Positions 1 through 60,421 of a stretch of DNA of 60,421 bases are shown here, piece after piece (within the stretch, counting starts at the first letter, position 1; each line of letters opens with the position of its first letter). Origin of the DNA: an archaeon (lineage in GTDB: Archaea > Thermoplasmatota > Thermoplasmata > Methanomassiliicoccales > Methanomethylophilaceae). Position numbers and translations under genes: made by a program. The notes beneath the pieces were generated by a model. The model was not told the DNA's origin, made no database searches, and saw only the letters and a list, made by a program, of their open reading frames with translations. Location of the stretch: NCBI GenBank assembly GCA_024399155.1, contig JAKSHX010000003.1:1-60421 (forward strand). The letters are read 5' to 3'.

Positions 1-41
1 ACCGGAGTTAGTATTAAATCAAGTATGGGCAATTATCTCCT

Positions 42-638
42 ATGAAGATCCACATCGTCGGGGGATTCCTGGGGAGCGGAAAGACGACACTGATTATCAG
101 AATCGCAAACCATTACATCTCTTCGGGGAAGAAGGTCACCGTTCTGGTGAACGAGATCGGGGAGATCGGGGTGGACAACGAACGCATATCCTCTGAAGGA
201 TTGAACTCCGTCATGTTGGAAGGCGGATGTATATGCTGTTCTCTGACGGGTTCGCTTCAATCAACCGTAAGGAACATCGATAGTGAATTTCATCCCGATA
301 TACTCCTTATCGAACCTACCGGGCTGGCCCTGCCGCACAAGGTTCAGAGTATGGTCAGAGGGCTGACGGTCGATGAGGAAACCATAGACATAATAGGCGT
401 ATGCGATGCTGTCAGGTTCAGAACCCTCAGAAAAAACAAGGAGGATTTCCTCAGGGCGCAGCTCTCCCATTCTGACATACTTCTTGTAACGAAAGCGGAT
501 ATCGCCGACCCCGACAAGATCCGCGAAACATCGTTGTGGCTCAGGGATTTGTGTCCCGGAAAGCCCGTTTACACGGTATCAGGAGAAACGGGAGATGGGC
601 TCCCCGAAGTGTTTTCTGAACTTGTCAGACCATCCTGA
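42..638 (+). CDS. CobW/COG0523-like G3E-family GTPase (short form)
   Basis: This 198-residue protein is a P-loop GTPase of the SIMIBI class. The Walker A motif GGFLGSGKTT is at residues 7-16, the metal-binding signature CICC at 63-66, and a TKAD variant of the NKxD base-recognition motif lies near 150. COG0523 proteins typically act as metallochaperones for Zn, Co or Fe enzymes. This one lacks the C-terminal CobW_C domain of the roughly 320-residue members. It overlaps the 3' end of the convergent ramA by 14 bases, and corrinoid methyltransferase genes follow. A role in metal or cofactor delivery to methanol-metabolism proteins is inferred from context only. A clear paralogue lies at 20441-21034, sharing roughly half of its residues by eye. 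Base composition here is much richer in GC than in that paralogue. Confidence 0.85.
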   Translation: MKIHIVGGFLGSGKTTLIIRIANHYISSGKKVTVLVNEIGEIGVDNERISSEGLNSVMLEGGCICCSLTGSLQSTVRNIDSEFHPDILLIEPTGLALPHKVQSMVRGLTVDEETIDIIGVCDAVRFRTLRKNKEDFLRAQLSHSDILLVTKADIADPDKIRETSLWLRDLCPGKPVYTVSGETGDGLPEVFSELVRPS

Positions 639-2238
639 ACGCGTCGTATTTGTACGCTTTCTGCGGACACTGCATCTGACACCTGTAGCATGCGGTCCCC
701 AGGCACTTCTTGGTCTTCACCCTGAACGTTCCGTCGGGATCCATAGACAGAGCCTTCTCGGGACATTCGTTCACGCATTTCCCGCACTTCACGCAGCCTT
801 CGAACCTGCCAACAAGTTCCGTTCCTATGTCATCGAGAATTTTAAGACCGTACTTTCCCAGATCGGGAATGTCCCTAGTAACTATGCGGAAAACCTCTGG
901 CGTTCCGGCGGGAGCCGGGAGCGACTGTATTCCGGACAGTGCTAGATTGGCATTGTACGATTCCATGGTCATTCCCTCATCCCAGTATGCAAGTTCCTGG
1001 ATGTAGATTTCTTCGAAAATCTTGTCCGTCGCGAACATGACGTGGTTGGATCTTATCTGATTAGCTGTCTCCTGCAGTTCGTCGAGCAGTTCGGGTCTGC
1101 GCAGAATATCTGTCGCGAGGGAAAGAGAAGTGTTGCCTATCTGATATAGTTTCGTGCAGGAGGGCGGAACCAATCCGATGTTTCTGGCCTTCACGGCATC
1201 CACGTAGGTTCCTGAAGCTCCCGCCAGATACATTATGTCAAGATCGGAGAATTTGATTCCGGCATGTTCGAGGAGTGCGAAATGACCGGCACGTATCGCA
1301 CCTATCGCTTTCGCAGCTTCAGAGATGTCCTTTGAATCTATGTACACGCCGTCCTGCATGACGAGCTTCGCGCTGGATGTTGTAAGCCTGCCTTTTTTCC
1401 ACAGGTTGCTGTCCATTGCCGCCGATACCGCCGCCACGACGCCGGTGCCTGTAATGCCTTTGGCCTTTCCGTGCATCACATCTTCGTCGGTGCACATCTC
1501 CAGACCGAAATCGTACTTGTCTCCAGGCATCGCGTCCATATCGTCGTTGAGCACCATGCATTTCCAGCCGAAATCATATTTTAGATCCGAGATGGCACCC
1601 GGCGCGGCAAGCATTCCGAATCTGATCGATTGACCCTCCATCGCTGGTCCCGCCGCGGCGGAACCGGTGTATATGTTGTCACCCACTTTGAGCGCCATTT
1701 CGGCATTAGTCCCGTAGTCGGTGACCATGCAGTTTTCCTTCTGGTCTAGGAATCCACTCTTATACATCATCGCGAGGGCATCTGCGCCGATTTCGTGCCT
1801 TATGGCTGGCGGAACGTACAGTTCCGTTCCGTCTGGAACGTTCAGTCCCACAGCGGATGCATCGAAGACACCCGCATCCCGCTTCTGCTCGGTTATGTTC
1901 CTTGCCCTGTGTGCATTCTTTCCTGCGAAGGCAAGATCGTCGACCGGTATTCCTTGGAACAACGAGAGTTGAATAGGATTCCCACATATAGACACCCTTT
2001 CGACCTCGGAAAGGTCGATGTTCAGATTGGAGATCACTTTATTGGCGGTGTCAATGAGAATGCGATGCGCCAAGTCGTTTCCGTTTCTGATGCAGAATGT
2101 GAGGTGATCCATTATGTTCGCGCCGGGGAGAGGGTGGCATACGGTCATTGCCGTCGAAAGAATCTTTCCATCGTCAAGATCCACCCCATGAGCCCTGGTT
2201 CCGCTCGTGCCGATGTCGAGAGAGATGCCGTAGGTCAT
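625..2238 (-). CDS. ramA: RamA-type corrinoid protein reductive activase
   Basis: This 537-residue protein matches RamA, the iron-sulfur protein that uses ATP to reduce inactive Co(II) corrinoid to Co(I) on methyltransferase corrinoid proteins. The N-terminal SLDIGTSGTR begins an ASKHA-like (actin/Hsp70-type) fold, and the body corresponds to the DUF4445 family. The C-terminus carries two ferredoxin-like cluster sites, with cysteines at about 482, 485, 488 and 492 and at 512, 517, 520 and 524. Length is close to that of Methanosarcina RamA, about 540 residues. In the cell it would act on MtaC encoded downstream, and perhaps on methylamine corrinoid proteins encoded elsewhere. A TATA-like element about 30 bases upstream of the ATG suggests a leaderless or short-leader transcript. 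The gene is divergent from the transposase-like gene. Confidence 0.93.
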   Translation of the reverse strand: MTYGISLDIGTSGTRAHGVDLDDGKILSTAMTVCHPLPGANIMDHLTFCIRNGNDLAHRILIDTANKVISNLNIDLSEVERVSICGNPIQLSLFQGIPVDDLAFAGKNAHRARNITEQKRDAGVFDASAVGLNVPDGTELYVPPAIRHEIGADALAMMYKSGFLDQKENCMVTDYGTNAEMALKVGDNIYTGSAAAGPAMEGQSIRFGMLAAPGAISDLKYDFGWKCMVLNDDMDAMPGDKYDFGLEMCTDEDVMHGKAKGITGTGVVAAVSAAMDSNLWKKGRLTTSSAKLVMQDGVYIDSKDISEAAKAIGAIRAGHFALLEHAGIKFSDLDIMYLAGASGTYVDAVKARNIGLVPPSCTKLYQIGNTSLSLATDILRRPELLDELQETANQIRSNHVMFATDKIFEEIYIQELAYWDEGMTMESYNANLALSGIQSLPAPAGTPEVFRIVTRDIPDLGKYGLKILDDIGTELVGRFEGCVKCGKCVNECPEKALSMDPDGTFRVKTKKCLGTACYRCQMQCPQKAYKYDAFRMV

Positions 2239-2264
2239 GCTTATCTATGTGTGTATCGGGTCCG

Positions 2265-2274
2265 TATTATAAAG
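2265..2274 (-). promoter_or_regulatory. TATA box of ramA
   Basis: On the minus strand this reads CTTTATAATA, centred about 31 bases before the ramA ATG. That is the spacing expected of an archaeal promoter giving a leaderless or very short-leader mRNA. Confidence 0.5.
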
Positions 2275-2411
2275 AAGGTCTTTTTCTTAATATGTATAAC
2301 AAACTAGCGGACGTCTCCGGTCATAAGATACGACCTGAAAACACAGGGTGGCATATATAAACAGGGGTGTAAAAACAGCGGTTTTTGATATATCCGTAAA
2401 ATTCCAGGCTA

Positions 2412-2421
2412 TGTATAATTA
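2412..2421 (+). promoter_or_regulatory. TATA box of the transposase-like gene
   Basis: TGTATAATTA lies about 31 bases before the ATG at 2448, consistent with leaderless transcription. A second TATA-like string (CATATATAAA) lies further up near 2352, and a short inverted repeat (AAAAAC-AGCG-GTTTTT) sits at 2371-2386 between the divergent genes. Confidence 0.45.
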
Positions 2422-2447
2422 ATATCTGCGTACGAATATTGGACGTT

Positions 2448-3977
2448 ATGTCTTCTATAGTCTACCTCAAGAACCGTTCCAACGGGAAAACCTATGCCTA
2501 TCTCAATGAATCAGAATGGGACAGTGTTGCTAAGAAGTGTCGCTGTAGAAGAAAATGTATTGGACACCTCGATCCCGTAACGGGGGATATAGTTCCCAAC
2601 AGAAAGAAATCCGAACATACGGATTCTGTGGTCGTCGACAACATCGGTCTAAGACTGTTCCTCGGTGCCCTCACCACCGACATGGGACTCAGGGATGTGA
2701 TCCGTGAGACGTTCCCCGACAACTGGAAGCTCATAATGACAGTGGTTTATTACATCCTTGACACGAATCAGGACCTGTCGAGGATCAGAAGATGGTCACT
2801 TGAGAATATCACCCCTTACGGAAAAGGTATCAAAACATCCGACATCGACGCCGTTCTTCGCAACATAACCGAAAACGACCTCATGAATTTCTTCGGTTCC
2901 TGGCGCAAAAAGATCGAATCGGACAGATTTTACATACAGCACATAAGCTCGAAATCCGACCTCCATAGGGAGTTCGGACTGATCGAGTACTTCTACAACA
3001 GTGATGCCGTGAAGACGATGACGAATGTTTCGGTGTTCTTCGACGAGAAGAGCAGCCTTCCGATCGCCATGAGCATATGGGACAGCCACCCACACTCTAT
3101 GACGGATCTGGACAAAAGAAAGAATGACATGCTCTGGTTGAACATGGGGGAACCGATCCAGGTCCTGGACACGGATTTCTGCAACGCATCCGATATTGAC
3201 ATGCTTCTCCAGGGGATGAAACCGTTCGTCATGAAACTGACGCATGACTACCACCTTACCGTAGAGCTGATAGACAACGTCGGCGACAGAATAATGAATC
3301 TCAACAACAGAATCGTGGTGGGCGACGAGGTTCTTTTCTCCATGACCTTTTTGAGATTCATCAACGGCCACAAATGTTTCGTGCATGTGTTCTACAGCAC
3401 CAAGAGGGCGGAGTCGGAGTTCTCGTCGTTCCTAGAGATAATCGAGAAATGCCAGAAGGAATTGGAACATAAAATCTTCGTCCCCCATCATCTCGGATTC
3501 TACAACGACTACTTTGTTGTGAAGGACGAGAACGAACACAGATACGTGGAGAAGAACGGCGACGAGATCATGAAATACGGCAAGGTCTGTGGATTCACCG
3601 TGATGATATCCAACACCTTGAGGGATCCCGACAGCGTCTACGGCAAATATGTGGAGCTCCAGAATCTTAAGATCCATTATGAAGACCTCATGAACGAAGA
3701 GGACAGGAACAGTTTGAAATTGTATAACAGCACCAGCTACACCGGGAGGATATTCATACAGTTCCTTTCTTCCATCGTGTATAAGGAGTTCAGGAACCGT
3801 ACCAAATCGAGCAAGGTGATCAGGAACATGCCGTTCTGGAACATCATGCATGAGATCAAGAACATCCACCGCGTCACGATCCCGGGCACCAAGAACAGCT
3901 TCAACACCGACCTCAACAGTTGCCAGAGGGAGCTGATGAGGGTACTGAACATTAGCAGGAGTTCCGTCAGACTATAA
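2448..3977 (+). CDS. IS1634/IS4-like transposase-related protein, possibly inactive
   Basis: The 509-residue product resembles the DDE transposases of the IS1634/IS4 group. It has the N-terminal SSIVYLKNRSNGKTYAYL start, a central part with FGLIEYFYNSDAV and VLDTDFCNASDI, and a late helical stretch YNSTSYTGRIFIQFLSSIVY. Aspartates that could be the first two catalytic acids are present. At the place where family members carry the glutamate of the Y..IE..F pattern, this protein reads YVELQNLKIHYEDL, so the acid seems to be replaced by lysine (alignment by eye). I see no terminal inverted repeats or target duplication. The ATG at 2448 is preferred to the TTG at 2439 because it fits the TATA spacing and the family N-terminus. 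It may be a domesticated or dead element. Confidence 0.6.
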   Translation: MSSIVYLKNRSNGKTYAYLNESEWDSVAKKCRCRRKCIGHLDPVTGDIVPNRKKSEHTDSVVVDNIGLRLFLGALTTDMGLRDVIRETFPDNWKLIMTVVYYILDTNQDLSRIRRWSLENITPYGKGIKTSDIDAVLRNITENDLMNFFGSWRKKIESDRFYIQHISSKSDLHREFGLIEYFYNSDAVKTMTNVSVFFDEKSSLPIAMSIWDSHPHSMTDLDKRKNDMLWLNMGEPIQVLDTDFCNASDIDMLLQGMKPFVMKLTHDYHLTVELIDNVGDRIMNLNNRIVVGDEVLFSMTFLRFINGHKCFVHVFYSTKRAESEFSSFLEIIEKCQKELEHKIFVPHHLGFYNDYFVVKDENEHRYVEKNGDEIMKYGKVCGFTVMISNTLRDPDSVYGKYVELQNLKIHYEDLMNEEDRNSLKLYNSTSYTGRIFIQFLSSIVYKEFRNRTKSSKVIRNMPFWNIMHEIKNIHRVTIPGTKNSFNTDLNSCQRELMRVLNISRSSVRL

Positions 3978-3980
3978 TAT
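3971..3980 (+). promoter_or_regulatory. TATA box overlapping the transposase stop codon
   Basis: ACTATAATAT overlaps the TAA stop of the preceding gene and lies about 25 bases before the ATG at 4001. The small downstream gene is therefore probably transcribed on its own, as a leaderless message. Confidence 0.4.
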
Positions 3981-4000
3981 CCACTCCTCGATGCGCCCCC

Positions 4001-4327
4001 ATGGCAAAAGAGTGCACGATAGAAGTGGATGCCGGCGTATGCAAGATGAAGACGATGATACATGCGGTCCAGGATGACGCTACTGGCATGGTGCGCGTAG
4101 AGATCAAAAGCGACTGCCATAACATTCTGAGGTTTTCGTGGCGTTTCCCGGATATTAACCCATATACGGAAATAGAATCGCCCATGTGCGAGACGGATAC
4201 GTACAGACACGCATCTAAATACATCCCCCATGCGGCATGCCCTATTCCCTGTGCGGTAATAAGGGCCGTGGAAGTCGCAAGCGACATGGGTATCAGGCGC
4301 GATATCACCATTAACTATGTTGATTGA
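4001..4327 (+). CDS. small Cys-containing conserved protein, DUF6951-like
   Basis: This 108-residue protein has spaced cysteines in conserved-looking contexts: VDAGVCKMKT near the N-terminus, IKSDCHNI, ESPMCETDTY and the C-terminal HAACPIPCAVIRAVEVA. The pattern (a Val-Asp-Ala-Gly-x-Cys start and a late Cys-Pro-x-Pro helix) resembles the DUF6951 group of small proteins seen in methanogens and corrinoid-using anaerobes; I recall this family only loosely. No function is known to me. It is placed between the transposase-like gene and mtaC on the same strand, in the GC-rich block. Its cysteines could bind metal or a cluster, but this is a guess. Confidence 0.6.
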   Translation: MAKECTIEVDAGVCKMKTMIHAVQDDATGMVRVEIKSDCHNILRFSWRFPDINPYTEIESPMCETDTYRHASKYIPHAACPIPCAVIRAVEVASDMGIRRDITINYVD

Positions 4328-4419
4328 TAGGTTGTTTAACAGCTAATTATACATAGGATTTTATACGCACATTCGCTGGATTCTGTGGTATAGAGAAGCG
4401 ACAGGGGGGAAGCATGGAA

Positions 4420-4430
4420 ATATTTAAATA
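4420..4430 (+). promoter_or_regulatory. candidate promoter of mtaCB
   Basis: ATATTTAAATA is a strong archaeal TATA-like string preceded by purines (GGAA) that could serve as BRE. Transcription from about 4455 would leave a leader of roughly 70 bases before the mtaC start at 4524. A second, weaker candidate (AGTTTAAATC) lies near 4468. Confidence 0.45.
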
Positions 4431-4523
4431 ACATTATAATCTGTCCACGGGCTTAGACTTTTATGACAGTTTAAATCAAATCCAACCGTTTGTTATTGTG
4501 TGCTACGGCACATGGTGAGCAAA

Positions 4524-5309
4524 ATGATGTTTGACATCAGTAAAATCGACTATTCGTTCATTCTCAAGCGTTATGACATAGCGGCTGAGAACAACGACAC
4601 GCCAGAAGCTATAGCCTCGAAGATGCTCCCGAAGGATCCAGTCCTCAACAAGCTGGCCAGCGTGGTGCTCTACATGAAACTGAAGGAGATCATTCCGACA
4701 GTCAACGAGGCTTTGAAGACAAAGAAACCGCTCGAGATCATCAACAACGGTCTCGTCGCGGGGATGGAGATTGTCAGCGTCCTCTACGCAAAGCATATCT
4801 ATTATCTGCCGGAAATTATGATGGCCGCAAAGGTCATGGAGGTCGGTATCAGCATCGCTGAGAAGCAGATCCCCGGCGGAAGAGAGACCAAAGGAAAGGT
4901 CGTTATGCATGCCGCCGAAGGCGACCCGCACGATATCGGAAAGAACATCGCGGCAGTCATGATGAGGTCCTCCGGATTTACCGTCGTGGATCTCGGAAAG
5001 GATGTTGCCGTCGATGAGGTCGTTGCTGCCGTCAAGAAGGAGAAGCCACTCTTCGTGAGCGGTACCGCTCTCATGACGACGACTATGACCGCTATGAAGG
5101 ACGGTGCGGCGAAACTCCAGGCCGAGGGTATCGATATCCCGTACATGGCTGCCGGCGGTGCGGTGAACAGGGACTTCGCGGAATCCTTCGATCTTGGTAT
5201 CTACTCTGAGAAAGCTCCCCAGACGCCCCCGATCGCCGAAAAGATCCTCAAAGGATACGACTGGAAGAAGGTCAGAGAGGAGTGGGACTCCATCGTAGGA
5301 GGTCAGTGA
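4524..5309 (+). CDS. mtaC: methanol-specific corrinoid protein MtaC
   Basis: MtaC carries the cobamide that accepts the methyl group of methanol from MtaB and hands it to a MtaA-type CoM methyltransferase. The 261-residue protein has an N-terminal helical cap (residues 1-115) and a B12-binding Rossmann domain with the signature EGDPHDIGKN. The cobalt-ligating His is about residue 136, as in Methanosarcina MtaC. GTALMTTTM and AAGGAVN, typical of MtaC, are also present. An upstream GTG at 4500 is open in frame, but a GGTGA ribosome-binding site at 4514-4518 precedes the ATG at 4524, and that start restores the family length of about 258 residues. mtaB follows one base after the stop, so the two are co-translated. 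Confidence 0.95.
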   Translation: MMFDISKIDYSFILKRYDIAAENNDTPEAIASKMLPKDPVLNKLASVVLYMKLKEIIPTVNEALKTKKPLEIINNGLVAGMEIVSVLYAKHIYYLPEIMMAAKVMEVGISIAEKQIPGGRETKGKVVMHAAEGDPHDIGKNIAAVMMRSSGFTVVDLGKDVAVDEVVAAVKKEKPLFVSGTALMTTTMTAMKDGAAKLQAEGIDIPYMAAGGAVNRDFAESFDLGIYSEKAPQTPPIAEKILKGYDWKKVREEWDSIVGGQ

Positions 5310-5310
5310 A

Positions 5311-6711
5311 ATGACGACAAAATACACAAAAATGGCATACGACAACGCGGACGATATGGTCTTCGGACACGCCAAGAAACCGATTTCGTACGGACTCGGA
5401 ATCAAGGTCGGAGCTGGTAGGGTTATCCCCGAGATTAACTATGCACCCAGGCCTGGAACGGAGAAATCTGTGGAAAGGATCACAAAAGAGTACGTCGACT
5501 ACATCTCCAAGGACGCGATCACGAGAGCGGTCACACTCGGATTCCCGGATTTGCAACTTGAAACGGAATGGGTTTCCCAGATGGGTACCGTGAAGGGAAT
5601 GGGAGCCTCTATCGTCGCTGGACAGAAAGCGATTACGGAGAAGATGCACGATGAGTACGGAATCAACCTTGCGGTAAGGCACACGATTCCCGACCAGCGT
5701 GAGGCCGAGCAGGGACTCAGACTCGGAATGGACAGCAAGTTCTCGTATCCCGAGAAATTCATCGAATGTTGCGAGACCGCCTGCGAGAACGGAACGGATG
5801 TGCTTTGCGTCGAGTCCGTCGGGGGTAAGGAATTCGCCGACTATGCCGTCCTTAACGGGGACATCACAGCGTTCCTCTTCGGTGTAGGTTACTTGGGATC
5901 CATAGATATGGAAAAGATTTGGACTGAGATGGTCAGCATATGCAAGAAGAACAAGACGATCGCGGGAGGGGACACCAACTGTTCCGGAGCGAACGTTTCG
6001 ATGTTCATGGCAGGCGGTTTGCTTGACAATGATGTTCAGAGAACATTTTCTGCGGTCACGAGGGCGATTTCTGCCGCGAGGACAATGGTTGCGATGGAAT
6101 GTGGAGCGACCGGGCCGGACAAGGACTGCGGTTACGAGGGACCGATTATCAAATCCATCACAGGAAAGCCCGCCGCACAGGAAGGAAAGAACTGTCAGTG
6201 TGCACACGCGGATATCCAGGGTAACCTCATGGCACAGTGTGCGGACGTATGGTCCAACGAATCCGTCGAGTACCACCCCGAATTTGGAGGTTCATCCGTA
6301 CAGTGTTGGCTCGGACCTCTCGGATACGAGTGCTCGCTCATGAACACCGCGATTGTGACCGGCCAGGCCAAGATCCTTAGGGATCTCTACATGACATCTG
6401 ACAGAACCCGTGGTCCGGAAGGATACATACTCGCATACGACAATGCATGGAAGATCGGTAAGAAGATCGCCGAGAACGGCAACGACTACTACCTCCGTGC
6501 TAAGGCGGCAGGTCTTGCAGCGGCCAACATTATCATCGAGGGCAACAGCAAGAAAGAACTTCCGCTTACCAGGAAACAGCTCGATGTGGTCAAGAAGATC
6601 GTTAAGGATCTCGAGGCACTGCCTGACGACACCGACAAGTTCTACGAGTACTGCGAGAAGAAGTATAAGGACGAAGTCCCCAACTTCAAACCGAAGTCCT
6701 ACGGGTTCTAA
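5311..6711 (+). CDS. mtaB: methanol:corrinoid protein methyltransferase MtaB
   Basis: MtaB cleaves the C-O bond of methanol and methylates Co(I) on MtaC, the first step of methanol methanogenesis, in the cytoplasm. The 466-residue protein aligns along its length with Methanosarcina MtaB (about 461). The zinc ligands are all present: Glu168 in CVESVGGKEF, Cys224 in GDTNCSGAN and Cys273 in DKDCGYEG. The C-terminal FKPKSYGF ending is also typical. A strong AGGAGGT ribosome-binding site at 5297-5303 sits inside the end of mtaC. There is no in-frame amber codon, as expected, since MtaB (unlike the methylamine enzymes MtmB, MtbB and MttB) does not use pyrrolysine. A hairpin follows the gene. GC-ending codons are common, unlike in genes after 7.4 kb. 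Confidence 0.97.
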   Translation: MTTKYTKMAYDNADDMVFGHAKKPISYGLGIKVGAGRVIPEINYAPRPGTEKSVERITKEYVDYISKDAITRAVTLGFPDLQLETEWVSQMGTVKGMGASIVAGQKAITEKMHDEYGINLAVRHTIPDQREAEQGLRLGMDSKFSYPEKFIECCETACENGTDVLCVESVGGKEFADYAVLNGDITAFLFGVGYLGSIDMEKIWTEMVSICKKNKTIAGGDTNCSGANVSMFMAGGLLDNDVQRTFSAVTRAISAARTMVAMECGATGPDKDCGYEGPIIKSITGKPAAQEGKNCQCAHADIQGNLMAQCADVWSNESVEYHPEFGGSSVQCWLGPLGYECSLMNTAIVTGQAKILRDLYMTSDRTRGPEGYILAYDNAWKIGKKIAENGNDYYLRAKAAGLAAANIIIEGNSKKELPLTRKQLDVVKKIVKDLEALPDDTDKFYEYCEKKYKDEVPNFKPKSYGF

Positions 6712-6720
6712 ACGGATTAG

Positions 6721-6749
6721 GGTGGGAAACCACCTTACAAAACCTTTTT
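6721..6749 (+). terminator. mtaCB hairpin terminator
   Basis: A perfect 5-bp stem GGTGG-GAAA-CCACC with a GNRA-type tetraloop lies 10 bases after the mtaB stop. A T-run follows at 6745-6749, giving a typical end for a highly expressed operon. Confidence 0.65.
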
Positions 6750-7451
6750 CCTTCGGTTCTCAGGCTGGTTCGGCAGGACTGTGTAATATCTTTGGTCTCT
6801 GTTGTACCAGATGATTGTTGTGATTTTATGAAAAATACTGGTTTGATTTGCTACGATAGGGTGTAGAATAGTGATGGAAGCCATTCGGGCAGAGAAAAAC
6901 ATTTTATTTCACCAAAGTTGATGAAAAGGAAACCGTTAGTGACATTGTGCATCTGGTCCGTATGAACCGATCGGAAAATTGTAGTTAAAAAGGTAATTTA
7001 TCTTATTTGTTCACATTTTACAGGTTTTCTGTAAAGCTAGGTTATCCGCTTTTTAAGGTTGCGACAATCATAATAATAGAAAACGATGATCATGTTTATA
7101 TTGTTATGAATTTGCATGTGATTTAGTTGCAAAGTTCAAATGAACAACATGTAGGTAAACATTAACTAAACAAAATAGCATAAATAATAAATATGAATGA
7201 TAGAAAAATTGTTACGCTTGTATACGTAGAGGGTGGATGAATAAATTATATAAATAACTAAAATGCGTTGTTAACTGCCAGAAGTATAGATAGGTATGTC
7301 TGAGTCAGAAAATAGTTCTGTACAAAACATGTTACGACGTTTTTTGGAGGGAGAAGGGGTTATTAAATTTTAGAAAGACCGGGTTCAAACTCTTAAAATG
7401 AACTCAATGATTGGCTGCATAGGTCAAAAATAAATACATATGTAGGCGAGG
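6750..7451. other. AT-rich intergenic region, nothing recognised
   Basis: About 700 bases without a convincing gene. Base composition drops sharply from the mta block. I see no tRNA, no clear hairpin and no readable protein remnant. Confidence 0.4.
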
Positions 7452-8411
7452 TTACTTTCTCCAACTGCCAACGGTAACAATATATGCTAACAATGCTTCT
7501 AGCTGGATGCGTTCGTTACTTCCTTCGATTATGCGAAACTCAATCTCGCCTGTTTTATCTATCAATTTGAATTTTTCATTATCATTTAAACTTAAATCAA
7601 AATAGGCGGAGTGAATCTGTTTGATAATATCTTGTCCAGAAATTCCGAATTCTGTCATAATATTTTCAAGTTTATTTCTTGCAGCAGTGAAATCCCCGTC
7701 GATGGCCGATTTAAGCATTTCTTTTACTTCTTCTGGATTGGCAAACCCTGTAGCCTGATATATTGTATCAGCGTCGATCTCCTTACCCATTGACGCAGCA
7801 ACTTGAAGCGAATTTACCGCACGTCTCATATCCCCTCTTGCTACATGCACCAATGAATCGATAGCGCTTCCATCAATTTTGATGTTTTCGCCTTCTATGA
7901 TTCTTGTTAAAAATTTCTTTATATCGTCTGCGGATAGTGGTTTAAATCTGAATACTGCACATCTTGACTGAATTGGGTCAATTATTTTTGACGAGTAGTT
8001 ACAAGAAAAAATAAAACGGCAAATGTTTGAAAACTTCTCCATTGTTCTTCTTAGAGCGGCCTGTGCATCAGAAGTTAAAGCGTCAGCTTCATCCATAAAA
8101 ATGATCTTAAATTCCGCTTTTCCAATCGGTGCTGTCCTCGCAAACTCTTTAATCTTCCCTCGAACAACATCAATTCCTCTCTCATCAGAAGCATTTAACT
8201 CTATTAAATTCCCTTTCCATTCGTTACCAAACATCTTTTTTGCCATGGCAAGAGAGCATGTTGTTTTTCCGGTTCCAGCTGGACCTGTAAAAAGAAGGTG
8301 TGGCATATTACAAGCGGACACGTATGCTTTGAGTCTTTCTGTTACATGCTCCTGGCCGATAACTTCATCCAAATCTTTTGGCCTGTACTTCTCTGTCCAA
8401 ATCTCCTTCAT
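7452..8411 (-). CDS. rfcS: replication factor C small subunit
   Basis: This 319-residue AAA+ protein is the archaeal clamp-loader small subunit, which with RfcL loads PCNA onto primed DNA. The N-terminal IWTEKYRPKDLDEVIGQ is the RFC box II-type start. Walker A GPAGTGKTT is near residue 43, Walker B IIFMDEAD near 105, and the SRC arginine-finger motif (QSRCAVFRF) near 150. Length is normal for the family (315-330). It stands alone with long spacers on both sides, and codon use is AT-rich like most of the window. The large subunit is not in the window. Confidence 0.95.
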   Translation of the reverse strand: MKEIWTEKYRPKDLDEVIGQEHVTERLKAYVSACNMPHLLFTGPAGTGKTTCSLAMAKKMFGNEWKGNLIELNASDERGIDVVRGKIKEFARTAPIGKAEFKIIFMDEADALTSDAQAALRRTMEKFSNICRFIFSCNYSSKIIDPIQSRCAVFRFKPLSADDIKKFLTRIIEGENIKIDGSAIDSLVHVARGDMRRAVNSLQVAASMGKEIDADTIYQATGFANPEEVKEMLKSAIDGDFTAARNKLENIMTEFGISGQDIIKQIHSAYFDLSLNDNEKFKLIDKTGEIEFRIIEGSNERIQLEALLAYIVTVGSWRK

Positions 8412-9217
8412 AAAACCTGCCCATCATTACACTAGTATCGAATAAAAATTAGGCACGGTATTGTGGTTTATATAATTTAAATATTTGTTGCATCTGAGAG
8501 TCAGTTGATTATGCAAATTTTATTTGTGGATCATCTACGATTTTATAACATCGCTGTTCAGGTTACCGGATTCTGAGGTAGGTTCGTTACAATCCACAAA
8601 ACACACACGTGAAATATTTAATTGAAAACATGTGTAGAATGGATGAAATAAAAGTGTATTGAGGAACTGTTTAATCAATGATTGAACAAATGAACATTAG
8701 AGGGTTGATTGTAACTTTTTGACGAAAATAAACTATTGAATGTTTACTTGAGTTTGTGACAAGTAAAAATTGCCTTGATTAAATCTGGGCACCCATGAAT
8801 TTAATTGGTGACACAACTGTTGAACAGCCATTGGTTTCGAAAATACTAGCGAGGTTCTAGATGATGAATATATACGTGAGTAAACTCGGGAATCGTTTGT
8901 GACAATTACTCAACAGCATAACCAACTAATGTGGTCGGTAGACTGTATTGGTATGAATAAATATACCAAAGGAGACGGGCTTTGTTTTTTATGTGCTAAG
9001 AGATACTTGTGAAAGTTCTGACTCGACATATTGAAAGTAATAGAACAATGGTCACGAAAGGTATGCAATTTCAGTAAGGAAAAATGACACAACCCTTTGA
9101 TATACTGATTCAGTAAAGTCACTCACATGTAAAGGACCAAAAGAGTAAAATCGAAACGTAACAACGTACGAAACTATATCGAAGTGACGTGTAATAGGTA
9201 CTATAGAAGGTAATGAA
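8412..9217. other. intergenic region between divergent rfcS and ncsA-like gene
   Basis: Roughly 800 AT-rich bases hold at least the promoters of the two divergent genes. A TATA-like TTTATATAATTTAAA string at 8468-8482 could serve rfcS. No protein remnant or stable RNA was recognised. Confidence 0.35.
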
Positions 9218-10135
9218 ATGAAGTGTGATTTTTGCCTTAAAAATGCTGTCACCTTTATTAGATACAATGGCTCACATTTGTGTAGTTATCATTTCATGAA
9301 ATACATTGAAAAAAAGATAAAGAGAGAAATAAGAAAACAGATCAATCTCAATCCTGGCGACAAAATAGCCGTAGCAGTCTCCGGTGGTAAAGATAGTATG
9401 GTCACTCTACATTTAATTAAGAAGATATTCGAAGATCGTGATGACATAAAAATAGACTGCATTACTGTTGATGAGGGTATAGAGGGCTACAGACCATCGA
9501 GCATTGAAATCGTTAAAGAATACTGTTCCAACAATATTCCCTTACACATTGTTTCTTTTAAAGAAATGTTCGATCTCACCATGGATGGAGTCGCTCCATA
9601 TTCTGATAAAAATAGTCCTTGCACATACTGTGGTGTGTTTCGTAGAAAATGTATAAACACTATAGCTAAAAAAATAGGAGCAAGATACATAGCAACGGGG
9701 CACAACCTCGATGACATATCTCAATCAATACTGATGAACTTTGTTCGTGCGGATATTGAAAAGCTAGTAAGGCTTGGCCCCCACAAGAAAATATATCCTG
9801 GACTTGTTCCCAGATTTGCCCCTCTCAGATCGATATCCGAAAAAGAATCTTTATTGTATGCAATTGTATCTGGATTGAAGTATCACGACCTTACATGCCC
9901 ATATTGGGAAAAAGCACTTCGAAATCAATACCGCTCAATAATTGACGGACTGGAGTCTCGTTCTCCTGGCTCTAAATTTAGTATATTGTCTTCCTATGAT
10001 CGATTATATCCAACGCTCATAAAAAATTGCAAACAAATTGGATTAAATATATGCACATGTGGAGAACCTGCTTCTGGAAAAAAATGTAAAGCATGCGAAT
10101 TCTCCAAAGAAATGAACGAAAAATTGGGATGTTGA
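9218..10135 (+). CDS. ncsA: NcsA/TtuA/CTU1-type tRNA 2-thiouridine synthetase (TIGR00269 group)
   Basis: This 305-residue PP-loop ATPase is of the group that adenylates tRNA uridine (position 34 or 54) for 2-thiolation. Evidence is the SGGKDS PP-loop near residue 55, an N-terminal zinc finger (CDFC followed by CSYH), a central CTYCG with a catalytic cysteine, ATGHNLDD near 160, and a C-terminal zinc ribbon (CTCG and CKAC). The cysteine pattern fits the TtuA/Ncs6 architecture with two zinc sites and an Fe-S site. The ATG at 9218 is preceded by AGAAGG at suitable spacing. A sulfur carrier of the SAMP/ThiS type would be the sulfur donor; such a protein is encoded at 40929-41114, though no direct link is shown. 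Confidence 0.88.
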   Translation: MKCDFCLKNAVTFIRYNGSHLCSYHFMKYIEKKIKREIRKQINLNPGDKIAVAVSGGKDSMVTLHLIKKIFEDRDDIKIDCITVDEGIEGYRPSSIEIVKEYCSNNIPLHIVSFKEMFDLTMDGVAPYSDKNSPCTYCGVFRRKCINTIAKKIGARYIATGHNLDDISQSILMNFVRADIEKLVRLGPHKKIYPGLVPRFAPLRSISEKESLLYAIVSGLKYHDLTCPYWEKALRNQYRSIIDGLESRSPGSKFSILSSYDRLYPTLIKNCKQIGLNICTCGEPASGKKCKACEFSKEMNEKLGC

Positions 10136-10225
10136 TAATTATAATATTCAAAATAATGCGATGGTCAGTTTACACTGGGAAGCTATAAGTAAATTTATTA
10201 GTACGTAACAGAAATGCATGTTAGA

Positions 10226-11230
10226 TTAAAAATCCTTAAACGGTATAAGGTCGCAGCATCCGCATCTAAAGCACATAGTGCAAAAAGTATGAGTGTCCAA
10301 ATTGTGACGCTCCATTATCATCTTCTGGATTTTTGCCACGTGTATCATTCTTTCAGATGACGGAACATTGGTTATATTCATCTGATGAAGTTTATCTTTC
10401 ACAAACGGACTGATTCTTAATGACCTTATGTATGGCGCCACACCCATTGAGCATAATTTATTTATTATGTCCTCTAACTCACTATTAGTTTCCCCAAGCC
10501 CAATTATTATGTTGGATGTAACTTTGCCTTTTCCGAACACGTTTACGGCATATGCGAGCATGCCAAAAACTATCGTTCTATCAATGTTTGGACAAATATC
10601 CAATCTTTCAGTGGCGGTTTCGATGTTAATCTTAATTTCATTCGCTCCGGCTGTTTTTAATTTGTCAACTTGTGTCGTATCATCGATGTATGACTCTACA
10701 CCAATAGGCATATTTGGAAATTCGTTTCTAATATGTCTGATGCATTCCGTAATTCTGTCCACTGTTGAATTTACAGAATTGTTCACACCACTGGTTATTG
10801 CTACCGAATGAATTAATTCTTCTTTTTGATGTATTAGATTCACAATTTTTATGGCATCCAATTTTTTTGTGATATGATTGGGTAATAATGGTGATGAACA
10901 GTAGGCACACTCAAACATACAGTTTTGATCAATGTTAAAAAATGCTTGTTCTGGACAATGATATGCAACTGGCATTATAGTGACGTCGTGTATTACAATA
11001 TTACCAAACACGAGTGTCTTTTTTTCAGGACAGTAAACAAAATCTCCATTATTAGTAGAGATTGATTTTTTTACTCTCATTCTTCCGAATGAAAAAACTA
11101 AAGAACGCTGTCCTGCTTCAGGGCCAGCTGTTGATCTAGAAATTTCTACAGGGACCCTATAATTTTTTGGAATGAGAACTGCACCACTGGCAATTAATGA
11201 TGCTTTGTTGATTATCAACTCATCTTCCAT
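10226..11230 (-). CDS. radical SAM protein, BioB-related (COG2516-like)
   Basis: This 334-residue protein carries the radical SAM motif CMFECAYC near residue 104, which holds the 4Fe-4S cluster that cleaves AdoMet. The barrel continues with AITSGVNNS, GVESYIDD, KINIETATERL and IIGLGET. The C-terminus has a second cysteine cluster (CTMCFRCGCC), consistent with an auxiliary cluster or zinc. The arrangement fits biotin-synthase-related archaeal proteins (COG2516) of unknown reaction; it is not BioB or PylB as far as I can tell. Its start overlaps the 3' end of cysS by 16 bases on the same strand, so the two are likely co-transcribed. Substrate is unknown. Confidence 0.7.
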   Translation of the reverse strand: MEDELIINKASLIASGAVLIPKNYRVPVEISRSTAGPEAGQRSLVFSFGRMRVKKSISTNNGDFVYCPEKKTLVFGNIVIHDVTIMPVAYHCPEQAFFNIDQNCMFECAYCSSPLLPNHITKKLDAIKIVNLIHQKEELIHSVAITSGVNNSVNSTVDRITECIRHIRNEFPNMPIGVESYIDDTTQVDKLKTAGANEIKINIETATERLDICPNIDRTIVFGMLAYAVNVFGKGKVTSNIIIGLGETNSELEDIINKLCSMGVAPYIRSLRISPFVKDKLHQMNITNVPSSERMIHVAKIQKMIMERHNLDTHTFCTMCFRCGCCDLIPFKDF

Positions 11231-12630
11231 TTCGTTGTCTCTTTTGAATCTTCCAACTGTATACCGGCTTCCATCAACCTATCTCTGATCGTATCAGCCA
11301 AATCGTAAAGTTTTTTATTTCTTAGTTCGACTCTGATGTCTATCAGAATGTCCATAATTGCATCCATCAAATCGTTGTTTTCATTATCTGAAGGAAGAAT
11401 TCCAAGCACTGTATCGAACTCTTTCATCAATGAAAAGATATTTTTTGCACCTTTTTTTGACAATGTTCCTTCAGCAATGATTCTGTTGGTACTCCTTGCC
11501 ATATTGAAGAATACTTTTATTGCACTACAAGTATTGAAATCATCATCCATTGCATCAACAAACTTTTTTCTAAAAGTAGTAACGAGTTCTTGTGCATCAT
11601 CTGAACCTTTTGCATTCTTGATGTGTGACTGCAATTCTCTAAAATTATTCCATAACCTTTTCAGTGCAACTGAAGATCTTTCGAGTTGTTCTTCACCATA
11701 AACAAGCGGGCTCATGTAATGAGTGTTAAGAAAGAAAAAACGAATTTCTTGGCTACTATATTTTTTTGCGACGTCCTTGACGCTAAAAAAGTTATTCAGT
11801 GATTTGGACATCTTTTCATCCTTAGATGTTCCGATTCCTTTGACTTGAAGCATACCATTGTGTATCCAGTAATTTGCGAGTTTTTTTCCAGTGGCCGCCT
11901 CAGTTTGAAGAATCTCGTTTTCATGATGAGGAAAAATTAAGTCGTTGCCACCTCCATGTATGTCTATTGTATCACCGAGATAGTGTTTTATCATTGTCGA
12001 GCACTCGATGTGCCAACCAGGCCTCCCATTACCCCATGGTGAATCCCATGAAATCTCTCCAGGCTTTGCAGCCTTCCAAATGGCAAAATCCTTGACGTCC
12101 GTCTTTCGCTCATCTGAAATAATGCGCCCGGATGACTTCAAATCTTCCAATTTATGATTAGTAAGACGTCCATAATTCTCTACTTTATTCACCGAAAAAT
12201 ATACTGACCCATCGTCAGTAACGTATCCAAAGCCGTTGTCGATGATTGACTGTACCATAGAGATTATGTCGGGTATGCTTTCGCTTGCTTTTGGGTATAT
12301 ATCTGCTTTGTTTACTCCCAGATTCTTTATGTCTTGAAAATATGCATTTATATATCGATTTGAAAGTTCTAATGACGAAATATTATTCTGTGCTGCCCTT
12401 TCTATAATTTTGTCGTCTACATCTGTAAAATTGGTGACATGTATCACGTTATATCCTTTGTATCTGAGATATCTTGCAATCATATCAAAAACAATCATAC
12501 TTCTTGCATGACCCATATGAATGTCATCATATACTGTCACGCCACACACGTACATCTTTACTTTTCCTTCTTCTATTGGAACAAACTTTTCCTTTTTGTT
12601 AGTGAGCGTGTTATAAATGAACAGGGGCAT
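11215..12630 (-). CDS. cysS: cysteinyl-tRNA synthetase
   Basis: A class I aminoacyl-tRNA synthetase of 471 residues from the ATG at 12630, which charges tRNA-Cys. The HIGH-type motif reads HMGHAR, the KMSKS loop DEKMSKSLNN. The zinc site includes the early YVCGVTVYD cysteine and the later HIECS plus HGGGNDLIFPHHENE. An upstream TTG start at 12690 would add 20 residues without family support. Some methanogens lack CysRS and make Cys-tRNA through SepRS/SepCysS; here the direct route is encoded, and the tRNA-Cys gene lies 1.5 kb away. A radical SAM gene overlaps the 3' end. A TATA-like TTTTTAAAATAAATAG lies near 12693-12708. Confidence 0.95.
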   Translation of the reverse strand: MPLFIYNTLTNKKEKFVPIEEGKVKMYVCGVTVYDDIHMGHARSMIVFDMIARYLRYKGYNVIHVTNFTDVDDKIIERAAQNNISSLELSNRYINAYFQDIKNLGVNKADIYPKASESIPDIISMVQSIIDNGFGYVTDDGSVYFSVNKVENYGRLTNHKLEDLKSSGRIISDERKTDVKDFAIWKAAKPGEISWDSPWGNGRPGWHIECSTMIKHYLGDTIDIHGGGNDLIFPHHENEILQTEAATGKKLANYWIHNGMLQVKGIGTSKDEKMSKSLNNFFSVKDVAKKYSSQEIRFFFLNTHYMSPLVYGEEQLERSSVALKRLWNNFRELQSHIKNAKGSDDAQELVTTFRKKFVDAMDDDFNTCSAIKVFFNMARSTNRIIAEGTLSKKGAKNIFSLMKEFDTVLGILPSDNENNDLMDAIMDILIDIRVELRNKKLYDLADTIRDRLMEAGIQLEDSKETTKWKMS

Positions 12631-13158
12631 ATGACGGCCATCCGTTGTTTGAAATATAAACATTAGTAAAACAAGTATCCTTTCTAACAATTGCTATTTA
12701 TTTTAAAAATGCCATAATACCTTGGTCGAGTTATAATTTAGAGATTTTATGTGCAAAATTGCGATTACATCTATCGTGTCCAAAATTTAATTCATATGTT
12801 CAACGTTGGTACTTTTTTGTCTTGACATCGTAATCACGTTTACAAACATAAAATCATGTCATTGTGTACAACGTGAAATTGTTACATAAGTCATATACAA
12901 AATGACTGGAAAACTAAAAAAAAGTCGCTCTATAATTCTGGCCATTTTTCTTCTTTGTACTTTTTACGGTAACAATTGTCGTTTTTGAATATGTCAACCT
13001 TGGTACTAAATATTAAAACATATCCTCAATTAAAAGTCTGAATAAGTATAACATATGGACATTGACAAGAATATTAACGACCCTATCTTCGTTACTAAAA
13101 ATTTATTAAATAGTATGTTTGGCCTTTTCTGACGTTTATAGGTACACGACGCAGCCTT

Positions 13159-13174
13159 GTACTATTTATAGTAC
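13159..13174. repeat. palindrome GTACTAT-TT-ATAGTAC
   Basis: A perfect 7-bp inverted repeat with a 2-base centre, flanked by a further GGTAC (13141) and GTACC pair. The symmetry suits a dimeric DNA-binding protein, although no neighbouring gene start makes it an obvious operator. Confidence 0.4.
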
Positions 13175-13309
13175 CTAATATTCCTGCTCTTGAGCTTTAT
13201 CAAGTCTAAATTTCAAGTTGTCTATTAAACTTAATGAGGTGTTATTTGTAGTTAAAATGCCATTCTATGCATGATCATTTAAGATTGGAGGAATTGAAAC
13301 GTGGTTGAT

Positions 13310-13339
13310 GCGACGGCACCACGGCCGGTTTGCCATCGC
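13310..13339. other. GC-rich hairpin downstream of tbp
   Basis: GCGA-C-GGCA pairs with TGCC-A-TCGC around a 12-base GC-rich loop, giving an 8-bp stem with one mismatch. It lies about 40 bases past the tbp stop in a very AT-rich spacer, so it may end the tbp transcript or be part of a small RNA. Confidence 0.35.
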
Positions 13340-13379
13340 TAAAAGTAAAATGAATGGTAAAAAGATTAGAGGTGATGAT

Positions 13380-13922
13380 TTACAACATCAGACCTGCTGA
13401 TCTGAGTTCTGCAGCAATCTTCTTTACCGCACGATCTACATCCTCAGGTACCTTTGCGCCAGTACAAACCATTTTCCCTGACCCAAAAAGAAGAACTACA
13501 ACCTTTGGCGAATCTAATCTATATACAAGCCCTGGAAATTGCTCAGGTTCGTATTCAACCTTCTCAAGTCCAAGTGTTATTGCAACAGTGTTAAGATTGA
13601 TCTCCTGCTCGAGGTCAGATGAAGCGACAATATTTTGAACCTCGATTTTGGGCTCGATTTGAATCTCAATATTCGCTTTTTTGAGATCTTCTTTAACCTT
13701 ACTAATTGCGACTTTAACCTCAGCGAGATTCTTCGCTCCTGTACAAACAACCTTCCCGCTTCTAAAGAGAAGAGTTGCTGTCTTAGGATCTTTGAGTCTA
13801 TACACGAGTCCGGGGAATTGTTGGGGGTTGTACTCAGCACCTTCAAGCGCATCCTCAATCGCATTAAGGTCGAGCTCTTGTCCAAGTGACGTGGATGCTA
13901 CAACGTTCTCTATTCTACCCAT
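13380..13922 (-). CDS. tbp: TATA-box binding protein
   Basis: TBP nucleates archaeal transcription by bending TATA DNA and recruiting TFB. The 180-residue protein shows the two-fold repeat of the saddle: residues about 5-90 and 95-180 each contain FPGLVYRL followed by a basic strand and a VCTGAK strand. Lengths and repeat spacing are normal. A GGTG ribosome-binding site and two tandem TATA-like strings precede it, so it is likely well expressed. It is monocistronic. Confidence 0.97.
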   Translation of the reverse strand: MGRIENVVASTSLGQELDLNAIEDALEGAEYNPQQFPGLVYRLKDPKTATLLFRSGKVVCTGAKNLAEVKVAISKVKEDLKKANIEIQIEPKIEVQNIVASSDLEQEINLNTVAITLGLEKVEYEPEQFPGLVYRLDSPKVVVLLFGSGKMVCTGAKVPEDVDRAVKKIAAELRSAGLML

Positions 13923-13941
13923 CTTTTCACCTGTGCGGTTG

Positions 13942-13970
13942 TTATTTATAAACTATATATAAACCCTTGC
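13942..13970 (-). promoter_or_regulatory. tbp promoter (BRE/TATA)
   Basis: On the minus strand AAGGG (BRE-like) is followed by TTTATATATAG, and a second TATA-like TTTATAAATAA lies just inside. Both lie 20-45 bases before the ATG, and the leader carries AGGTGAAAAG. Confidence 0.5.
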
Positions 13971-14081
13971 GATGAAATCATAGCGTTTATTTTTCTATGG
14001 GACATACCTATGCATAAATCTGTGAAGAAAACTTTTGACGGGTCCTAAGGCAATCCTGTTGAATGTGCCCGACTAATAATT

Positions 14082-14155
14082 TGGAGTCGGAGGGGAGAGT
14101 TGAACTCCCATCTGAGGATCTGCAGTCCCCTGCATGGCCGCTGTGCTACTCCGAC
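14082..14155 (-). tRNA. tRNA-Cys (GCA)
   Basis: Read on the minus strand, the acceptor stem GTCGGAG pairs with CTCCGAC, the anticodon loop is CTGCAGA (anticodon GCA), the T loop is TTCAACT, the discriminator is U and CCA is encoded. U73 with a GCA anticodon are the main tRNA-Cys identity elements. Confidence 0.95.
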
Positions 14156-14238
14156 ACTGTGTCCCGGTTATCAATCATTATATATTAAAGTTATTCAAAT
14201 GTAAACAGTAAAATAATTAGCAAAAAATGGTGTAATGT

Positions 14239-15072
14239 ATGCATTGTAAAGATGTTTCCATACACGAAGTAAAATTTCCGTTAAACGTTGAAAACATAGC
14301 AAAAGAGATGAATGATTGGACAGTGTACGGCGGATCTGAATATCTTGTTTTTAAGAATTGCGACTCATATGCAGTATTAAAAATTTTTAAAAAAAATACA
14401 GCAGGTATATTTAAGAAAGTTTCAGGATATGAAATACTGTCTCTTCCTGAAAATACCGATTTTGTACAGGATGAAAATATTGATGTATTAAACATTCCAA
14501 CACTAGTTCTTATACAACTTGGACACAAGGAGAAGGGCGTTGTGATAAAGGGAATGTTTTCTCATGTTGTTTTTGTTAAAGACTTAAAACCTCTTTATCT
14601 AGAAATCATAGACTGTATTCCACCATCTCCAGCTAAACTCGGTGTCCTCGTAAAAAAAGCACTGGACTCAAATTTTGTTAACTTACCAGTAGTGACGCAT
14701 GAAACAATCATTGATATAACTTCAAAAATTTCAAAAATAGAAACAGAAGCAGTTATGTTTCCATGTAAAGCATCTGGTATAGAAACTGGCATACCTACTT
14801 ATTATCTTGATGAGGGAACAAGTCTAGCACATGATGTAACACTTATAGGATGCAATCTCTCTAGGAAGATATTTATATCGCTTTATAAAAGAGACGCCCC
14901 GTTCATCAATATTTGTCCCATTAAATACATTCCAAAAAACAAAAAGTGTATAGTGAAATGTTGTGAAATAAAAGAGTATTGTATCGTTGAAAACAACATA
15001 ATAAAAGTTCCATGGAGTGCGGACGTTCCTGAAGTAGCTGAATCAATTAAAACGTTATTTTCAAACCGGTAG
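14239..15072 (+). CDS. conserved-looking protein of unknown function
   Basis: I do not recognise this 277-residue protein with certainty. It is soluble, with no membrane segments or signal peptide. The N-terminal half has mixed alpha/beta character (DWTVYGGSEYLVFKNCDSYA). A central SGIETGIPTYYLDEGTSLAHD and a Cys-containing C-terminal part (CPIKYIPKNKKCIVKCCEI) follow. It may belong to a methanogen-specific DUF. It lies between tRNA-Cys and the cysteine desulfurase gene on the same strand, but with its own spacer, so a link to sulfur metabolism is only suggestive. It ends in TAG, an uncommon stop in this window; a TAA follows 20 codons later in frame. Confidence 0.65.
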   Translation: MHCKDVSIHEVKFPLNVENIAKEMNDWTVYGGSEYLVFKNCDSYAVLKIFKKNTAGIFKKVSGYEILSLPENTDFVQDENIDVLNIPTLVLIQLGHKEKGVVIKGMFSHVVFVKDLKPLYLEIIDCIPPSPAKLGVLVKKALDSNFVNLPVVTHETIIDITSKISKIETEAVMFPCKASGIETGIPTYYLDEGTSLAHDVTLIGCNLSRKIFISLYKRDAPFINICPIKYIPKNKKCIVKCCEIKEYCIVENNIIKVPWSADVPEVAESIKTLFSNR

Positions 15073-15192
15073 TTACTTTATTTATTCATACTTTTTATTA
15101 TGCGTAAAAATCCCCTATCCCGTGGATTGATATAATCTTTAGATTTCAACATATTGAGAAATTATATTATTGACATAGAGCATGGCACTGAT

Positions 15193-16398
15193 ATGGATGT
15201 AGCGTCTGTAAGGAAAGATTTTCCAACTATCAGAAAAGGGAAGGGAATATACCTCGACAGTGCATGTCAAAGTTTGAAGCCAGATTCTGTAATTGAGAAG
15301 ATCACTGAGTACTACAGCGAATATCCGGCGTGTGGAGGCCGTAGTGTTCATTCCATGGGCACTTGTGTATCTGCAGGTGTAGACGAGACGAGAGAAAAAT
15401 TATCATCGTTTTTTGGATGTGACGATCCTTGTGAATTCGTCTTTATGAAAAACACCACAGAGGGTATGAACACAATCGCCAGAGGGTTTGGACTGAAAAA
15501 AGACGATATTGTTGTTACAACAGATGTAGAGCATAATTCTAATCATGCGCAGTGGCTAGCAATGGCTTCGGAGGTCGGTATTCGAAGAAAATACATAAAA
15601 TCATCCAAATATGGTGAATTTGATATTGATTTGTTCAAACAACAAATGAGTTCTAGAGTGAAATTGGTCGCAGTCGGACATACTAGTAATGTTACTGGGT
15701 ACACGATACCTCTAAAAGAAATTACAGAAATCGCGCATGACTATGGAGCGGCAGTGGCGGTCGATGGAGCGCAATCTGCACCACATATGTCAATAAATCT
15801 CAAGAAATTAGATGTAGATTTCTTCTGTGCATCTCTACATAAAATGTTAGGACCAACAGGCGTGGGATTTATGTATGGTAAATCTGAGAGATTGAAAGAT
15901 TTAAAACCGCTGATCTATGGCGGGGGATCAGTTGCCATTACCACCTATGACTCAATAAAAATCTCATCCGCACCAGAAAAATTTGAATCTGGACTTGAAA
16001 ACTATTCAGGAATAATTGCATCTGCTTTTGCTTTGGACTATCTTTTAAAAATTGGAATGAAAAATATTACAAAGCATGAAAGTAAACTACAGAGGAGAAT
16101 ACACGAAGGTGTGAAAAATATCGAAAACCTTTCTATTGTTGGATCTAATGACCCAGATAAGAGAGGAAGTGTTTTTTCTTTTAATGTTGAGGGCTTAAAT
16201 TCCCATGATATCGCCATGATGCTTGATAACATCGGATCAATAATGATAAGGTCAGGTATGCACTGTGCACATCCATTTTTTATATCAAGAGGAATAGATG
16301 GGTGTGCTAGAGCGTCGTTTTATCTTTACAACAACGAAGATGATATCGATAAATTTGTTGAAACTCTCGACAAAATAGTTACAAAATTCTCTAAATAA
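15193..16398 (+). CDS. sufS: SufS/CsdA-type cysteine desulfurase
   Basis: This class V aminotransferase-fold PLP enzyme (401 residues) releases sulfane sulfur from cysteine for Fe-S clusters or thiolation. The N-terminal DFPTIRKGKGIYLDSACQS is the SufS-type opening. TTDVEHNSNHAQW contains the PLP-stacking His, VDGAQSAPH the PLP Asp-x-x-x-Gln, and ASLHKMLGPTG the Schiff-base Lys. Near the C-terminus IRSGMHCAHPF carries the catalytic cysteine in the group II setting (R-x-G-x-x-C-x-x-P variant). The ATG at 15193 fits the family start; a TTG at 15154 would add 13 residues. No SufBC lies adjacent. Confidence 0.88.
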   Translation: MDVASVRKDFPTIRKGKGIYLDSACQSLKPDSVIEKITEYYSEYPACGGRSVHSMGTCVSAGVDETREKLSSFFGCDDPCEFVFMKNTTEGMNTIARGFGLKKDDIVVTTDVEHNSNHAQWLAMASEVGIRRKYIKSSKYGEFDIDLFKQQMSSRVKLVAVGHTSNVTGYTIPLKEITEIAHDYGAAVAVDGAQSAPHMSINLKKLDVDFFCASLHKMLGPTGVGFMYGKSERLKDLKPLIYGGGSVAITTYDSIKISSAPEKFESGLENYSGIIASAFALDYLLKIGMKNITKHESKLQRRIHEGVKNIENLSIVGSNDPDKRGSVFSFNVEGLNSHDIAMMLDNIGSIMIRSGMHCAHPFFISRGIDGCARASFYLYNNEDDIDKFVETLDKIVTKFSK

Positions 16399-16694
16399 TT
16401 ATAACGGTGTCGCGATAAAAAGTTCAACACTGATTATTTATCGGTCGATTGTATATTTTAGCTATAACAGAAATTTAGGTAGCGTCAGCCATGGGTCCAA
16501 TGTTGTTTATATAGGTATCTATCCAGGTTACACCTTAACTTTATGTCTAAAATGCCTAAATTGGCAGTATATGTTATCCATTTAATACTCGTAATAAAAT
16601 TTTAACAAAATGTCTTTTGAAGGCACAATTTAAAATACTGAGGTTTTATAAACTCGCTAGTGACGTGTCAAAGTCAACAGAGCAGGTGGTATAA

Positions 16695-17120
16695 ATGTAC
16701 AGCATGAGTCCATTCGCCGGCCCTCTCATTTCCGATGAAGAGGTTATGAATAAGTATAAAAAAGAAAACCACTGGGGTCTCATGGTTTCTGTAGACCTCG
16801 GTGAGTGTGATCCGTCCAAAATTTCTAGTAAGGAAGTGATTACGCAGTTCGCCATTGATATCGCGGAACATATCAAAATGAAAAGGTATGGTGAACCTAT
16901 AGTCGTCTTCTTCGGGAACGAACCAAAAGTACAGGGGTATTCTCTGGTGCAACTGATTGAAACGTCACAAATATCTGGTCATTTCGCCGATGATACTAGA
17001 AGAGCGTTTATCGATATTTTTTCATGCAAAGAATTTTGTCCGAAGGCAACAGCAGAATATACGCAAAGGTACTTTGGGGCCAAAAAGATGGAATATGCCG
17101 TGTCTTTTAGAGACATATAA
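16695..17120 (+). CDS. AdoMet-decarboxylase-like pyruvoyl enzyme homologue
   Basis: The 141-residue protein resembles the short prokaryotic S-adenosylmethionine decarboxylase fold (about 120-140 residues). The core TSQISGHF, then AFIDIFSCKEFCPKA, aligns by eye with the family pattern E-S-H-I-S-x-H followed by D-I-F-T-C-G. The serine that becomes the pyruvoyl group, the second His and the later Cys are kept, but the residue before the serine is Thr rather than Glu and the next is Gln rather than His. It may therefore decarboxylate another substrate (arginine and ornithine decarboxylases exist in this fold) or be non-catalytic. A GGTGG ribosome-binding site precedes the ATG. The ABC importer genes follow after 160 bases on the same strand. 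Confidence 0.7.
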   Translation: MYSMSPFAGPLISDEEVMNKYKKENHWGLMVSVDLGECDPSKISSKEVITQFAIDIAEHIKMKRYGEPIVVFFGNEPKVQGYSLVQLIETSQISGHFADDTRRAFIDIFSCKEFCPKATAEYTQRYFGAKKMEYAVSFRDI

Positions 17121-17280
17121 CTATTGTTGCTTGACGTGGGTGTGAGAGATTGCATAAAATTAATTCTGTGCCTTTGGCTTTGTAGGTGGCTATTACGACG
17201 TAAATGAATCTGGGGACTGTTGTAATCACTATTGTAGGATAAGTTCAAAAATTATATATTACGAAAATAATGGGTGGCCG

Positions 17281-18402
17281 GTGGTCGTTGTGAATAAGCA
17301 AGTTGTGGCGCTAGTTGCGGTTGTCGCGATAATACTAACATCTGGAATGGGTCTGTTTTTTATGCAGTCGGGCGGTGGCGACAGAAGTTTCCAAATTATT
17401 TCCGATGTGAATACCGGCGGATCGGGGATATATATTGATAGGAATACAGGGGTATCCGAAAAATTGGATGGTGGGTTGGATAGTAAGTTCATATTGGAGA
17501 ATAAGGAATTGGGTGGACTTGTCATGGGTACTCCAGGTGTCTCATCGATTCAGCATACTCAACTTCAGAAAATTGCCAAAGATTCTGGATTGGATTTTAA
17601 AAAGTATGTTGAGGGAGAAAAACTCAGTGAGGATACTTTATATTACATCGAAGGTTTGAACACCTACAATATGATCAAAAGTGACACAACGATCGATGGC
17701 GGGATTATCTGGGAACCGCTGTATCAGATGGTCATCCAAGAGGGCTCAAGGTATAGGGGGTTTGCTAGTACTAACTACCTTTTCGGGGATCACATATGCT
17801 GTGTCGTTGCCGCAGACAGTGAATGGCTTAAGAATAATGAAGATGTTGCGGTAAGGTTCCTTAGGGGATACATTGAGGGTGTCAAATTCATTATAGATAA
17901 AAGAAATGCTGATGACCTTATTGGTATCGCCAGTAGTTTTATAAATATCAAAGTGGGAGATGACGTAAAAAGAAGTATTGCAGAGGCAGCCATAGATAAT
18001 ATCAATTATAAGTTTGATGATAACGGAAAAGGAGTTCTCAAAGGACTTAGAGAAGGTATTGAAAAACTTTCGTCGGAACTATGTAAAATGGGAATTGGTA
18101 ACAGGTTGCCTGATGCGTTTGTCAACGATTCGTTCATAGAAAAAGCCCTGGTCCTTAAAGAAGATGCGAGTAATACGGGCAATGTCTTGAACGTACCCGT
18201 ATCTGTTATTGATGGTGATCTTCATCACTTGGCGGCTCACATATCTAAGGAGAAGGGATATTTCAAAAAATATGGTTTGGAAGTTGAATTTAAAAAGGGC
18301 AGTTCAGGAGTGATGGTTGCTGATACGCTACTTAGTGGTGATGCTAAAATAGGGTTACTTGGAGCGTCACCCGCTATAGTTAAATTGGCAGGGAGTATGT
18401 GA
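17281..18402 (+). CDS. NitT/TauT-type ABC substrate-binding protein, apparently circularly permuted
   Basis: The 373-residue protein begins with a membrane anchor (VVALVAVVAIILTSGMGLFF, about residues 8-27) and is followed by the permease and ATPase genes of the same importer. In ordinary proteins of this family the segment with K-G-Y-F-K-K-x-G-L and G-x-A-x-I-G-x-L-G-A-S-P-A-I comes first, and the segment reading VNTxGSGI then GTPGVSSIQ follows. Here the order is reversed: the second segment starts at residue 36, and the first occupies residues 306-373 at the very C-terminus. The join fits a circular permutation, or a remnant of two tandem binding domains. The GTG at 17281 or the one at 17290 (GGTGG five bases ahead) is the start. 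Substrate unknown. Confidence 0.8.
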   Translation: MVVVNKQVVALVAVVAIILTSGMGLFFMQSGGGDRSFQIISDVNTGGSGIYIDRNTGVSEKLDGGLDSKFILENKELGGLVMGTPGVSSIQHTQLQKIAKDSGLDFKKYVEGEKLSEDTLYYIEGLNTYNMIKSDTTIDGGIIWEPLYQMVIQEGSRYRGFASTNYLFGDHICCVVAADSEWLKNNEDVAVRFLRGYIEGVKFIIDKRNADDLIGIASSFINIKVGDDVKRSIAEAAIDNINYKFDDNGKGVLKGLREGIEKLSSELCKMGIGNRLPDAFVNDSFIEKALVLKEDASNTGNVLNVPVSVIDGDLHHLAAHISKEKGYFKKYGLEVEFKKGSSGVMVADTLLSGDAKIGLLGASPAIVKLAGSM

Positions 18403-18424
18403 TTAAGGTATTGAGAATGATCCG

Positions 18425-19237
18425 ATGAAACTCCGGTATGATGTTCACAACAAGTATCACCGCTTTGCAATAAGGTCTGCCGTTACAGTTGCGTCATTGA
18501 TAATTTTTATCTATGTCTGGTGGATTGCTGCGATGTTGGCTAATAAATCTGTGTTGCCCACACCATATAGGGCGTTTGAGGCGCTGTTACATTTGATTAA
18601 AGACGGAGATCCGGTCCAAAAGGGTCGGACGCTTTGGTCTTTAATTTGGTTGAGTATTTTGAAGCTTGGTAAAGGGTTTGGATTGGCATTTATTACGGCA
18701 TTGCCAGTAGGACTTCTTTTAGGTAACTTCAAATTGTTCAGAGAATTTTTTAGCCCTTGGATAGAAATGATGCGCCCAATTGCACCTATTGCATGGGCAC
18801 CTATCTTTGTTATTTTGTTTACGGTAGGCAATGGTCCAGTAATGGTTGTTTTCATTGGTATATTCTTTCCATTACTCACAAACATTATATTCGGTGTGCA
18901 AAAAATTGATAGAACACTTGTTGATGCTGCTAGAACTCTCGGAGCGTCTGATTGGCAAATATTTACTAAAGTTTTGGCGCCGTCCGCCGTTCCATACGTC
19001 ATGAATGGCATTAAGACAGGTCTTGGAGTAGGGTGGATGTGTATCGTTGCCGCAGAGTTGTATAATACAACGTTGAGTGGTGTTGGTTATTATATAAAAT
19101 TCATGATAGACTGTAGCCGTTATGACTATGCGTTTGCCGGTATTATAGTGATTGGTATACTCGGCTTCCTTACAACTGGGCTTGCAGAATGTTTATCCAG
19201 AGTTGTTTCCAAAAGGATGGGGGTCGACATACGATAA
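18425..19237 (+). CDS. NitT/TauT-type ABC transporter permease
   Basis: The 270-residue membrane protein is a BPD_transp_1 family permease of the SsuC/TauC type. About six membrane helices are visible, the first being SLIIFIYVWWIAAML. The EAA-loop that docks to the ATPase reads DAARTLGASDWQIFTKVLAP, in the expected place near residue 165. The gene begins 22 bases after the binding-protein gene and is followed by the ATPase gene, so the three form one operon for uptake of a small anion or sulfonate-like solute. The substrate cannot be read from the sequence. Confidence 0.92.
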   Translation: MKLRYDVHNKYHRFAIRSAVTVASLIIFIYVWWIAAMLANKSVLPTPYRAFEALLHLIKDGDPVQKGRTLWSLIWLSILKLGKGFGLAFITALPVGLLLGNFKLFREFFSPWIEMMRPIAPIAWAPIFVILFTVGNGPVMVVFIGIFFPLLTNIIFGVQKIDRTLVDAARTLGASDWQIFTKVLAPSAVPYVMNGIKTGLGVGWMCIVAAELYNTTLSGVGYYIKFMIDCSRYDYAFAGIIVIGILGFLTTGLAECLSRVVSKRMGVDIR

Positions 19238-19317
19238 CTAAGACTGATGATGAAAATCAGGACGAACACAGTTTCGCTAGTGAAATATATAAAGGCACCT
19301 CAAAGGAAGAAACAGTG

Positions 19318-20067
19318 ATGAAAGTAAATCACCTTCGTGTGGTGTATCATACAGATGACAACGAAACTGTCGCAGTTGAAGATTTTTCGCTTGATATAGA
19401 AAAAGGCAAGTTAATATCTATTGTGGGCCCCTCTGGATGTGGAAAAACCACTATTCTGAGGTGCTTAGCAGGGTTGTTACAGCCTACATCAGGAGAAATT
19501 TTAGTAAATAATAAAAAATGTGTGAGTCCAGGTTCGGACAGAGGTATGGTCTTTCAAGATTTTGCATTGTTTCCATGGAGAACTGTAAGACAGAATGTAG
19601 AATTTGGACTTGAGATTGCTGGAGTTTCTAAAGGTGTACGTAAAGAGAGGGCTTTAAAATATATTAAAGCAGTGGGATTAGAAAAGTTTGCAGATTCGCG
19701 CATACATGAATTATCTGGAGGGATGAAACAGCGCGTAGGTATCGCTCGTACGCTTATTATGCATCCAGCTGTAATTCTTATGGATGAGCCATTTGGAGCT
19801 TTAGATGCTCAAACCAGGAACATCATGCAGGAACAACTTATTAAGATCTTTGAACAGAGCGAGAAGACAATTGTATTCATTACTCACTCGGTTGATGAGG
19901 CATTATACCTTTCAGACAGAGTGGTTCTTCTTTCTAAGCGTCCATCCATAATCCATCAAATAATTGATATTCCATGGGAAAGACCTAGAAATCGTGCGGA
20001 TCCAGAATTCACTAACCTTAGAAAAAAAATTCTTGATTATCTCGCAGGCCAAAACGTTATTGGTTAA
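19318..20067 (+). CDS. NitT/TauT-type ABC transporter ATP-binding protein
   Basis: This ABC ATPase (249 residues from the ATG at 19318) powers the importer encoded just upstream. Walker A is GPSGCGKTT, the Q-loop VFQDFALFPW, the signature LSGGMKQRVGIA, and Walker B VILMDEPFGALD, followed by the H-loop FITHS. The phrase FALFPWRTV is typical of the SsuB/TauB group. An upstream frame opens at 19189 inside the permease gene, but the ATG at 19318, with AAAGGA ahead, fits the family N-terminus. About 80 bases separate it from the permease stop. Confidence 0.93.
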   Translation: MKVNHLRVVYHTDDNETVAVEDFSLDIEKGKLISIVGPSGCGKTTILRCLAGLLQPTSGEILVNNKKCVSPGSDRGMVFQDFALFPWRTVRQNVEFGLEIAGVSKGVRKERALKYIKAVGLEKFADSRIHELSGGMKQRVGIARTLIMHPAVILMDEPFGALDAQTRNIMQEQLIKIFEQSEKTIVFITHSVDEALYLSDRVVLLSKRPSIIHQIIDIPWERPRNRADPEFTNLRKKILDYLAGQNVIG

Positions 20068-20440
20068 AAAAAGACAGCTTGTATTTTTACAACTTAAGAG
20101 GTGTTCTTGTGGTTTCACGGGCCTGTGAATGTAACATATTATTTTTTCAAATTTTTGGTCGGTAATCGATATTGAACATTTCATAAGTGAATAAATGCAT
20201 ATGTTCAGTGGGAGTGGCTAATAATTTGACTTTATTTTTCAATATATGATCAATAGTGTAATGTGTTGCCTCATAGATTTTGAAACTGCTACAATGTACG
20301 ACAGAACAAACATTGTCTGTACTGACTATGTAGAGAAACGTCATCAAATAAAAAGATTTGATTTCATAATAATTTGATAAAAGTACTAATTGTAAAAAAA
20401 ATTTCAACTAACGTATATAAGATGGTTGATATTTGTGTTT
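20068..20440. other. AT-rich spacer with the promoter of the second CobW gene
   Basis: About 370 bases. A TATA-like ACGTATATAAG at 20411-20421 lies about 25 bases before the ATG at 20441 and would give a leaderless transcript. A minus-strand open frame of 86 codons (20147-20407) has no recognisable motif and was not called. Confidence 0.4.
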
Positions 20441-21034
20441 ATGAATATTTACGTACTCGGCGGTTTTTTAGGTTCCGGAAAAACAACATTGCTTATGAAG
20501 ATTGCATCTATGTTCTCAGAAAGAGGCAAAAAAGTCTCAATAATAGTGAACGAAATGGGAACAATCGGAGTAGACGGTACCACGATCAAGAGACAGGGAT
20601 ATAATGCCGTAGAACTCCCAGAAGGGTGCATATGTTGTACATTGACTGGCACATTACAAAAGTCTGTAATACAAGTAGTGAATGATTATTACCCTGATAT
20701 TCTCATAATAGAGCCAACAGGTTTGGCACTTCCTGATAAAGTGAAATCTATTATTGAAGCAATAAAAGGAACATCGGTAGAATATGACCAACTTAAGATC
20801 GTCGGTATTCTTGACTGTCTTAGATTTGACATATTTATTACAAAGAAGAAAGACTTCTATCTTAAACAGTTGATGCATTCTGATGTGCTTGTCGTAAACA
20901 AGAAGGATCTCGTTTCAGAAAAAAAACTACAATCAATCGTTGGTCAGGTGAGTGAGATGTTCCCGAATATAAAAATAATTTCGATGTCTGCAACATCTGG
21001 CGATGGTGTATTGGAAATATTAGAGGTGTTATGA
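20441..21034 (+). CDS. CobW/COG0523-like G3E-family GTPase, second copy
   Basis: A paralogue of the protein encoded at 42-638, with the same short form of 197 residues from the ATG at 20441. Motifs are GGFLGSGKTT at the N-terminus, the metal-binding CICC near residue 63, DILIIEPTGLALP (Walker B region), and a regular NKKD motif. It lacks the C-terminal CobW domain. The next gene begins inside its stop codon (ATGA overlap) and encodes a His-tailed protein, which suggests a metal-handling pair. Its AT-rich codon use is like its neighbours, unlike the GC-rich first copy. The metal and client are unknown; corrinoid or methyltransferase maturation is a reasonable inference from the first copy's context. 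Confidence 0.85.
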   Translation: MNIYVLGGFLGSGKTTLLMKIASMFSERGKKVSIIVNEMGTIGVDGTTIKRQGYNAVELPEGCICCTLTGTLQKSVIQVVNDYYPDILIIEPTGLALPDKVKSIIEAIKGTSVEYDQLKIVGILDCLRFDIFITKKKDFYLKQLMHSDVLVVNKKDLVSEKKLQSIVGQVSEMFPNIKIISMSATSGDGVLEILEVL

Positions 21035-21426
21035 TGGATAAAACATCAATTGAAATAGCTGGCGGAGTAAGCATAGGCTTTACTGGGCATATACATTGTC
21101 TAGACTTAGAACGCATAGATTCTATGATGATGGAGATCGGTGAATGGATTGAGGAAGAAGCTGGCACATTAATGGGGCATATAAAAATGTCTTTAAAAAC
21201 TAAAGAAGAAGGTATCACGCTTAATTTAACTGATCTAAGTACTGGTGTAGAACATCATGGTGATCTTCGAAATTCAAAGAGTGCTAATTTTAACTTTATG
21301 GTCGCAACCTTAGATGTAGATAAATCAAAATTAGAACGTGCAATAATGGATGCTATAGAGCACCACGAAATATGTTTAGATATAGACGATTCTAAGTGTT
21401 TTCACAAGCATCATCATTACGAGTAG
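21031..21426 (+). CDS. small protein with His-rich tail, partner of CobW-like GTPase
   Basis: The 131-residue product matches no family I can name. It is acidic, predicted soluble, and ends in a metal-binding-like tail, CFHKHHHYE. Further His residues occur at GHIHC near residue 20 and VEHHGD in the middle. Its start codon overlaps the stop codon of the CobW-like GTPase gene, so the two are translationally coupled. COG0523 GTPases often carry or use His-rich stretches to hold metal, and here the stretch may be supplied in a separate protein. The gene ends in TAG with a TAA two codons later. Confidence 0.6.
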   Translation: MMDKTSIEIAGGVSIGFTGHIHCLDLERIDSMMMEIGEWIEEEAGTLMGHIKMSLKTKEEGITLNLTDLSTGVEHHGDLRNSKSANFNFMVATLDVDKSKLERAIMDAIEHHEICLDIDDSKCFHKHHHYE

Positions 21427-21728
21427 ACGCTCTAAAATAAATATTAAAATTCTGCTAGTTATGTGGCTTATTTATTTTCGTAGTTTATTTCGAAGTGCGT
21501 TAGACTCTTCTATGTTAGTGTCAGAGTGAATTTATGTACAAACTTGTTGAATGTGTGAACTGTGACTCGTTTATTATTAAGTACAATAGATCTTCTGTCT
21601 AGCCACATTCATATCTGATTTGACGCCTTTTTGAAAATATAACTTATCAAATGAGCATTAGATAAATAGAATTTCATAGTAACAAATAAATACAAAATAA
21701 TTAAGTAGTGGTGGATTGGCAGTGTATT
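21427..21728. other. AT-rich spacer before upp, nothing recognised
   Basis: About 300 bases with no convincing gene or structure. TATA-like runs near 21685-21700 may serve upp. Confidence 0.3.
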
Positions 21729-22367
21729 ATGAGAGATTTTTCGAACGTTCATATTTTGAATCACCCTTTAATAAATCACAAAGTTGCTTATCTCAGAGAT
21801 GTCAACACAAACACGAAAGTTTTTAGGGAGATCATTACCGAGGTTACCACTTTGATGGCATATGAGAGTCTAAAAGATGTGCCGACAGAAGTCGTAACAA
21901 TTCAAACGCCGTTTGAAAAAGTGGAACAGCGGGTCATAAAAAATGATTCTGTGGCTATTGTCCCCATCCTTCGTGCAGGACTTGGAATGGTAGATGGCAT
22001 ATTTCAACTATTCCCAACAGCAAAAGTTGGCCACATAGGACTCTACAGAAACGAAGAGACGCTTAATCCTGTAAAATACTATTGTAAATTGCCTAAAAAT
22101 ATTGAAGATAAAGTTGTTATAACATTAGATCCGATGCTTGCAACCGGTGGGAGTTCTTCTGCAGCAATAACATTGTTAAAACAACATAACTGCAAAAAAA
22201 TTAAGCTCATGTCAATAATTGCTGCTCCGGAAGGCATTGAAAAGCTGGCTAGTAACCATCCTGATGTAGAAATATATGTGTCAACATTAGATAGATGTCT
22301 GAATGATGTTGGATACATTTTACCAGGACTCGGAGACGCTGGGGATAGAATATTTGGTACTAAATGA
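21729..22367 (+). CDS. upp: uracil phosphoribosyltransferase
   Basis: The 212-residue enzyme makes UMP from uracil and PRPP in pyrimidine salvage. Evidence is an N-terminal VHILNHPLINHKVAYLRD, the conserved PILRAGLGMVDG, the PRPP-binding LDPMLATGGSS and the C-terminal GDAGDRIFGTK with the uracil-binding loop. Length from the ATG at 21729 matches bacterial and archaeal Upp (about 209); the GTG at 21708 is less likely. The gene is monocistronic. Confidence 0.95.
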   Translation: MRDFSNVHILNHPLINHKVAYLRDVNTNTKVFREIITEVTTLMAYESLKDVPTEVVTIQTPFEKVEQRVIKNDSVAIVPILRAGLGMVDGIFQLFPTAKVGHIGLYRNEETLNPVKYYCKLPKNIEDKVVITLDPMLATGGSSSAAITLLKQHNCKKIKLMSIIAAPEGIEKLASNHPDVEIYVSTLDRCLNDVGYILPGLGDAGDRIFGTK

Positions 22368-22933
22368 GGAAAGCATGGCAGCTTCCTCTCAACATAAAAA
22401 AAGAAATGTGTTTTGAAGTGTAGACATATGATCTCTGGATCAATGTGTCGCTAGAAATTGTGTTCTAATTACTAATTTTACATGGCTCTAAAATATTATG
22501 ATTCACTGTATATCTGGAGAAATTGTTAAAATAATAAATAAGTCGAGAATGAAATATGAACACAATGCATATTGTGGCTATGTGTCATTGTGGGACATCA
22601 CTTGAGATTGCTGTATGTAACGACTTATTTATCGATTTTAAATGAAATAACAATGTTAACAAAATGAAAACAGACTGTGAGGTGTTGTTTTCATACTTTA
22701 AAATGATGGTTCATTCACACAACGATTGGCTAGAAGGGGGGATACCATAATTAGCAATTATTTTATCGTTGTAAACACTCTGCTGAGATGGTGGAACAAA
22801 ATATTGTTTGAGAATGTGTGATATGACAGAGGTAATAAAGCCAAGGGGGATCTTTGTTTTTCACTGATGTTAGAGTTTTGCTGATCGATATATATCACTT
22901 AAAAAATTTACAAAAACAAGGCTTGATGATCAT
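22368..22933. other. AT-rich spacer, nothing recognised
   Basis: About 570 bases with no readable protein remnant, tRNA or strong hairpin. Confidence 0.3.
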
Positions 22934-23959
22934 TTGAATGGAAAAGGAAAATTTCTTTCGGTTTTCGAAAATTCGTCTTATATTCCAATATTCCTCAGAG
23001 ACTTTACCCTAGGAATGGACGTTATAAAGAAGGGGCCGGTGGATTTATTTTGTCCTTATAACCCTAAAATGTCATCAGATTCTGTTGTCTCATTTGCAAG
23101 AATGACTGGCCAGGATGCATTAATCGGGTGTGTGCATTCACCGGCATACATTATCGATCAATTTGATGGAGAAGTAAAATATTCAGATGAAAATTACCCG
23201 ACAATACTGAAACACCCACTATCGTCACCGTCCTTGCTTGATGGTAAAGATACGACTATCAAAGGTTTAGCATTAGGTGCAATTGAATCCTATAAATTGA
23301 CCAAAGAAAAGTGTCCTGATCTCGCCGTTGTAGGCAATGTTACTGGTCCTTTAACCAAAGCATCTGTTTTGATGGGTATGGATACACTCTCACTTGCGAT
23401 ATATTCAGATCCAGACTTTGTTCACCAGGTCATTAATTTGGGCACAGAAGTTACATTTATTTTTCTAGAAAAGATAAGAAACTATATCGATTGTGTTTTT
23501 GTTGCATCAGCATCTGACAATCCTGACTTATTTGGCATTGGACCCATAATGGATTTTTGTGTAAAGAACCTAGATAATATGGTAAAAAAAGTTAGTGACA
23601 TGGAAATGAAACTAATTTTTCATCCACATGGTAATTATGCCGACAAGAAATTGATAAAGTCTATACTAAATACGCATATCGATTGTTTTCATTATTCTGA
23701 GAAAAATGATCCTTTGACAATCTGTCAGATGATTAAAAATGAATCCACTGTTATGGGTGGACCTGATATTATTCCTACACTTTATTCTGGAACGAATTCA
23801 GAAATTATTAATGAGACATACAGACACGTGGATGTTTGTAAAGATAGTCGTTACATCTTTAGTTGCTCCTGTTCATTACATAGTGGCGTTCCTATCAACA
23901 ACATTAAAACTATGATCTCTGCGTATCGGACTAAAATAAGTTCTCTTAATTTACATTAA
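22934..23959 (+). CDS. MtaA/MtbA/UroD-family protein with altered zinc site
   Basis: The 341-residue protein belongs to the uroporphyrinogen-decarboxylase superfamily, which includes the MtaA and MtbA methylcobamide:CoM methyltransferases. N-terminal RDFTLGMDV, VVGNVTGPLTKAS in the middle and the late VMGGPDIIPTLYSGT fit that fold. CoM methyltransferases bind zinc with H-x-C-G and a distal C. Here the first motif reads FHPHGNY, so Cys is replaced by His, while the C-terminal part offers SCSCSLHSG. It may bind zinc differently or serve a relative of the CoM reaction. The start is TTG; no in-frame ATG precedes residue 28. It stands alone between long spacers. Confidence 0.75.
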   Translation: MNGKGKFLSVFENSSYIPIFLRDFTLGMDVIKKGPVDLFCPYNPKMSSDSVVSFARMTGQDALIGCVHSPAYIIDQFDGEVKYSDENYPTILKHPLSSPSLLDGKDTTIKGLALGAIESYKLTKEKCPDLAVVGNVTGPLTKASVLMGMDTLSLAIYSDPDFVHQVINLGTEVTFIFLEKIRNYIDCVFVASASDNPDLFGIGPIMDFCVKNLDNMVKKVSDMEMKLIFHPHGNYADKKLIKSILNTHIDCFHYSEKNDPLTICQMIKNESTVMGGPDIIPTLYSGTNSEIINETYRHVDVCKDSRYIFSCSCSLHSGVPINNIKTMISAYRTKISSLNLH

Positions 23960-24619
23960 AACTTCTGAGTTATACCCTATATTAAATACACAATTTTGTT
24001 GATATTTAAATGGAACAAAATTAAAAGAAATATACCGTACTATTTGCCTTAGGTTGTGTACGTTCCTCATATGGAACTAAAAATTGTGCGTTATTTACAT
24101 GAGTCGATATTGACCTTGTGCAAATGTGTGTTTGCATGAATGATGTGTCTTCCGGTAGTGCAAAGCAATACAATGTAAGATTACAACAGTTAGGTTAAAT
24201 CTCGAAGAATCGCCCTGGTTTATATTTACCCATCGACTTGTGAACGATCATTTACGTTTATATTTGGTTATTAACAATTTCGCGCATGTAGTTCGTAAAT
24301 CAACAAATATTTTATGAAAACCGATAACTTCGTAGCCTACTCGTTTTTTACGAAATTTAAAAACATTGGGAAAATAATGTCACTGTAATGAATCAACCAT
24401 AAAATAGTCTGATACTTTCTAACAGTGTAATGATGGCCTGCCCGCTTTAATTCACACACTTTTTAATTTTAACGGAATAGAAATGAAGTGTTAGATCTTT
24501 GGTCATAATGAAAGATGAGGATATTCTCCGAAATTATTTGTTAATGCAGTAAAAATATAATGAATGGCAAGCGAATCAATCGTAGTGCGTAATGCCGTAT
24601 ATTGATTTTAATACGACTA
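23960..24619. other. AT-rich spacer before tRNA-Ser, nothing recognised
   Basis: About 660 bases without a convincing gene, structure or readable remnant. Confidence 0.3.
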
Positions 24620-24707
24620 TGGCGCGGAGAGGGAGATTCGAACTCCCGAGGTGGAACACCACCGGATTTCAAGTCCGGCGCCGTAGGCCAGGCTTAGCTA
24701 TCTCCGC
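24620..24707 (-). tRNA. tRNA-Ser (TGA)
   Basis: On the minus strand the acceptor stem GCGGAGA pairs with TCTCCGC, the anticodon loop is CTTGAAA (anticodon TGA, reading UCA), a long variable arm (GGTGGTGTTCCACC region) marks a type II tRNA, the T loop is TTCGAAT, the discriminator is G and CCA is encoded. Confidence 0.96.
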
Positions 24708-25221
24708 TTTGTCCTGAGTATTGGATACATATATTAAAATCAAACGACAAAGGTAGATGAATGTCATGATATAATAGAAAATAAAAACCAAATACAGGTA
24801 CATTATTCCAACGAATGATATCACTGAGTGTCATTGCGATAGAATGTATCACAAAAATTCTGAATGTAGGCACTTAAAGATGAATTGAAAGGGCTATGTC
24901 GTATTGCTTATGGATGATGATGTAGTGGCTTGTCAAATATCACATCACTCACATACATGTGACCGTGAAAATAGATGAAAAGTGGATAGATTATTACTCA
25001 AATTTTTGATGTGCCTTTATATAGATTTATATACAAAAATAAGACACGTAAGAAACTATACTCGCAATTTATGAAATACACCATCAGGGGCAAATGCCTA
25101 TATATAAAGATAAACAGCACTGATTGTTATGATCGTTGATATCGTAATTAAAAACAAAAATGCCTCAGTATGTCGCACCTATTGCATCATATTTATAGTC
25201 AATTAGTGACTACCGTCGCCC
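24708..25221. other. AT-rich spacer, nothing recognised
   Basis: About 510 bases with TATA-like strings (for example near 25022-25033 and 25100) but no recognisable coding remnant or hairpin. Confidence 0.3.
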
Positions 25222-25512
25222 ATGGAACATAAAGCAAGGAACGACATAAGATCGCTAATTGTTGATCCAGATAAATTTGTACCTGAACTCACTGAACAGA
25301 GAGTCAGAATGCTTCACATGGAACTTTTAATGTTAATTGGAGAATATGAACGTGATAATGCCATCATGTACCTTGCTAGCAATTATTCAACAAATAAACA
25401 TCTATCATTTACTGCATTAAGAGGTATGCATGATGATGAAATAAAAGCTATAATGCAAGAGACCAAAGACTATCTTGATTCGTATCTCAAACTACTGAAA
25501 AAGAATATGTGA
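25222..25512 (+). CDS. small helical protein of unknown function
   Basis: The 96-residue protein is not one I recognise. It appears all-alpha, charged and soluble: an N-terminal RNDIRSLIVDPDKFVPELTE, a central helix, and a C-terminal helix ending LKLLKKNM. The codon pattern looks coding and the ATG is the first in frame after a TATA-like region (near 25190). It is flanked by spacers and has no obvious operon partner. Confidence 0.55.
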   Translation: MEHKARNDIRSLIVDPDKFVPELTEQRVRMLHMELLMLIGEYERDNAIMYLASNYSTNKHLSFTALRGMHDDEIKAIMQETKDYLDSYLKLLKKNM

Positions 25513-25800
25513 TTACTCTTCTTATTTCAATATGATCTCGAAACTTCCATATTTGTTATCTCATGGCATAGTTTCGCTGTTTATGTTGAATGTTTAAAAA
25601 AATTTTTATTTGACCACTTGTTTTGATCTGTTGGCTCTATCATTCAGCCTTTCTTCCTTGTTTTAAAGACTATGTGAGACGCTCGTTAAGGTACTTTTGT
25701 TTACCTTTAAATATGGGTACACCCGATGATCATCAGCCCAAAATATGCTTTAAAAAAATCAATATCTAAAAATATATAATTAAACAAAAATTGTATATCT

Positions 25801-26655
25801 ATGAGTCAAAAACGTGTATTGGCTATTCATGACATTTCATGCTTTGGAAGGTGCTCACTCACTGTAGCACTACCTATCATTTCATCGACAGGAGTTGAGT
25901 GCACCGTAATTCCAACAGCCGTGCTATCAACACACACTGGGGGATTTACCGACTTTACATACAGAGATCTTACTGATGACATTGTCCCTATAGTAAACCA
26001 TTGGAAGACCCTCGGAATAAGATTTGATGCTATCTACACAGGTTTTCTTGGGTCATTTCAACAGATTGCCATCGTTGCCGATATTTTTGACAAGTTGAAA
26101 AAGAACACCGTAGTAGTTGTCGATCCAGTGATGGCTGACAATGGTAAACTATACACAATTTTTCCTTCAGAGTTTCCAATAGAAATGAGAAAACTGTGCT
26201 CTAAAGCAGATGTACTTATACCTAACATCACTGAGGCAACACTTCTTCTTAACGAAGAATATATTGACGGGCCTTATAGTTTGGAGTATATTGATGGATT
26301 AATGAAAAAATTGACAATTCTTGGTCCCAAAAAGATTGTCCTTACTGGGGTATTTTTCGATGATAAAAAAATAGGAGTAGCAACATACGATGCGGAAACT
26401 TGTGAAAAATCATACTATTTTAGTGATAGAATTCCTGGATACTACCATGGTACTGGCGATGTATTCAGTTCTGCAGTTGTTGCAGCACTCGTTAACAGAA
26501 TAAATCTCTCAGATGCAAGTCGGATAGCTGTAGATTTTACAGTTGGAAGCATAAAGAGGACCTATAATGTCAAGACAGACACCAGATTTGGTGTAGACTT
26601 TGAGGAAGGCATTGAGCAATTCATCAGGGATGTAGTTAGCGATTCTAAATTTTAG
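25801..26655 (+). CDS. pdxY: pyridoxal/pyridoxamine kinase family protein
   Basis: This ribokinase-fold enzyme of 284 residues phosphorylates pyridoxal or pyridoxamine in vitamin B6 salvage. The opening KRVLAIHDISCFGRCSLT is typical of PdxK/PdxY, as are VLSTHTGGF, VVVDPVMADNGKLY, LIPNITEATLL and the anion-hole/catalytic GTGDVFSSAVV near residue 218. Length fits the family (280-290). The PLP product would serve the desulfurase and other PLP enzymes. It ends in TAG, with a second in-frame TAG and then a TAA shortly after. Confidence 0.88.
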   Translation: MSQKRVLAIHDISCFGRCSLTVALPIISSTGVECTVIPTAVLSTHTGGFTDFTYRDLTDDIVPIVNHWKTLGIRFDAIYTGFLGSFQQIAIVADIFDKLKKNTVVVVDPVMADNGKLYTIFPSEFPIEMRKLCSKADVLIPNITEATLLLNEEYIDGPYSLEYIDGLMKKLTILGPKKIVLTGVFFDDKKIGVATYDAETCEKSYYFSDRIPGYYHGTGDVFSSAVVAALVNRINLSDASRIAVDFTVGSIKRTYNVKTDTRFGVDFEEGIEQFIRDVVSDSKF

Positions 26656-26780
26656 CACGTCATGTCTCAAAACTAGCATTCATAATTTGGCATGATGAAC
26701 TATACTTCCACCGAGGTAAGTAGACTATATGTTAAATATGTACCATTCAAAGAAGTCAATGTTGTGTGGGATAACATACA

Positions 26781-27103
26781 GGTGCAAATGTCATTGTAAA
26801 ATAAGATGAGAAAAATGTTAGCTACTGTGGATTTCATGACGAAGTCGACAAAATTTACATCAGTCAAATATGTATGATGAAGAATTATCGTGACAAAAGT
26901 ATTGGTGGTAAGATGTTTGATCTTATCGACTTATACCCATAAGTCAGAACGTTAACATAGAATATTTCAGAGTTGACATAAGGAATACGATCGTTGAAAT
27001 TAAACACAGGAGCTTCTTGATAGTAGGTTCTATCGCTAGTGATATTGGAAACGGTTTTGCAATGGAAGAATACATAATGGAAAAATCCATGGGTAGAGAA
27101 TAA
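26781..27103 (+). pseudogene. decayed GNAT acetyltransferase (RimI-like)
   Basis: Two plus-strand frames together read as the acetyl-CoA-binding and C-terminal halves of a GNAT N-acetyltransferase. From 26781 the frame gives GANVIVK, an in-frame TAA at 26802, then DEKNVSYCGFHDEVDKIYIS and MKNYRDKSIGGKMFD, which is motif A with a degenerate Q/RxxGxG/A loop. It ends in TAA at 26940. A second frame, open from about 26920, continues with NIEYFRVDIRNT and GFAMEEYIMEKSMG up to a TAA at 27101. This corresponds to motif B (LDVRxxN, then GF). At least one stop and one frameshift are needed, and the N-terminus is not recoverable. It is distinct from the intact GNAT gene at 31063. Confidence 0.7.
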
Positions 27104-27353
27104 ATAATATTTGTATAAATAACAGGAAAAAATCTGTGTTTATGTGTCATATATACAACAAACATATGTAAATTTTAATTCATAAAAAATAAATTTATTC
27201 ACGACCGGTATAAAATCCAAACGACTAACAATATCTTTGTATGAATTAGTTATGTATGAGTCATGTTTAGCGAGATAAAATTCAAAAAAAACAGAAGAAC
27301 TGATAATGACGCATACGTCCTAAAGAAGAAAATAGAGAAAAGTGATGACAAAG

Positions 27354-27450
27354 ACGAGTCATTGAACGGAATTCGATGTCGTATTTTTATTTAATCCATG
27401 GTGATCGACTCGTTATAGCGTGCTACGGGGAACGTATCGTGAGTGATACG
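27354..27450. other. region of nested inverted repeats
   Basis: ACGAGTC (27354-27360) is matched by GACTCGT (27407-27413), and a compact hairpin CGTATCG-TGAG-TGATACG (one wobble pair) follows at 27433-27450. The stretch is richer in GC than its surroundings. It lies between the acetyltransferase remnant and the 3' end of aspS, and may be a small RNA or a remnant. Confidence 0.35.
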
Positions 27451-27482
27451 ATAGACCTTTAATAAAGTGAGGTAAACGGCTT

Positions 27483-27514
27483 TACACGTTTTAAAAACCC
27501 TCAAAAAGATTTTT
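27483..27514 (-). terminator. U-rich terminator of aspS
   Basis: On the minus strand the aspS stop is followed at once by runs of A and T (AAAAATC then TTTTTGAGGGTTTTT), the U-rich type of signal that ends archaeal transcripts. Confidence 0.45.
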
Positions 27515-28819
27515 TTAAGGTGAAATTCTTGATGGATCTCTTGGGAATATAATTGCTTCTCTGATATTTGGAAGGTCTAGCATTTTGGTAAGAAGCCTTT
27601 CAATGCCGATACCCCATCCGCCATGCGGGGGCATACCATACTTAAATGCATCAGTATAGAATGTAAAATCATCAGGGTTAAGCCCTTTTTTTTGTATTCT
27701 TTCTACAAGCCTGTCATACCTATGTTCTCTTTGTCCTCCGGATGATATTTCCTGACCTTTATAATCAAGGTCAAATGAAAATGAATAACTTGTACCGTCT
27801 TTTTCCATTATGTAAAACGGTTTTGATTCTTCTGGATATTCTGTAATAAAATAGAAATCAACGCCTTTCTTGGACATCACATCACCGATAATTTTCTCCC
27901 CTTCAGTACCAAGATCATCGCAATTTTTAAGTTTTAATCCGGCATCGTTGACGATTTTTAGACATTCAGCATAAGTGATTACAGGGTATGGTATTGGTTG
28001 AATTTTAACTTCTTTCTTAAGAATTTCTAATTGTTTTTTTCCACGCTCTGAAATACCTTTTAATACATAATCCAACACTGTTTCGACCATATGCATAACG
28101 TCTTCTTCACGTTCGATCCAAGACATTTCTCCATCAAATGATATGAATTCCGTGACGTGTCTGTTGGTATTGGATTGTTCCGCACGAAATACTGGCCCTA
28201 GTTCGAACACCTTGTCCATTCCTGTAGACATTAGTATTTGCTTGTAAAGTTGGGGACTCTGTGCCAAAAAAGCTTTTTTACCAAAGTAATTAACACTAAA
28301 AAGTGTGGAGCCCCCCTCTGCACCAGATGACCCAATCTTGGGCGTATAAACCTGTGTGAATCCATTAGAATTCATCACCTCTACAATTAGCTGGGACATA
28401 ATGCTTTTTAACTCAAAAATTGCCTTAATTTCAGCCTTTCTAATGTCTATAAACCTGTTATTTAAACGTGTACTCATGTCTACGTTGACTTTGTCGATAA
28501 CCCCCATCGGGAGAGGTGTAATTGCCTCTGAGTAGACTTTCACATCTGATGGTATGATCTCGAGACCAAGTTCAGTTTGGTTACTTACCTTGACATCACC
28601 GGTTACAACAATCACACTTTCCCTTGTAAGCCTTGTCACCTTAGCAAAGATCTCCGGAATGATTTTCTTAATAAGAGTGAGTTGAATTGTACCAAATCTA
28701 TCTCTAAGGGTAACAAACGAAATTCCACCTAAATTTCTAATGTCTTGAATCCACCCTCTAACAACGACTGTGCCATCATCGGCTGTTATCGTGTTGGAAT
28801 CCCTATAAGTCGCAACCAT
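27515..28819 (-). CDS. aspS: aspartyl-tRNA synthetase, archaeal type
   Basis: The 434-residue class II synthetase has an N-terminal OB-fold anticodon domain (VVVRGWIQDIRNLGG) and the archaeal/eukaryal catalytic core. Motif 2 contains FRAEQSNTNRHVTEF and motif 3 GWGIGIERL; the flipping-loop region GAEGGSTLF and ISSGGQREHRYD are present. By eye against the discriminating Thermococcus enzyme, the positions equivalent to its Trp26 and Lys85 appear to be Gln and Glu. This would favour a non-discriminating enzyme that also makes Asp-tRNA-Asn for later amidation. A TTTAAA-centred TATA box lies near 28845-28855. Confidence 0.95.
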   Translation of the reverse strand: MVATYRDSNTITADDGTVVVRGWIQDIRNLGGISFVTLRDRFGTIQLTLIKKIIPEIFAKVTRLTRESVIVVTGDVKVSNQTELGLEIIPSDVKVYSEAITPLPMGVIDKVNVDMSTRLNNRFIDIRKAEIKAIFELKSIMSQLIVEVMNSNGFTQVYTPKIGSSGAEGGSTLFSVNYFGKKAFLAQSPQLYKQILMSTGMDKVFELGPVFRAEQSNTNRHVTEFISFDGEMSWIEREEDVMHMVETVLDYVLKGISERGKKQLEILKKEVKIQPIPYPVITYAECLKIVNDAGLKLKNCDDLGTEGEKIIGDVMSKKGVDFYFITEYPEESKPFYIMEKDGTSYSFSFDLDYKGQEISSGGQREHRYDRLVERIQKKGLNPDDFTFYTDAFKYGMPPHGGWGIGIERLLTKMLDLPNIREAIIFPRDPSRISP

Positions 28820-29004
28820 GCTACTACGCTAGTATCATAATAGATTTAAACCCTATGAAATACGCCTTTCAATAAATTATTGCGGTAATTATGTTGTAAA
28901 ATGTGATTGTGACCTGGATTTTTGTCAATATTTTCGAGAAAACACTGGCAAAAAAGTATTATATAATGCACGTGATGAGTTAGATGGAGATTGTTGGTGA
29001 ACCA

Positions 29005-30144
29005 ATGGCAGAAAAAGTTACGGTATCCGTTATCAAAGCGGATGTTGGTTCTGTGTGTGGGCACACGAGGCCCCATCCATCCATGATAAAAGAGTGCGAT
29101 AGGATTCTTAAGGACGGTGTGAAGCAGGGTATCCTTCAGGATTATTATGTTACGCGCGTTGGAGACGATATTAATCTTTTCATGACGCATTACAAGGGTG
29201 AGGATAATCGAGATGTTCATGAACTTGCGTGGAATGCTTTTTATGAAGCTGCACGTATCGCCAGAAAGATGCACCTATATGGTGCTGGACAAGATCTTTT
29301 AGCGGATTCGTTTTCAGGTAATATTAAAGGAGCTGGTCCTGGTTCCGCTGAAATATCATTTGAAGAAAGAAAATCAGAGCCAATGATGTTTTTTATGGCT
29401 GACAAAACTGAGCCGTCAGCATATTCATTGCCATTAAGCAGGATCTTTATGGATCCTTTTACAACCACTGGACTTGTCATTGACGTCCGAGCCAAAAAAG
29501 GATTTGATTTTGAGATTCATGATGTCATGAATCGAAAAAAGACGGTAATGTCTGCTCCTGAGGAATCGTGGAACATTCTTTCACTTCTCGGCGATACGTC
29601 AAGATACGCGATTAAAAGAGTTTTTAGTAGAGCCGGTATTGGGACAGTAGCGGTTGTATCAACTGATAAACTTAATTTCACGGCTGGTAGGTATGTCGGA
29701 AAGGACGACCCTGTTTGTGTTGTGAGGGCACAGAGTGGCCTGCCTTCGGTTGGAGAGTATCTGCAGCCTTTTATGAACACTATGCTTGTTGCGGGATGGA
29801 TGAGGGGATCGCATTATGGTGCATTTTTCCCATGCTCTCCTGAACGTTCAGATCCCACATATTTTGATGGACCACCAAGAATTTGTTGTCTTGGGTTTCA
29901 ACTATGTGATGGAAAACTACAGGGGCTGGAACCAGCAGATCCGACACCTGGAATGCATAAGCCTATTGACTATTTTGCGGGGTCGGAATGGAATTTTGCC
30001 CGTATGAATGCCATTAAAGCAAGTAGATTCATAAGATCTCATGGACCTTTCATGCCTGCGATTCTCGGGCCTGAGGAAATGGAGTATACGTCAAAACCTG
30101 AAGTTCTTAAAGAACTCGAAAAGAGGCTAGAAGACCTTGATTGA
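29005..30144 (+). CDS. fbp: fructose 1,6-bisphosphate aldolase/phosphatase (type V)
   Basis: This bifunctional archaeal enzyme condenses triose phosphates and dephosphorylates the product, committing carbon to gluconeogenesis. The 379-residue protein has the family opening KVTVSVIKADVGSVCGH, then GAGQDLL, GPGSAEISFEER, FFMADKTEPSAYSLPL, and MRGSHYGAFFPC followed by FDGPPR. Metal-binding Asp residues in these motifs are kept. A GGTGA ribosome-binding site at 28996-29000 selects the ATG at 29005 over the one at 28984. The 3' end overlaps tpiA by 8 bases, making a gluconeogenic operon. Codons are somewhat richer in GC than in most nearby genes, perhaps reflecting high expression. Confidence 0.96.
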   Translation: MAEKVTVSVIKADVGSVCGHTRPHPSMIKECDRILKDGVKQGILQDYYVTRVGDDINLFMTHYKGEDNRDVHELAWNAFYEAARIARKMHLYGAGQDLLADSFSGNIKGAGPGSAEISFEERKSEPMMFFMADKTEPSAYSLPLSRIFMDPFTTTGLVIDVRAKKGFDFEIHDVMNRKKTVMSAPEESWNILSLLGDTSRYAIKRVFSRAGIGTVAVVSTDKLNFTAGRYVGKDDPVCVVRAQSGLPSVGEYLQPFMNTMLVAGWMRGSHYGAFFPCSPERSDPTYFDGPPRICCLGFQLCDGKLQGLEPADPTPGMHKPIDYFAGSEWNFARMNAIKASRFIRSHGPFMPAILGPEEMEYTSKPEVLKELEKRLEDLD

Positions 30145-30814
30145 TCTTAAAACACCTGCTGTTATTGTAAACTTCAAGGCTTATCGTGAGATTGAAGGTG
30201 ACAACGCGCTTAATCTCGCAAGAATATGTGAGCAGGTTTCCGAAGAGAGTGGTGTGTCTATAGTTGTATGCCCCCCGATAACGGAGTTGGGGGTCGTTGC
30301 GAGAAACGTGAGTATTCCTGTCCTTTCGCAGAATACAGATGCCTATGCTCCTGGTTCAGCTACTGGTTGGGTAACGGCATCTATGGTTAAGTCTACGGGT
30401 GCAGTAGGGACACTTATAAATCATTCGGAACACAGATCTCACAACAATGTGATCAGGGAATGCATTGGATTGTGTAAAGCCGACAGTCTTACTACAGTTG
30501 TGTGTGCTGAATCTGTTAAAAAGGCGAATGAAGTTGCTGTGTTTGCGCCAGACTTCATCGCTATAGAACCCCCAGAACTCATCGGTGGCAAAGTATCAGT
30601 AACAACAGCGAATCCGTTTATCATAGAGGATACTGTGACTTCAATAAAAGAGATCAATAGGAAGATATCGGTTTTATGCGGTGCTGGTATAAAAACTAAA
30701 AACGATATGGCGAAAGCTTTGGAACTCGGTGCAGATGGAATCCTCGTTGCTTCAGCCGTAGTAAAATCAAAAGACCCAAAAACAACACTTCTTAATCTCA
30801 TCAGTTTCGTTTGA
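30137..30814 (+). CDS. tpiA: triosephosphate isomerase, archaeal type
   Basis: This short archaeal TIM-barrel enzyme (225 residues) interconverts DHAP and GAP, supplying both substrates of the upstream aldolase/phosphatase. NFKAY contains the active-site Asn and Lys, NHSEHR the electrophilic His, and AIEPPELIGG the catalytic Glu. GILVASAVV near the C-terminus forms the phosphate-binding loop. The start is TTG at 30137, overlapping the fbp stop, so translation is coupled. Confidence 0.95.
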   Translation: MIDLKTPAVIVNFKAYREIEGDNALNLARICEQVSEESGVSIVVCPPITELGVVARNVSIPVLSQNTDAYAPGSATGWVTASMVKSTGAVGTLINHSEHRSHNNVIRECIGLCKADSLTTVVCAESVKKANEVAVFAPDFIAIEPPELIGGKVSVTTANPFIIEDTVTSIKEINRKISVLCGAGIKTKNDMAKALELGADGILVASAVVKSKDPKTTLLNLISFV

Positions 30815-31062
30815 GTTTTTTATCGTTTAAGATGATTTTTTGTTATATACTATGATTTTTAATTTCTCTTCATAAAAACGTTGCTAATGTTAGAATTAGA
30901 GTTTTTATACCCATTCCAGGCATATATGGTAAGCTTCCATGCATACGAATTTAAAAATAAACGTGTTGTGACGACATCGATATTTTAAACTATTAATACA
31001 AATAATATCTTGTTACACTCGTGTTGTTGTAAAGATTAACTTTTTGAGAGATAAGTGAAAAA

Positions 31063-31512
31063 ATGATTGAAATTCGAGAATTCAGAAACTCTGACGTTGA
31101 ATCCATCTATACAATAGCGACGCTGTCCTTCGATGAGTATTATGAACCTTACATGTTTCCATATTTTCACACTCAATGGCATACAGGTCAATTGGTAGCT
31201 TGTAATATATCTGGCAATGTAATAGGGTTTATATCATCAAGCAAGCTCAAAGATAGAGCGACTGCTCGTATTCTTCTCTTAGGTGTTCTCCCTGAGTGGA
31301 GAAATAGAAGCGTGGGTACAATGCTTTTAAATACGTTTAGGATAAAAGCGATGCTTGACGGTATAATATACATGACACTCGAGGTAAGGACGTCAAATAA
31401 TGACGCACGAAGATTTTATCATCGCTATGGATTTATTGAGACAGACATTCTTACAAATTATTACGAGGATTCTGGCAATGCTTTTAGAATGGTTGCCCCC
31501 GTTCAAAACTAA
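31063..31512 (+). CDS. GNAT-family N-acetyltransferase, RimI-like
   Basis: The 149-residue protein has the full GNAT order: an N-terminal IEIREFRNSDVESIYTIA, the central strand ILLLGVLPEWRNRSVGTMLL (acetyl-CoA-binding Q/RxxGxG/A variant RNRSVG), and the C-terminal TLEVRTSNNDARRFYHRYGF. The V-R-x-x-N-x-x-A and F-Y-x-x-x-G-F elements are characteristic of RimI/Ard1-type protein N-terminal acetyltransferases. The substrate is unknown. It is monocistronic, and its relation to the decayed GNAT copy at 26781 is one of family only. Confidence 0.85.
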   Translation: MIEIREFRNSDVESIYTIATLSFDEYYEPYMFPYFHTQWHTGQLVACNISGNVIGFISSSKLKDRATARILLLGVLPEWRNRSVGTMLLNTFRIKAMLDGIIYMTLEVRTSNNDARRFYHRYGFIETDILTNYYEDSGNAFRMVAPVQN

Positions 31513-31556
31513 CAACTTTTATAAATAATTAATAATAGTTGTTTCGATGACTTGTC

Positions 31557-32453
31557 GTGATCGTAGTGGCCTTTAATACCGAATGTTCAAGAGACTTCGG
31601 TACTTACTGTGAAATGTGTTCATTTGGTTATGTTGTTGCCAACTCAGACCTTAAAATAGAATTGTCTAAAAAATTTTATATTAAAGCGTTGAAACCTACA
31701 GGTAGACAAAAAAGAGTTTTGAAGACACCTTTTGAAAACTTCAAAAATGCTCCACGATATTCTGATGTATATCCGATAATAAAAAATGTTTTTGAGCAAA
31801 AAAATGCAATTTTTATATCTCATTCACCTGAGACTGATTTTAGATACATCAGTTGTATGGCAAGAAGATATGGTCTTTCTCCAATTCTATGTACGGCTTA
31901 TGATATACTTTCTATCGTCAGAAACTATGCGAATATTCACACTTACAGTCTTTCGGGAATAATGAAAATTTTTGGTCTGAAATATGCTAAAAATATCGAA
32001 AACGCAGACGCTAAAGCATGTGTGGATATTCTAAAATATATATGCGATGAGGAACACACAGATCTAAAACAATTGCTAATGATCTGTGGTAAAAATGCAA
32101 CCGTTGATTCTGAAGTTATTCACTATCGTACTACACTTAAAATAAAACAAAAACGACTCGATATATATTATTCGAAAAAATCGAACGGGTCTGGTAAATT
32201 CAAAGGATTTGCATTTAGCATGGATGAATCATTCGAAAATTCAAAAATAGAAATAGGATTTCACATTGCTGAGATAGTTACACATTATGGCGGGACGTTA
32301 ACAAGAAAAGTTTCTGAATCACAAGTATTTGTGTGGGATGGCCGCATTGATTCCAAAAGGCTAGAGTCAGTCAATGTAAATAAGTCACACATCGAAGTGA
32401 TTACCACAAAGGAATTGTTCTCTTCTGACTACATGCCATTGAGAGGCAATTAA
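31557..32453 (+). CDS. DEDD exonuclease-like domain fused to a BRCT-like domain
   Basis: The 298-residue protein has two parts. Residues 1-170 resemble the DnaQ-type 3'-5' exonuclease fold: VVAFNTECSRDFGTY at the ExoI site, FISHSPETDFRYI at ExoII and SLSGIMKIFGL with ADAKACVDIL at ExoIII. The usual first Asp (DxE) is Asn here, and the usual ExoIII His seems absent, so activity is doubtful. Residues about 210-295 look like a BRCT domain: FKGFAFSM, then IAEIVTHYGGTLTRKVSE, then a Trp-Asp strand. The DnaQ-BRCT order is known in bacterial proteins, while BRCT domains are rare in archaea. The start is GTG at 31557 after a TATA box near 31520, suggesting a leaderless transcript. Confidence 0.65.
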   Translation: MIVVAFNTECSRDFGTYCEMCSFGYVVANSDLKIELSKKFYIKALKPTGRQKRVLKTPFENFKNAPRYSDVYPIIKNVFEQKNAIFISHSPETDFRYISCMARRYGLSPILCTAYDILSIVRNYANIHTYSLSGIMKIFGLKYAKNIENADAKACVDILKYICDEEHTDLKQLLMICGKNATVDSEVIHYRTTLKIKQKRLDIYYSKKSNGSGKFKGFAFSMDESFENSKIEIGFHIAEIVTHYGGTLTRKVSESQVFVWDGRIDSKRLESVNVNKSHIEVITTKELFSSDYMPLRGN

Positions 32454-32890
32454 TATTTATGTGTATACACGTGATGATTAACTTTCATTTCAATTGTTGA
32501 GATATACCTGATTTTTTGTTTTTATGTTATAACAGCTATTGTGTGTGATTAATGAAAGTTTTTAAATATTTTATTCGTGCGGAGTCTACCGAGGAGTAGA
32601 TGTAGACTTCTATAAACGTATTTTTCGATTGGATTGTATTCTATTGACTGATAAACTTAAAATTGGATAGATGTCTAGTAATGAATGATTTTTATGATAA
32701 AATATGTGTGGATCTCTTTCCATTCATTAATGTAATAAATTATTGGTGGATTCATTTTCTTAACGATAGTTTTCCTAACATTTTGGAGTAAAGAATTTTA
32801 TTAAATTTTATTATTTTTGAGTATTCAATATTTTATTAAATATCGATGGATAATAATTTTTTGATAAAACAGTTAAACTGTCTAAAGAGT
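32454..32890. other. intergenic region with a small-RNA-like element
   Basis: About 440 AT-rich bases between convergent genes. Apart from the hairpin element at 32580-32630 nothing is recognised. In particular, no Lon protease domain is hidden downstream of the Lon-like gene. Confidence 0.4.
32580..32630 (+). ncRNA. candidate small RNA with 9-bp hairpin and T-run
   Basis: GGAGTCTAC (32581-32589) pairs with GTAGACTTC (32602-32610), with one G-U pair, around a 12-base loop. A T-run (TATTTTT) ends at about 32626. A TATA-like TTTTTAAATATTTTATT at 32552-32568 lies about 20 bases ahead. The loop holds a second GTAG that could compete for CTAC. The alternative is simply a terminator for the gene ending at 32453. 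Confidence 0.4.
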
Positions 32891-34417
32891 TTAATTAAAC
32901 ATTTGATCATCGACGTGTTCATTTTCCATATAATATTCTGATTTTTGTTTTTGTGATTCGGATATATCTTTAGAAAGACCTTTCGTATAAGAACCGTATC
33001 TATCACTTATCTGTTCCTCAGCGGGTCTCGAACGTTTAATTGCTCTTTTGATATGCTCTTCAGTAATAAATCTGGAACCTTCCATGACGGCTATATCGCC
33101 TGCAGCCCTTATCAATCCACCTAGCTCTCTGAGTCTCAGGGTGAGTGAATTAATATGCTTATCTTTTTTGGCACGAGATCTCCCTTCTGCAATAATCGCC
33201 TCAACAGCTGGAATAACTGCATGAGGGATGTGCCCATCCATAGTTATCTCCTGTGCGACAAACTGCGCATATTTAACTCGATTTTTTTCGATATCAGGCA
33301 TCGCTACATCTACTAAAACCTCATACCCTCCTCCAATAATTCTAGATCTAAGAGGCGACAGGATATTTTCTAGGTCTTGTATGTTGCATGCCGCAACTAA
33401 TATGAAATCACATGGTACATGATCTACCTTAACACTAGCACCGGCGCTTTGTGGATTTCTTCCTGCAATGGGAAACTCTTTGTCCTGCATCGCTGTTAAT
33501 ATAAACCTCTGTAAAGGTCCTAGATGTGATATTTCATCGATAAATAACACGCCTTTATGTGCTTCGTGGATAGAACCGGGTATAACTCTCTCATATGCAG
33601 GTGTTCCAAGACTCTGATGGCCTCCATATGGGTCATGTCTAACATCTCCTAAAAGTTCAGTCTCCGAAGCTCCAGTAGCAAGTACAAAGGGATTTCTATC
33701 AAGTTTTACAAGTACTTTATGATTGGAGCTTTTGTCAAGTTGTCTTCTTTTTTCTAATGCTTTTTGATCAAGCATACGGATTTTATTACCGGCACGCTCA
33801 AAAACAATAGTTTCCTCAGTTCCGTCAGCCAGCGTCCTTGTCGTATTTATCCTTTCTTTGCCAGCAGTGGCAACTGATCCCATCTGAGGAATTGCCACGA
33901 GAACATTGTTTAACATACTGCCAAATATATCATTCTGTCCACCAGAGATGTTGAGTTTTGACTGACCGCAGTGAGGACATGTGATATCTGCTGGGAGTGA
34001 ATATCCACCACATTTACAAAGATAACCAAGTTTTTCGGCAATGCTTTTTTGTATCTTTTCTGGATCTAGCAGTTTCCCTTCAGCACCAGCAAGGTTAGTA
34101 TTTTCTCTAAGAACTTCTTCCTCGGTTAATACCTCAAGAAATGGCCTTTCAGGATTCTCAGGATTGTTAGAAACCCTTATTTCAGATTTCGGCTTGGGTA
34201 TCTGTAGTGAGATTGCTCTTGCAATCATCGATTTTCCGGTACCGGGAGGTCCGACTAACAAAAGGTGTCTGCGTTGTTTGGCAGCAATCTTTGCTAGTTG
34301 AATAGCTTCTTCTTGACCGAGTACGCGGTCAAGTGGGTCGGCCGGAATTTCTATCTCTTCAGTGGATTGTAAACTAGATACGTCTGCCCATGTCTTAATT
34401 GCTTTTTTTTCTATCAT
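32891..34417 (-). CDS. Lon-like AAA+ ATPase without protease domain, with zinc-ribbon insert
   Basis: This 508-residue protein resembles the ATPase part of archaeal LonB. Walker A GPPGTGKS is at residues 56-63, Walker B VLFIDEI at about 290-296, and an arginine-rich sensor LSPLRSRI later. The insert between them carries four cysteines (C134, C136, C147, C150) that look like a zinc ribbon, and lacks the transmembrane pair of LonB. The chain stops soon after the AAA lid (AIKRSRPAEEQ), so the Ser-Lys protease domain is missing; no such domain follows in the next 430 bases. The start codon overlaps the dnaG stop by one base (TAATG). The role is unknown: perhaps a remodelling ATPase linked to DnaG or RNA turnover. 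Confidence 0.8.
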   Translation of the reverse strand: MIEKKAIKTWADVSSLQSTEEIEIPADPLDRVLGQEEAIQLAKIAAKQRRHLLLVGPPGTGKSMIARAISLQIPKPKSEIRVSNNPENPERPFLEVLTEEEVLRENTNLAGAEGKLLDPEKIQKSIAEKLGYLCKCGGYSLPADITCPHCGQSKLNISGGQNDIFGSMLNNVLVAIPQMGSVATAGKERINTTRTLADGTEETIVFERAGNKIRMLDQKALEKRRQLDKSSNHKVLVKLDRNPFVLATGASETELLGDVRHDPYGGHQSLGTPAYERVIPGSIHEAHKGVLFIDEISHLGPLQRFILTAMQDKEFPIAGRNPQSAGASVKVDHVPCDFILVAACNIQDLENILSPLRSRIIGGGYEVLVDVAMPDIEKNRVKYAQFVAQEITMDGHIPHAVIPAVEAIIAEGRSRAKKDKHINSLTLRLRELGGLIRAAGDIAVMEGSRFITEEHIKRAIKRSRPAEEQISDRYGSYTKGLSKDISESQKQKSEYYMENEHVDDQMFN

Positions 34418-35811
34418 TAGTACAAATCTTCCTTCGTCCAGATAGTTATACCTGCGGGCATCTTAGTAATATTGCCTTTTCTGGTACCTACAACGACCGA
34501 TATATTTTTGCTACTGGAAACATCAAGAACTCTCTGAGAAATTACACCATCGAACACTATTGTTGCAGCACCTTCAGAATTTTCTTTAAGCAAATCAACT
34601 AAATTTTTGACAGCTACCTCATGTATGACGTCTCCGTCGGCATTAAGCACTTTTGCATTATGTGTAGATGCCATATCAAGGAGCATGTCCCGGTATGTCT
34701 GTTGTTCAGGAGAAAGGATCTTTGTCTGCCTTACAACATCTTTTTTTCTTTTTCCTACTTTTTTCTTTTCTGTGATAGTGTCTTCAACAGACCTTTCATT
34801 ACCAAATTCTTTTGGAGGTTCTTCAACAGTTCCATCTGTTTCGATCTCTTCATCTTTTTTCTCATACTTGTCTACAATTTCGTTAAAACAACTTTTTCTC
34901 TCTCTAAGTTCACGTTCTCTATGCGGCTTTTCGTCATTTTTTCTAACTTCATCTTCAAAGCCATTACCATATGAAACAATGCCATTCATCTCCATATATT
35001 GATCACTGGGAATTTTATTATGTAGACACTTGGTAAGTTGCTTCATTGATAATTCTTCAACTTCATGAGCACGAGGTGCCCTTGCAACGAAATCAATCTC
35101 GGCTACCTGGAAAAGTTCTCTCAGAATAAGCTCACCACCTCTATCGCCGTCAACGAATGCTGTAGTAACCTTCTCCTTAGAAAGCTCTTGGACAGTTTCT
35201 GGAATATTTGTTCCTTCAACAGCAATGGCATTTTTAATTCCTGCTTTTAGAAGATTAAGAACATCTGACCTCCCTTCCACGACAATGATAGATTCTGAAT
35301 CTTTCACATTTGGCCCTGCAGGGCAATGATCTTTACCATATGTTGTGATTTCCTCAACTTGAATACTTTGTCTGATACTATCTGTGAGGTCGGCAGACTT
35401 GCCTTTACTCTGTTTGATTAAATCATTGAGTAACTCTTTAGCTCTTTCGATGACCTGTTGTCTTTTAGTAATGCGAATGTCCTCAATACCAAGGACTTTT
35501 AGTCCTGCTTTGCAGGGACCAACGCGATCAATCGTTTCGAGTGCTGATGCGAGTATGGCTGTTTCAACTTGGTCGAGACTGGATGACACATATACAATTC
35601 CTTCAGACTTTCCGTTTTTAGAAGTGACATCGACTTCGATTCTTCCAATTCTGCCTGATTTTTGCAGGTCACGAAGATCAAGCTCATCGCCTAATAGACC
35701 TTCCGTTTGTCCAAAAATTGCACCAACAACATCAGGTTTTTCGATGATGCCGTCAGCGGACAACTTTGCTTTAACCATATACTTAATCGTAGTTGGATCG
35801 ATACTATTCAT
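34417..35811 (-). CDS. dnaG: archaeal DnaG primase-like protein (exosome-associated)
   Basis: The 464-residue protein is archaeal DnaG, a TOPRIM protein found with the RNA exosome (binding Csl4 and poly(A)) and with primase activity in some species. The N-terminal domain has IKYMVKAKLSADGIIEKPDV. The TOPRIM core shows IIVVEGRSDVLNLLKAGI with Glu179, and FVDGDRGG with Asp221 and Asp223. A charged linker (about 290-370) leads to a C-terminal domain. The gene is followed in a one-base overlap by a Lon-like ATPase gene and preceded by a 42-codon open frame. GAGGG ahead of the ATG is a good ribosome-binding site. Confidence 0.95.
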   Translation of the reverse strand: MNSIDPTTIKYMVKAKLSADGIIEKPDVVGAIFGQTEGLLGDELDLRDLQKSGRIGRIEVDVTSKNGKSEGIVYVSSSLDQVETAILASALETIDRVGPCKAGLKVLGIEDIRITKRQQVIERAKELLNDLIKQSKGKSADLTDSIRQSIQVEEITTYGKDHCPAGPNVKDSESIIVVEGRSDVLNLLKAGIKNAIAVEGTNIPETVQELSKEKVTTAFVDGDRGGELILRELFQVAEIDFVARAPRAHEVEELSMKQLTKCLHNKIPSDQYMEMNGIVSYGNGFEDEVRKNDEKPHRERELRERKSCFNEIVDKYEKKDEEIETDGTVEEPPKEFGNERSVEDTITEKKKVGKRKKDVVRQTKILSPEQQTYRDMLLDMASTHNAKVLNADGDVIHEVAVKNLVDLLKENSEGAATIVFDGVISQRVLDVSSSKNISVVVGTRKGNITKMPAGITIWTKEDLY

Positions 35812-35832
35812 GTGATTTTCCCTCTGTGAGGT

Positions 35833-35961
35833 TTAAAGGATTTCTATCTGTCTCGATATTTTGTCTGCAAGACAGGACCTTACAACTACCTTGGGCCCAC
35901 TCATTTTGCCAGCAACGCGCCTACGTTTTGGATTGTGTAAACCGTCCCATGTCTTTTGCAT
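35833..35961 (-). CDS. possible small basic protein upstream of dnaG
   Basis: A 42-codon minus-strand frame opens with ATG at 35961 and stops 21 bases before dnaG. It encodes a basic peptide with KRRRVAGKMSGPKVVVRS in the middle. The stretch is richer in GC than ordinary spacers here. A TATA-like ATATTTATAAAG near 36041-36052 would start a transcript carrying both frames. The frame stays open upstream of the ATG as far as about 36010. I do not recognise the product. It could be a ribosomal- or RNA-binding-type small protein, a regulatory leader, or chance coding within a structured leader. Confidence 0.35.
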   Translation of the reverse strand: MQKTWDGLHNPKRRRVAGKMSGPKVVVRSCLADKISRQIEIL

Positions 35962-36155
35962 CTGGAACGGCCATGATTGTGATAGTAATCGGTAAGTTGA
36001 GGTAACCTTAATCCCCTAACCGCCTGTACGTTTATATTCTTTATAAATATTTTTGGGACGGTTGACAACAATTGAATAAGTACGTGTGTTTACCCGTTTT
36101 AACCGTCGATACTCTAACTCATTTGTCAAATTTTAATTTCCTAATGGTGGTTTAT

Positions 36156-38510
36156 TTAGTGCACCGCGACCTCACCAAAATTTGATTTGTCGGGCAACAG
36201 TATTTCAGTATGTTCTCCACAGTTATTGAAAGAATTTCTGAGGTTGTCATCACATGTAAATATAATAACCTGACTTTCTTTTGAAAATTCATAAATGGCG
36301 CGACATGCCCCCATTTTACGATCATTGTCAAATCTCACTAAAACATCATCGAGGATAAGGGGTAATTCCTCGCTGAGGAACCATTTTGCCATTGCCATCT
36401 TTAATGAAAGATACACCTGATCATTAAGACCCGAACTCCACTCCTTATCATTCTTTTTGGTGTTCTTATCCCTTATAATAAGTTTATCATTTCTGGGATC
36501 ATTATCGAGTTTATACCTGCCGTCAGTCATTAATGACAAATATTTATTCGTATCCTTAACAACGTCTGGTTGTAAGTTATCATAAAAAGAATCGCATGCG
36601 CCTGTAATGATAGAATTTGCTATGGATAACTTTGCCCATTCTCTTAATGCTCTTTTTAAATCATTCTCGGACTTCATCTTTTTCTGCAGTTGCTTGTCCA
36701 ATTCCTCCTCATCCATTATGTAGCTCATCTCTTTATTAATCTCACCAATACGTCGTTCCATATAGCCAGTGTCAAAATCTTCAGGTTGAGGCAACGTATC
36801 ATCGTTATTAATGAGAACGTCGAGATCACTAATCTTCATAGATGTAGATGCTTCAATGCTTTGCCTAAGAGTTTTTATTTTGGAGTCTAACTCATCATAT
36901 CTTTTCTTTTTTTCATACGCAGTGAGAAAACTTTCTTCGTCACCGTATTCTCTCAAAAATTCAGCGAGTTTGTCTTTCTCCTCATTAAGCTGCTGTTCGT
37001 GGGTACTACGATTTATACGGTTATTATCTGCTTCTTTTAGTGCGTCATGTAACGAGTTAATACTTTTAATAATGTCATTCATAGCATAACCGCAAGTACT
37101 TGACAAGGAAGATACTTTACTGATGTATTCGTCTACACCTCGCTTGTACTTTTTTTTCTCTTCTGTTATGTTATCCATATCAGTTGATAAATCAACCAAT
37201 TTTTTTAATTCGTGATATACGCTACATAACATATTAGGCGTGGTGTCCGGAGGGTATCCTTGCATAATAATCCATTTCTTCCATTGTCTTGATCGTTTTA
37301 TGCTAAAAAGTACACATGTGATACCAGCGCTAATCGTGGCGAAACTGGCTGCCATACACAACTTATTCTTAATTAAAAACAAACTAATTGCTGCGAGAGC
37401 GAGACCCATTATTGTTAATAGCAAACCTATCGGCATGCTCTTTTTACTTTTTACTTCTGCCATGGATCTCTCAATTACATCTTGACCTGTTTTAACATTC
37501 TTTATCGCAGATGGTGTCCATCCGATATCTTTCTCCATTTGTGCAGTTTCGTTATGATAATTTTGAATCTTAGAATCACACTCTTTTATGGATTCGATAT
37601 CGTCAAGATATTGATTCACGTATTCCCAAACATTTATTATGTCGTCCTTATGTTCAAGAATCAACGTGTGATCGGTTTTAGACTCGTATTCGATTTTAGA
37701 GCTGAGGTCATCAATATTATCTTTTAACCTTTTATAATGGCTGTATGACTCTGTTGGCACACCTATATATTTCTCACAGTCACTTTGATCCTGTTCGAGG
37801 ACTTTTAGTTTTTCTAAATTGGCAATTTGCGATCTTAAAACTTCTTTTTTGGCACGATCGTCCATTATTTTTTGCCTATCAGCATTCACATCAGAGATTT
37901 TGTTCTTCAATTCTTCTCTTTCCGAGACTAATTGACTGTATTGATCCATATTAGAATGAATATTGGCAATCTCTGTATCAGCAATTTCGATTTCTTTCGT
38001 TGTACGCCCAATAATTCCACTATAAGCACTTTTTTTGTTCATTAACAAGTCCATCTTTTTTTCTATGGACTTTGAGACCTCTGGTATCTTTTCTCCACCA
38101 GAGATTGTAAGAAGTCTACTTACGTCGTTCGATGATATTGCGTCCATATCGGAAAGCCCATCAAGATCGAGTCCATATATGGAACGATATGTTTCCGCAT
38201 TCATTCCTGGAAATTCGTCTGCAACGGTTTTTTTTCCACTGTCTTCAGTAACTTTCTTTCCTTTTCTTAACAACACTTTGGTATCACCGCTGTTCATTTC
38301 TACAGTGATACTCCCTGAATCAGTTGGGTCCCGTAGGGGATACTGATTTCTTTTATGTAGAATTGGAAATAAAGTGCTTCTGATAAATTCCGTTATTGTT
38401 GATTTTCCAGTCTCGTTAGCCCCATATACAACTACAAGATTGTCGTTAATGTCCGCCTTCCAATTTTTTATTACACCAAAAGATTTTATGTCTATGTTCT
38501 TGATCTTCAT
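36156..38510 (-). CDS. YhaN-type SMC/Rad50-like ATPase with central membrane pair
   Basis: The 784-residue ATPase has an ABC-type head split by a long coiled coil. N-terminal Walker A YGANETGKST is near residue 29. The C-terminal half of the head is marked by SSGLNDQVYLSLKMAMAKW (signature region) and PLILDDVLVRFD (Walker B). Between the coiled coils lies a pair of hydrophobic helices, about residues 358-400, as in the bacterial YhaN family rather than soluble Rad50. Its start overlaps the upstream metallophosphoesterase gene by 4 bases, giving a YhaO-YhaN (SbcDC/Mre11-Rad50-like) pair. The complex probably processes DNA ends near the membrane; this is inference from the family. Confidence 0.85.
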   Translation of the reverse strand: MKIKNIDIKSFGVIKNWKADINDNLVVVYGANETGKSTITEFIRSTLFPILHKRNQYPLRDPTDSGSITVEMNSGDTKVLLRKGKKVTEDSGKKTVADEFPGMNAETYRSIYGLDLDGLSDMDAISSNDVSRLLTISGGEKIPEVSKSIEKKMDLLMNKKSAYSGIIGRTTKEIEIADTEIANIHSNMDQYSQLVSEREELKNKISDVNADRQKIMDDRAKKEVLRSQIANLEKLKVLEQDQSDCEKYIGVPTESYSHYKRLKDNIDDLSSKIEYESKTDHTLILEHKDDIINVWEYVNQYLDDIESIKECDSKIQNYHNETAQMEKDIGWTPSAIKNVKTGQDVIERSMAEVKSKKSMPIGLLLTIMGLALAAISLFLIKNKLCMAASFATISAGITCVLFSIKRSRQWKKWIIMQGYPPDTTPNMLCSVYHELKKLVDLSTDMDNITEEKKKYKRGVDEYISKVSSLSSTCGYAMNDIIKSINSLHDALKEADNNRINRSTHEQQLNEEKDKLAEFLREYGDEESFLTAYEKKKRYDELDSKIKTLRQSIEASTSMKISDLDVLINNDDTLPQPEDFDTGYMERRIGEINKEMSYIMDEEELDKQLQKKMKSENDLKRALREWAKLSIANSIITGACDSFYDNLQPDVVKDTNKYLSLMTDGRYKLDNDPRNDKLIIRDKNTKKNDKEWSSGLNDQVYLSLKMAMAKWFLSEELPLILDDVLVRFDNDRKMGACRAIYEFSKESQVIIFTCDDNLRNSFNNCGEHTEILLPDKSNFGEVAVH

Positions 38511-39748
38511 TCTTGTTCCCCCATCACTCTCTCTATAACAAAGTACATTGCGTCATGTACAATCTGTCTGAGTTCTTCATCTTTAAACGTATTGAACATG
38601 TTCTTCAAACGTGTAGCAGAAGGAGTACAACAGATCGTCTCTATCAATTCCGACTTCGAAACAGTCTCAAGTTTCTCACTGTAGTTAATTACGGCTGATA
38701 CAAAGTCACCCATATCTTTTCTGGAGTCGATGTCGAAATCAAAAGACGGCTTGGATATTATTTTAAGTGACGATACTTTGCACTTCGTTTCATTTTCTAC
38801 GAATTTTATAAGCCAATCAGGGTACGAACGAATCATATAATCTAGAGGGCCACTACCTTTGACTATCGTTTTTAATATAGAACCTTCTTTAATAAAACCT
38901 TCTTCGTCTTCAACCGGCCTTATGGAACCTGTGAGTTGTTCAATATTTTCTTTTCCAGTGATGTCTACGTATACATCTTCCCAGATTATAGGTCCAGTGC
39001 GGAAGAATTCCAGATTGGACACGATACCTTCGGTTACTGTAACGAGATATGCTCCCTTCTCCCCACTTTCAGTGGAGTCTTTGCCCTGCGTGTTACCTGG
39101 ATACACCACATATGGTGATTCGCAAGCTATTTGCCTTTTATGAATGTGTCCAAGTGCCCAATAATCTACATTCTTTGAACGTAACGACGATAATTTGCAC
39201 GGAGCGTATTTGTCGTCCTGACTGTCAAGATCACAGTGAAATACCCCTATATTAAAAAGTTCTGGTGAACTGATCACGTCTACTGTAAAATCTTTACTTG
39301 TAAACGGGGTGGAAAAACTCACGCCTGACAAAAGCGCAACAGGCACACCATCTTTTTTAAATTCGACGCTAGTGACCTCTCCAGGAAAAACGTACGCATT
39401 TTCAGGGAGGGGAATCGCTGATTCCCACTTCCGTTTGAAATCGTGGTTTCCATATGAGATGTAACATGGCACCCCGATTTCTTTCAAAGCGTTAGCAAAT
39501 TTATATCTTGTGGATGGCGTTTGATTACTATCGTCAAATATGTCTCCAGAGAATACAACAAAGTCAACTTTAGAAGATTTCACTTTTTTGACGATCACGT
39601 TCAATGCATCAAACATTGATTCTTTCATTCTTTTACCAAATTCTTCATCGTCAGAGCTGATTCCGGAAAAAACGCACCCTAGATGGAGATCAGCACAGTG
39701 TATGAATCTAAATGACCCTTTCATACGGAAAGTATGGCGGTCAATCAT
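38507..39748 (-). CDS. YhaO/SbcD/Mre11-like metallophosphoesterase
   Basis: The 413-residue calcineurin-like phosphoesterase is the nuclease partner of the downstream ATPase. Metal-binding motifs are in order: HCADLHLGCVF (D-x-H), FSGDIFDD (GDxxD), SYGNHDF (GNHD), GVFHCDLD, and ALGHIHKRQ (GHxH). A C-terminal half of about 160 residues lies in the position used for the ATPase-binding region in Mre11/SbcD. The ATG at 39748 is used; an internal ATG at 39724 begins closer to the conserved GSFRFIHCADLHLG. It overlaps the YhaN gene by ATGA. The upstream methyltransferase-like gene ends 32 bases away. Confidence 0.88.
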   Translation of the reverse strand: MIDRHTFRMKGSFRFIHCADLHLGCVFSGISSDDEEFGKRMKESMFDALNVIVKKVKSSKVDFVVFSGDIFDDSNQTPSTRYKFANALKEIGVPCYISYGNHDFKRKWESAIPLPENAYVFPGEVTSVEFKKDGVPVALLSGVSFSTPFTSKDFTVDVISSPELFNIGVFHCDLDSQDDKYAPCKLSSLRSKNVDYWALGHIHKRQIACESPYVVYPGNTQGKDSTESGEKGAYLVTVTEGIVSNLEFFRTGPIIWEDVYVDITGKENIEQLTGSIRPVEDEEGFIKEGSILKTIVKGSGPLDYMIRSYPDWLIKFVENETKCKVSSLKIISKPSFDFDIDSRKDMGDFVSAVINYSEKLETVSKSELIETICCTPSATRLKNMFNTFKDEELRQIVHDAMYFVIERVMGEQE

Positions 39749-39780
39749 ATTTAAGGCCGCATGTTATTTTCGAAAATTTG

Positions 39781-40881
39781 TTACCGATCTCTGTAGCTAC
39801 CAAAATCTTTGGCTGCTCTTACCAGACTATAAATGTTTGCGGGATAAGATAACGGTGGAACTTCACATGTCGTTCCAAGAATAAACCCGTTCGGACTGTC
39901 ACGCCCACCCAATATTTGTTGTTTTGCTTTCTCATAAATAGCGATCGCGTTAGGCATCACGAAAAGTTTAGTATCCACTGATGGCATAATGGCACATATT
40001 TTTCCAAAGGCGTCTTTCATAATATTAGCTGGAAACATCTCTCTTTCCCAATAACCAATTTGCATAATTGTCATGGGAGTGAAAATTATAGTGGAGGGGT
40101 AGAGCATATAGTCGTCTTTATGGTTTCCGCATAAATGATAAAATATTTGTGGACCTGCCCCCTTGCTCAAACATTTTTTCACTAGACTCTTTAGTGTAGG
40201 TGGGGATATACGCCTGATCATATCTGGAGACATAGTGTCACTGTTTTCAAGTACCGCTCCAGTATTGATCAACGCGCTACCGTATCTCCTCGCCAACGCT
40301 TCTGCACCCGTCGAAGCAGTATTTACATAAATGTCACATAGCTTTGTACACAAATTCATATCAGTTTGTGTCCACATTAGAAACTGTTCAATTCCGCAAA
40401 GTTCTGCCGCAGAACCTACGGGTTCTGGGCAATAAGCAAGCGGAACAAACATGTCTGGAATGTTGTTCTTGATGTAATCCATTGCCGTAATAAGTCTAGT
40501 ATATGAGTATCCTTTCTCGATTTCTTTAATATCTGGTGTGCATAATTTGTCTACATCTTCCGGGTCGGTTACCACCGTATTCATAGGAACTGGTGCCGTT
40601 AGATCCATAAACTTGAGGTTTATTCCCAACTCAGGAAGCCATGGATGTGCAAAATAGTATTTTGTCACCGGAATTAAATCATACATTTCTTGAACATATG
40701 CCAAACATGCCACGGCCAATTCTGGCTTTTCGTAGAAGTCTCTGATAGAGTAACCGCATGCGACGGTTGAATGAGAAAGCATCATTGGGTCCACAGGGAT
40801 CCTATCTGTATCGCCACCTACAAATGTAGCGAAGTATCTTCTCTTAGATTTTTTTAGCCATTCCGAATCTATTTGTAGCAT
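39781..40881 (-). CDS. UroD-superfamily methyltransferase-like protein
   Basis: A 366-residue protein of the uroporphyrinogen-decarboxylase/CoM-methyltransferase superfamily. The zinc ligands expected of methylcobamide methyltransferases are present: YHLCGNH gives His and Cys, and ILGTTCEVPP gives the distal Cys. Residues in CPEPVGSAAELCG and ALINTGAVLENSD belong to the barrel. It could transfer methyl groups from a corrinoid protein to CoM or tetrahydropterin, or act in demethylation; the partner is not in view. It has its own TATA box (AAATATATAT on the minus strand near 40900-40912), so it is likely independent of the ThiS-like gene upstream. Confidence 0.78.
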   Translation of the reverse strand: MLQIDSEWLKKSKRRYFATFVGGDTDRIPVDPMMLSHSTVACGYSIRDFYEKPELAVACLAYVQEMYDLIPVTKYYFAHPWLPELGINLKFMDLTAPVPMNTVVTDPEDVDKLCTPDIKEIEKGYSYTRLITAMDYIKNNIPDMFVPLAYCPEPVGSAAELCGIEQFLMWTQTDMNLCTKLCDIYVNTASTGAEALARRYGSALINTGAVLENSDTMSPDMIRRISPPTLKSLVKKCLSKGAGPQIFYHLCGNHKDDYMLYPSTIIFTPMTIMQIGYWEREMFPANIMKDAFGKICAIMPSVDTKLFVMPNAIAIYEKAKQQILGGRDSPNGFILGTTCEVPPLSYPANIYSLVRAAKDFGSYRDR

Positions 40882-40928
40882 GCTGTAGTGACATTGGCGC
40901 TATATCGATATATATTTAGTCAAATATT

Positions 40929-41114
40929 TTACCCGCCCGAAGCGACTCTTACCGCCTTTACTATAGAGTCGTCATTTAATTCGGTGTCGGATGGTATAGG
41001 AATCCCATCTACCAAAAAAAGAAATGAGTCTGGATTCATATCTAACGATAGAATGAAATCAATTATGGTGCCTGAAAATTTCAAATCACGCCCATCAATT
41101 TTTATTGTTGCCAT
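40929..41114 (-). CDS. ubiquitin-like sulfur carrier (ThiS/MoaD/SAMP family)
   Basis: The 61-residue protein has a beta-grasp pattern and ends in VASGG, the di-glycine tail that is adenylated and thiocarboxylated in ThiS, MoaD and SAMP proteins. DSFLFLVDGIPIPSDTELNDD matches the family's central region, where V-D-G (N-G in others) precedes the P-x-D-x-x-L turn. Such carriers supply sulfur for tRNA thiolation, thiamine or molybdopterin, or modify proteins. The start lies 20 bases inside the P-type ATPase gene, so it is co-transcribed with it. A link to the tRNA thiolase at 9218 is plausible but not shown by position. Confidence 0.8.
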   Translation of the reverse strand: MATIKIDGRDLKFSGTIIDFILSLDMNPDSFLFLVDGIPIPSDTELNDDSIVKAVRVASGG

Positions 41115-43839
41115 TTTTCCTCCATTTTTTTGGTATGCTGTTCAGTTTTTCACTACTCTCCTTAATCCCATTGATGGTGATTTTTTTTACCGTTTTACCA
41201 GTATTCTTGACTTTCCCTGTAATGTCAGCAAACGGATCAACATCTATGCCTTGATCTTGCCTTATACTGATGGTGTTCACCTTATCAACCTTACGATTGT
41301 ATCGTTTCTCGGTAATATCAGCTATCCAATCTAGTTTACCACTTCTCATTGCATAGAGATTGACAAAAAACCACAATACAACAAACCCTATGATGAAAAT
41401 ATCGTATGGATACGAAAGGTTACGAATCGGTATAAACTCAAAAAGCCAATCATACTTTTGAGCGAAATAATATGTAAGGCCTACAAGTGCACAAAGCGTA
41501 AATGCAAGGATAGTAGGCTTGATATCGTTATGAACTTTTCCATTGATAGATAGAGACTTCCAATACGGTGTAACCATGAATATCTGCATTATGCCTTCGA
41601 AGGTACAGAACATGAGCATTGCATTTCTGGCATTAATTTCAGCTTGTCTCTCCAACGGGATAATTTCGTAATGATTAAACATTTCACTAGGATTATTGAA
41701 AGATGGCCACCCCATAAGTGCTAACTCATAATCAGTGTACCTTATGTCAAGCACCCCATGCATTGTTATGATGTAGAATATAACGTAGATTACAAGGGCA
41801 AATGTACCGGCTATTACGGCTGTGGGAATTGCGTACTTTAAAACTTCGGGAAGTACAGCATCATTATTCTCATCAGGTTTTGCCCATATAGGTATTATGA
41901 GGGATACTATAGATACTGAGAAAAACGCATAGAACGATGCTTGGGTAGGTAAAAATGGTGTGGCGCCATCCTTGAATATTGATGCAAAAACAAATAATAT
42001 GAAAAATGTGACGAATGCAATAAGAAAATTTCTAGAGAGATATATCTTGAGGAGATCTCGCATTCCTGAGACAGTTCTTCTTCCTTCTACGAATGCTTTG
42101 GGCAGTGCCCTAAAATTATCGTTTACAAGAACCATATCTGCAACACCTCTTGCAGCTCCAGAACCACTTTGTAATGCAATTCCCACATTAGCCATCTTTA
42201 AAGCTTTTACATCGTTGACGCCGTCGCCAATCATAGCAACATATTTGCCTTTCCCTTTAAGCGTTTCAATGATCTCTTCTTTGTGATTTGGATTCATTCT
42301 ACCGAAAATGTTTGTTCTCAGAATCGCTTTTGTTTTTTCTTCTCCGCTGAGGTCATCTAATTGGTTTCCAGAAAGTAAGTTCCTCTTACCAGGTATTTTA
42401 GCAGTAGTAAACAATGCATCAACGGTAACTGGATCATCACCAGATATTACCTTAAAATCCATCCCGTTATCTATAAACACTTGTAATGTCTGGCGACAGT
42501 CTGGACGGACTTCATCTTCGATCGCTATGACGGCAATAGTCTTTGATTGATGAATCTTGTAATCCCCATCTTCGTATAATTTGGGGTCATCACTCATTGC
42601 AATGACGACGGTCCTGAGACCTTGTTTGGAATAATCCTCGACACACTCAGAAACATCAGTATCCAAATAATTTCTGAGAATAGGTACTGCCCCCATGTAG
42701 ATAGAAATGTCTTTCCCGTGATACTCTGCGCTGATAGCGCTATATTTCCTATCGGATGAGAATCTAATCTCGTCCTTTGCTTCGGCTTTAATCTTTCCAA
42801 AATGATTGAGTAATGCGTTGACAGTGTTGTTGACACTTCCGGTGCAACTGATAAAAAGACGTATAATTTCTTCTGCCTCATTATGATCAACGAATACTTT
42901 CATATCTTTGAATACGAGCCTATTTGTCGTTATAGTGCCGGTTTTATCCATGCATATTGTATCTACGTGACTCATGGATTCGACCGAGTTCGAGCGCTGA
43001 AGTAAAACCCCAGTATCTGCCAGACGAACTGCAGCCACCATGTATGAGATAGTTGTCACCAAGAAAAGTGCTATTGGAACTATATCAGAAATGATCACAG
43101 CATTCAATGCGATAGCGCCAGTAATGTCAGGATTGTGATGATTAAAAATACTAAGGATGACCAATATCGTAAAAAATATGAATGAAACTGTCATCAGGAG
43201 CATGGTCACAGCTGAAGTTTCGGTTTGAAGTGGCGACATTTTGTTTTTATATTTTTTTGCGTCTGTCAATATTTTAGATGCGAACGCCTCATTGCCAAAT
43301 GCGGTCACTTTGTAATATCCTTTGCCTGTAATACAGTAAGAACCAGAATAAATCATCGATCCTACGTGCTTTCTGACGGTATGCGATTCCCCTGTAAGAA
43401 GTGACTCGTCCATTTCCAAATACTGTTCTTCAAGTAGTTCTCCATCAACAAGAGCCTGGTCGCCGGGATTTAGTACGATAAGATCGTCTTTTACGATCTC
43501 CGATTGGTCTATTATTGTTTCTTGAAGATCTCTTATAACTGTCACTTTGGGCCTCATCAATAAAGCAATTTTCTCTAGCCTTCTCTTAGCCCTTATTTCT
43601 TGAATAGTTGCAATAATAACGTTGAGTATGATTGCCCATGTTGCAGCAAATGCACTAGCAGGCTTTTCTAACAAAAGAAGTATTAAGCCGAGTGTGAACA
43701 TAATAAGATTGAATAATGTACAAACGTTTTTGATCACTATATCCTTGTAAGGACGGCTGACCGCCACCTCTGTGGAATTGACTTCCCCCTTGGCAACACG
43801 TTCCGAAACTTCGGCAGAATTCAGTCCCCTGGCAGCCAT
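41095..43839 (-). CDS. cation-transporting P-type ATPase (CtpE/Exp7-like)
   Basis: A 914-residue P-type ATPase of the type with an N-terminal helix pair. The actuator motif LTGES is at about 148-152, the phosphorylation motif DKTGT at 298-302, and the hinge GDGVND at 538-543. TM4 reads DIVPIALFLV, with a single Pro ahead of the phosphorylation domain. About ten membrane helices are seen, including four to six after residue 590. There are no N-terminal CxxC metal-binding domains, which argues against a copper or zinc pump. Overall the pattern is closest to the CtpE/Exp7-like calcium-associated group, but ion selectivity cannot be read. A ThiS-like gene overlaps its 3' end. Confidence 0.85.
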   Translation of the reverse strand: MAARGLNSAEVSERVAKGEVNSTEVAVSRPYKDIVIKNVCTLFNLIMFTLGLILLLLEKPASAFAATWAIILNVIIATIQEIRAKRRLEKIALLMRPKVTVIRDLQETIIDQSEIVKDDLIVLNPGDQALVDGELLEEQYLEMDESLLTGESHTVRKHVGSMIYSGSYCITGKGYYKVTAFGNEAFASKILTDAKKYKNKMSPLQTETSAVTMLLMTVSFIFFTILVILSIFNHHNPDITGAIALNAVIISDIVPIALFLVTTISYMVAAVRLADTGVLLQRSNSVESMSHVDTICMDKTGTITTNRLVFKDMKVFVDHNEAEEIIRLFISCTGSVNNTVNALLNHFGKIKAEAKDEIRFSSDRKYSAISAEYHGKDISIYMGAVPILRNYLDTDVSECVEDYSKQGLRTVVIAMSDDPKLYEDGDYKIHQSKTIAVIAIEDEVRPDCRQTLQVFIDNGMDFKVISGDDPVTVDALFTTAKIPGKRNLLSGNQLDDLSGEEKTKAILRTNIFGRMNPNHKEEIIETLKGKGKYVAMIGDGVNDVKALKMANVGIALQSGSGAARGVADMVLVNDNFRALPKAFVEGRRTVSGMRDLLKIYLSRNFLIAFVTFFILFVFASIFKDGATPFLPTQASFYAFFSVSIVSLIIPIWAKPDENNDAVLPEVLKYAIPTAVIAGTFALVIYVIFYIITMHGVLDIRYTDYELALMGWPSFNNPSEMFNHYEIIPLERQAEINARNAMLMFCTFEGIMQIFMVTPYWKSLSINGKVHNDIKPTILAFTLCALVGLTYYFAQKYDWLFEFIPIRNLSYPYDIFIIGFVVLWFFVNLYAMRSGKLDWIADITEKRYNRKVDKVNTISIRQDQGIDVDPFADITGKVKNTGKTVKKITINGIKESSEKLNSIPKKWRKNGNNKN

Positions 43840-43893
43840 AATGTCTTTATTCCATTCGGTTATAAAATTCTTATTCAGGTGTGTGAAAATGAA

Positions 43894-46800
43894 TTAAAGA
43901 GGTTGCGATAGTGACCTGTAGTAGCCATCTATGGCTTTATTCAAAGATTCTATTGATTTTGTTTGCACAAAGATTTGTTTATTAAGCGTTAAAAAATCGA
44001 TATAACATTTTACAACTTTGCCATAGAATTTCTCTGCGGCGTGAGCATAAACACTTATCTGTAGCTTATAATGCTCCAAGTAGTCTTCATTTGTATCAGT
44101 TTTCCAGTCATGAATTTCGATATACTCATCGTATTCGACTAAAAGATCTATAATTCCGTGTATTGAAACATTACCCACAGGTAACACACATTTGACTTCA
44201 GACTGTAATTTTGCACCTGAAAACCCATCAACGATCTTCTTTAGATTGAGCATTTCTGGATATGTGTTGTCATACACCTTCCATTTAATGTATAAGTGAG
44301 CGGCTTCATGTACATTGTCACCGTATTTAGCACCTTTACCATTTAGTATATCAGATTTAATTGGATCTGCCAAAGAGCTCATCAGATCATGAACTGACAG
44401 ACTAACACGTCTTTTCTTATAGTCTGAAATAATTGGTCTTTCCGTAAGTATAAGTGATTGAGAGTCGTCGATGCTATAACTTTTTGGTTTGATAGTTTTC
44501 AATTCATTTGCATAATGTTTAAAGAAATTTGATGGTTTTTTGCCTGAGGTCAGAGTTAAATATTGTTTTGCTCTTGACATTGCCACAAACAAGAGTCTTC
44601 TTTCTTCTGAATAATCTGTCGGAAAACCGGCACAAATTAATGCTGTTTTCCAAGAATTCATGACTACCTGGTGTTTCTCTCCGTTGAAATCATTATCAAT
44701 AAATGATTTTGTGCACCTAATTCCTATTTTATCGGTAAAAAACAGGCCATTCTTATCTGATTGCGTGCTCGGAAATGAATTTAGATTAAATCCAATCGCT
44801 ATCACGATGGGATACTCTAGACCTTTAGATTTGTGTATAGTCTGTATAGTCACAGCCTTTCTGTCAAGAAGCGGGTCAACATTATATTTGGTCTCCTTTA
44901 CCATATCATCCTCTATCAACCTTATTAGGTCAGAGATAGTCATTAACGAACTGGCATATGCCGATGATATTATGGAAATAATTGCTTGGGTCATTTCATT
45001 GCTAAGTCCATAAATAGAAAACATTGTAGTCAGTAAATCATTTGGTCTTCTCCTTTTTTTATAAAGTTCTTTACGTAAGTTGGATATCTCTATTGGAACG
45101 TCCATCGGCACATATGTGTAGTCTTTTTTTGGCTTAACTATCTCTTCACATACGGCTAATGAATACCCCATATCTACAAGGATGGTTGAAAGACCTCTTG
45201 AGTCATTCTCATTATTCACATATCTAAGCCATGCCAAAGCGAGTTTTCCTTCTCTGGTGAGCATGACTTCAACATCTCCCTGAAAAAATGCTGGAACTTT
45301 ACGATCCTGACACATTTGACGTAATTTAATACAATTTTTTGTATTTCTGCTGAGTACTGCTATATCTCCGAACTCGGCATTCCTTAACGATCCGTCATCG
45401 TTGACAATTTTATATTTTTCGTTACATACGTATTCTGTTATTCTGTCCACAACTGATTTGATTTCATCGTCATTTGTTTCGTTGGATACACATGCAACTT
45501 CGGTATAGTGTTCGTAATCCTTATTTTTCACAGCGTCAAGTTTCGTTATTATATCATTTTTTATAATTTCAGAATCGTTTCCAGCAATAGCAAGGGATTC
45601 AAAGCTGTATTTAAGTATCTCATCTGAACTTCTGTAATTGTTAATAAATGGAATAAGCTCGGGCTTAGTAATTTTAAATGGAATATCAACGCCCATAGCT
45701 TCAAGTTCATCGATGAATTTCTCGAGACGATCTTCGAAATGTGTTATATTATCAATACTGACAAATCTGAATCCGTATATGCCTTGTTTCCAATCACCTA
45801 CGACACACAAATTGGGCTCTTTAAGTAATAACAGACATATCTTCATCTGTAGCTCGTTTGTGTCTTGAAACTCATCAACAGTTAGATAACGTATTGAGTG
45901 TACTTTCCTTGAGTCACTGTCGTTAAGTAGAATTATGTAGGCAAAAAGCTCACAAAGACCAAAAGTTAATCTATTGTCTTTGATGCATTCACAGATAAAT
46001 GAATAATATACATCGTGAACGTATTCAAAAAGAATAAAACGATCATCGATCAAGGCCTCTTCAATCAGATTTTCTAATTTTTCATTCTTTTTTGAGGAAG
46101 ATATAAAATCAAAACTGCTATCTTTAACCAAATCTGACAGCTTTTTCTTGATTTCCTTCTGATTGTTGACCATGTTTTTGTGTACATAATCAAGATCGCC
46201 AGTGATGATTTTCTCACCGTTACCAAACCATTCTAACTTCTTTGGTATAACTCCGCGTGCCATTAATTTACTAAGTACTTCATACAAATCTATTGGATTT
46301 TCACCTATGAGAGCAGCGGGGTCCTGTCCCTTCTTTATGTAACGCTCTCTGTGAACTCTGACGAATCTACTATAAAAATTAAGAAAATACTGCTCATTTA
46401 ATGTTTCGTTGTCAATTAATTTAGCATTTCTGGAAAGCATAAAATCAGTAGCAAAAAACTTGTTAACGACATCAGGTGAATTGATAACGATATCCAAGCA
46501 CAGAGAATCAAATGTACCAGTTCTTATGTTATTGATACATCTCATCAAATATTCTGATTTTCCATAATCATCAGTCCTGTACCTCATTATCACAGATGAT
46601 ATTCTTTCCCTCATTTCCATGGCTACATTTTTGGTAAAAGTAAGCATTAAAATGTCTGTTGGTGATACATTGTTGCATAATGTTTTGATATATCTCTCTA
46701 CAATCGTGTATGTTTTACCAGTTCCTGGCCCCGCATCAACGATTACAAACCCATTCTGTGTATCACAGAGCCTCTTTTGTTGTTCGTTGAGTTCACCCAT
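43894..46800 (-). CDS. addA: AddA-like UvrD-family helicase/nuclease
   Basis: From the ATG at 46800 this is a 968-residue superfamily 1A helicase fused to a PD-(D/E)XK nuclease, as in AddA and archaeal relatives. Helicase motif I is DAGPGTGKT, motif II YLTVDEFQDT, motif III GDWKQGIYGFR, motif V TIHKSKGLEYP, and motif VI FVAMSRAKQYLTL. The C-terminal nuclease has HEAAHLY, then IHGIIDLL and EIHDWKTD, with the Asp, Glu/Asp and Lys of the active site. An upstream ATG at 46836 overlaps the previous gene; the ATG at 46800 follows that gene's stop by 5 bases. With the AddB-like partner it should unwind and resect double-strand breaks. Confidence 0.88.
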   Translation of the reverse strand: MGELNEQQKRLCDTQNGFVIVDAGPGTGKTYTIVERYIKTLCNNVSPTDILMLTFTKNVAMEMRERISSVIMRYRTDDYGKSEYLMRCINNIRTGTFDSLCLDIVINSPDVVNKFFATDFMLSRNAKLIDNETLNEQYFLNFYSRFVRVHRERYIKKGQDPAALIGENPIDLYEVLSKLMARGVIPKKLEWFGNGEKIITGDLDYVHKNMVNNQKEIKKKLSDLVKDSSFDFISSSKKNEKLENLIEEALIDDRFILFEYVHDVYYSFICECIKDNRLTFGLCELFAYIILLNDSDSRKVHSIRYLTVDEFQDTNELQMKICLLLLKEPNLCVVGDWKQGIYGFRFVSIDNITHFEDRLEKFIDELEAMGVDIPFKITKPELIPFINNYRSSDEILKYSFESLAIAGNDSEIIKNDIITKLDAVKNKDYEHYTEVACVSNETNDDEIKSVVDRITEYVCNEKYKIVNDDGSLRNAEFGDIAVLSRNTKNCIKLRQMCQDRKVPAFFQGDVEVMLTREGKLALAWLRYVNNENDSRGLSTILVDMGYSLAVCEEIVKPKKDYTYVPMDVPIEISNLRKELYKKRRRPNDLLTTMFSIYGLSNEMTQAIISIISSAYASSLMTISDLIRLIEDDMVKETKYNVDPLLDRKAVTIQTIHKSKGLEYPIVIAIGFNLNSFPSTQSDKNGLFFTDKIGIRCTKSFIDNDFNGEKHQVVMNSWKTALICAGFPTDYSEERRLLFVAMSRAKQYLTLTSGKKPSNFFKHYANELKTIKPKSYSIDDSQSLILTERPIISDYKKRRVSLSVHDLMSSLADPIKSDILNGKGAKYGDNVHEAAHLYIKWKVYDNTYPEMLNLKKIVDGFSGAKLQSEVKCVLPVGNVSIHGIIDLLVEYDEYIEIHDWKTDTNEDYLEHYKLQISVYAHAAEKFYGKVVKCYIDFLTLNKQIFVQTKSIESLNKAIDGYYRSLSQPL

Positions 46801-46805
46801 TAGTA

Positions 46806-49439
46806 TCAGCTCTTCTGGATGACTTCGGACGTGCACATATCTCTAAAGTTGCAGTGTTTGCATTCGAATTTCGGTTCGGGCTTAAATCCTACATAAAAAT
46901 CTTTCATCACAGCATCATAAGATTTTTTTACCATACTACGAAATTTTTCAATGGCATCAGCAGCAATATAAACAACATTGCCAAATGATTGGTAGTCACT
47001 CGTATACATGATGGAAAATTTTTTCACAGCTCGGGTTACCATCTCTCGATCTGACGTACTTCCTTTGAATCCCAATTTTCTTATAACCTTTTCAACCGTC
47101 CCGTTTTGATCCTCAATTACATTATTGTAACCGATCTCTGCAAAAATGTTAAAAAATTCTGATTCACGCTCAGCGAGACGTCGATAAGAATTACCTGGCA
47201 TAGTTAATGGAAAAAGATTGTTCCTGACAAACTCTAATCTGCTTATTATCAACACATGAACCATACTGTCCTCTATGTCAGTGGGTTCCCCAAGAGCTGT
47301 AGCATATTCATTGCCTGAAGTATAGAATAGCGTAAATGTTCCATTTTCATTAATTTTATCTTCCAGAATTGAAAGATAAAATAAACATTGAAATTCTTTG
47401 GGATAACTAGTAATTTTTTCTAGATTCATGTTTTTAACTACGTCCGAAGATCCACGTAATCTTCCAGTTTTAAAATCATAAATATGTTTACCGTCAAGTA
47501 CATCATATATGCCATACATGTAGAGTTTACTTGAAACACATTTTATCTCATTGATACTGGAACCTTTATCAGGTATCCTGAATAAATCAAAAAACATATT
47601 TTTTTTATTTCCATTTCTCACTTTATCGATCAATGTTGCCTTGTCGTAAAGACGGTACCTTTCAACAAAATCATCGATATTCTTCAAAGAGTTTCTTATT
47701 TTAGATTCTTTAAGAGATCTAAGATCTGGTGTAAAAAGTGCCAAACATCTTTTTGAAATCGCCTTAACAAAAAATTCTCGTCCGTTTTCTTGAACTATTT
47801 TTGGACAAACAACTCTAAATTCGGCATACTCATGTATAACGGTGCCTAACGCCGAATCCCCAGTCTCTGGTGAACCTATCAAATGACTGTACATAAACAT
47901 TCTTGGACACGATATGTAACAATCAAATGATGATTTTGAAAATCTAAATGACCTGCTATTAGTTTGAGGTTTTATTGATGATGTTTCCAAATTATTATTT
48001 TTTAAAGTGGACCAATGTCCGGATATACAGTCTGCAATGTCCGCGAATTTATTATAAATTACAGTCTTACTTCTTTCAGATAATTCAAAAAGGTTGCATG
48101 GTTTAGGTTTTTTTCCGTTTTTCACTGAATTACAGACATATACCTGGACACTACCTTGCTGAAGGAGTATCTGGAATTTTATGGCATTCTGTTCCATGAT
48201 GTCATCCTTCAATCTTGTGTCTATTAAATTTAAATCACTGAGATCTTTTTCCCATTCAGACCCTAAACCAATGAAAAAAATGACTGGCCTGTCTACATAA
48301 ACAGATTTCTTACAGTCGAGTAGAAGTACTCCCTCTCTTTCGTTTATAGGGATTTGTTCATTATGCTTCAATTCAAAATTATCGACAGCATACATTATAT
48401 CGTTTGTATCAATTCGATTAACTTTAATATCAGTAAGTTTGAAATCAGACAAAAGCATCTTTATTTGTGCCGCGTGTTTTTTTACTACAATCTCACATAC
48501 ATTGCCGTACGTATAATTGTCAATATTTTTCATAACAGAAAATAACTCGCTGGCCCTCTCGTTATCTGTAAATTCTTCAAAATTTTCTATCAAATATCCG
48601 TCATACCTTGGATTTACTTTTCCACCGTAGGCAGAGATAAGTCCTCTGACCTGACGTAATTTTATTATTTCAAAATTATGAGACATTTGTATAAATTCTA
48701 GAAAATCTCTAACATTACTCAGATCCCTCATAGCTAAATCGTTAATAAATGGTATTTTATGTCTGTACAGTTCTGAGCGTACGGAGTCTGCTATAAGTCC
48801 GTCTACGTCTAATACTATGGCGATATCGCTGGCGTTCTCGTTGGTTATAAGATCGACGATATTTTCGGCTATCTGCTTGTCATTGGCAAGCTCTCTAAAT
48901 TTAGGTACGGTGAAATTTCCTCTTTTGAAAAGATTTATTGATTCAAAATTGCCTATTGAGGGAATGAAGTTTTTGTCCAGATTATCGTATAGTTCTTCTC
49001 CAATGATGGCGACTTTCTTGCCTTTAAAGAATTTATTTGTTGAACCATCGAATTTTTCCATGGCATTGTCAAGAGTGGGTAGACGAACGTACTCATCGTA
49101 GATCTCTTTAGCTTTATAGTTACGAAGATATTTTCGGACATTTGATGTATATTTACGAATAGTCTTAAAATTTTCAATCTCACCGTGTACATATCTGAAC
49201 GGATACCCAGTTGCAAGTGACACAAATTTCACAATCTCGATATCTGACATTATTGGCGTTCCTAAAATCTCTATTGCCATTTCTCTGGCAAGTTGCCTCG
49301 GGGTAATTGCAAAATTACCTATCCTTGGAGTGCTCAATCTGTTATTAAGCGCAAGTGCTAATGGTGCATCGTTACATAGAACCAAATCGTAGTGCTTGGT
49401 TTCTTCATATAGCTCATCGATACACTTAGCCATCAGCAT
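46806..49439 (-). CDS. addB: AddB/Cas4-like Fe-S PD-(D/E)XK nuclease
   Basis: The 877-residue protein (from the ATG at 49439; a GTG at 49466 is also open) is the likely partner of AddA. The N-terminal two-thirds is a degenerate helicase-like domain without Walker A, as in AddB. The C-terminal nuclease has LGTVIHEYAEF (His), YGIYDVLDGKHIYDFKTGR (Asp, Asp, Lys). Four cysteines frame it: one in FDCYISCPRMF and three in FECKHCNFRDMCTS. That is the 4Fe-4S arrangement of AddB, Cas4 and Dna2. No cas genes or CRISPR repeats are nearby, so Cas4 function is unlikely. It is translated just ahead of addA. Confidence 0.82.
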   Translation of the reverse strand: MLMAKCIDELYEETKHYDLVLCNDAPLALALNNRLSTPRIGNFAITPRQLAREMAIEILGTPIMSDIEIVKFVSLATGYPFRYVHGEIENFKTIRKYTSNVRKYLRNYKAKEIYDEYVRLPTLDNAMEKFDGSTNKFFKGKKVAIIGEELYDNLDKNFIPSIGNFESINLFKRGNFTVPKFRELANDKQIAENIVDLITNENASDIAIVLDVDGLIADSVRSELYRHKIPFINDLAMRDLSNVRDFLEFIQMSHNFEIIKLRQVRGLISAYGGKVNPRYDGYLIENFEEFTDNERASELFSVMKNIDNYTYGNVCEIVVKKHAAQIKMLLSDFKLTDIKVNRIDTNDIMYAVDNFELKHNEQIPINEREGVLLLDCKKSVYVDRPVIFFIGLGSEWEKDLSDLNLIDTRLKDDIMEQNAIKFQILLQQGSVQVYVCNSVKNGKKPKPCNLFELSERSKTVIYNKFADIADCISGHWSTLKNNNLETSSIKPQTNSRSFRFSKSSFDCYISCPRMFMYSHLIGSPETGDSALGTVIHEYAEFRVVCPKIVQENGREFFVKAISKRCLALFTPDLRSLKESKIRNSLKNIDDFVERYRLYDKATLIDKVRNGNKKNMFFDLFRIPDKGSSINEIKCVSSKLYMYGIYDVLDGKHIYDFKTGRLRGSSDVVKNMNLEKITSYPKEFQCLFYLSILEDKINENGTFTLFYTSGNEYATALGEPTDIEDSMVHVLIISRLEFVRNNLFPLTMPGNSYRRLAERESEFFNIFAEIGYNNVIEDQNGTVEKVIRKLGFKGSTSDREMVTRAVKKFSIMYTSDYQSFGNVVYIAADAIEKFRSMVKKSYDAVMKDFYVGFKPEPKFECKHCNFRDMCTSEVIQKS

Positions 49440-49612
49440 AATATCACGCCATCTACAATCTCTCACATAATCCCAATTTTTTCAACGATTTATGATTAAA
49501 CATTATTATTTTATTACCTCGACGTTGTAAGTGTTATAAAGACAAAATACTGACTGATGTATCTTAATAAATTACCGCATAACCGACAAAGTACAACTAT
49601 AATGGATAAAGA

Positions 49613-49698
49613 GTGAGTCTTGAAGTAGGTTGGACTCACACAACGGTTAGTTATAATAGTTTAAAAACATCGCATCAGAGTAGCAACTTGCTCTGATG
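49613..49698. ncRNA. candidate small RNA: two tandem hairpins between addB and xseA
   Basis: GTGAGTC (49613-49619) pairs with GACTCAC (49633-49639), and CATCAGAG (49673-49680) pairs with CTCTGATG (49691-49698). Both are perfect stems in an AT-rich divergent spacer. A TATA-like ACTATAATGG at about 49596-49606 could start a plus-strand transcript at the first hairpin. The remaining parts of the 360-base spacer show nothing else. Confidence 0.4.
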
Positions 49699-49825
49699 TT
49701 AATGTTTGGACGCTTGTATATGGACTTATGATCTCGATTTTTGATAAAATTTAACAGAATGAATATTTACTAAGAAACGTAAAGAATAACAGAAATGTAA
49801 TATTCTATATTGTCGTGCACCTACT

Positions 49826-51163
49826 ATGAGTGAGGAACTAACTGTCACAGAATTTAATAAGCGAGTAAGTGAGGTAGTTTCCTACAATGATGTTTTGTGT
49901 GATATTGCAGTAACTGGGGAAATTTCTGAGTGCAAAAAATCTTTTGCCGGGCATACTTATCTTACATTAAAAGATGCTAATTCTGTCCTTAAATGTACGT
50001 TGTTCAAGTATTCTGCTTCTAGAATACCTTTTTCGATAAAAATCGGAATGAAAATCGTCGCATTAGGTAGCGCTTCTTATTATGATAAAAATGGATCGTT
50101 TAGCTTCAATATAAAATCAATATCTCCTGTTTCGGAGAAAGGTGAACAACAAATTGCCTTAGAAAAACTTACTGTGCAACTGATGAATGAGGGCCTCTTC
50201 GATATCGAAAGAAAAAAGGAAATCCCGAAGTATCCAAAAACAATAGGTGTTGTTACTTCTTCTGAGGGCGCAGTTATAAAAGACATCATAAATACGGCTT
50301 CTAGAAGATTCCCTGTTAATGTACTATTGTCTCCGGCCACAGTGCAAGGGGCAGATGCTCCACAAAGTATTGTGAACGCTATAAGACTGCTTGAAACACA
50401 AAATGTCGATGTGATGATAATCGGAAGAGGTGGAGGCTCTACTGATGATCTTTATGTATTCAATGATGAATCTGTAGTAAGAGCTGTGTCAAATTGTAAA
50501 ATTCCTACGATATCTGCGGTGGGACATGCTAAGGATAAATCATTATGCGATAAGATCGCCGATAAATATGCTGACACACCGACTGCTGCAGCAATGATTG
50601 CTACTCCGGATAGAAAAGAAGAGGAACAAAAATTGAAAAACCTTCGGAAACACATGAACTTGTCTTTATTATCTGTAGTTGAAAGGATGAAAAGTCGTTT
50701 TGATTCGTTAGATCAAAGGTTATCCCCGGATAAGCTTAGATCTATTGTAAAATCCTATGTTGACAAATATGTCAATACATGCAAATGTATAGACTTGAAT
50801 ATCGATGCGAAAGTGACGTTTGCACGCAACAAGTTAATGGTGTTTGATACAAAATTGAATTTGAAACATCTCTATGAAAAATTGAACCAGTATAAAAATG
50901 ACCTCGATAACTTTCAAGAAAGACTAAATAGAGCCGTCAAATCCAAAATCGAAGTGGAATCTATAAAACTTAATTCATTTACTGAAAAATTGAGCAGTCT
51001 GAACCCAAATATGGTGCTTTCTAGAGGATATAGTTTTATTACAAGTGACCAAGGAAATGTTATTACGTCAATTAACGATTTATTCCTTGGAACTAGCATT
51101 AATATCAAAATGAAGGATGGTACTGCCGTTGCTGAGATTAAGGAGTTGAGATTGAATGGATAA
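49826..51163 (+). CDS. xseA: exodeoxyribonuclease VII large subunit
   Basis: The 445-residue large subunit of ExoVII degrades single-stranded DNA in both directions without needing metal for some activities. The N-terminal OB-fold begins TVTEFNKRVSEVV and contains VTGEISECKKSFAGHTYLTL. The catalytic domain shows IGVVTSSEGAVIKDI, IIGRGGGSTDDLYVFNDE, and TISAVGHAKDKSLCD with TPTAAA. The extended coiled-coil region and a short beta domain (MVLSRGYSFITSDQGNVI) finish the protein. Length is normal. Its 3' end overlaps xseB by 8 bases. ExoVII is mainly bacterial; its presence here suggests an old transfer into methanogens. Confidence 0.95.
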   Translation: MSEELTVTEFNKRVSEVVSYNDVLCDIAVTGEISECKKSFAGHTYLTLKDANSVLKCTLFKYSASRIPFSIKIGMKIVALGSASYYDKNGSFSFNIKSISPVSEKGEQQIALEKLTVQLMNEGLFDIERKKEIPKYPKTIGVVTSSEGAVIKDIINTASRRFPVNVLLSPATVQGADAPQSIVNAIRLLETQNVDVMIIGRGGGSTDDLYVFNDESVVRAVSNCKIPTISAVGHAKDKSLCDKIADKYADTPTAAAMIATPDRKEEEQKLKNLRKHMNLSLLSVVERMKSRFDSLDQRLSPDKLRSIVKSYVDKYVNTCKCIDLNIDAKVTFARNKLMVFDTKLNLKHLYEKLNQYKNDLDNFQERLNRAVKSKIEVESIKLNSFTEKLSSLNPNMVLSRGYSFITSDQGNVITSINDLFLGTSINIKMKDGTAVAEIKELRLNG

Positions 51164-51380
51164 AAATGAAAAAACATTTGAGGACAGTATGAGGGAACTT
51201 GAGAAGCTCTCGAGTGAACTTGAGAAGGGTGATCTTGGTCTTGAAAAAAGTATTGAAATTTACGAAAGAAGCATAAAAATTATAGACGAGTGTAGAGGCT
51301 TCCTAGAGAAATGCGAAAAAAGAGTGGAAAAACTTGTGAGAACGGAAGACGGTGTAGAGAAAGAGGATTATGAGGTTTAA
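51156..51380 (+). CDS. xseB: exodeoxyribonuclease VII small subunit
   Basis: This 74-residue helical protein has the XseB pattern FEDSMRELEKLSSELEKGDL, then LEKSIEIYERSIKII, a two-helix hairpin that binds the coiled coil of XseA. Length fits the family (70-85). Translation is coupled to xseA through an 8-base overlap. Confidence 0.92.
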   Translation: MDKNEKTFEDSMRELEKLSSELEKGDLGLEKSIEIYERSIKIIDECRGFLEKCEKRVEKLVRTEDGVEKEDYEV

Positions 51381-51473
51381 CCATACTAGGTTGACTATTC
51401 ATCTGGGTTGTTGTTTATCTTTATACAAAGTTTTTATGTCATAATGCAAGTGCGAAGATCTAAATTTTTCATG

Positions 51474-51506
51474 ACTGGATTTTCTATACAATTGATGCTA
51501 TCCAGT
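51474..51506. terminator. inverted repeat between convergent xseB and AAA gene
   Basis: ACTGGAT (51474-51480) and ATCCAGT (51500-51506) frame a 19-base AT-rich loop in the spacer between converging genes, a plausible bidirectional terminator. Confidence 0.3.
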
Positions 51507-51574
51507 TGTAAAGACACTCTTACTTATCTTTCTAACAGCAGTCGTTGATTTTTTATGGCCATAAAAGCTGCCAG

Positions 51575-52615
51575 TTAGATTTTCGACCTTAATTCCCTTA
51601 CAAGATCTGGTCTATTATGAAATATTTGTGGTGAATGAGTCGCTACTAACATTTGAATATTCCTTGCTCTACATATATCTAAAAATAAGGAGCAAATTTC
51701 TTGTTGCCATGATGTGTGTAGCGACGTTTCTGGTTCATCAATTATAACAAAAGTGCCAGCTTTTGCATGAAATAAAAGACGGTAAAATATAATCATTATT
51801 TGTTTTTCACCGGCAGAAAGCTTATTCAATGGTATTGTAATTCCAGAATTCAATTTTACTGTGAGTTGGTCCCGATCACTCAAGAAGACTTTTTTGTTGC
51901 TGAACAGGCGATTGACAATATCAATGTACAAAATAATAGACTCTGCAAGCCAGTAATTTCTGTTAATCCAATCATCGATCGAGTACGCCAATTTTGTATA
52001 TCCTTCTCTATCTTCTATGAAGTCTAATCTTGTTGGGGGGAATTTATATTCAGATGGAATTTTTAGATTTAACCCTGCTTCAGATATGAACTCAAAACGT
52101 GCTTTTAGGTCGTTACACCAGAATATGAATTCACCATCGTCCATTTCTGTTCTATTTCTGTTTTTATAGTTCTCGAGATCTATGGGATTTTTAGAAAAAA
52201 CCAGGCGATCATTAAATTCTGCAGCGTAAGCGTCCAGTGCCGGAATTAGTCTTCCGTCCATCTTTTTGACAATATTCCTTTCCGATGACAAATAAACGAT
52301 GTTGAACATCTCTTTTACATCATCTATAGAGACTTTTTCCTCCAGTTCATTTTTTCGTATCTGTATTGATGGCACTTCGTCATAATTTTCTAAAATTACA
52401 CTGATGTCATCATCAAAATCCATGTCTATTCTGTCAAAAACTATAGATGATAATTCTTCATAATTACTATTAAAAATATCATAAATAATATTCAGTAGAG
52501 TGCTCTTGCCTGTCCCATTAGGTGAGTGAATAAACGTTAGACCCTCATCAGAAAGTTCGATGGAATGGTTGTAACTATTAAACAACCCGTAAACTGAGAC
52601 TGACTTGAGTTTCAT
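51575..52615 (-). CDS. solitary SMC-like AAA ATPase (AAA_21-type)
   Basis: The 346-residue protein is an ABC/SMC-head ATPase without a long coiled coil. Walker A HSPNGTGKST is near residue 30, the signature region NKLSAGEKQIMIIFYRLL near 265, Walker B FVIIDEPETSLH near 290, and a LVATHSPQ switch near 325. This is the arrangement of the AAA_21/OLD-like ATPases, several of which act in phage defence with a nuclease partner. No TOPRIM domain or HNH nuclease is attached or adjacent: the neighbours are ExoVII and a TPR-like protein. The function is therefore open; both defence and DNA-end sensing are possible. Confidence 0.7.
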   Translation of the reverse strand: MKLKSVSVYGLFNSYNHSIELSDEGLTFIHSPNGTGKSTLLNIIYDIFNSNYEELSSIVFDRIDMDFDDDISVILENYDEVPSIQIRKNELEEKVSIDDVKEMFNIVYLSSERNIVKKMDGRLIPALDAYAAEFNDRLVFSKNPIDLENYKNRNRTEMDDGEFIFWCNDLKARFEFISEAGLNLKIPSEYKFPPTRLDFIEDREGYTKLAYSIDDWINRNYWLAESIILYIDIVNRLFSNKKVFLSDRDQLTVKLNSGITIPLNKLSAGEKQIMIIFYRLLFHAKAGTFVIIDEPETSLHTSWQQEICSLFLDICRARNIQMLVATHSPQIFHNRPDLVRELRSKI

Positions 52616-52967
52616 ACGTTTTGAGTAGCGACTTCAATCAATAATAATGTAATGTGCATCAATTCATCTAATTGCATTTTACAATTTAGCTTGTGATTCT
52701 CATCACGCATATACTTGCTCGCATAACATTAGATGGTCAGTCATGACGTCAAATGATAGTTGATATAGACTCTTATGTTGCGTTTTGTTAACGCAAACCG
52801 TTTTGGACACCAATTCAGGCATAAAATATTTAGTCACATATAATTAAATGCATTATTCAGTCAATAGATTTTTGCTACATGTAATATTTAATAGAAGTGG
52901 TGGGAAGCAGACATCCAATAAGAACGTTACAATATAATTTTAAAGAGATTTTGTATAGACGAGGATA
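52616..52967. other. divergent spacer with one short inverted repeat
   Basis: About 350 AT-rich bases. TTGCGTT (52778-52784) and AACGCAA (52790-52796) form a 7-bp hairpin with a 5-base loop. TATA-like ATAAAATATTTAG at about 52822-52834 may drive a plus-strand transcript. No other structure is seen. Confidence 0.35.
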
Positions 52968-53816
52968 ATGGATATCGATGAAATATTCAAAAACATCAGG
53001 GAAAGTATTAAGGATAATAATATCTCGTCAGTATATCCTAAAATAGACCTTATTGTTCAATCTAATCAGAAAGATGTTAACGTTATTCTTAAATGCGCTT
53101 CATTGTTAAAAACGATTGATGATGAAAAAGGATGTCAGTCACTTGTTGATTTAGCATTGTCAGCTATACCGAAAGATGGGTCTATGGATTATAACACTGC
53201 TCTCGCAGTGCGAGGATTAGGTAGATTTAATGAAGCTTATTCTTTGATTAAAAGGTTCAAAAGTGATCCTGAAAAAGTTACTGAGGTCGCTCGTACAATG
53301 CTTCTTGCCAATATACCAGGAGCTTTAGAGCTCATCTCTGTCAAGCAACCTAAGACGATTGATGATCGCCTTTTACTCTGTGACATACTATGTGCGATTG
53401 GGGAGTTTAAAAGAGCATTGGAGGAGGCAAAGTCCATTATTGTTGACGATAATACTTCATATCGATCACTTGTAAACGTTTGTTCAATTCTCATGCGTGA
53501 AGGTAATGAAAAAGAAAGCGTTAAATTTGCAAAATCTCACCTGAAGAATGATAAAAAGAATGTCGATTCACTTGCACTTAATGCTTATGTAATGTGGGTT
53601 AATGGAAAAATACTTGCAGCTGCAAACTATGCTAACAAGGCACTTCACATTGACCATTCACATATTGGTGCCTTAGAGATAATGGCGATGTGTCTTATAA
53701 AAAAAGGAAAAGTCATTCAAGCAAAAATTCTTGCAGGCGCTATAAACGATAAAGAACCAGGAAACCCGGCTGTAATCAGAATTCTTGATGCATGCAGGAT
53801 TTTATCTGACATCTGA
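52968..53816 (+). CDS. TPR-like helical repeat protein of unknown function
   Basis: The 282-residue protein is all-alpha with tandem helix-turn-helix units, for example GRFNEAYSLIKRFKSDPEKV, GEFKRALEEAKSIIVDD, GNEKESVKFAKSHLKNDKKN and NGKILAAANYANKALHIDHS. These fit the tetratricopeptide pattern loosely (Gly/Ala at helix contacts, a repeat of about 34 residues). There is no signal peptide or membrane helix. Such proteins scaffold complexes; the partner is unknown. The gene ends 13 bases before the end of the convergent trkH. Confidence 0.7.
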   Translation: MDIDEIFKNIRESIKDNNISSVYPKIDLIVQSNQKDVNVILKCASLLKTIDDEKGCQSLVDLALSAIPKDGSMDYNTALAVRGLGRFNEAYSLIKRFKSDPEKVTEVARTMLLANIPGALELISVKQPKTIDDRLLLCDILCAIGEFKRALEEAKSIIVDDNTSYRSLVNVCSILMREGNEKESVKFAKSHLKNDKKNVDSLALNAYVMWVNGKILAAANYANKALHIDHSHIGALEIMAMCLIKKGKVIQAKILAGAINDKEPGNPAVIRILDACRILSDI

Positions 53817-53829
53817 ATTTTGCTATTAT

Positions 53830-55338
53830 TTAGCTACCGGCCCTTCTTGATCTCATATATTCTCTCCAAAATCCTGGCGTAAAGAGGATTAGGCCAGTTA
53901 GAATTTCAAGACGCCCTAACCACATAACTACGCTAAGAAATATCTTGGTGAACCACTCTAAATCGTGATAATTGCCTATCGCACCGAATGGATCAATTGA
54001 TGGGCCGAATGTAGTAAGATTGGCTACTATCATGGCAATTGCTTGTTGAAAGTCTATTCCTAACAACATAAGCACTGACGTACCTGTAATGATCGTCAAG
54101 AAAAATAGGATAATTATGGTAATCGATACTGAGACAGTACTCGGTTCAACATTTGTCTTATTCAGTCTGATATCATATATCGCTTTAGGATGAAGCATTT
54201 CCTTGAAGCTATTGTGTATATATTTCAACGATACTATCAACCGTCCTACTTTAAGTCCTCCAGATGTCGAGCCTGTGGATCCTCCGATTATCATGACAAC
54301 AAATAACAGAATTATCGCCCCTGGCACCCAATTGTCATAATTGGATGCAACGAATCCTGTTGTTGTACTTGCCGATACAACATTAAATGCTACGTCAACG
54401 TATTCGGTGAGTTTATGTTCTGTCTCCAATAACATACTGTTACATGCTATTAGAATGGTTGCTACGATGCCAATCATGTTGATCAAAAACATCGTTCTAA
54501 ATTCTTCATTCTGAATGCAGTCTGTTGCCCTATGTTTATAAATAGTCTTAAAATGCAAGTAAAAATTTGTACCTCCTAAAAACATGAAGGCCATCACTAC
54601 AATTTTGATCGCCACCCCGTAGCTTATGACACTATCTCCTTTACACATAAACCCGCCGGTAGATATTGTGGACAGTGAAAGGCACAATCCTTCGTAGAAT
54701 GACATTCCTAAAATTAATAGTAAGATCACAAGCACCGCTGTTAAACTCAAATAAATGAGAATGAATTGCTTGGCGGCGTCACCCAGTTTGATACTGAAAT
54801 TTGATGTTCCAGAGCCTGATGTTTCATTACCAACAAGTTCTCTGCCATTAAAACCAACCATTGGCATAATAAGCATGAAAATGAGAATGATTGCAATGCC
54901 ACCAATCCATTGTGTAACAGACCTCCATAGAAGTATACCTGATGGCTGCTCGCTAATATCCGTCATTATAGTGGAACCTGTAGTGGTTATACCACTTGTA
55001 GATTCAAAGATAGCATCTACAATGTTCATCCCTGATATGATGAATGGTACTGATCCAGCGAATATTGCGACTATCCACATCGCTGCGATCATTATCAAAC
55101 CATCAATGGGTCGGACGATTTCGGGTAACTTAAACAATGTCGCCAAAAGTCCAGCTATTACTAAATATAGAATGATTGGAATTAAAAACGGATCTATAGA
55201 TTCTTGGTTTATTATTGAAAAAATGAGGCATGGCACCAACCCTAATACCATAGCTACCATTGTGTAACTGACCACACACATGGTGCTGCTTTTGTAACGA
55301 TGTGCCAATAATATTTCTAACTGCATCCATGACCTCAA
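53830..55338 (-). CDS. trkH: Trk-type potassium transporter membrane subunit
   Basis: The 502-residue membrane protein is TrkH/KtrB-like, with four repeats of the M1-P-M2 fold. Selectivity-filter-like segments include STSGITTTGSTI, LSTISTGGFM, SASTTTGFVASN and VANLTTFGPS. About ten to twelve membrane helices are seen. It passes K+ with gating by the cytoplasmic TrkA protein encoded directly upstream. Its start overlaps trkA by 4 bases (ATGA). Length is typical (about 480-510). Confidence 0.95.
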   Translation of the reverse strand: MRSWMQLEILLAHRYKSSTMCVVSYTMVAMVLGLVPCLIFSIINQESIDPFLIPIILYLVIAGLLATLFKLPEIVRPIDGLIMIAAMWIVAIFAGSVPFIISGMNIVDAIFESTSGITTTGSTIMTDISEQPSGILLWRSVTQWIGGIAIILIFMLIMPMVGFNGRELVGNETSGSGTSNFSIKLGDAAKQFILIYLSLTAVLVILLLILGMSFYEGLCLSLSTISTGGFMCKGDSVISYGVAIKIVVMAFMFLGGTNFYLHFKTIYKHRATDCIQNEEFRTMFLINMIGIVATILIACNSMLLETEHKLTEYVDVAFNVVSASTTTGFVASNYDNWVPGAIILLFVVMIIGGSTGSTSGGLKVGRLIVSLKYIHNSFKEMLHPKAIYDIRLNKTNVEPSTVSVSITIIILFFLTIITGTSVLMLLGIDFQQAIAMIVANLTTFGPSIDPFGAIGNYHDLEWFTKIFLSVVMWLGRLEILTGLILFTPGFWREYMRSRRAGS

Positions 55339-56678
55339 ACGTCTATTTTAATGGTCGTGCCAAGTAACGTTTCTAGTTTTTTTATGTTTACTTTATATGT
55401 AAACATTAACAATACATCACCAGACAAAAATTTTGTATCCATACGTGGATAAATCGCAACATTTTCTCGCATGATACATGCAACACGTGCGCCATTTGGA
55501 AAACATAGATCGCCTATGTGTTGATCGCACAATTTGGAATTAGGACCGATGGTAACACTGAAAAATAGTTCTCCTTCACTTTTCATTTTTAAAATGGATT
55601 TTTCATTTGATACTAGCATCTTTGTAATCTCATTAACAACAATACGATGTGTTCCCGTAGTCATTTTAATTCCGGTAATATCAAAAATACCCTCATATTC
55701 GACTGTTGAATACCTAGACATCACCTTGTGTACACCGAGTTTCATACCCATTAAACACGCAAGTAAATTTGTTTCATCTGCGTTTGTAATAGCGATCAAT
55801 ACATCTGCGTTTCCTACATTTTCAGATTTCAGCAAATGTGGGTCAACTCCACTTCCGTTTACAATGGTGATATTATTCAACTCTTTTGCAAGTGCGGCAC
55901 ACTTAGTTGAATCGGGTTCGAACAGTTTAACATATTTTTTATTTGACTCCAATATTTTTGCGATCTGGTGTCCGGCAACTCCTCCCCCGATAATGACGAA
56001 TTCTGACGCTTCACGTACGACACCCATCATCTCGTTAAATTCACGAATACTCTTTGGGTTTCCTAGTACACATAATTTATCGCCTGCACGAATTTCTGTG
56101 GTTTCACTATCTAAAATCACTTCATCAGATCTGTGGACAGAAACAACTGTGCAATCTTCTGGAATTTTGAGGCTGATTACAACTTTTCCGATTATGTTTT
56201 TATGATCGCTGGTCACCTCAAAAAATGCAAGACACATACCCATAGATTCTATGCTTTCATAATCTACAGCATTTTCAATAAGCGCTATTTCTGCCATCTT
56301 ATTTGCAATTACGATTTCAGGAGAAATTATTTGGTCGACAATATTCTTTGATATTGAGGTCATAAAATCAGGATTTTTTATCCTGGCAATAGTCCTAACA
56401 TTAGGGCAAATATACTTGCTTATCATAGCGATGAAAAGATTATCCCCATCTCGATCTGTGGCACTTATGATAACATCTGGAGAATGTTTTTTGAATACAT
56501 CTTCTAATACTCTCGGGTTTGTACCATCATCAAACAAAATGGATGCATTCAAAAACCTTTTTACAGTATCTATAATCGATCTATTATTATCTACAACCAT
56601 GACGTTATGGAAATGGGAAAGAGCTTCTGCCACTGCGTAACCTACATCTCCCACTCCTACTACTACAATATTCATCAA
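55335..56678 (-). CDS. trkA: Trk potassium uptake regulatory subunit TrkA
   Basis: The 447-residue cytoplasmic NAD/ATP-binding regulator has two tandem RCK units. The first starts MNIVVVGVGDVGYAVAEAL (Gly-x-Gly-x-x-Gly nucleotide motif), with a TrkA_C domain around 140-210. The second starts FVIIGGGVAGHQIAKIL near residue 227 and ends with another TrkA_C domain. This double arrangement is typical of TrkA (about 450 residues) rather than the single-unit KtrA. It is co-transcribed with trkH and divergent from hisD across a 119-base spacer that must hold both promoters. Confidence 0.95.
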   Translation of the reverse strand: MMNIVVVGVGDVGYAVAEALSHFHNVMVVDNNRSIIDTVKRFLNASILFDDGTNPRVLEDVFKKHSPDVIISATDRDGDNLFIAMISKYICPNVRTIARIKNPDFMTSISKNIVDQIISPEIVIANKMAEIALIENAVDYESIESMGMCLAFFEVTSDHKNIIGKVVISLKIPEDCTVVSVHRSDEVILDSETTEIRAGDKLCVLGNPKSIREFNEMMGVVREASEFVIIGGGVAGHQIAKILESNKKYVKLFEPDSTKCAALAKELNNITIVNGSGVDPHLLKSENVGNADVLIAITNADETNLLACLMGMKLGVHKVMSRYSTVEYEGIFDITGIKMTTGTHRIVVNEITKMLVSNEKSILKMKSEGELFFSVTIGPNSKLCDQHIGDLCFPNGARVACIMRENVAIYPRMDTKFLSGDVLLMFTYKVNIKKLETLLGTTIKIDV

Positions 56679-56797
56679 ATATCCCTGATATCGATTTGAA
56701 TTTAATGTTACTCTGATGGCAGTTCAATATTAAAGGTTAGATACTTTTCCGTGTGTAGCACGTATATTTTATATTAAACTTTTAAGATTGAGGTTTT

Positions 56798-58045
56798 ATG
56801 TTACAACAGGTAAGGGAGGGATTCTGGCAGAAAAACCGTGTCTCTAAAATTGATACAGTTATTGAATCAGTAAGAACAATTATCGCTGATGTTAAAAAAG
56901 ATGGAGACAAAGCTATTTTAATGTACACTGAAAAATTTGATAATATTAAAATTAAGAATTTTGCAGTCACCAGATCACAAATTAAAGAGGCTTACGAAAA
57001 AGTTGATCCAGAATTAATCAAAGAGCTAAAAAATGCGGCCCACAACATCCGAAGATTTCATAAAACACAACTACCCGATGACATAAAGCTTACCGAAGTA
57101 GAGCCTGGAGTAACATTGGGAATTAAAAGTACACCTCTCGAAAGAATCGGCTGCTATATTCCAGGTGGAAGGGCATCTTACCCATCCACCGCATTAATGT
57201 GTATTATTCCTGCTCGTGTTGCGGGAGTGGATGAGGTTATATGTTGCACTCCAGGTCCTATCAATCCCGCCACACTTGTCGCCATAGACATAGCAGGGGC
57301 AGATGAAATCTACTGTATAGGCGGTATCCAGGCAATAGCAGGCATGGCACTTGGCACTGATACCATTAAGCCTGTTCAAAAAATTGTTGGTCCTGGAAAT
57401 ATTTACGTCACAACAGCGAAAATGTTGCTCAGAGACAAAGTTGAAATAGACTTTCCGGCAGGACCCAGCGAGGCTGGAATTCTTGCCGATAAATCGTGTA
57501 ATCCGGAATTCGTTGCTTCTGATCTGATAGCACAAGCTGAACATGATCCAATGTCTGCCGTCATTCTTATCACAGATAACGAAGAAACGGCTAATAAAAT
57601 TAAAATAGAAGTAGATAAGCAAATAGAAAATACACCGCGTAAAACGATCGTCACACAAGCACTCAAAAATTCTGGTTATATCGTTACGGATGGCATGGAC
57701 CGTGCCATTGAAATAATGAACGAGATCGCTCCAGAACACCTATCTATTCAAACCACCAATGCGATGGACGTACTTTCAAAAATAAAAAATGCTGGGTCTA
57801 TTTTTGTTGGGCCATACACTCCAATCGCTGCAGGCGACTATGCATCAGGTACTAATCATGTCTTACCTACGGCAGGAAATGCTAAACTTTTTTCTGGACT
57901 CAATGTAGCCCACTTCAGGAAGACTTCTACAGTACAAATACTTTCAAAGAATGGCCTGAATAAACTTGCTCCAACTATCAGGAAAATCTCTGAAAGTGAA
58001 GGACTATACGCTCACCGCCGCTCAGTAGATGTTAGATATTCGTAG
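56798..58045 (+). CDS. hisD: histidinol dehydrogenase
   Basis: The 415-residue enzyme catalyses the last two oxidations of histidine synthesis, L-histidinol to histidine, using NAD and zinc. Hallmarks are IGCYIPGGRASYPSTALM, KIVGPGNIYVTTAK, DFPAGPSEAGILAD, LIAQAEHDPMS (zinc Gln/His), APEHLSI, and GPYTPIAAGDYASGTNHVLP (zinc Asp and conserved His). Length is normal. No other his genes are adjacent, which is common in archaea. It ends in TAG, one of the few amber stops in this window. Confidence 0.96.
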   Translation: MLQQVREGFWQKNRVSKIDTVIESVRTIIADVKKDGDKAILMYTEKFDNIKIKNFAVTRSQIKEAYEKVDPELIKELKNAAHNIRRFHKTQLPDDIKLTEVEPGVTLGIKSTPLERIGCYIPGGRASYPSTALMCIIPARVAGVDEVICCTPGPINPATLVAIDIAGADEIYCIGGIQAIAGMALGTDTIKPVQKIVGPGNIYVTTAKMLLRDKVEIDFPAGPSEAGILADKSCNPEFVASDLIAQAEHDPMSAVILITDNEETANKIKIEVDKQIENTPRKTIVTQALKNSGYIVTDGMDRAIEIMNEIAPEHLSIQTTNAMDVLSKIKNAGSIFVGPYTPIAAGDYASGTNHVLPTAGNAKLFSGLNVAHFRKTSTVQILSKNGLNKLAPTIRKISESEGLYAHRRSVDVRYS

Positions 58046-58338
58046 GATTGTCATATTTAGTTAAATCTTGTCTGCGGGTACGTATCAAACATTTTCAATA
58101 TAATTCTATAACAACCTTTACACTAGGCGATTGTTTGGCGCTGAGGTGGTCTAGGCCAGTGTTTAAAATAAGTTTCCCTAGTGTTGCGTAAAGACGGGAC
58201 GAGAAACAGTATTACAAAAAAGAAATGTTCCGCTTATGTTTATTCTTTTGATAAACGTTCGTTAAAAAATCAAAATTAAAGATTTAGAATTGACAACTTA
58301 GTAAACCGATAAATAGAATAACTTCATATGAGAGTGTG
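58046..58338. other. spacer after hisD, nothing recognised
   Basis: About 290 bases of mixed composition with a moderately GC-rich patch near 58130-58160 that I could not fold convincingly. Confidence 0.3.
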
Positions 58339-58387
58339 ACAAGAGACGGCCCCTTGCAAAGGGCCTAACGGCTCACCCGCCTCTTGT
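58339..58387. ncRNA. compact structured RNA candidate in AT-rich spacer
   Basis: ACAAGAG (58339-58345) pairs with CTCTTGT (58381-58387) as an outer stem. Inside are GGCCC/GGGCC (58348-58352 with 58361-58365) and a smaller GGC/GCC stem (58370-58372 with 58379-58381, sharing one base with the outer stem), an arrangement like a three-way junction. The 49 bases are strongly GC-rich in an AT-rich spacer, which is typical of structured RNA genes. TATA-like GATAAATAGAAT at about 58308-58319 favours the plus strand. The family is unknown to me. Confidence 0.5.
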
Positions 58388-58897
58388 TACCTCTTGTATG
58401 ATGAACTGGAATTATTTGACATAATCTCTAATAATTCAGTAACATCGTTTGTTAGCTGTCAGCGTACGTCTCATAGCATTCTTGGAAATAATGCACTTTT
58501 TAATTTTTAGGAAATACCTGATAGTATTTTGTGTAAGTCGGTTTTTCAGAAATTGAACTTTTGTTCATAATACATAGCCGTATAGAAAATAACTATGAAT
58601 TACTTTAAGGCCTTGCCTTAATGCTAAGATCAATTAAGAGACAAAATTCTGTAACAAAAGATGTTCTGTAATCTTACAATTAGCGGATTCAAGTGGTGAT
58701 GCCAGATAAAGATAATTAAAAAAGAATATCGATGAGATGTAGTGTGCACATTCATATTTGAAGTGTCCAATCCTCTAGTGGATAAAAATATAGAATCACA
58801 CTGATAAACTCACGATCTGTGTCACATGGCAAGCAGTTATGAACATAAACGACGATGTTAGTGCCATTGTCACCAATAACATAGAAAAAGGACCACA
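58388..58897. other. AT-rich spacer before the Nre gene, nothing recognised
   Basis: About 510 bases without a readable remnant or stable hairpin. The Nre gene has no strong ribosome-binding site. Confidence 0.3.
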
Positions 58898-60175
58898 ATG
58901 ATACCTGACACCGTATTTTTTGATCAAATGATCAATTCCAATAATTTGACCACCGCCACCAGTAAATGTATTCTATGCAAAGGTGCAAGAGCTATGTGTG
59001 GCAAAGATAGTTGTCCGTTAATGATTAAGTTTTATTCCCATAGTAAAATTGCCCCATTAATAAATTCTACAAAGTTAGAAGGATATAGCCCTCCTGCCGT
59101 TTTTGTCGGAAGATACGGTTACCCCAAAGTAGACATTGGACCTTTGGTGCCTCCGATACTGGGTAACACCTCGGAAATGGATACACCAGAAATGTGGATT
59201 GGCAAGAGTATTGACCAGATAGTAGATTTCAGATTTAAACTTGTAAGAGGAAAATACAGAATTGATGCAACTAACTTCAGAGAGGGGGGGAGAATTGTCG
59301 ACGGAATACAAGAATTGGCATTGACTAAGATGCCAGTGGGAGTGGAAGCATTATTCTCTAAAAAACCTATTGGAAGAATAACTTTGGATGACGAGGTGCA
59401 ACCTTTTGGCCCATCTGCAAAATTAGAAAAATTTACTGCCGAAAATGGAAGGTTCGAACACTATCTGGAAAAAAGTTTCTACGATACTGATATGAAATCA
59501 ACAGACGCTGTGGTCAACGCATATAAAAACGGCACACTGATTTCTGAAATTCAAAAGGCTTTTTCCGTCGGTACTATGGGCATTGGTAAAAAAAGACGTT
59601 TTGTTCCGACAAGATGGAGCATAACCGCGGTAGATGACATAATCGGTAAGAATCTGCTAAAAACCACCAGGTACAATAACACAATCGATGAATATCGCGT
59701 TTATCAATGGGAAGAGCTCGATAACAGATGGTGTATTTTGATGATTCCCTGTTCGTGGAGATTCGAACTTATTGAGGCATGGTACCCTAATACAACCTGG
59801 AATCCATCTGGGAAAAGTATAGAAATAATTTCGGACCATGAGTTCTTCGATGGGAGAAAAGATTATGCACATATTGGTGGATGCTATTACGCATCAAGAA
59901 TGGCTGTAAATGAACTTTTAACTGAACAAAATCGAACTGCTGGTGTGGTCATATTTCGTGAGGCTCATCCCGGATACGTTATGCCTGTAGGCGTCTGGAA
60001 TGTCAGAGAAAATGTTCGTGCAGCATTAAAAACTAAACCGTTTAAATTTGATTCTTTAGAAAATGCATTAAGGCATATTGACGGCATAATGGATATTCCT
60101 AGAAAAGTGTGGATAATAAACTCAAATATCATCAAGAACATGTATTCTCAAAGAAAAATAGATGATTTCTCATAA
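58898..60175 (+). CDS. nreA: Nre-family DNA repair protein (NreA-like)
   Basis: The 425-residue protein belongs to the archaeal Nre family (COG1602), implicated in repair of DNA damage together with PCNA. The N-terminal zinc-finger-like CILCKGARAMCGKDSCP is typical. Further conserved blocks are PPAVFVGRYGYPKV, GPLVPP and RFVPTRWSITAVDD. The C-terminus ends QRKIDDFS, which fits the PIP box (Q-x-x-I-x-x-F) used to bind PCNA. RFC small subunit, which loads PCNA, is encoded at 7452 in the same window. The gene stands alone. Confidence 0.92.
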   Translation: MIPDTVFFDQMINSNNLTTATSKCILCKGARAMCGKDSCPLMIKFYSHSKIAPLINSTKLEGYSPPAVFVGRYGYPKVDIGPLVPPILGNTSEMDTPEMWIGKSIDQIVDFRFKLVRGKYRIDATNFREGGRIVDGIQELALTKMPVGVEALFSKKPIGRITLDDEVQPFGPSAKLEKFTAENGRFEHYLEKSFYDTDMKSTDAVVNAYKNGTLISEIQKAFSVGTMGIGKKRRFVPTRWSITAVDDIIGKNLLKTTRYNNTIDEYRVYQWEELDNRWCILMIPCSWRFELIEAWYPNTTWNPSGKSIEIISDHEFFDGRKDYAHIGGCYYASRMAVNELLTEQNRTAGVVIFREAHPGYVMPVGVWNVRENVRAALKTKPFKFDSLENALRHIDGIMDIPRKVWIINSNIIKNMYSQRKIDDFS

Positions 60176-60421
60176 CATATACGCGTTTTTGATAATGTTA
60201 AGAGGCATGCCAGTGTGCTTGCTACCCATTAAAACCTCTCATCTCTATTTTCCTGTCGTTTCTATAGACGAAATTACAAATAAGGGTTTCTAAGCACAGC
60301 TAACGCGTGCTAAGTTGTCATGCTACTTACACGTTTTGATGAATTTCGTATAGTGCTTTAAAAAAATATTTTTAATATAAACGATGTCGAGTTTATGTTA
60401 AGTTTTATTATGATTTTGTAT

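Follow-up and report, generated by a model that had tools for sequence, protein, structure and literature searches.

Known permuted binding proteins and related transport systems

A naturally permuted substrate-binding protein (SBP) has been described for Treponema pallidum, namely the circularly permuted glucose-binding protein TpMglB-2 (Tp0684; PMC4990184). In a literature search for permuted substrate-, solute- and periplasmic-binding proteins, which left most subscription journals outside its scope, TpMglB-2 was the only naturally permuted SBP found (PMC4990184), and no class II case was encountered. The SBP studied here resembles TpMglB-2 in several respects: both are natural permutations of the SBP of an ABC importer, both are membrane-tethered, in both the N-terminal part of one lobe is shifted to the C-terminus, and both have permuted homologues, those of TpMglB-2 being present in other bacteria (PMC4990184). 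However, TpMglB-2 belongs to the Type I / Cluster B sugar SBPs, and one permuted order was described for it (PMC4990184), whereas the present operon family is archaeal, belongs to the class II NMT1/SsuA/TauA type and comprises three permuted orders as well as the normal order and a tandem form. Membership in the Type Ic / Cluster Bc SBPs (the TpMglB-2 kind) was rejected, as the sequence matched solely to class II NMT1-type proteins.

Among class II proteins, the alkanesulfonate-binding proteins TauA and SsuA (6ssy, 3e4r; PMC6906117, PMC3839906) are blockwise homologous to the present protein and were among the best PDB profile matches. Their systems likewise feature a NitT/TauT-type permease and an ATPase. 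TauA and SsuA show the normal order, and the blocks of the present family match TauA in swapped positions. Among named families, the permease and ATPase come closest to those of the SaoX/SaoP/SaoA system (NCBIfam), and the SBP shows weak similarity. Membership in the Sao system was rejected based on the curated cut-offs (permease 132 vs 295 bits, ATPase 247 vs 360). OpuAC, considered as a possible permuted class II SBP, was likewise rejected, since permutation is not brought up in its paper.

Natural permutations of one fold are also represented by saposin/swaposin and by DNA methyltransferases and were explained by permutation by duplication, a mechanism that predicts a tandem intermediate; for DNA methyltransferases, tandem or partial-duplicate intermediates have been documented (PMC3320104). 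Unlike these examples, the family described here contains the tandem and several orders within one transporter operon family. The occurrence of several interconverting rotations in a class II NitT/TauT-type SBP seems to be new.

The SBP gene and its operon

The window, i.e., the whole stretch of DNA analyzed (60,421 nucleotides), originates from a genome of 1.29 Mb (176 contigs, 97% complete), in which the SBP is present as a single copy. The host is a methanogen, since its genome encodes methyl-CoM reductase; as judged from gene content and genome size, it probably belongs to the Methanomassiliicoccales. The features of the operon are listed below.

17281-18402, + strand: SBP open reading frame (ORF), GTG start, 373 aa
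17281..17379, + strand: N-terminal membrane anchor, aa 1-33 (from the sequence; hydrophobic at about aa 7-28)
17386..17745, + strand: L2, aa 36 to about 155 (Pfam NMT1_2, conservation, and TauA comparison for the domain limits)
17746..18150, + strand: C1, about aa 156-290 (alignment with the normal-order relative L050, conservation)
18151..18183, + strand: linker, about aa 291-301 (peak of the rotation scan at aa 290; L050 begins and ends here)
18184..18402, + strand: N1, aa 302-373, and stop codon (Pfam NMT1, PDB profile matches)
18425..19237, + strand: ABC transporter permease, NitT/TauT type (Pfam BPD_transp_1, 2.8e-17)
19189..20067, + strand: ABC transporter ATPase (Pfam ABC_tran, 7.8e-36)

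L2 consists of a short strand leading into hinge 1, followed by the normal middle part (domain II), while C1 and N1 correspond to the normal C-terminal and N-terminal parts of domain I, respectively. The hydrophobic stretch agrees with the membrane anchor that the initial annotation had assigned to the new N-terminus. The annotation had also considered the permease and ATPase genes intact, and both were found to be so. For the ATPase, an internal ATG at position 19318 is a likelier start. The permease matched the NCBIfam models SaoP/TauC/NtrB and the ATPase SaoA/NtrCD/TauB, in every case below the cut-off. The same two genes were observed directly downstream of nearly all SBP homologues at the family loci compared, and the window SBP thereby shows the operon context of a NitT/TauT-type system.

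A gene of the AdoMet decarboxylase family (16695-17120, + strand, 141 aa; Pfam AdoMet_dc, 1.1e-20) is located just 5' of the SBP gene. It may be linked to the function of the transporter, since a homologue precedes the SBP in about 20 further family loci. Furthermore, an XcbA-family / DUF7714 protein is encoded three genes 5' of the SBP (14239-15072, + strand); it matched the NCBIfam model CoM_XcbA_fam above its cut-off, and the name of this model suggests coenzyme M metabolism.

Evidence for the rotated chain order

Two Pfam profiles matched the window protein in reversed succession. Positions 4-48 of NMT1 matched aa 316-360 (40.9 bits; cut-off 20.5), so that the normal beginning sits at the end of the protein, and positions 75-250 of NMT1_2 matched aa 31-216 (41.8 bits; cut-off 24.7). 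These matches agree with the initial annotation, in which aa 306-373 had been read as the normal beginning of a binding protein and the residues from 36 on as the part that normally follows. The motifs quoted there were located as claimed: SDVNTGGSGIYI starts at aa 41 and is followed by MGTPGVSSIQ around aa 82, and KGYFKKYGLEVEF lies at approximately aa 325 and DAKIGLLGASPAIVK close to the C-terminus. The Pfam matches exceed the gathering scores for NMT1/SsuA/TauA-type class II SBPs. However, the normal succession domain I(N) - domain II - domain I(C) is not met, since the window protein is composed of II + I(C), followed by I(N). The chain order observed is thus anchor, middle and C-terminal part (aa 36-290), linker, and N-terminal part (aa 302-373), the linker of about 10 residues bridging the ancestral C- and N-termini.

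Against L050, the global alignment score of the window protein increased from 156 to 256 upon rotation at aa 290, the residue at which a scan of possible cut points likewise gave its maximum. A linker had been proposed near residues 270-305; a linker is indeed present, but this range proved too wide with respect to the scan, which supports about aa 291-301. Profile comparisons with hhalign led to the same picture. The family of the window's order (order A) gave two separate matches on a normal SBP profile (64.5 and 60.8) and one contiguous match on the doubled normal profile (109 over 357 columns). For a second rotation, order B, 87+80 on the single profile became 153 on the doubled one, whereas the normal-order control scored 186 on both and showed no gain. 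Accordingly, the two halves align to a homologue in exchanged positions and to its doubled form contiguously, as expected of a natural circular permutant.

A complete domain formed by aa 36-270 alone would have refuted the permutation; it was not found, and the N-terminal part, including the invariant GDxH motif, was recovered in each of the chain orders. A single-sequence AlphaFold2 model of aa 33-373 reached a pLDDT of 34 and was discarded, and no fold search was made from it. As judged from sequence comparisons, the window SBP is a homologue of the NMT1/SsuA/TauA family in the form of a permuted variant.

Chain orders among relatives

The distribution search was limited to this phylum and to plasmid records, and chain orders were assigned by applying a window-type HMM to the ORFs of the retrieved loci. 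An SBP match was obtained in 95 of 101 genomes, representing the window's own genome and relatives in the same taxonomic order. Order A (L2-C1-N1) was observed in 62 genes, all within the window's taxonomic family, and order B (C1-N1-L2) in 39 genes from other families of the taxonomic order and other classes of the phylum. Order C, with its cut at about aa 155, was represented by 6 genes from two genera of the window's family. Moreover, the relatives included 4 normal-order genes and 2 tandem genes. The succession of Pfam blocks differed between the A, B, C, normal and tandem forms in the manner predicted. The natural circular permutation inferred in the initial annotation is hence supported by independent profiles, by the 62 same-order homologues that the suggested search recovered and by normal and two other rotations in relatives.

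Since the window stems from a 176-contig assembly, an assembly or sequencing artefact masking a normal-order gene had to be taken into account. The same order occurs in dozens of independent genomes, however, and several homologues, including ones of order A, reside on single-contig genomes. An assembly error or frameshift, named beforehand as a finding that would overturn the permutation, was not found; this reading is already refuted for the family and can hardly be entertained for the window.

The tandem form (757 aa) was observed in genomes G042 and G049, where the genes L003:316-2586 and L011:307-2577 each encode a single anchor followed by two permuted units arranged head to tail. Across the middle of the protein (aa 330-571), Pfam matches in normal order without interruption. 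The tandem copies inside one genome are most alike and group together in the tree, which suggests gene conversion or recent duplication. The tandem-domain form that the initial annotation had recommended looking for therefore exists. Its alternative interpretation of the window gene as a remnant of a tandem pair holds insofar as the tandem was recovered in two relatives; yet it describes the likely route to the permutation and not a rival to it.

Several loci showed peculiarities. The B-type SBP ORF L034:2815-4413 (G100) carries an extra ~160 aa at its N-terminus, probably due to a misread upstream start, since the normal anchor follows inside (MDKKIAIIAVAVVAIV). At L076 (G046:C18), a second SBP copy is split into ORFs of 141 aa and 283 aa followed by an intact permease and ATPase, which may reflect either an assembly error or the decay of a paralogue. 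The A-type SBP at L065 (G019, reverse strand; 515 aa) possesses an additional C-terminal domain of ~90 aa that, by eye, is carboxypeptidase-regulatory-like.

Beyond these genomes, a B-type protein query against plasmid records returned 187 records, none of which covered 80% of the query; among the 15 matches listed, none runs from C1 across the C-to-N joint, and no permuted form was detected. Scans of viral contigs yielded no SBP relatives usable as input for structure prediction, and a scan of genome contigs retrieved only distant SBPs matching the N1 block.

Conservation and selection

Residues invariant in the family were observed in all three parts of the protein. They comprise N44, G47, S48, P85, G86, Q91 and W144 in L2, with P146 being nearly so, H171, C173 and C174 in C1, forming an H-x-C-C motif, and D313 and H315 in N1 (D-x-H, within GDxH). 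The GD-x-H and H-x-C-C motifs are also carried by the normal-order members, which therefore belong to the clade, and are absent from the generic SBPs compared. A guess would be that the conserved vicinal cysteines bind a thiol or metal ligand.

Close relatives of order A showed dN/dS values of 0.06-0.16, indicating purifying selection, and close pairs of A, B and C values of 0.06-0.21. With 62 same-order genes and dN/dS of 0.06-0.16 over close pairs, the order is both heritable and selected, as required of a natural permutant.

The possibility that the window gene is a decaying remnant, i.e., that two broken SBP copies were fused into a non-functional gene whose frame stayed open by chance, derives from its length, which is short for the family (373 aa), and from its fast evolution (branch of about 1.2 vs 0.4 for its sister in the SBP tree). 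Nevertheless, the window protein retains every family-invariant residue, its operon is intact, it is the sole copy in the genome, and its order is common to a whole family with dN/dS of 0.06-0.16, so that decay is considered very improbable. A functional permuted SBP remains the preferred reading, although the window SBP's own activity is less sure than that of the family because of the long branch and the lack of a close relative for the selection test.

Cut sites and position of the anchor

TauA consists of domain I (residues 23-104 and 202-319) and domain II (105-201), with hinges at 103-106 and 200-202 (PMC6906117). In a profile of B relatives, two blocks matched TauA (6ssy) in swapped order, with profile positions 262-358 corresponding to chain positions 26-120 and 35-120 to 129-212. 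Cut sites were mapped by this alignment using chain number + 21, which brings the ligand-binding residues Glu106 and Trp176 into register. On the TauA scale, cut A corresponds approximately to residues 92-94, which lie in domain I roughly 10 residues ahead of hinge 1. Cuts B and C both fall within domain II, the former near residues 141-150 and the latter near 185-189, ahead of hinge 2. A cut exactly at the lobe boundary with one hinge crossing was rejected for order A, as the mapping places it inside domain I. Both hinge crossings are retained in all chain orders according to this mapping. As inferred from the sequences, the cuts seem to coincide with turns that connect a helix to the following strand. 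An anchor of similar kind precedes the body at the N-terminus in orders A, B, C and normal; A and normal proteins therefore tether domain I, and B and C proteins domain II.

The short linker of about 10 aa and the tandem relatives in two genomes would also fit a trimmed tandem whose parts pair with a second molecule in a domain-swapped dimer, the chain order being a by-product of swapping. However, the joint is seemingly as short in the other permuted orders, and there is no indication of dimers. Moreover, domain I of class II SBPs contains the old N-terminal as well as the old C-terminal part, as documented for TauA (PMC6906117) and SsuA (PMC3839906), and joining the two within one chain is therefore easy. 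Domain swapping is accordingly regarded as improbable compared with permutation within a single chain.

Inferred history of the order switches

Two quick trees, both with open nodes, were calculated: an SBP tree, for which the sequences were first rotated into a common order, and a permease + ATPase tree, which is independent of rotation and was rooted on generic operons. Order C appeared in two places in the SBP tree (single C clade rejected, AU p 8.8e-6) and twice within A in the permease + ATPase tree (AU p 2.4e-5). In the latter tree, B is basal, A is placed once inside B, and the normal order occurs twice inside B, a single clade being rejected (p 0.006). A single normal-order clade remained compatible with the SBP tree alone (p 0.32); for this reason, a twofold return to the normal order is regarded as likely, but not proven. 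With a normal-order outgroup, the minimum number of changes on the operon tree was 7 including the tandem, and 13 if return to normal was forbidden. From these results, about six order switches within the operon family are inferred.

C proteins of genus g12 cluster with sequences of genus g3. Transfer of operons between lineages thus probably occurs and may confuse the direction of change; it could also mean that each chain order arose only once and that its scatter is due to horizontal transfer instead of repeated permutation. Transfer moves operons, yet the operon tree itself separates the C groups (p 2.4e-5) and also the normal-order members (p 0.006), which makes a single origin of each order unlikely and favors repeated permutation. 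The tandem-duplicate intermediate expected under permutation by duplication (PMC3320104) is represented by the 757-aa ORFs in two of the relatives.

Proposed function and implications

Taken together, the gene very probably encodes a functional, membrane-anchored SBP of a NitT/TauT-type ABC importer that is naturally circularly permuted and of recurrent duplication origin; its fold, transport function, duplication mechanism and direction of change are inferred, whereas the homology and sequence order, the operon, the conservation, the selection acting on relatives, the various chain orders and the tandem form rest on direct observation. The rotated chain would fold as a two-lobed class II clamp, a fold for which no usable model is available. 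A small, as yet unidentified solute would presumably be caught between the lobes and passed to the permease, with the ATPase supplying the power; both binding and transport are deduced. The order probably arose when the domain was duplicated in tandem behind a single anchor and redundant ends were subsequently lost. The series proposed leads from normal to B, from B to A (the window type) and from A to C twice, and from B back to normal, probably twice.

For TpMglB-2, tethering was likewise proposed by the authors as the driver of permutation (PMC4990184). In the present operon family, permutation may be ongoing, repeated and reversible, with about six switches, among them two that independently reached almost the same cut site and two that restored the normal order; it would proceed via tandem duplicates and be kept for changing the part tied to the anchor. 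This broader reading is possible, but is put forward only tentatively.

The results also include a warning, namely that linear profiles read permuted SBPs as fragments, and they provide cut sites already tested by nature that could serve in permuted SBP biosensors. In most known cases, natural circular permutation represents a single old event dividing two families; here, one operon family comprises four chain orders and a tandem intermediate, some of them among closely related genomes. The origin of permutation (duplication vs fission and fusion) and the position of the membrane tether as a selective force are thereby testable now.
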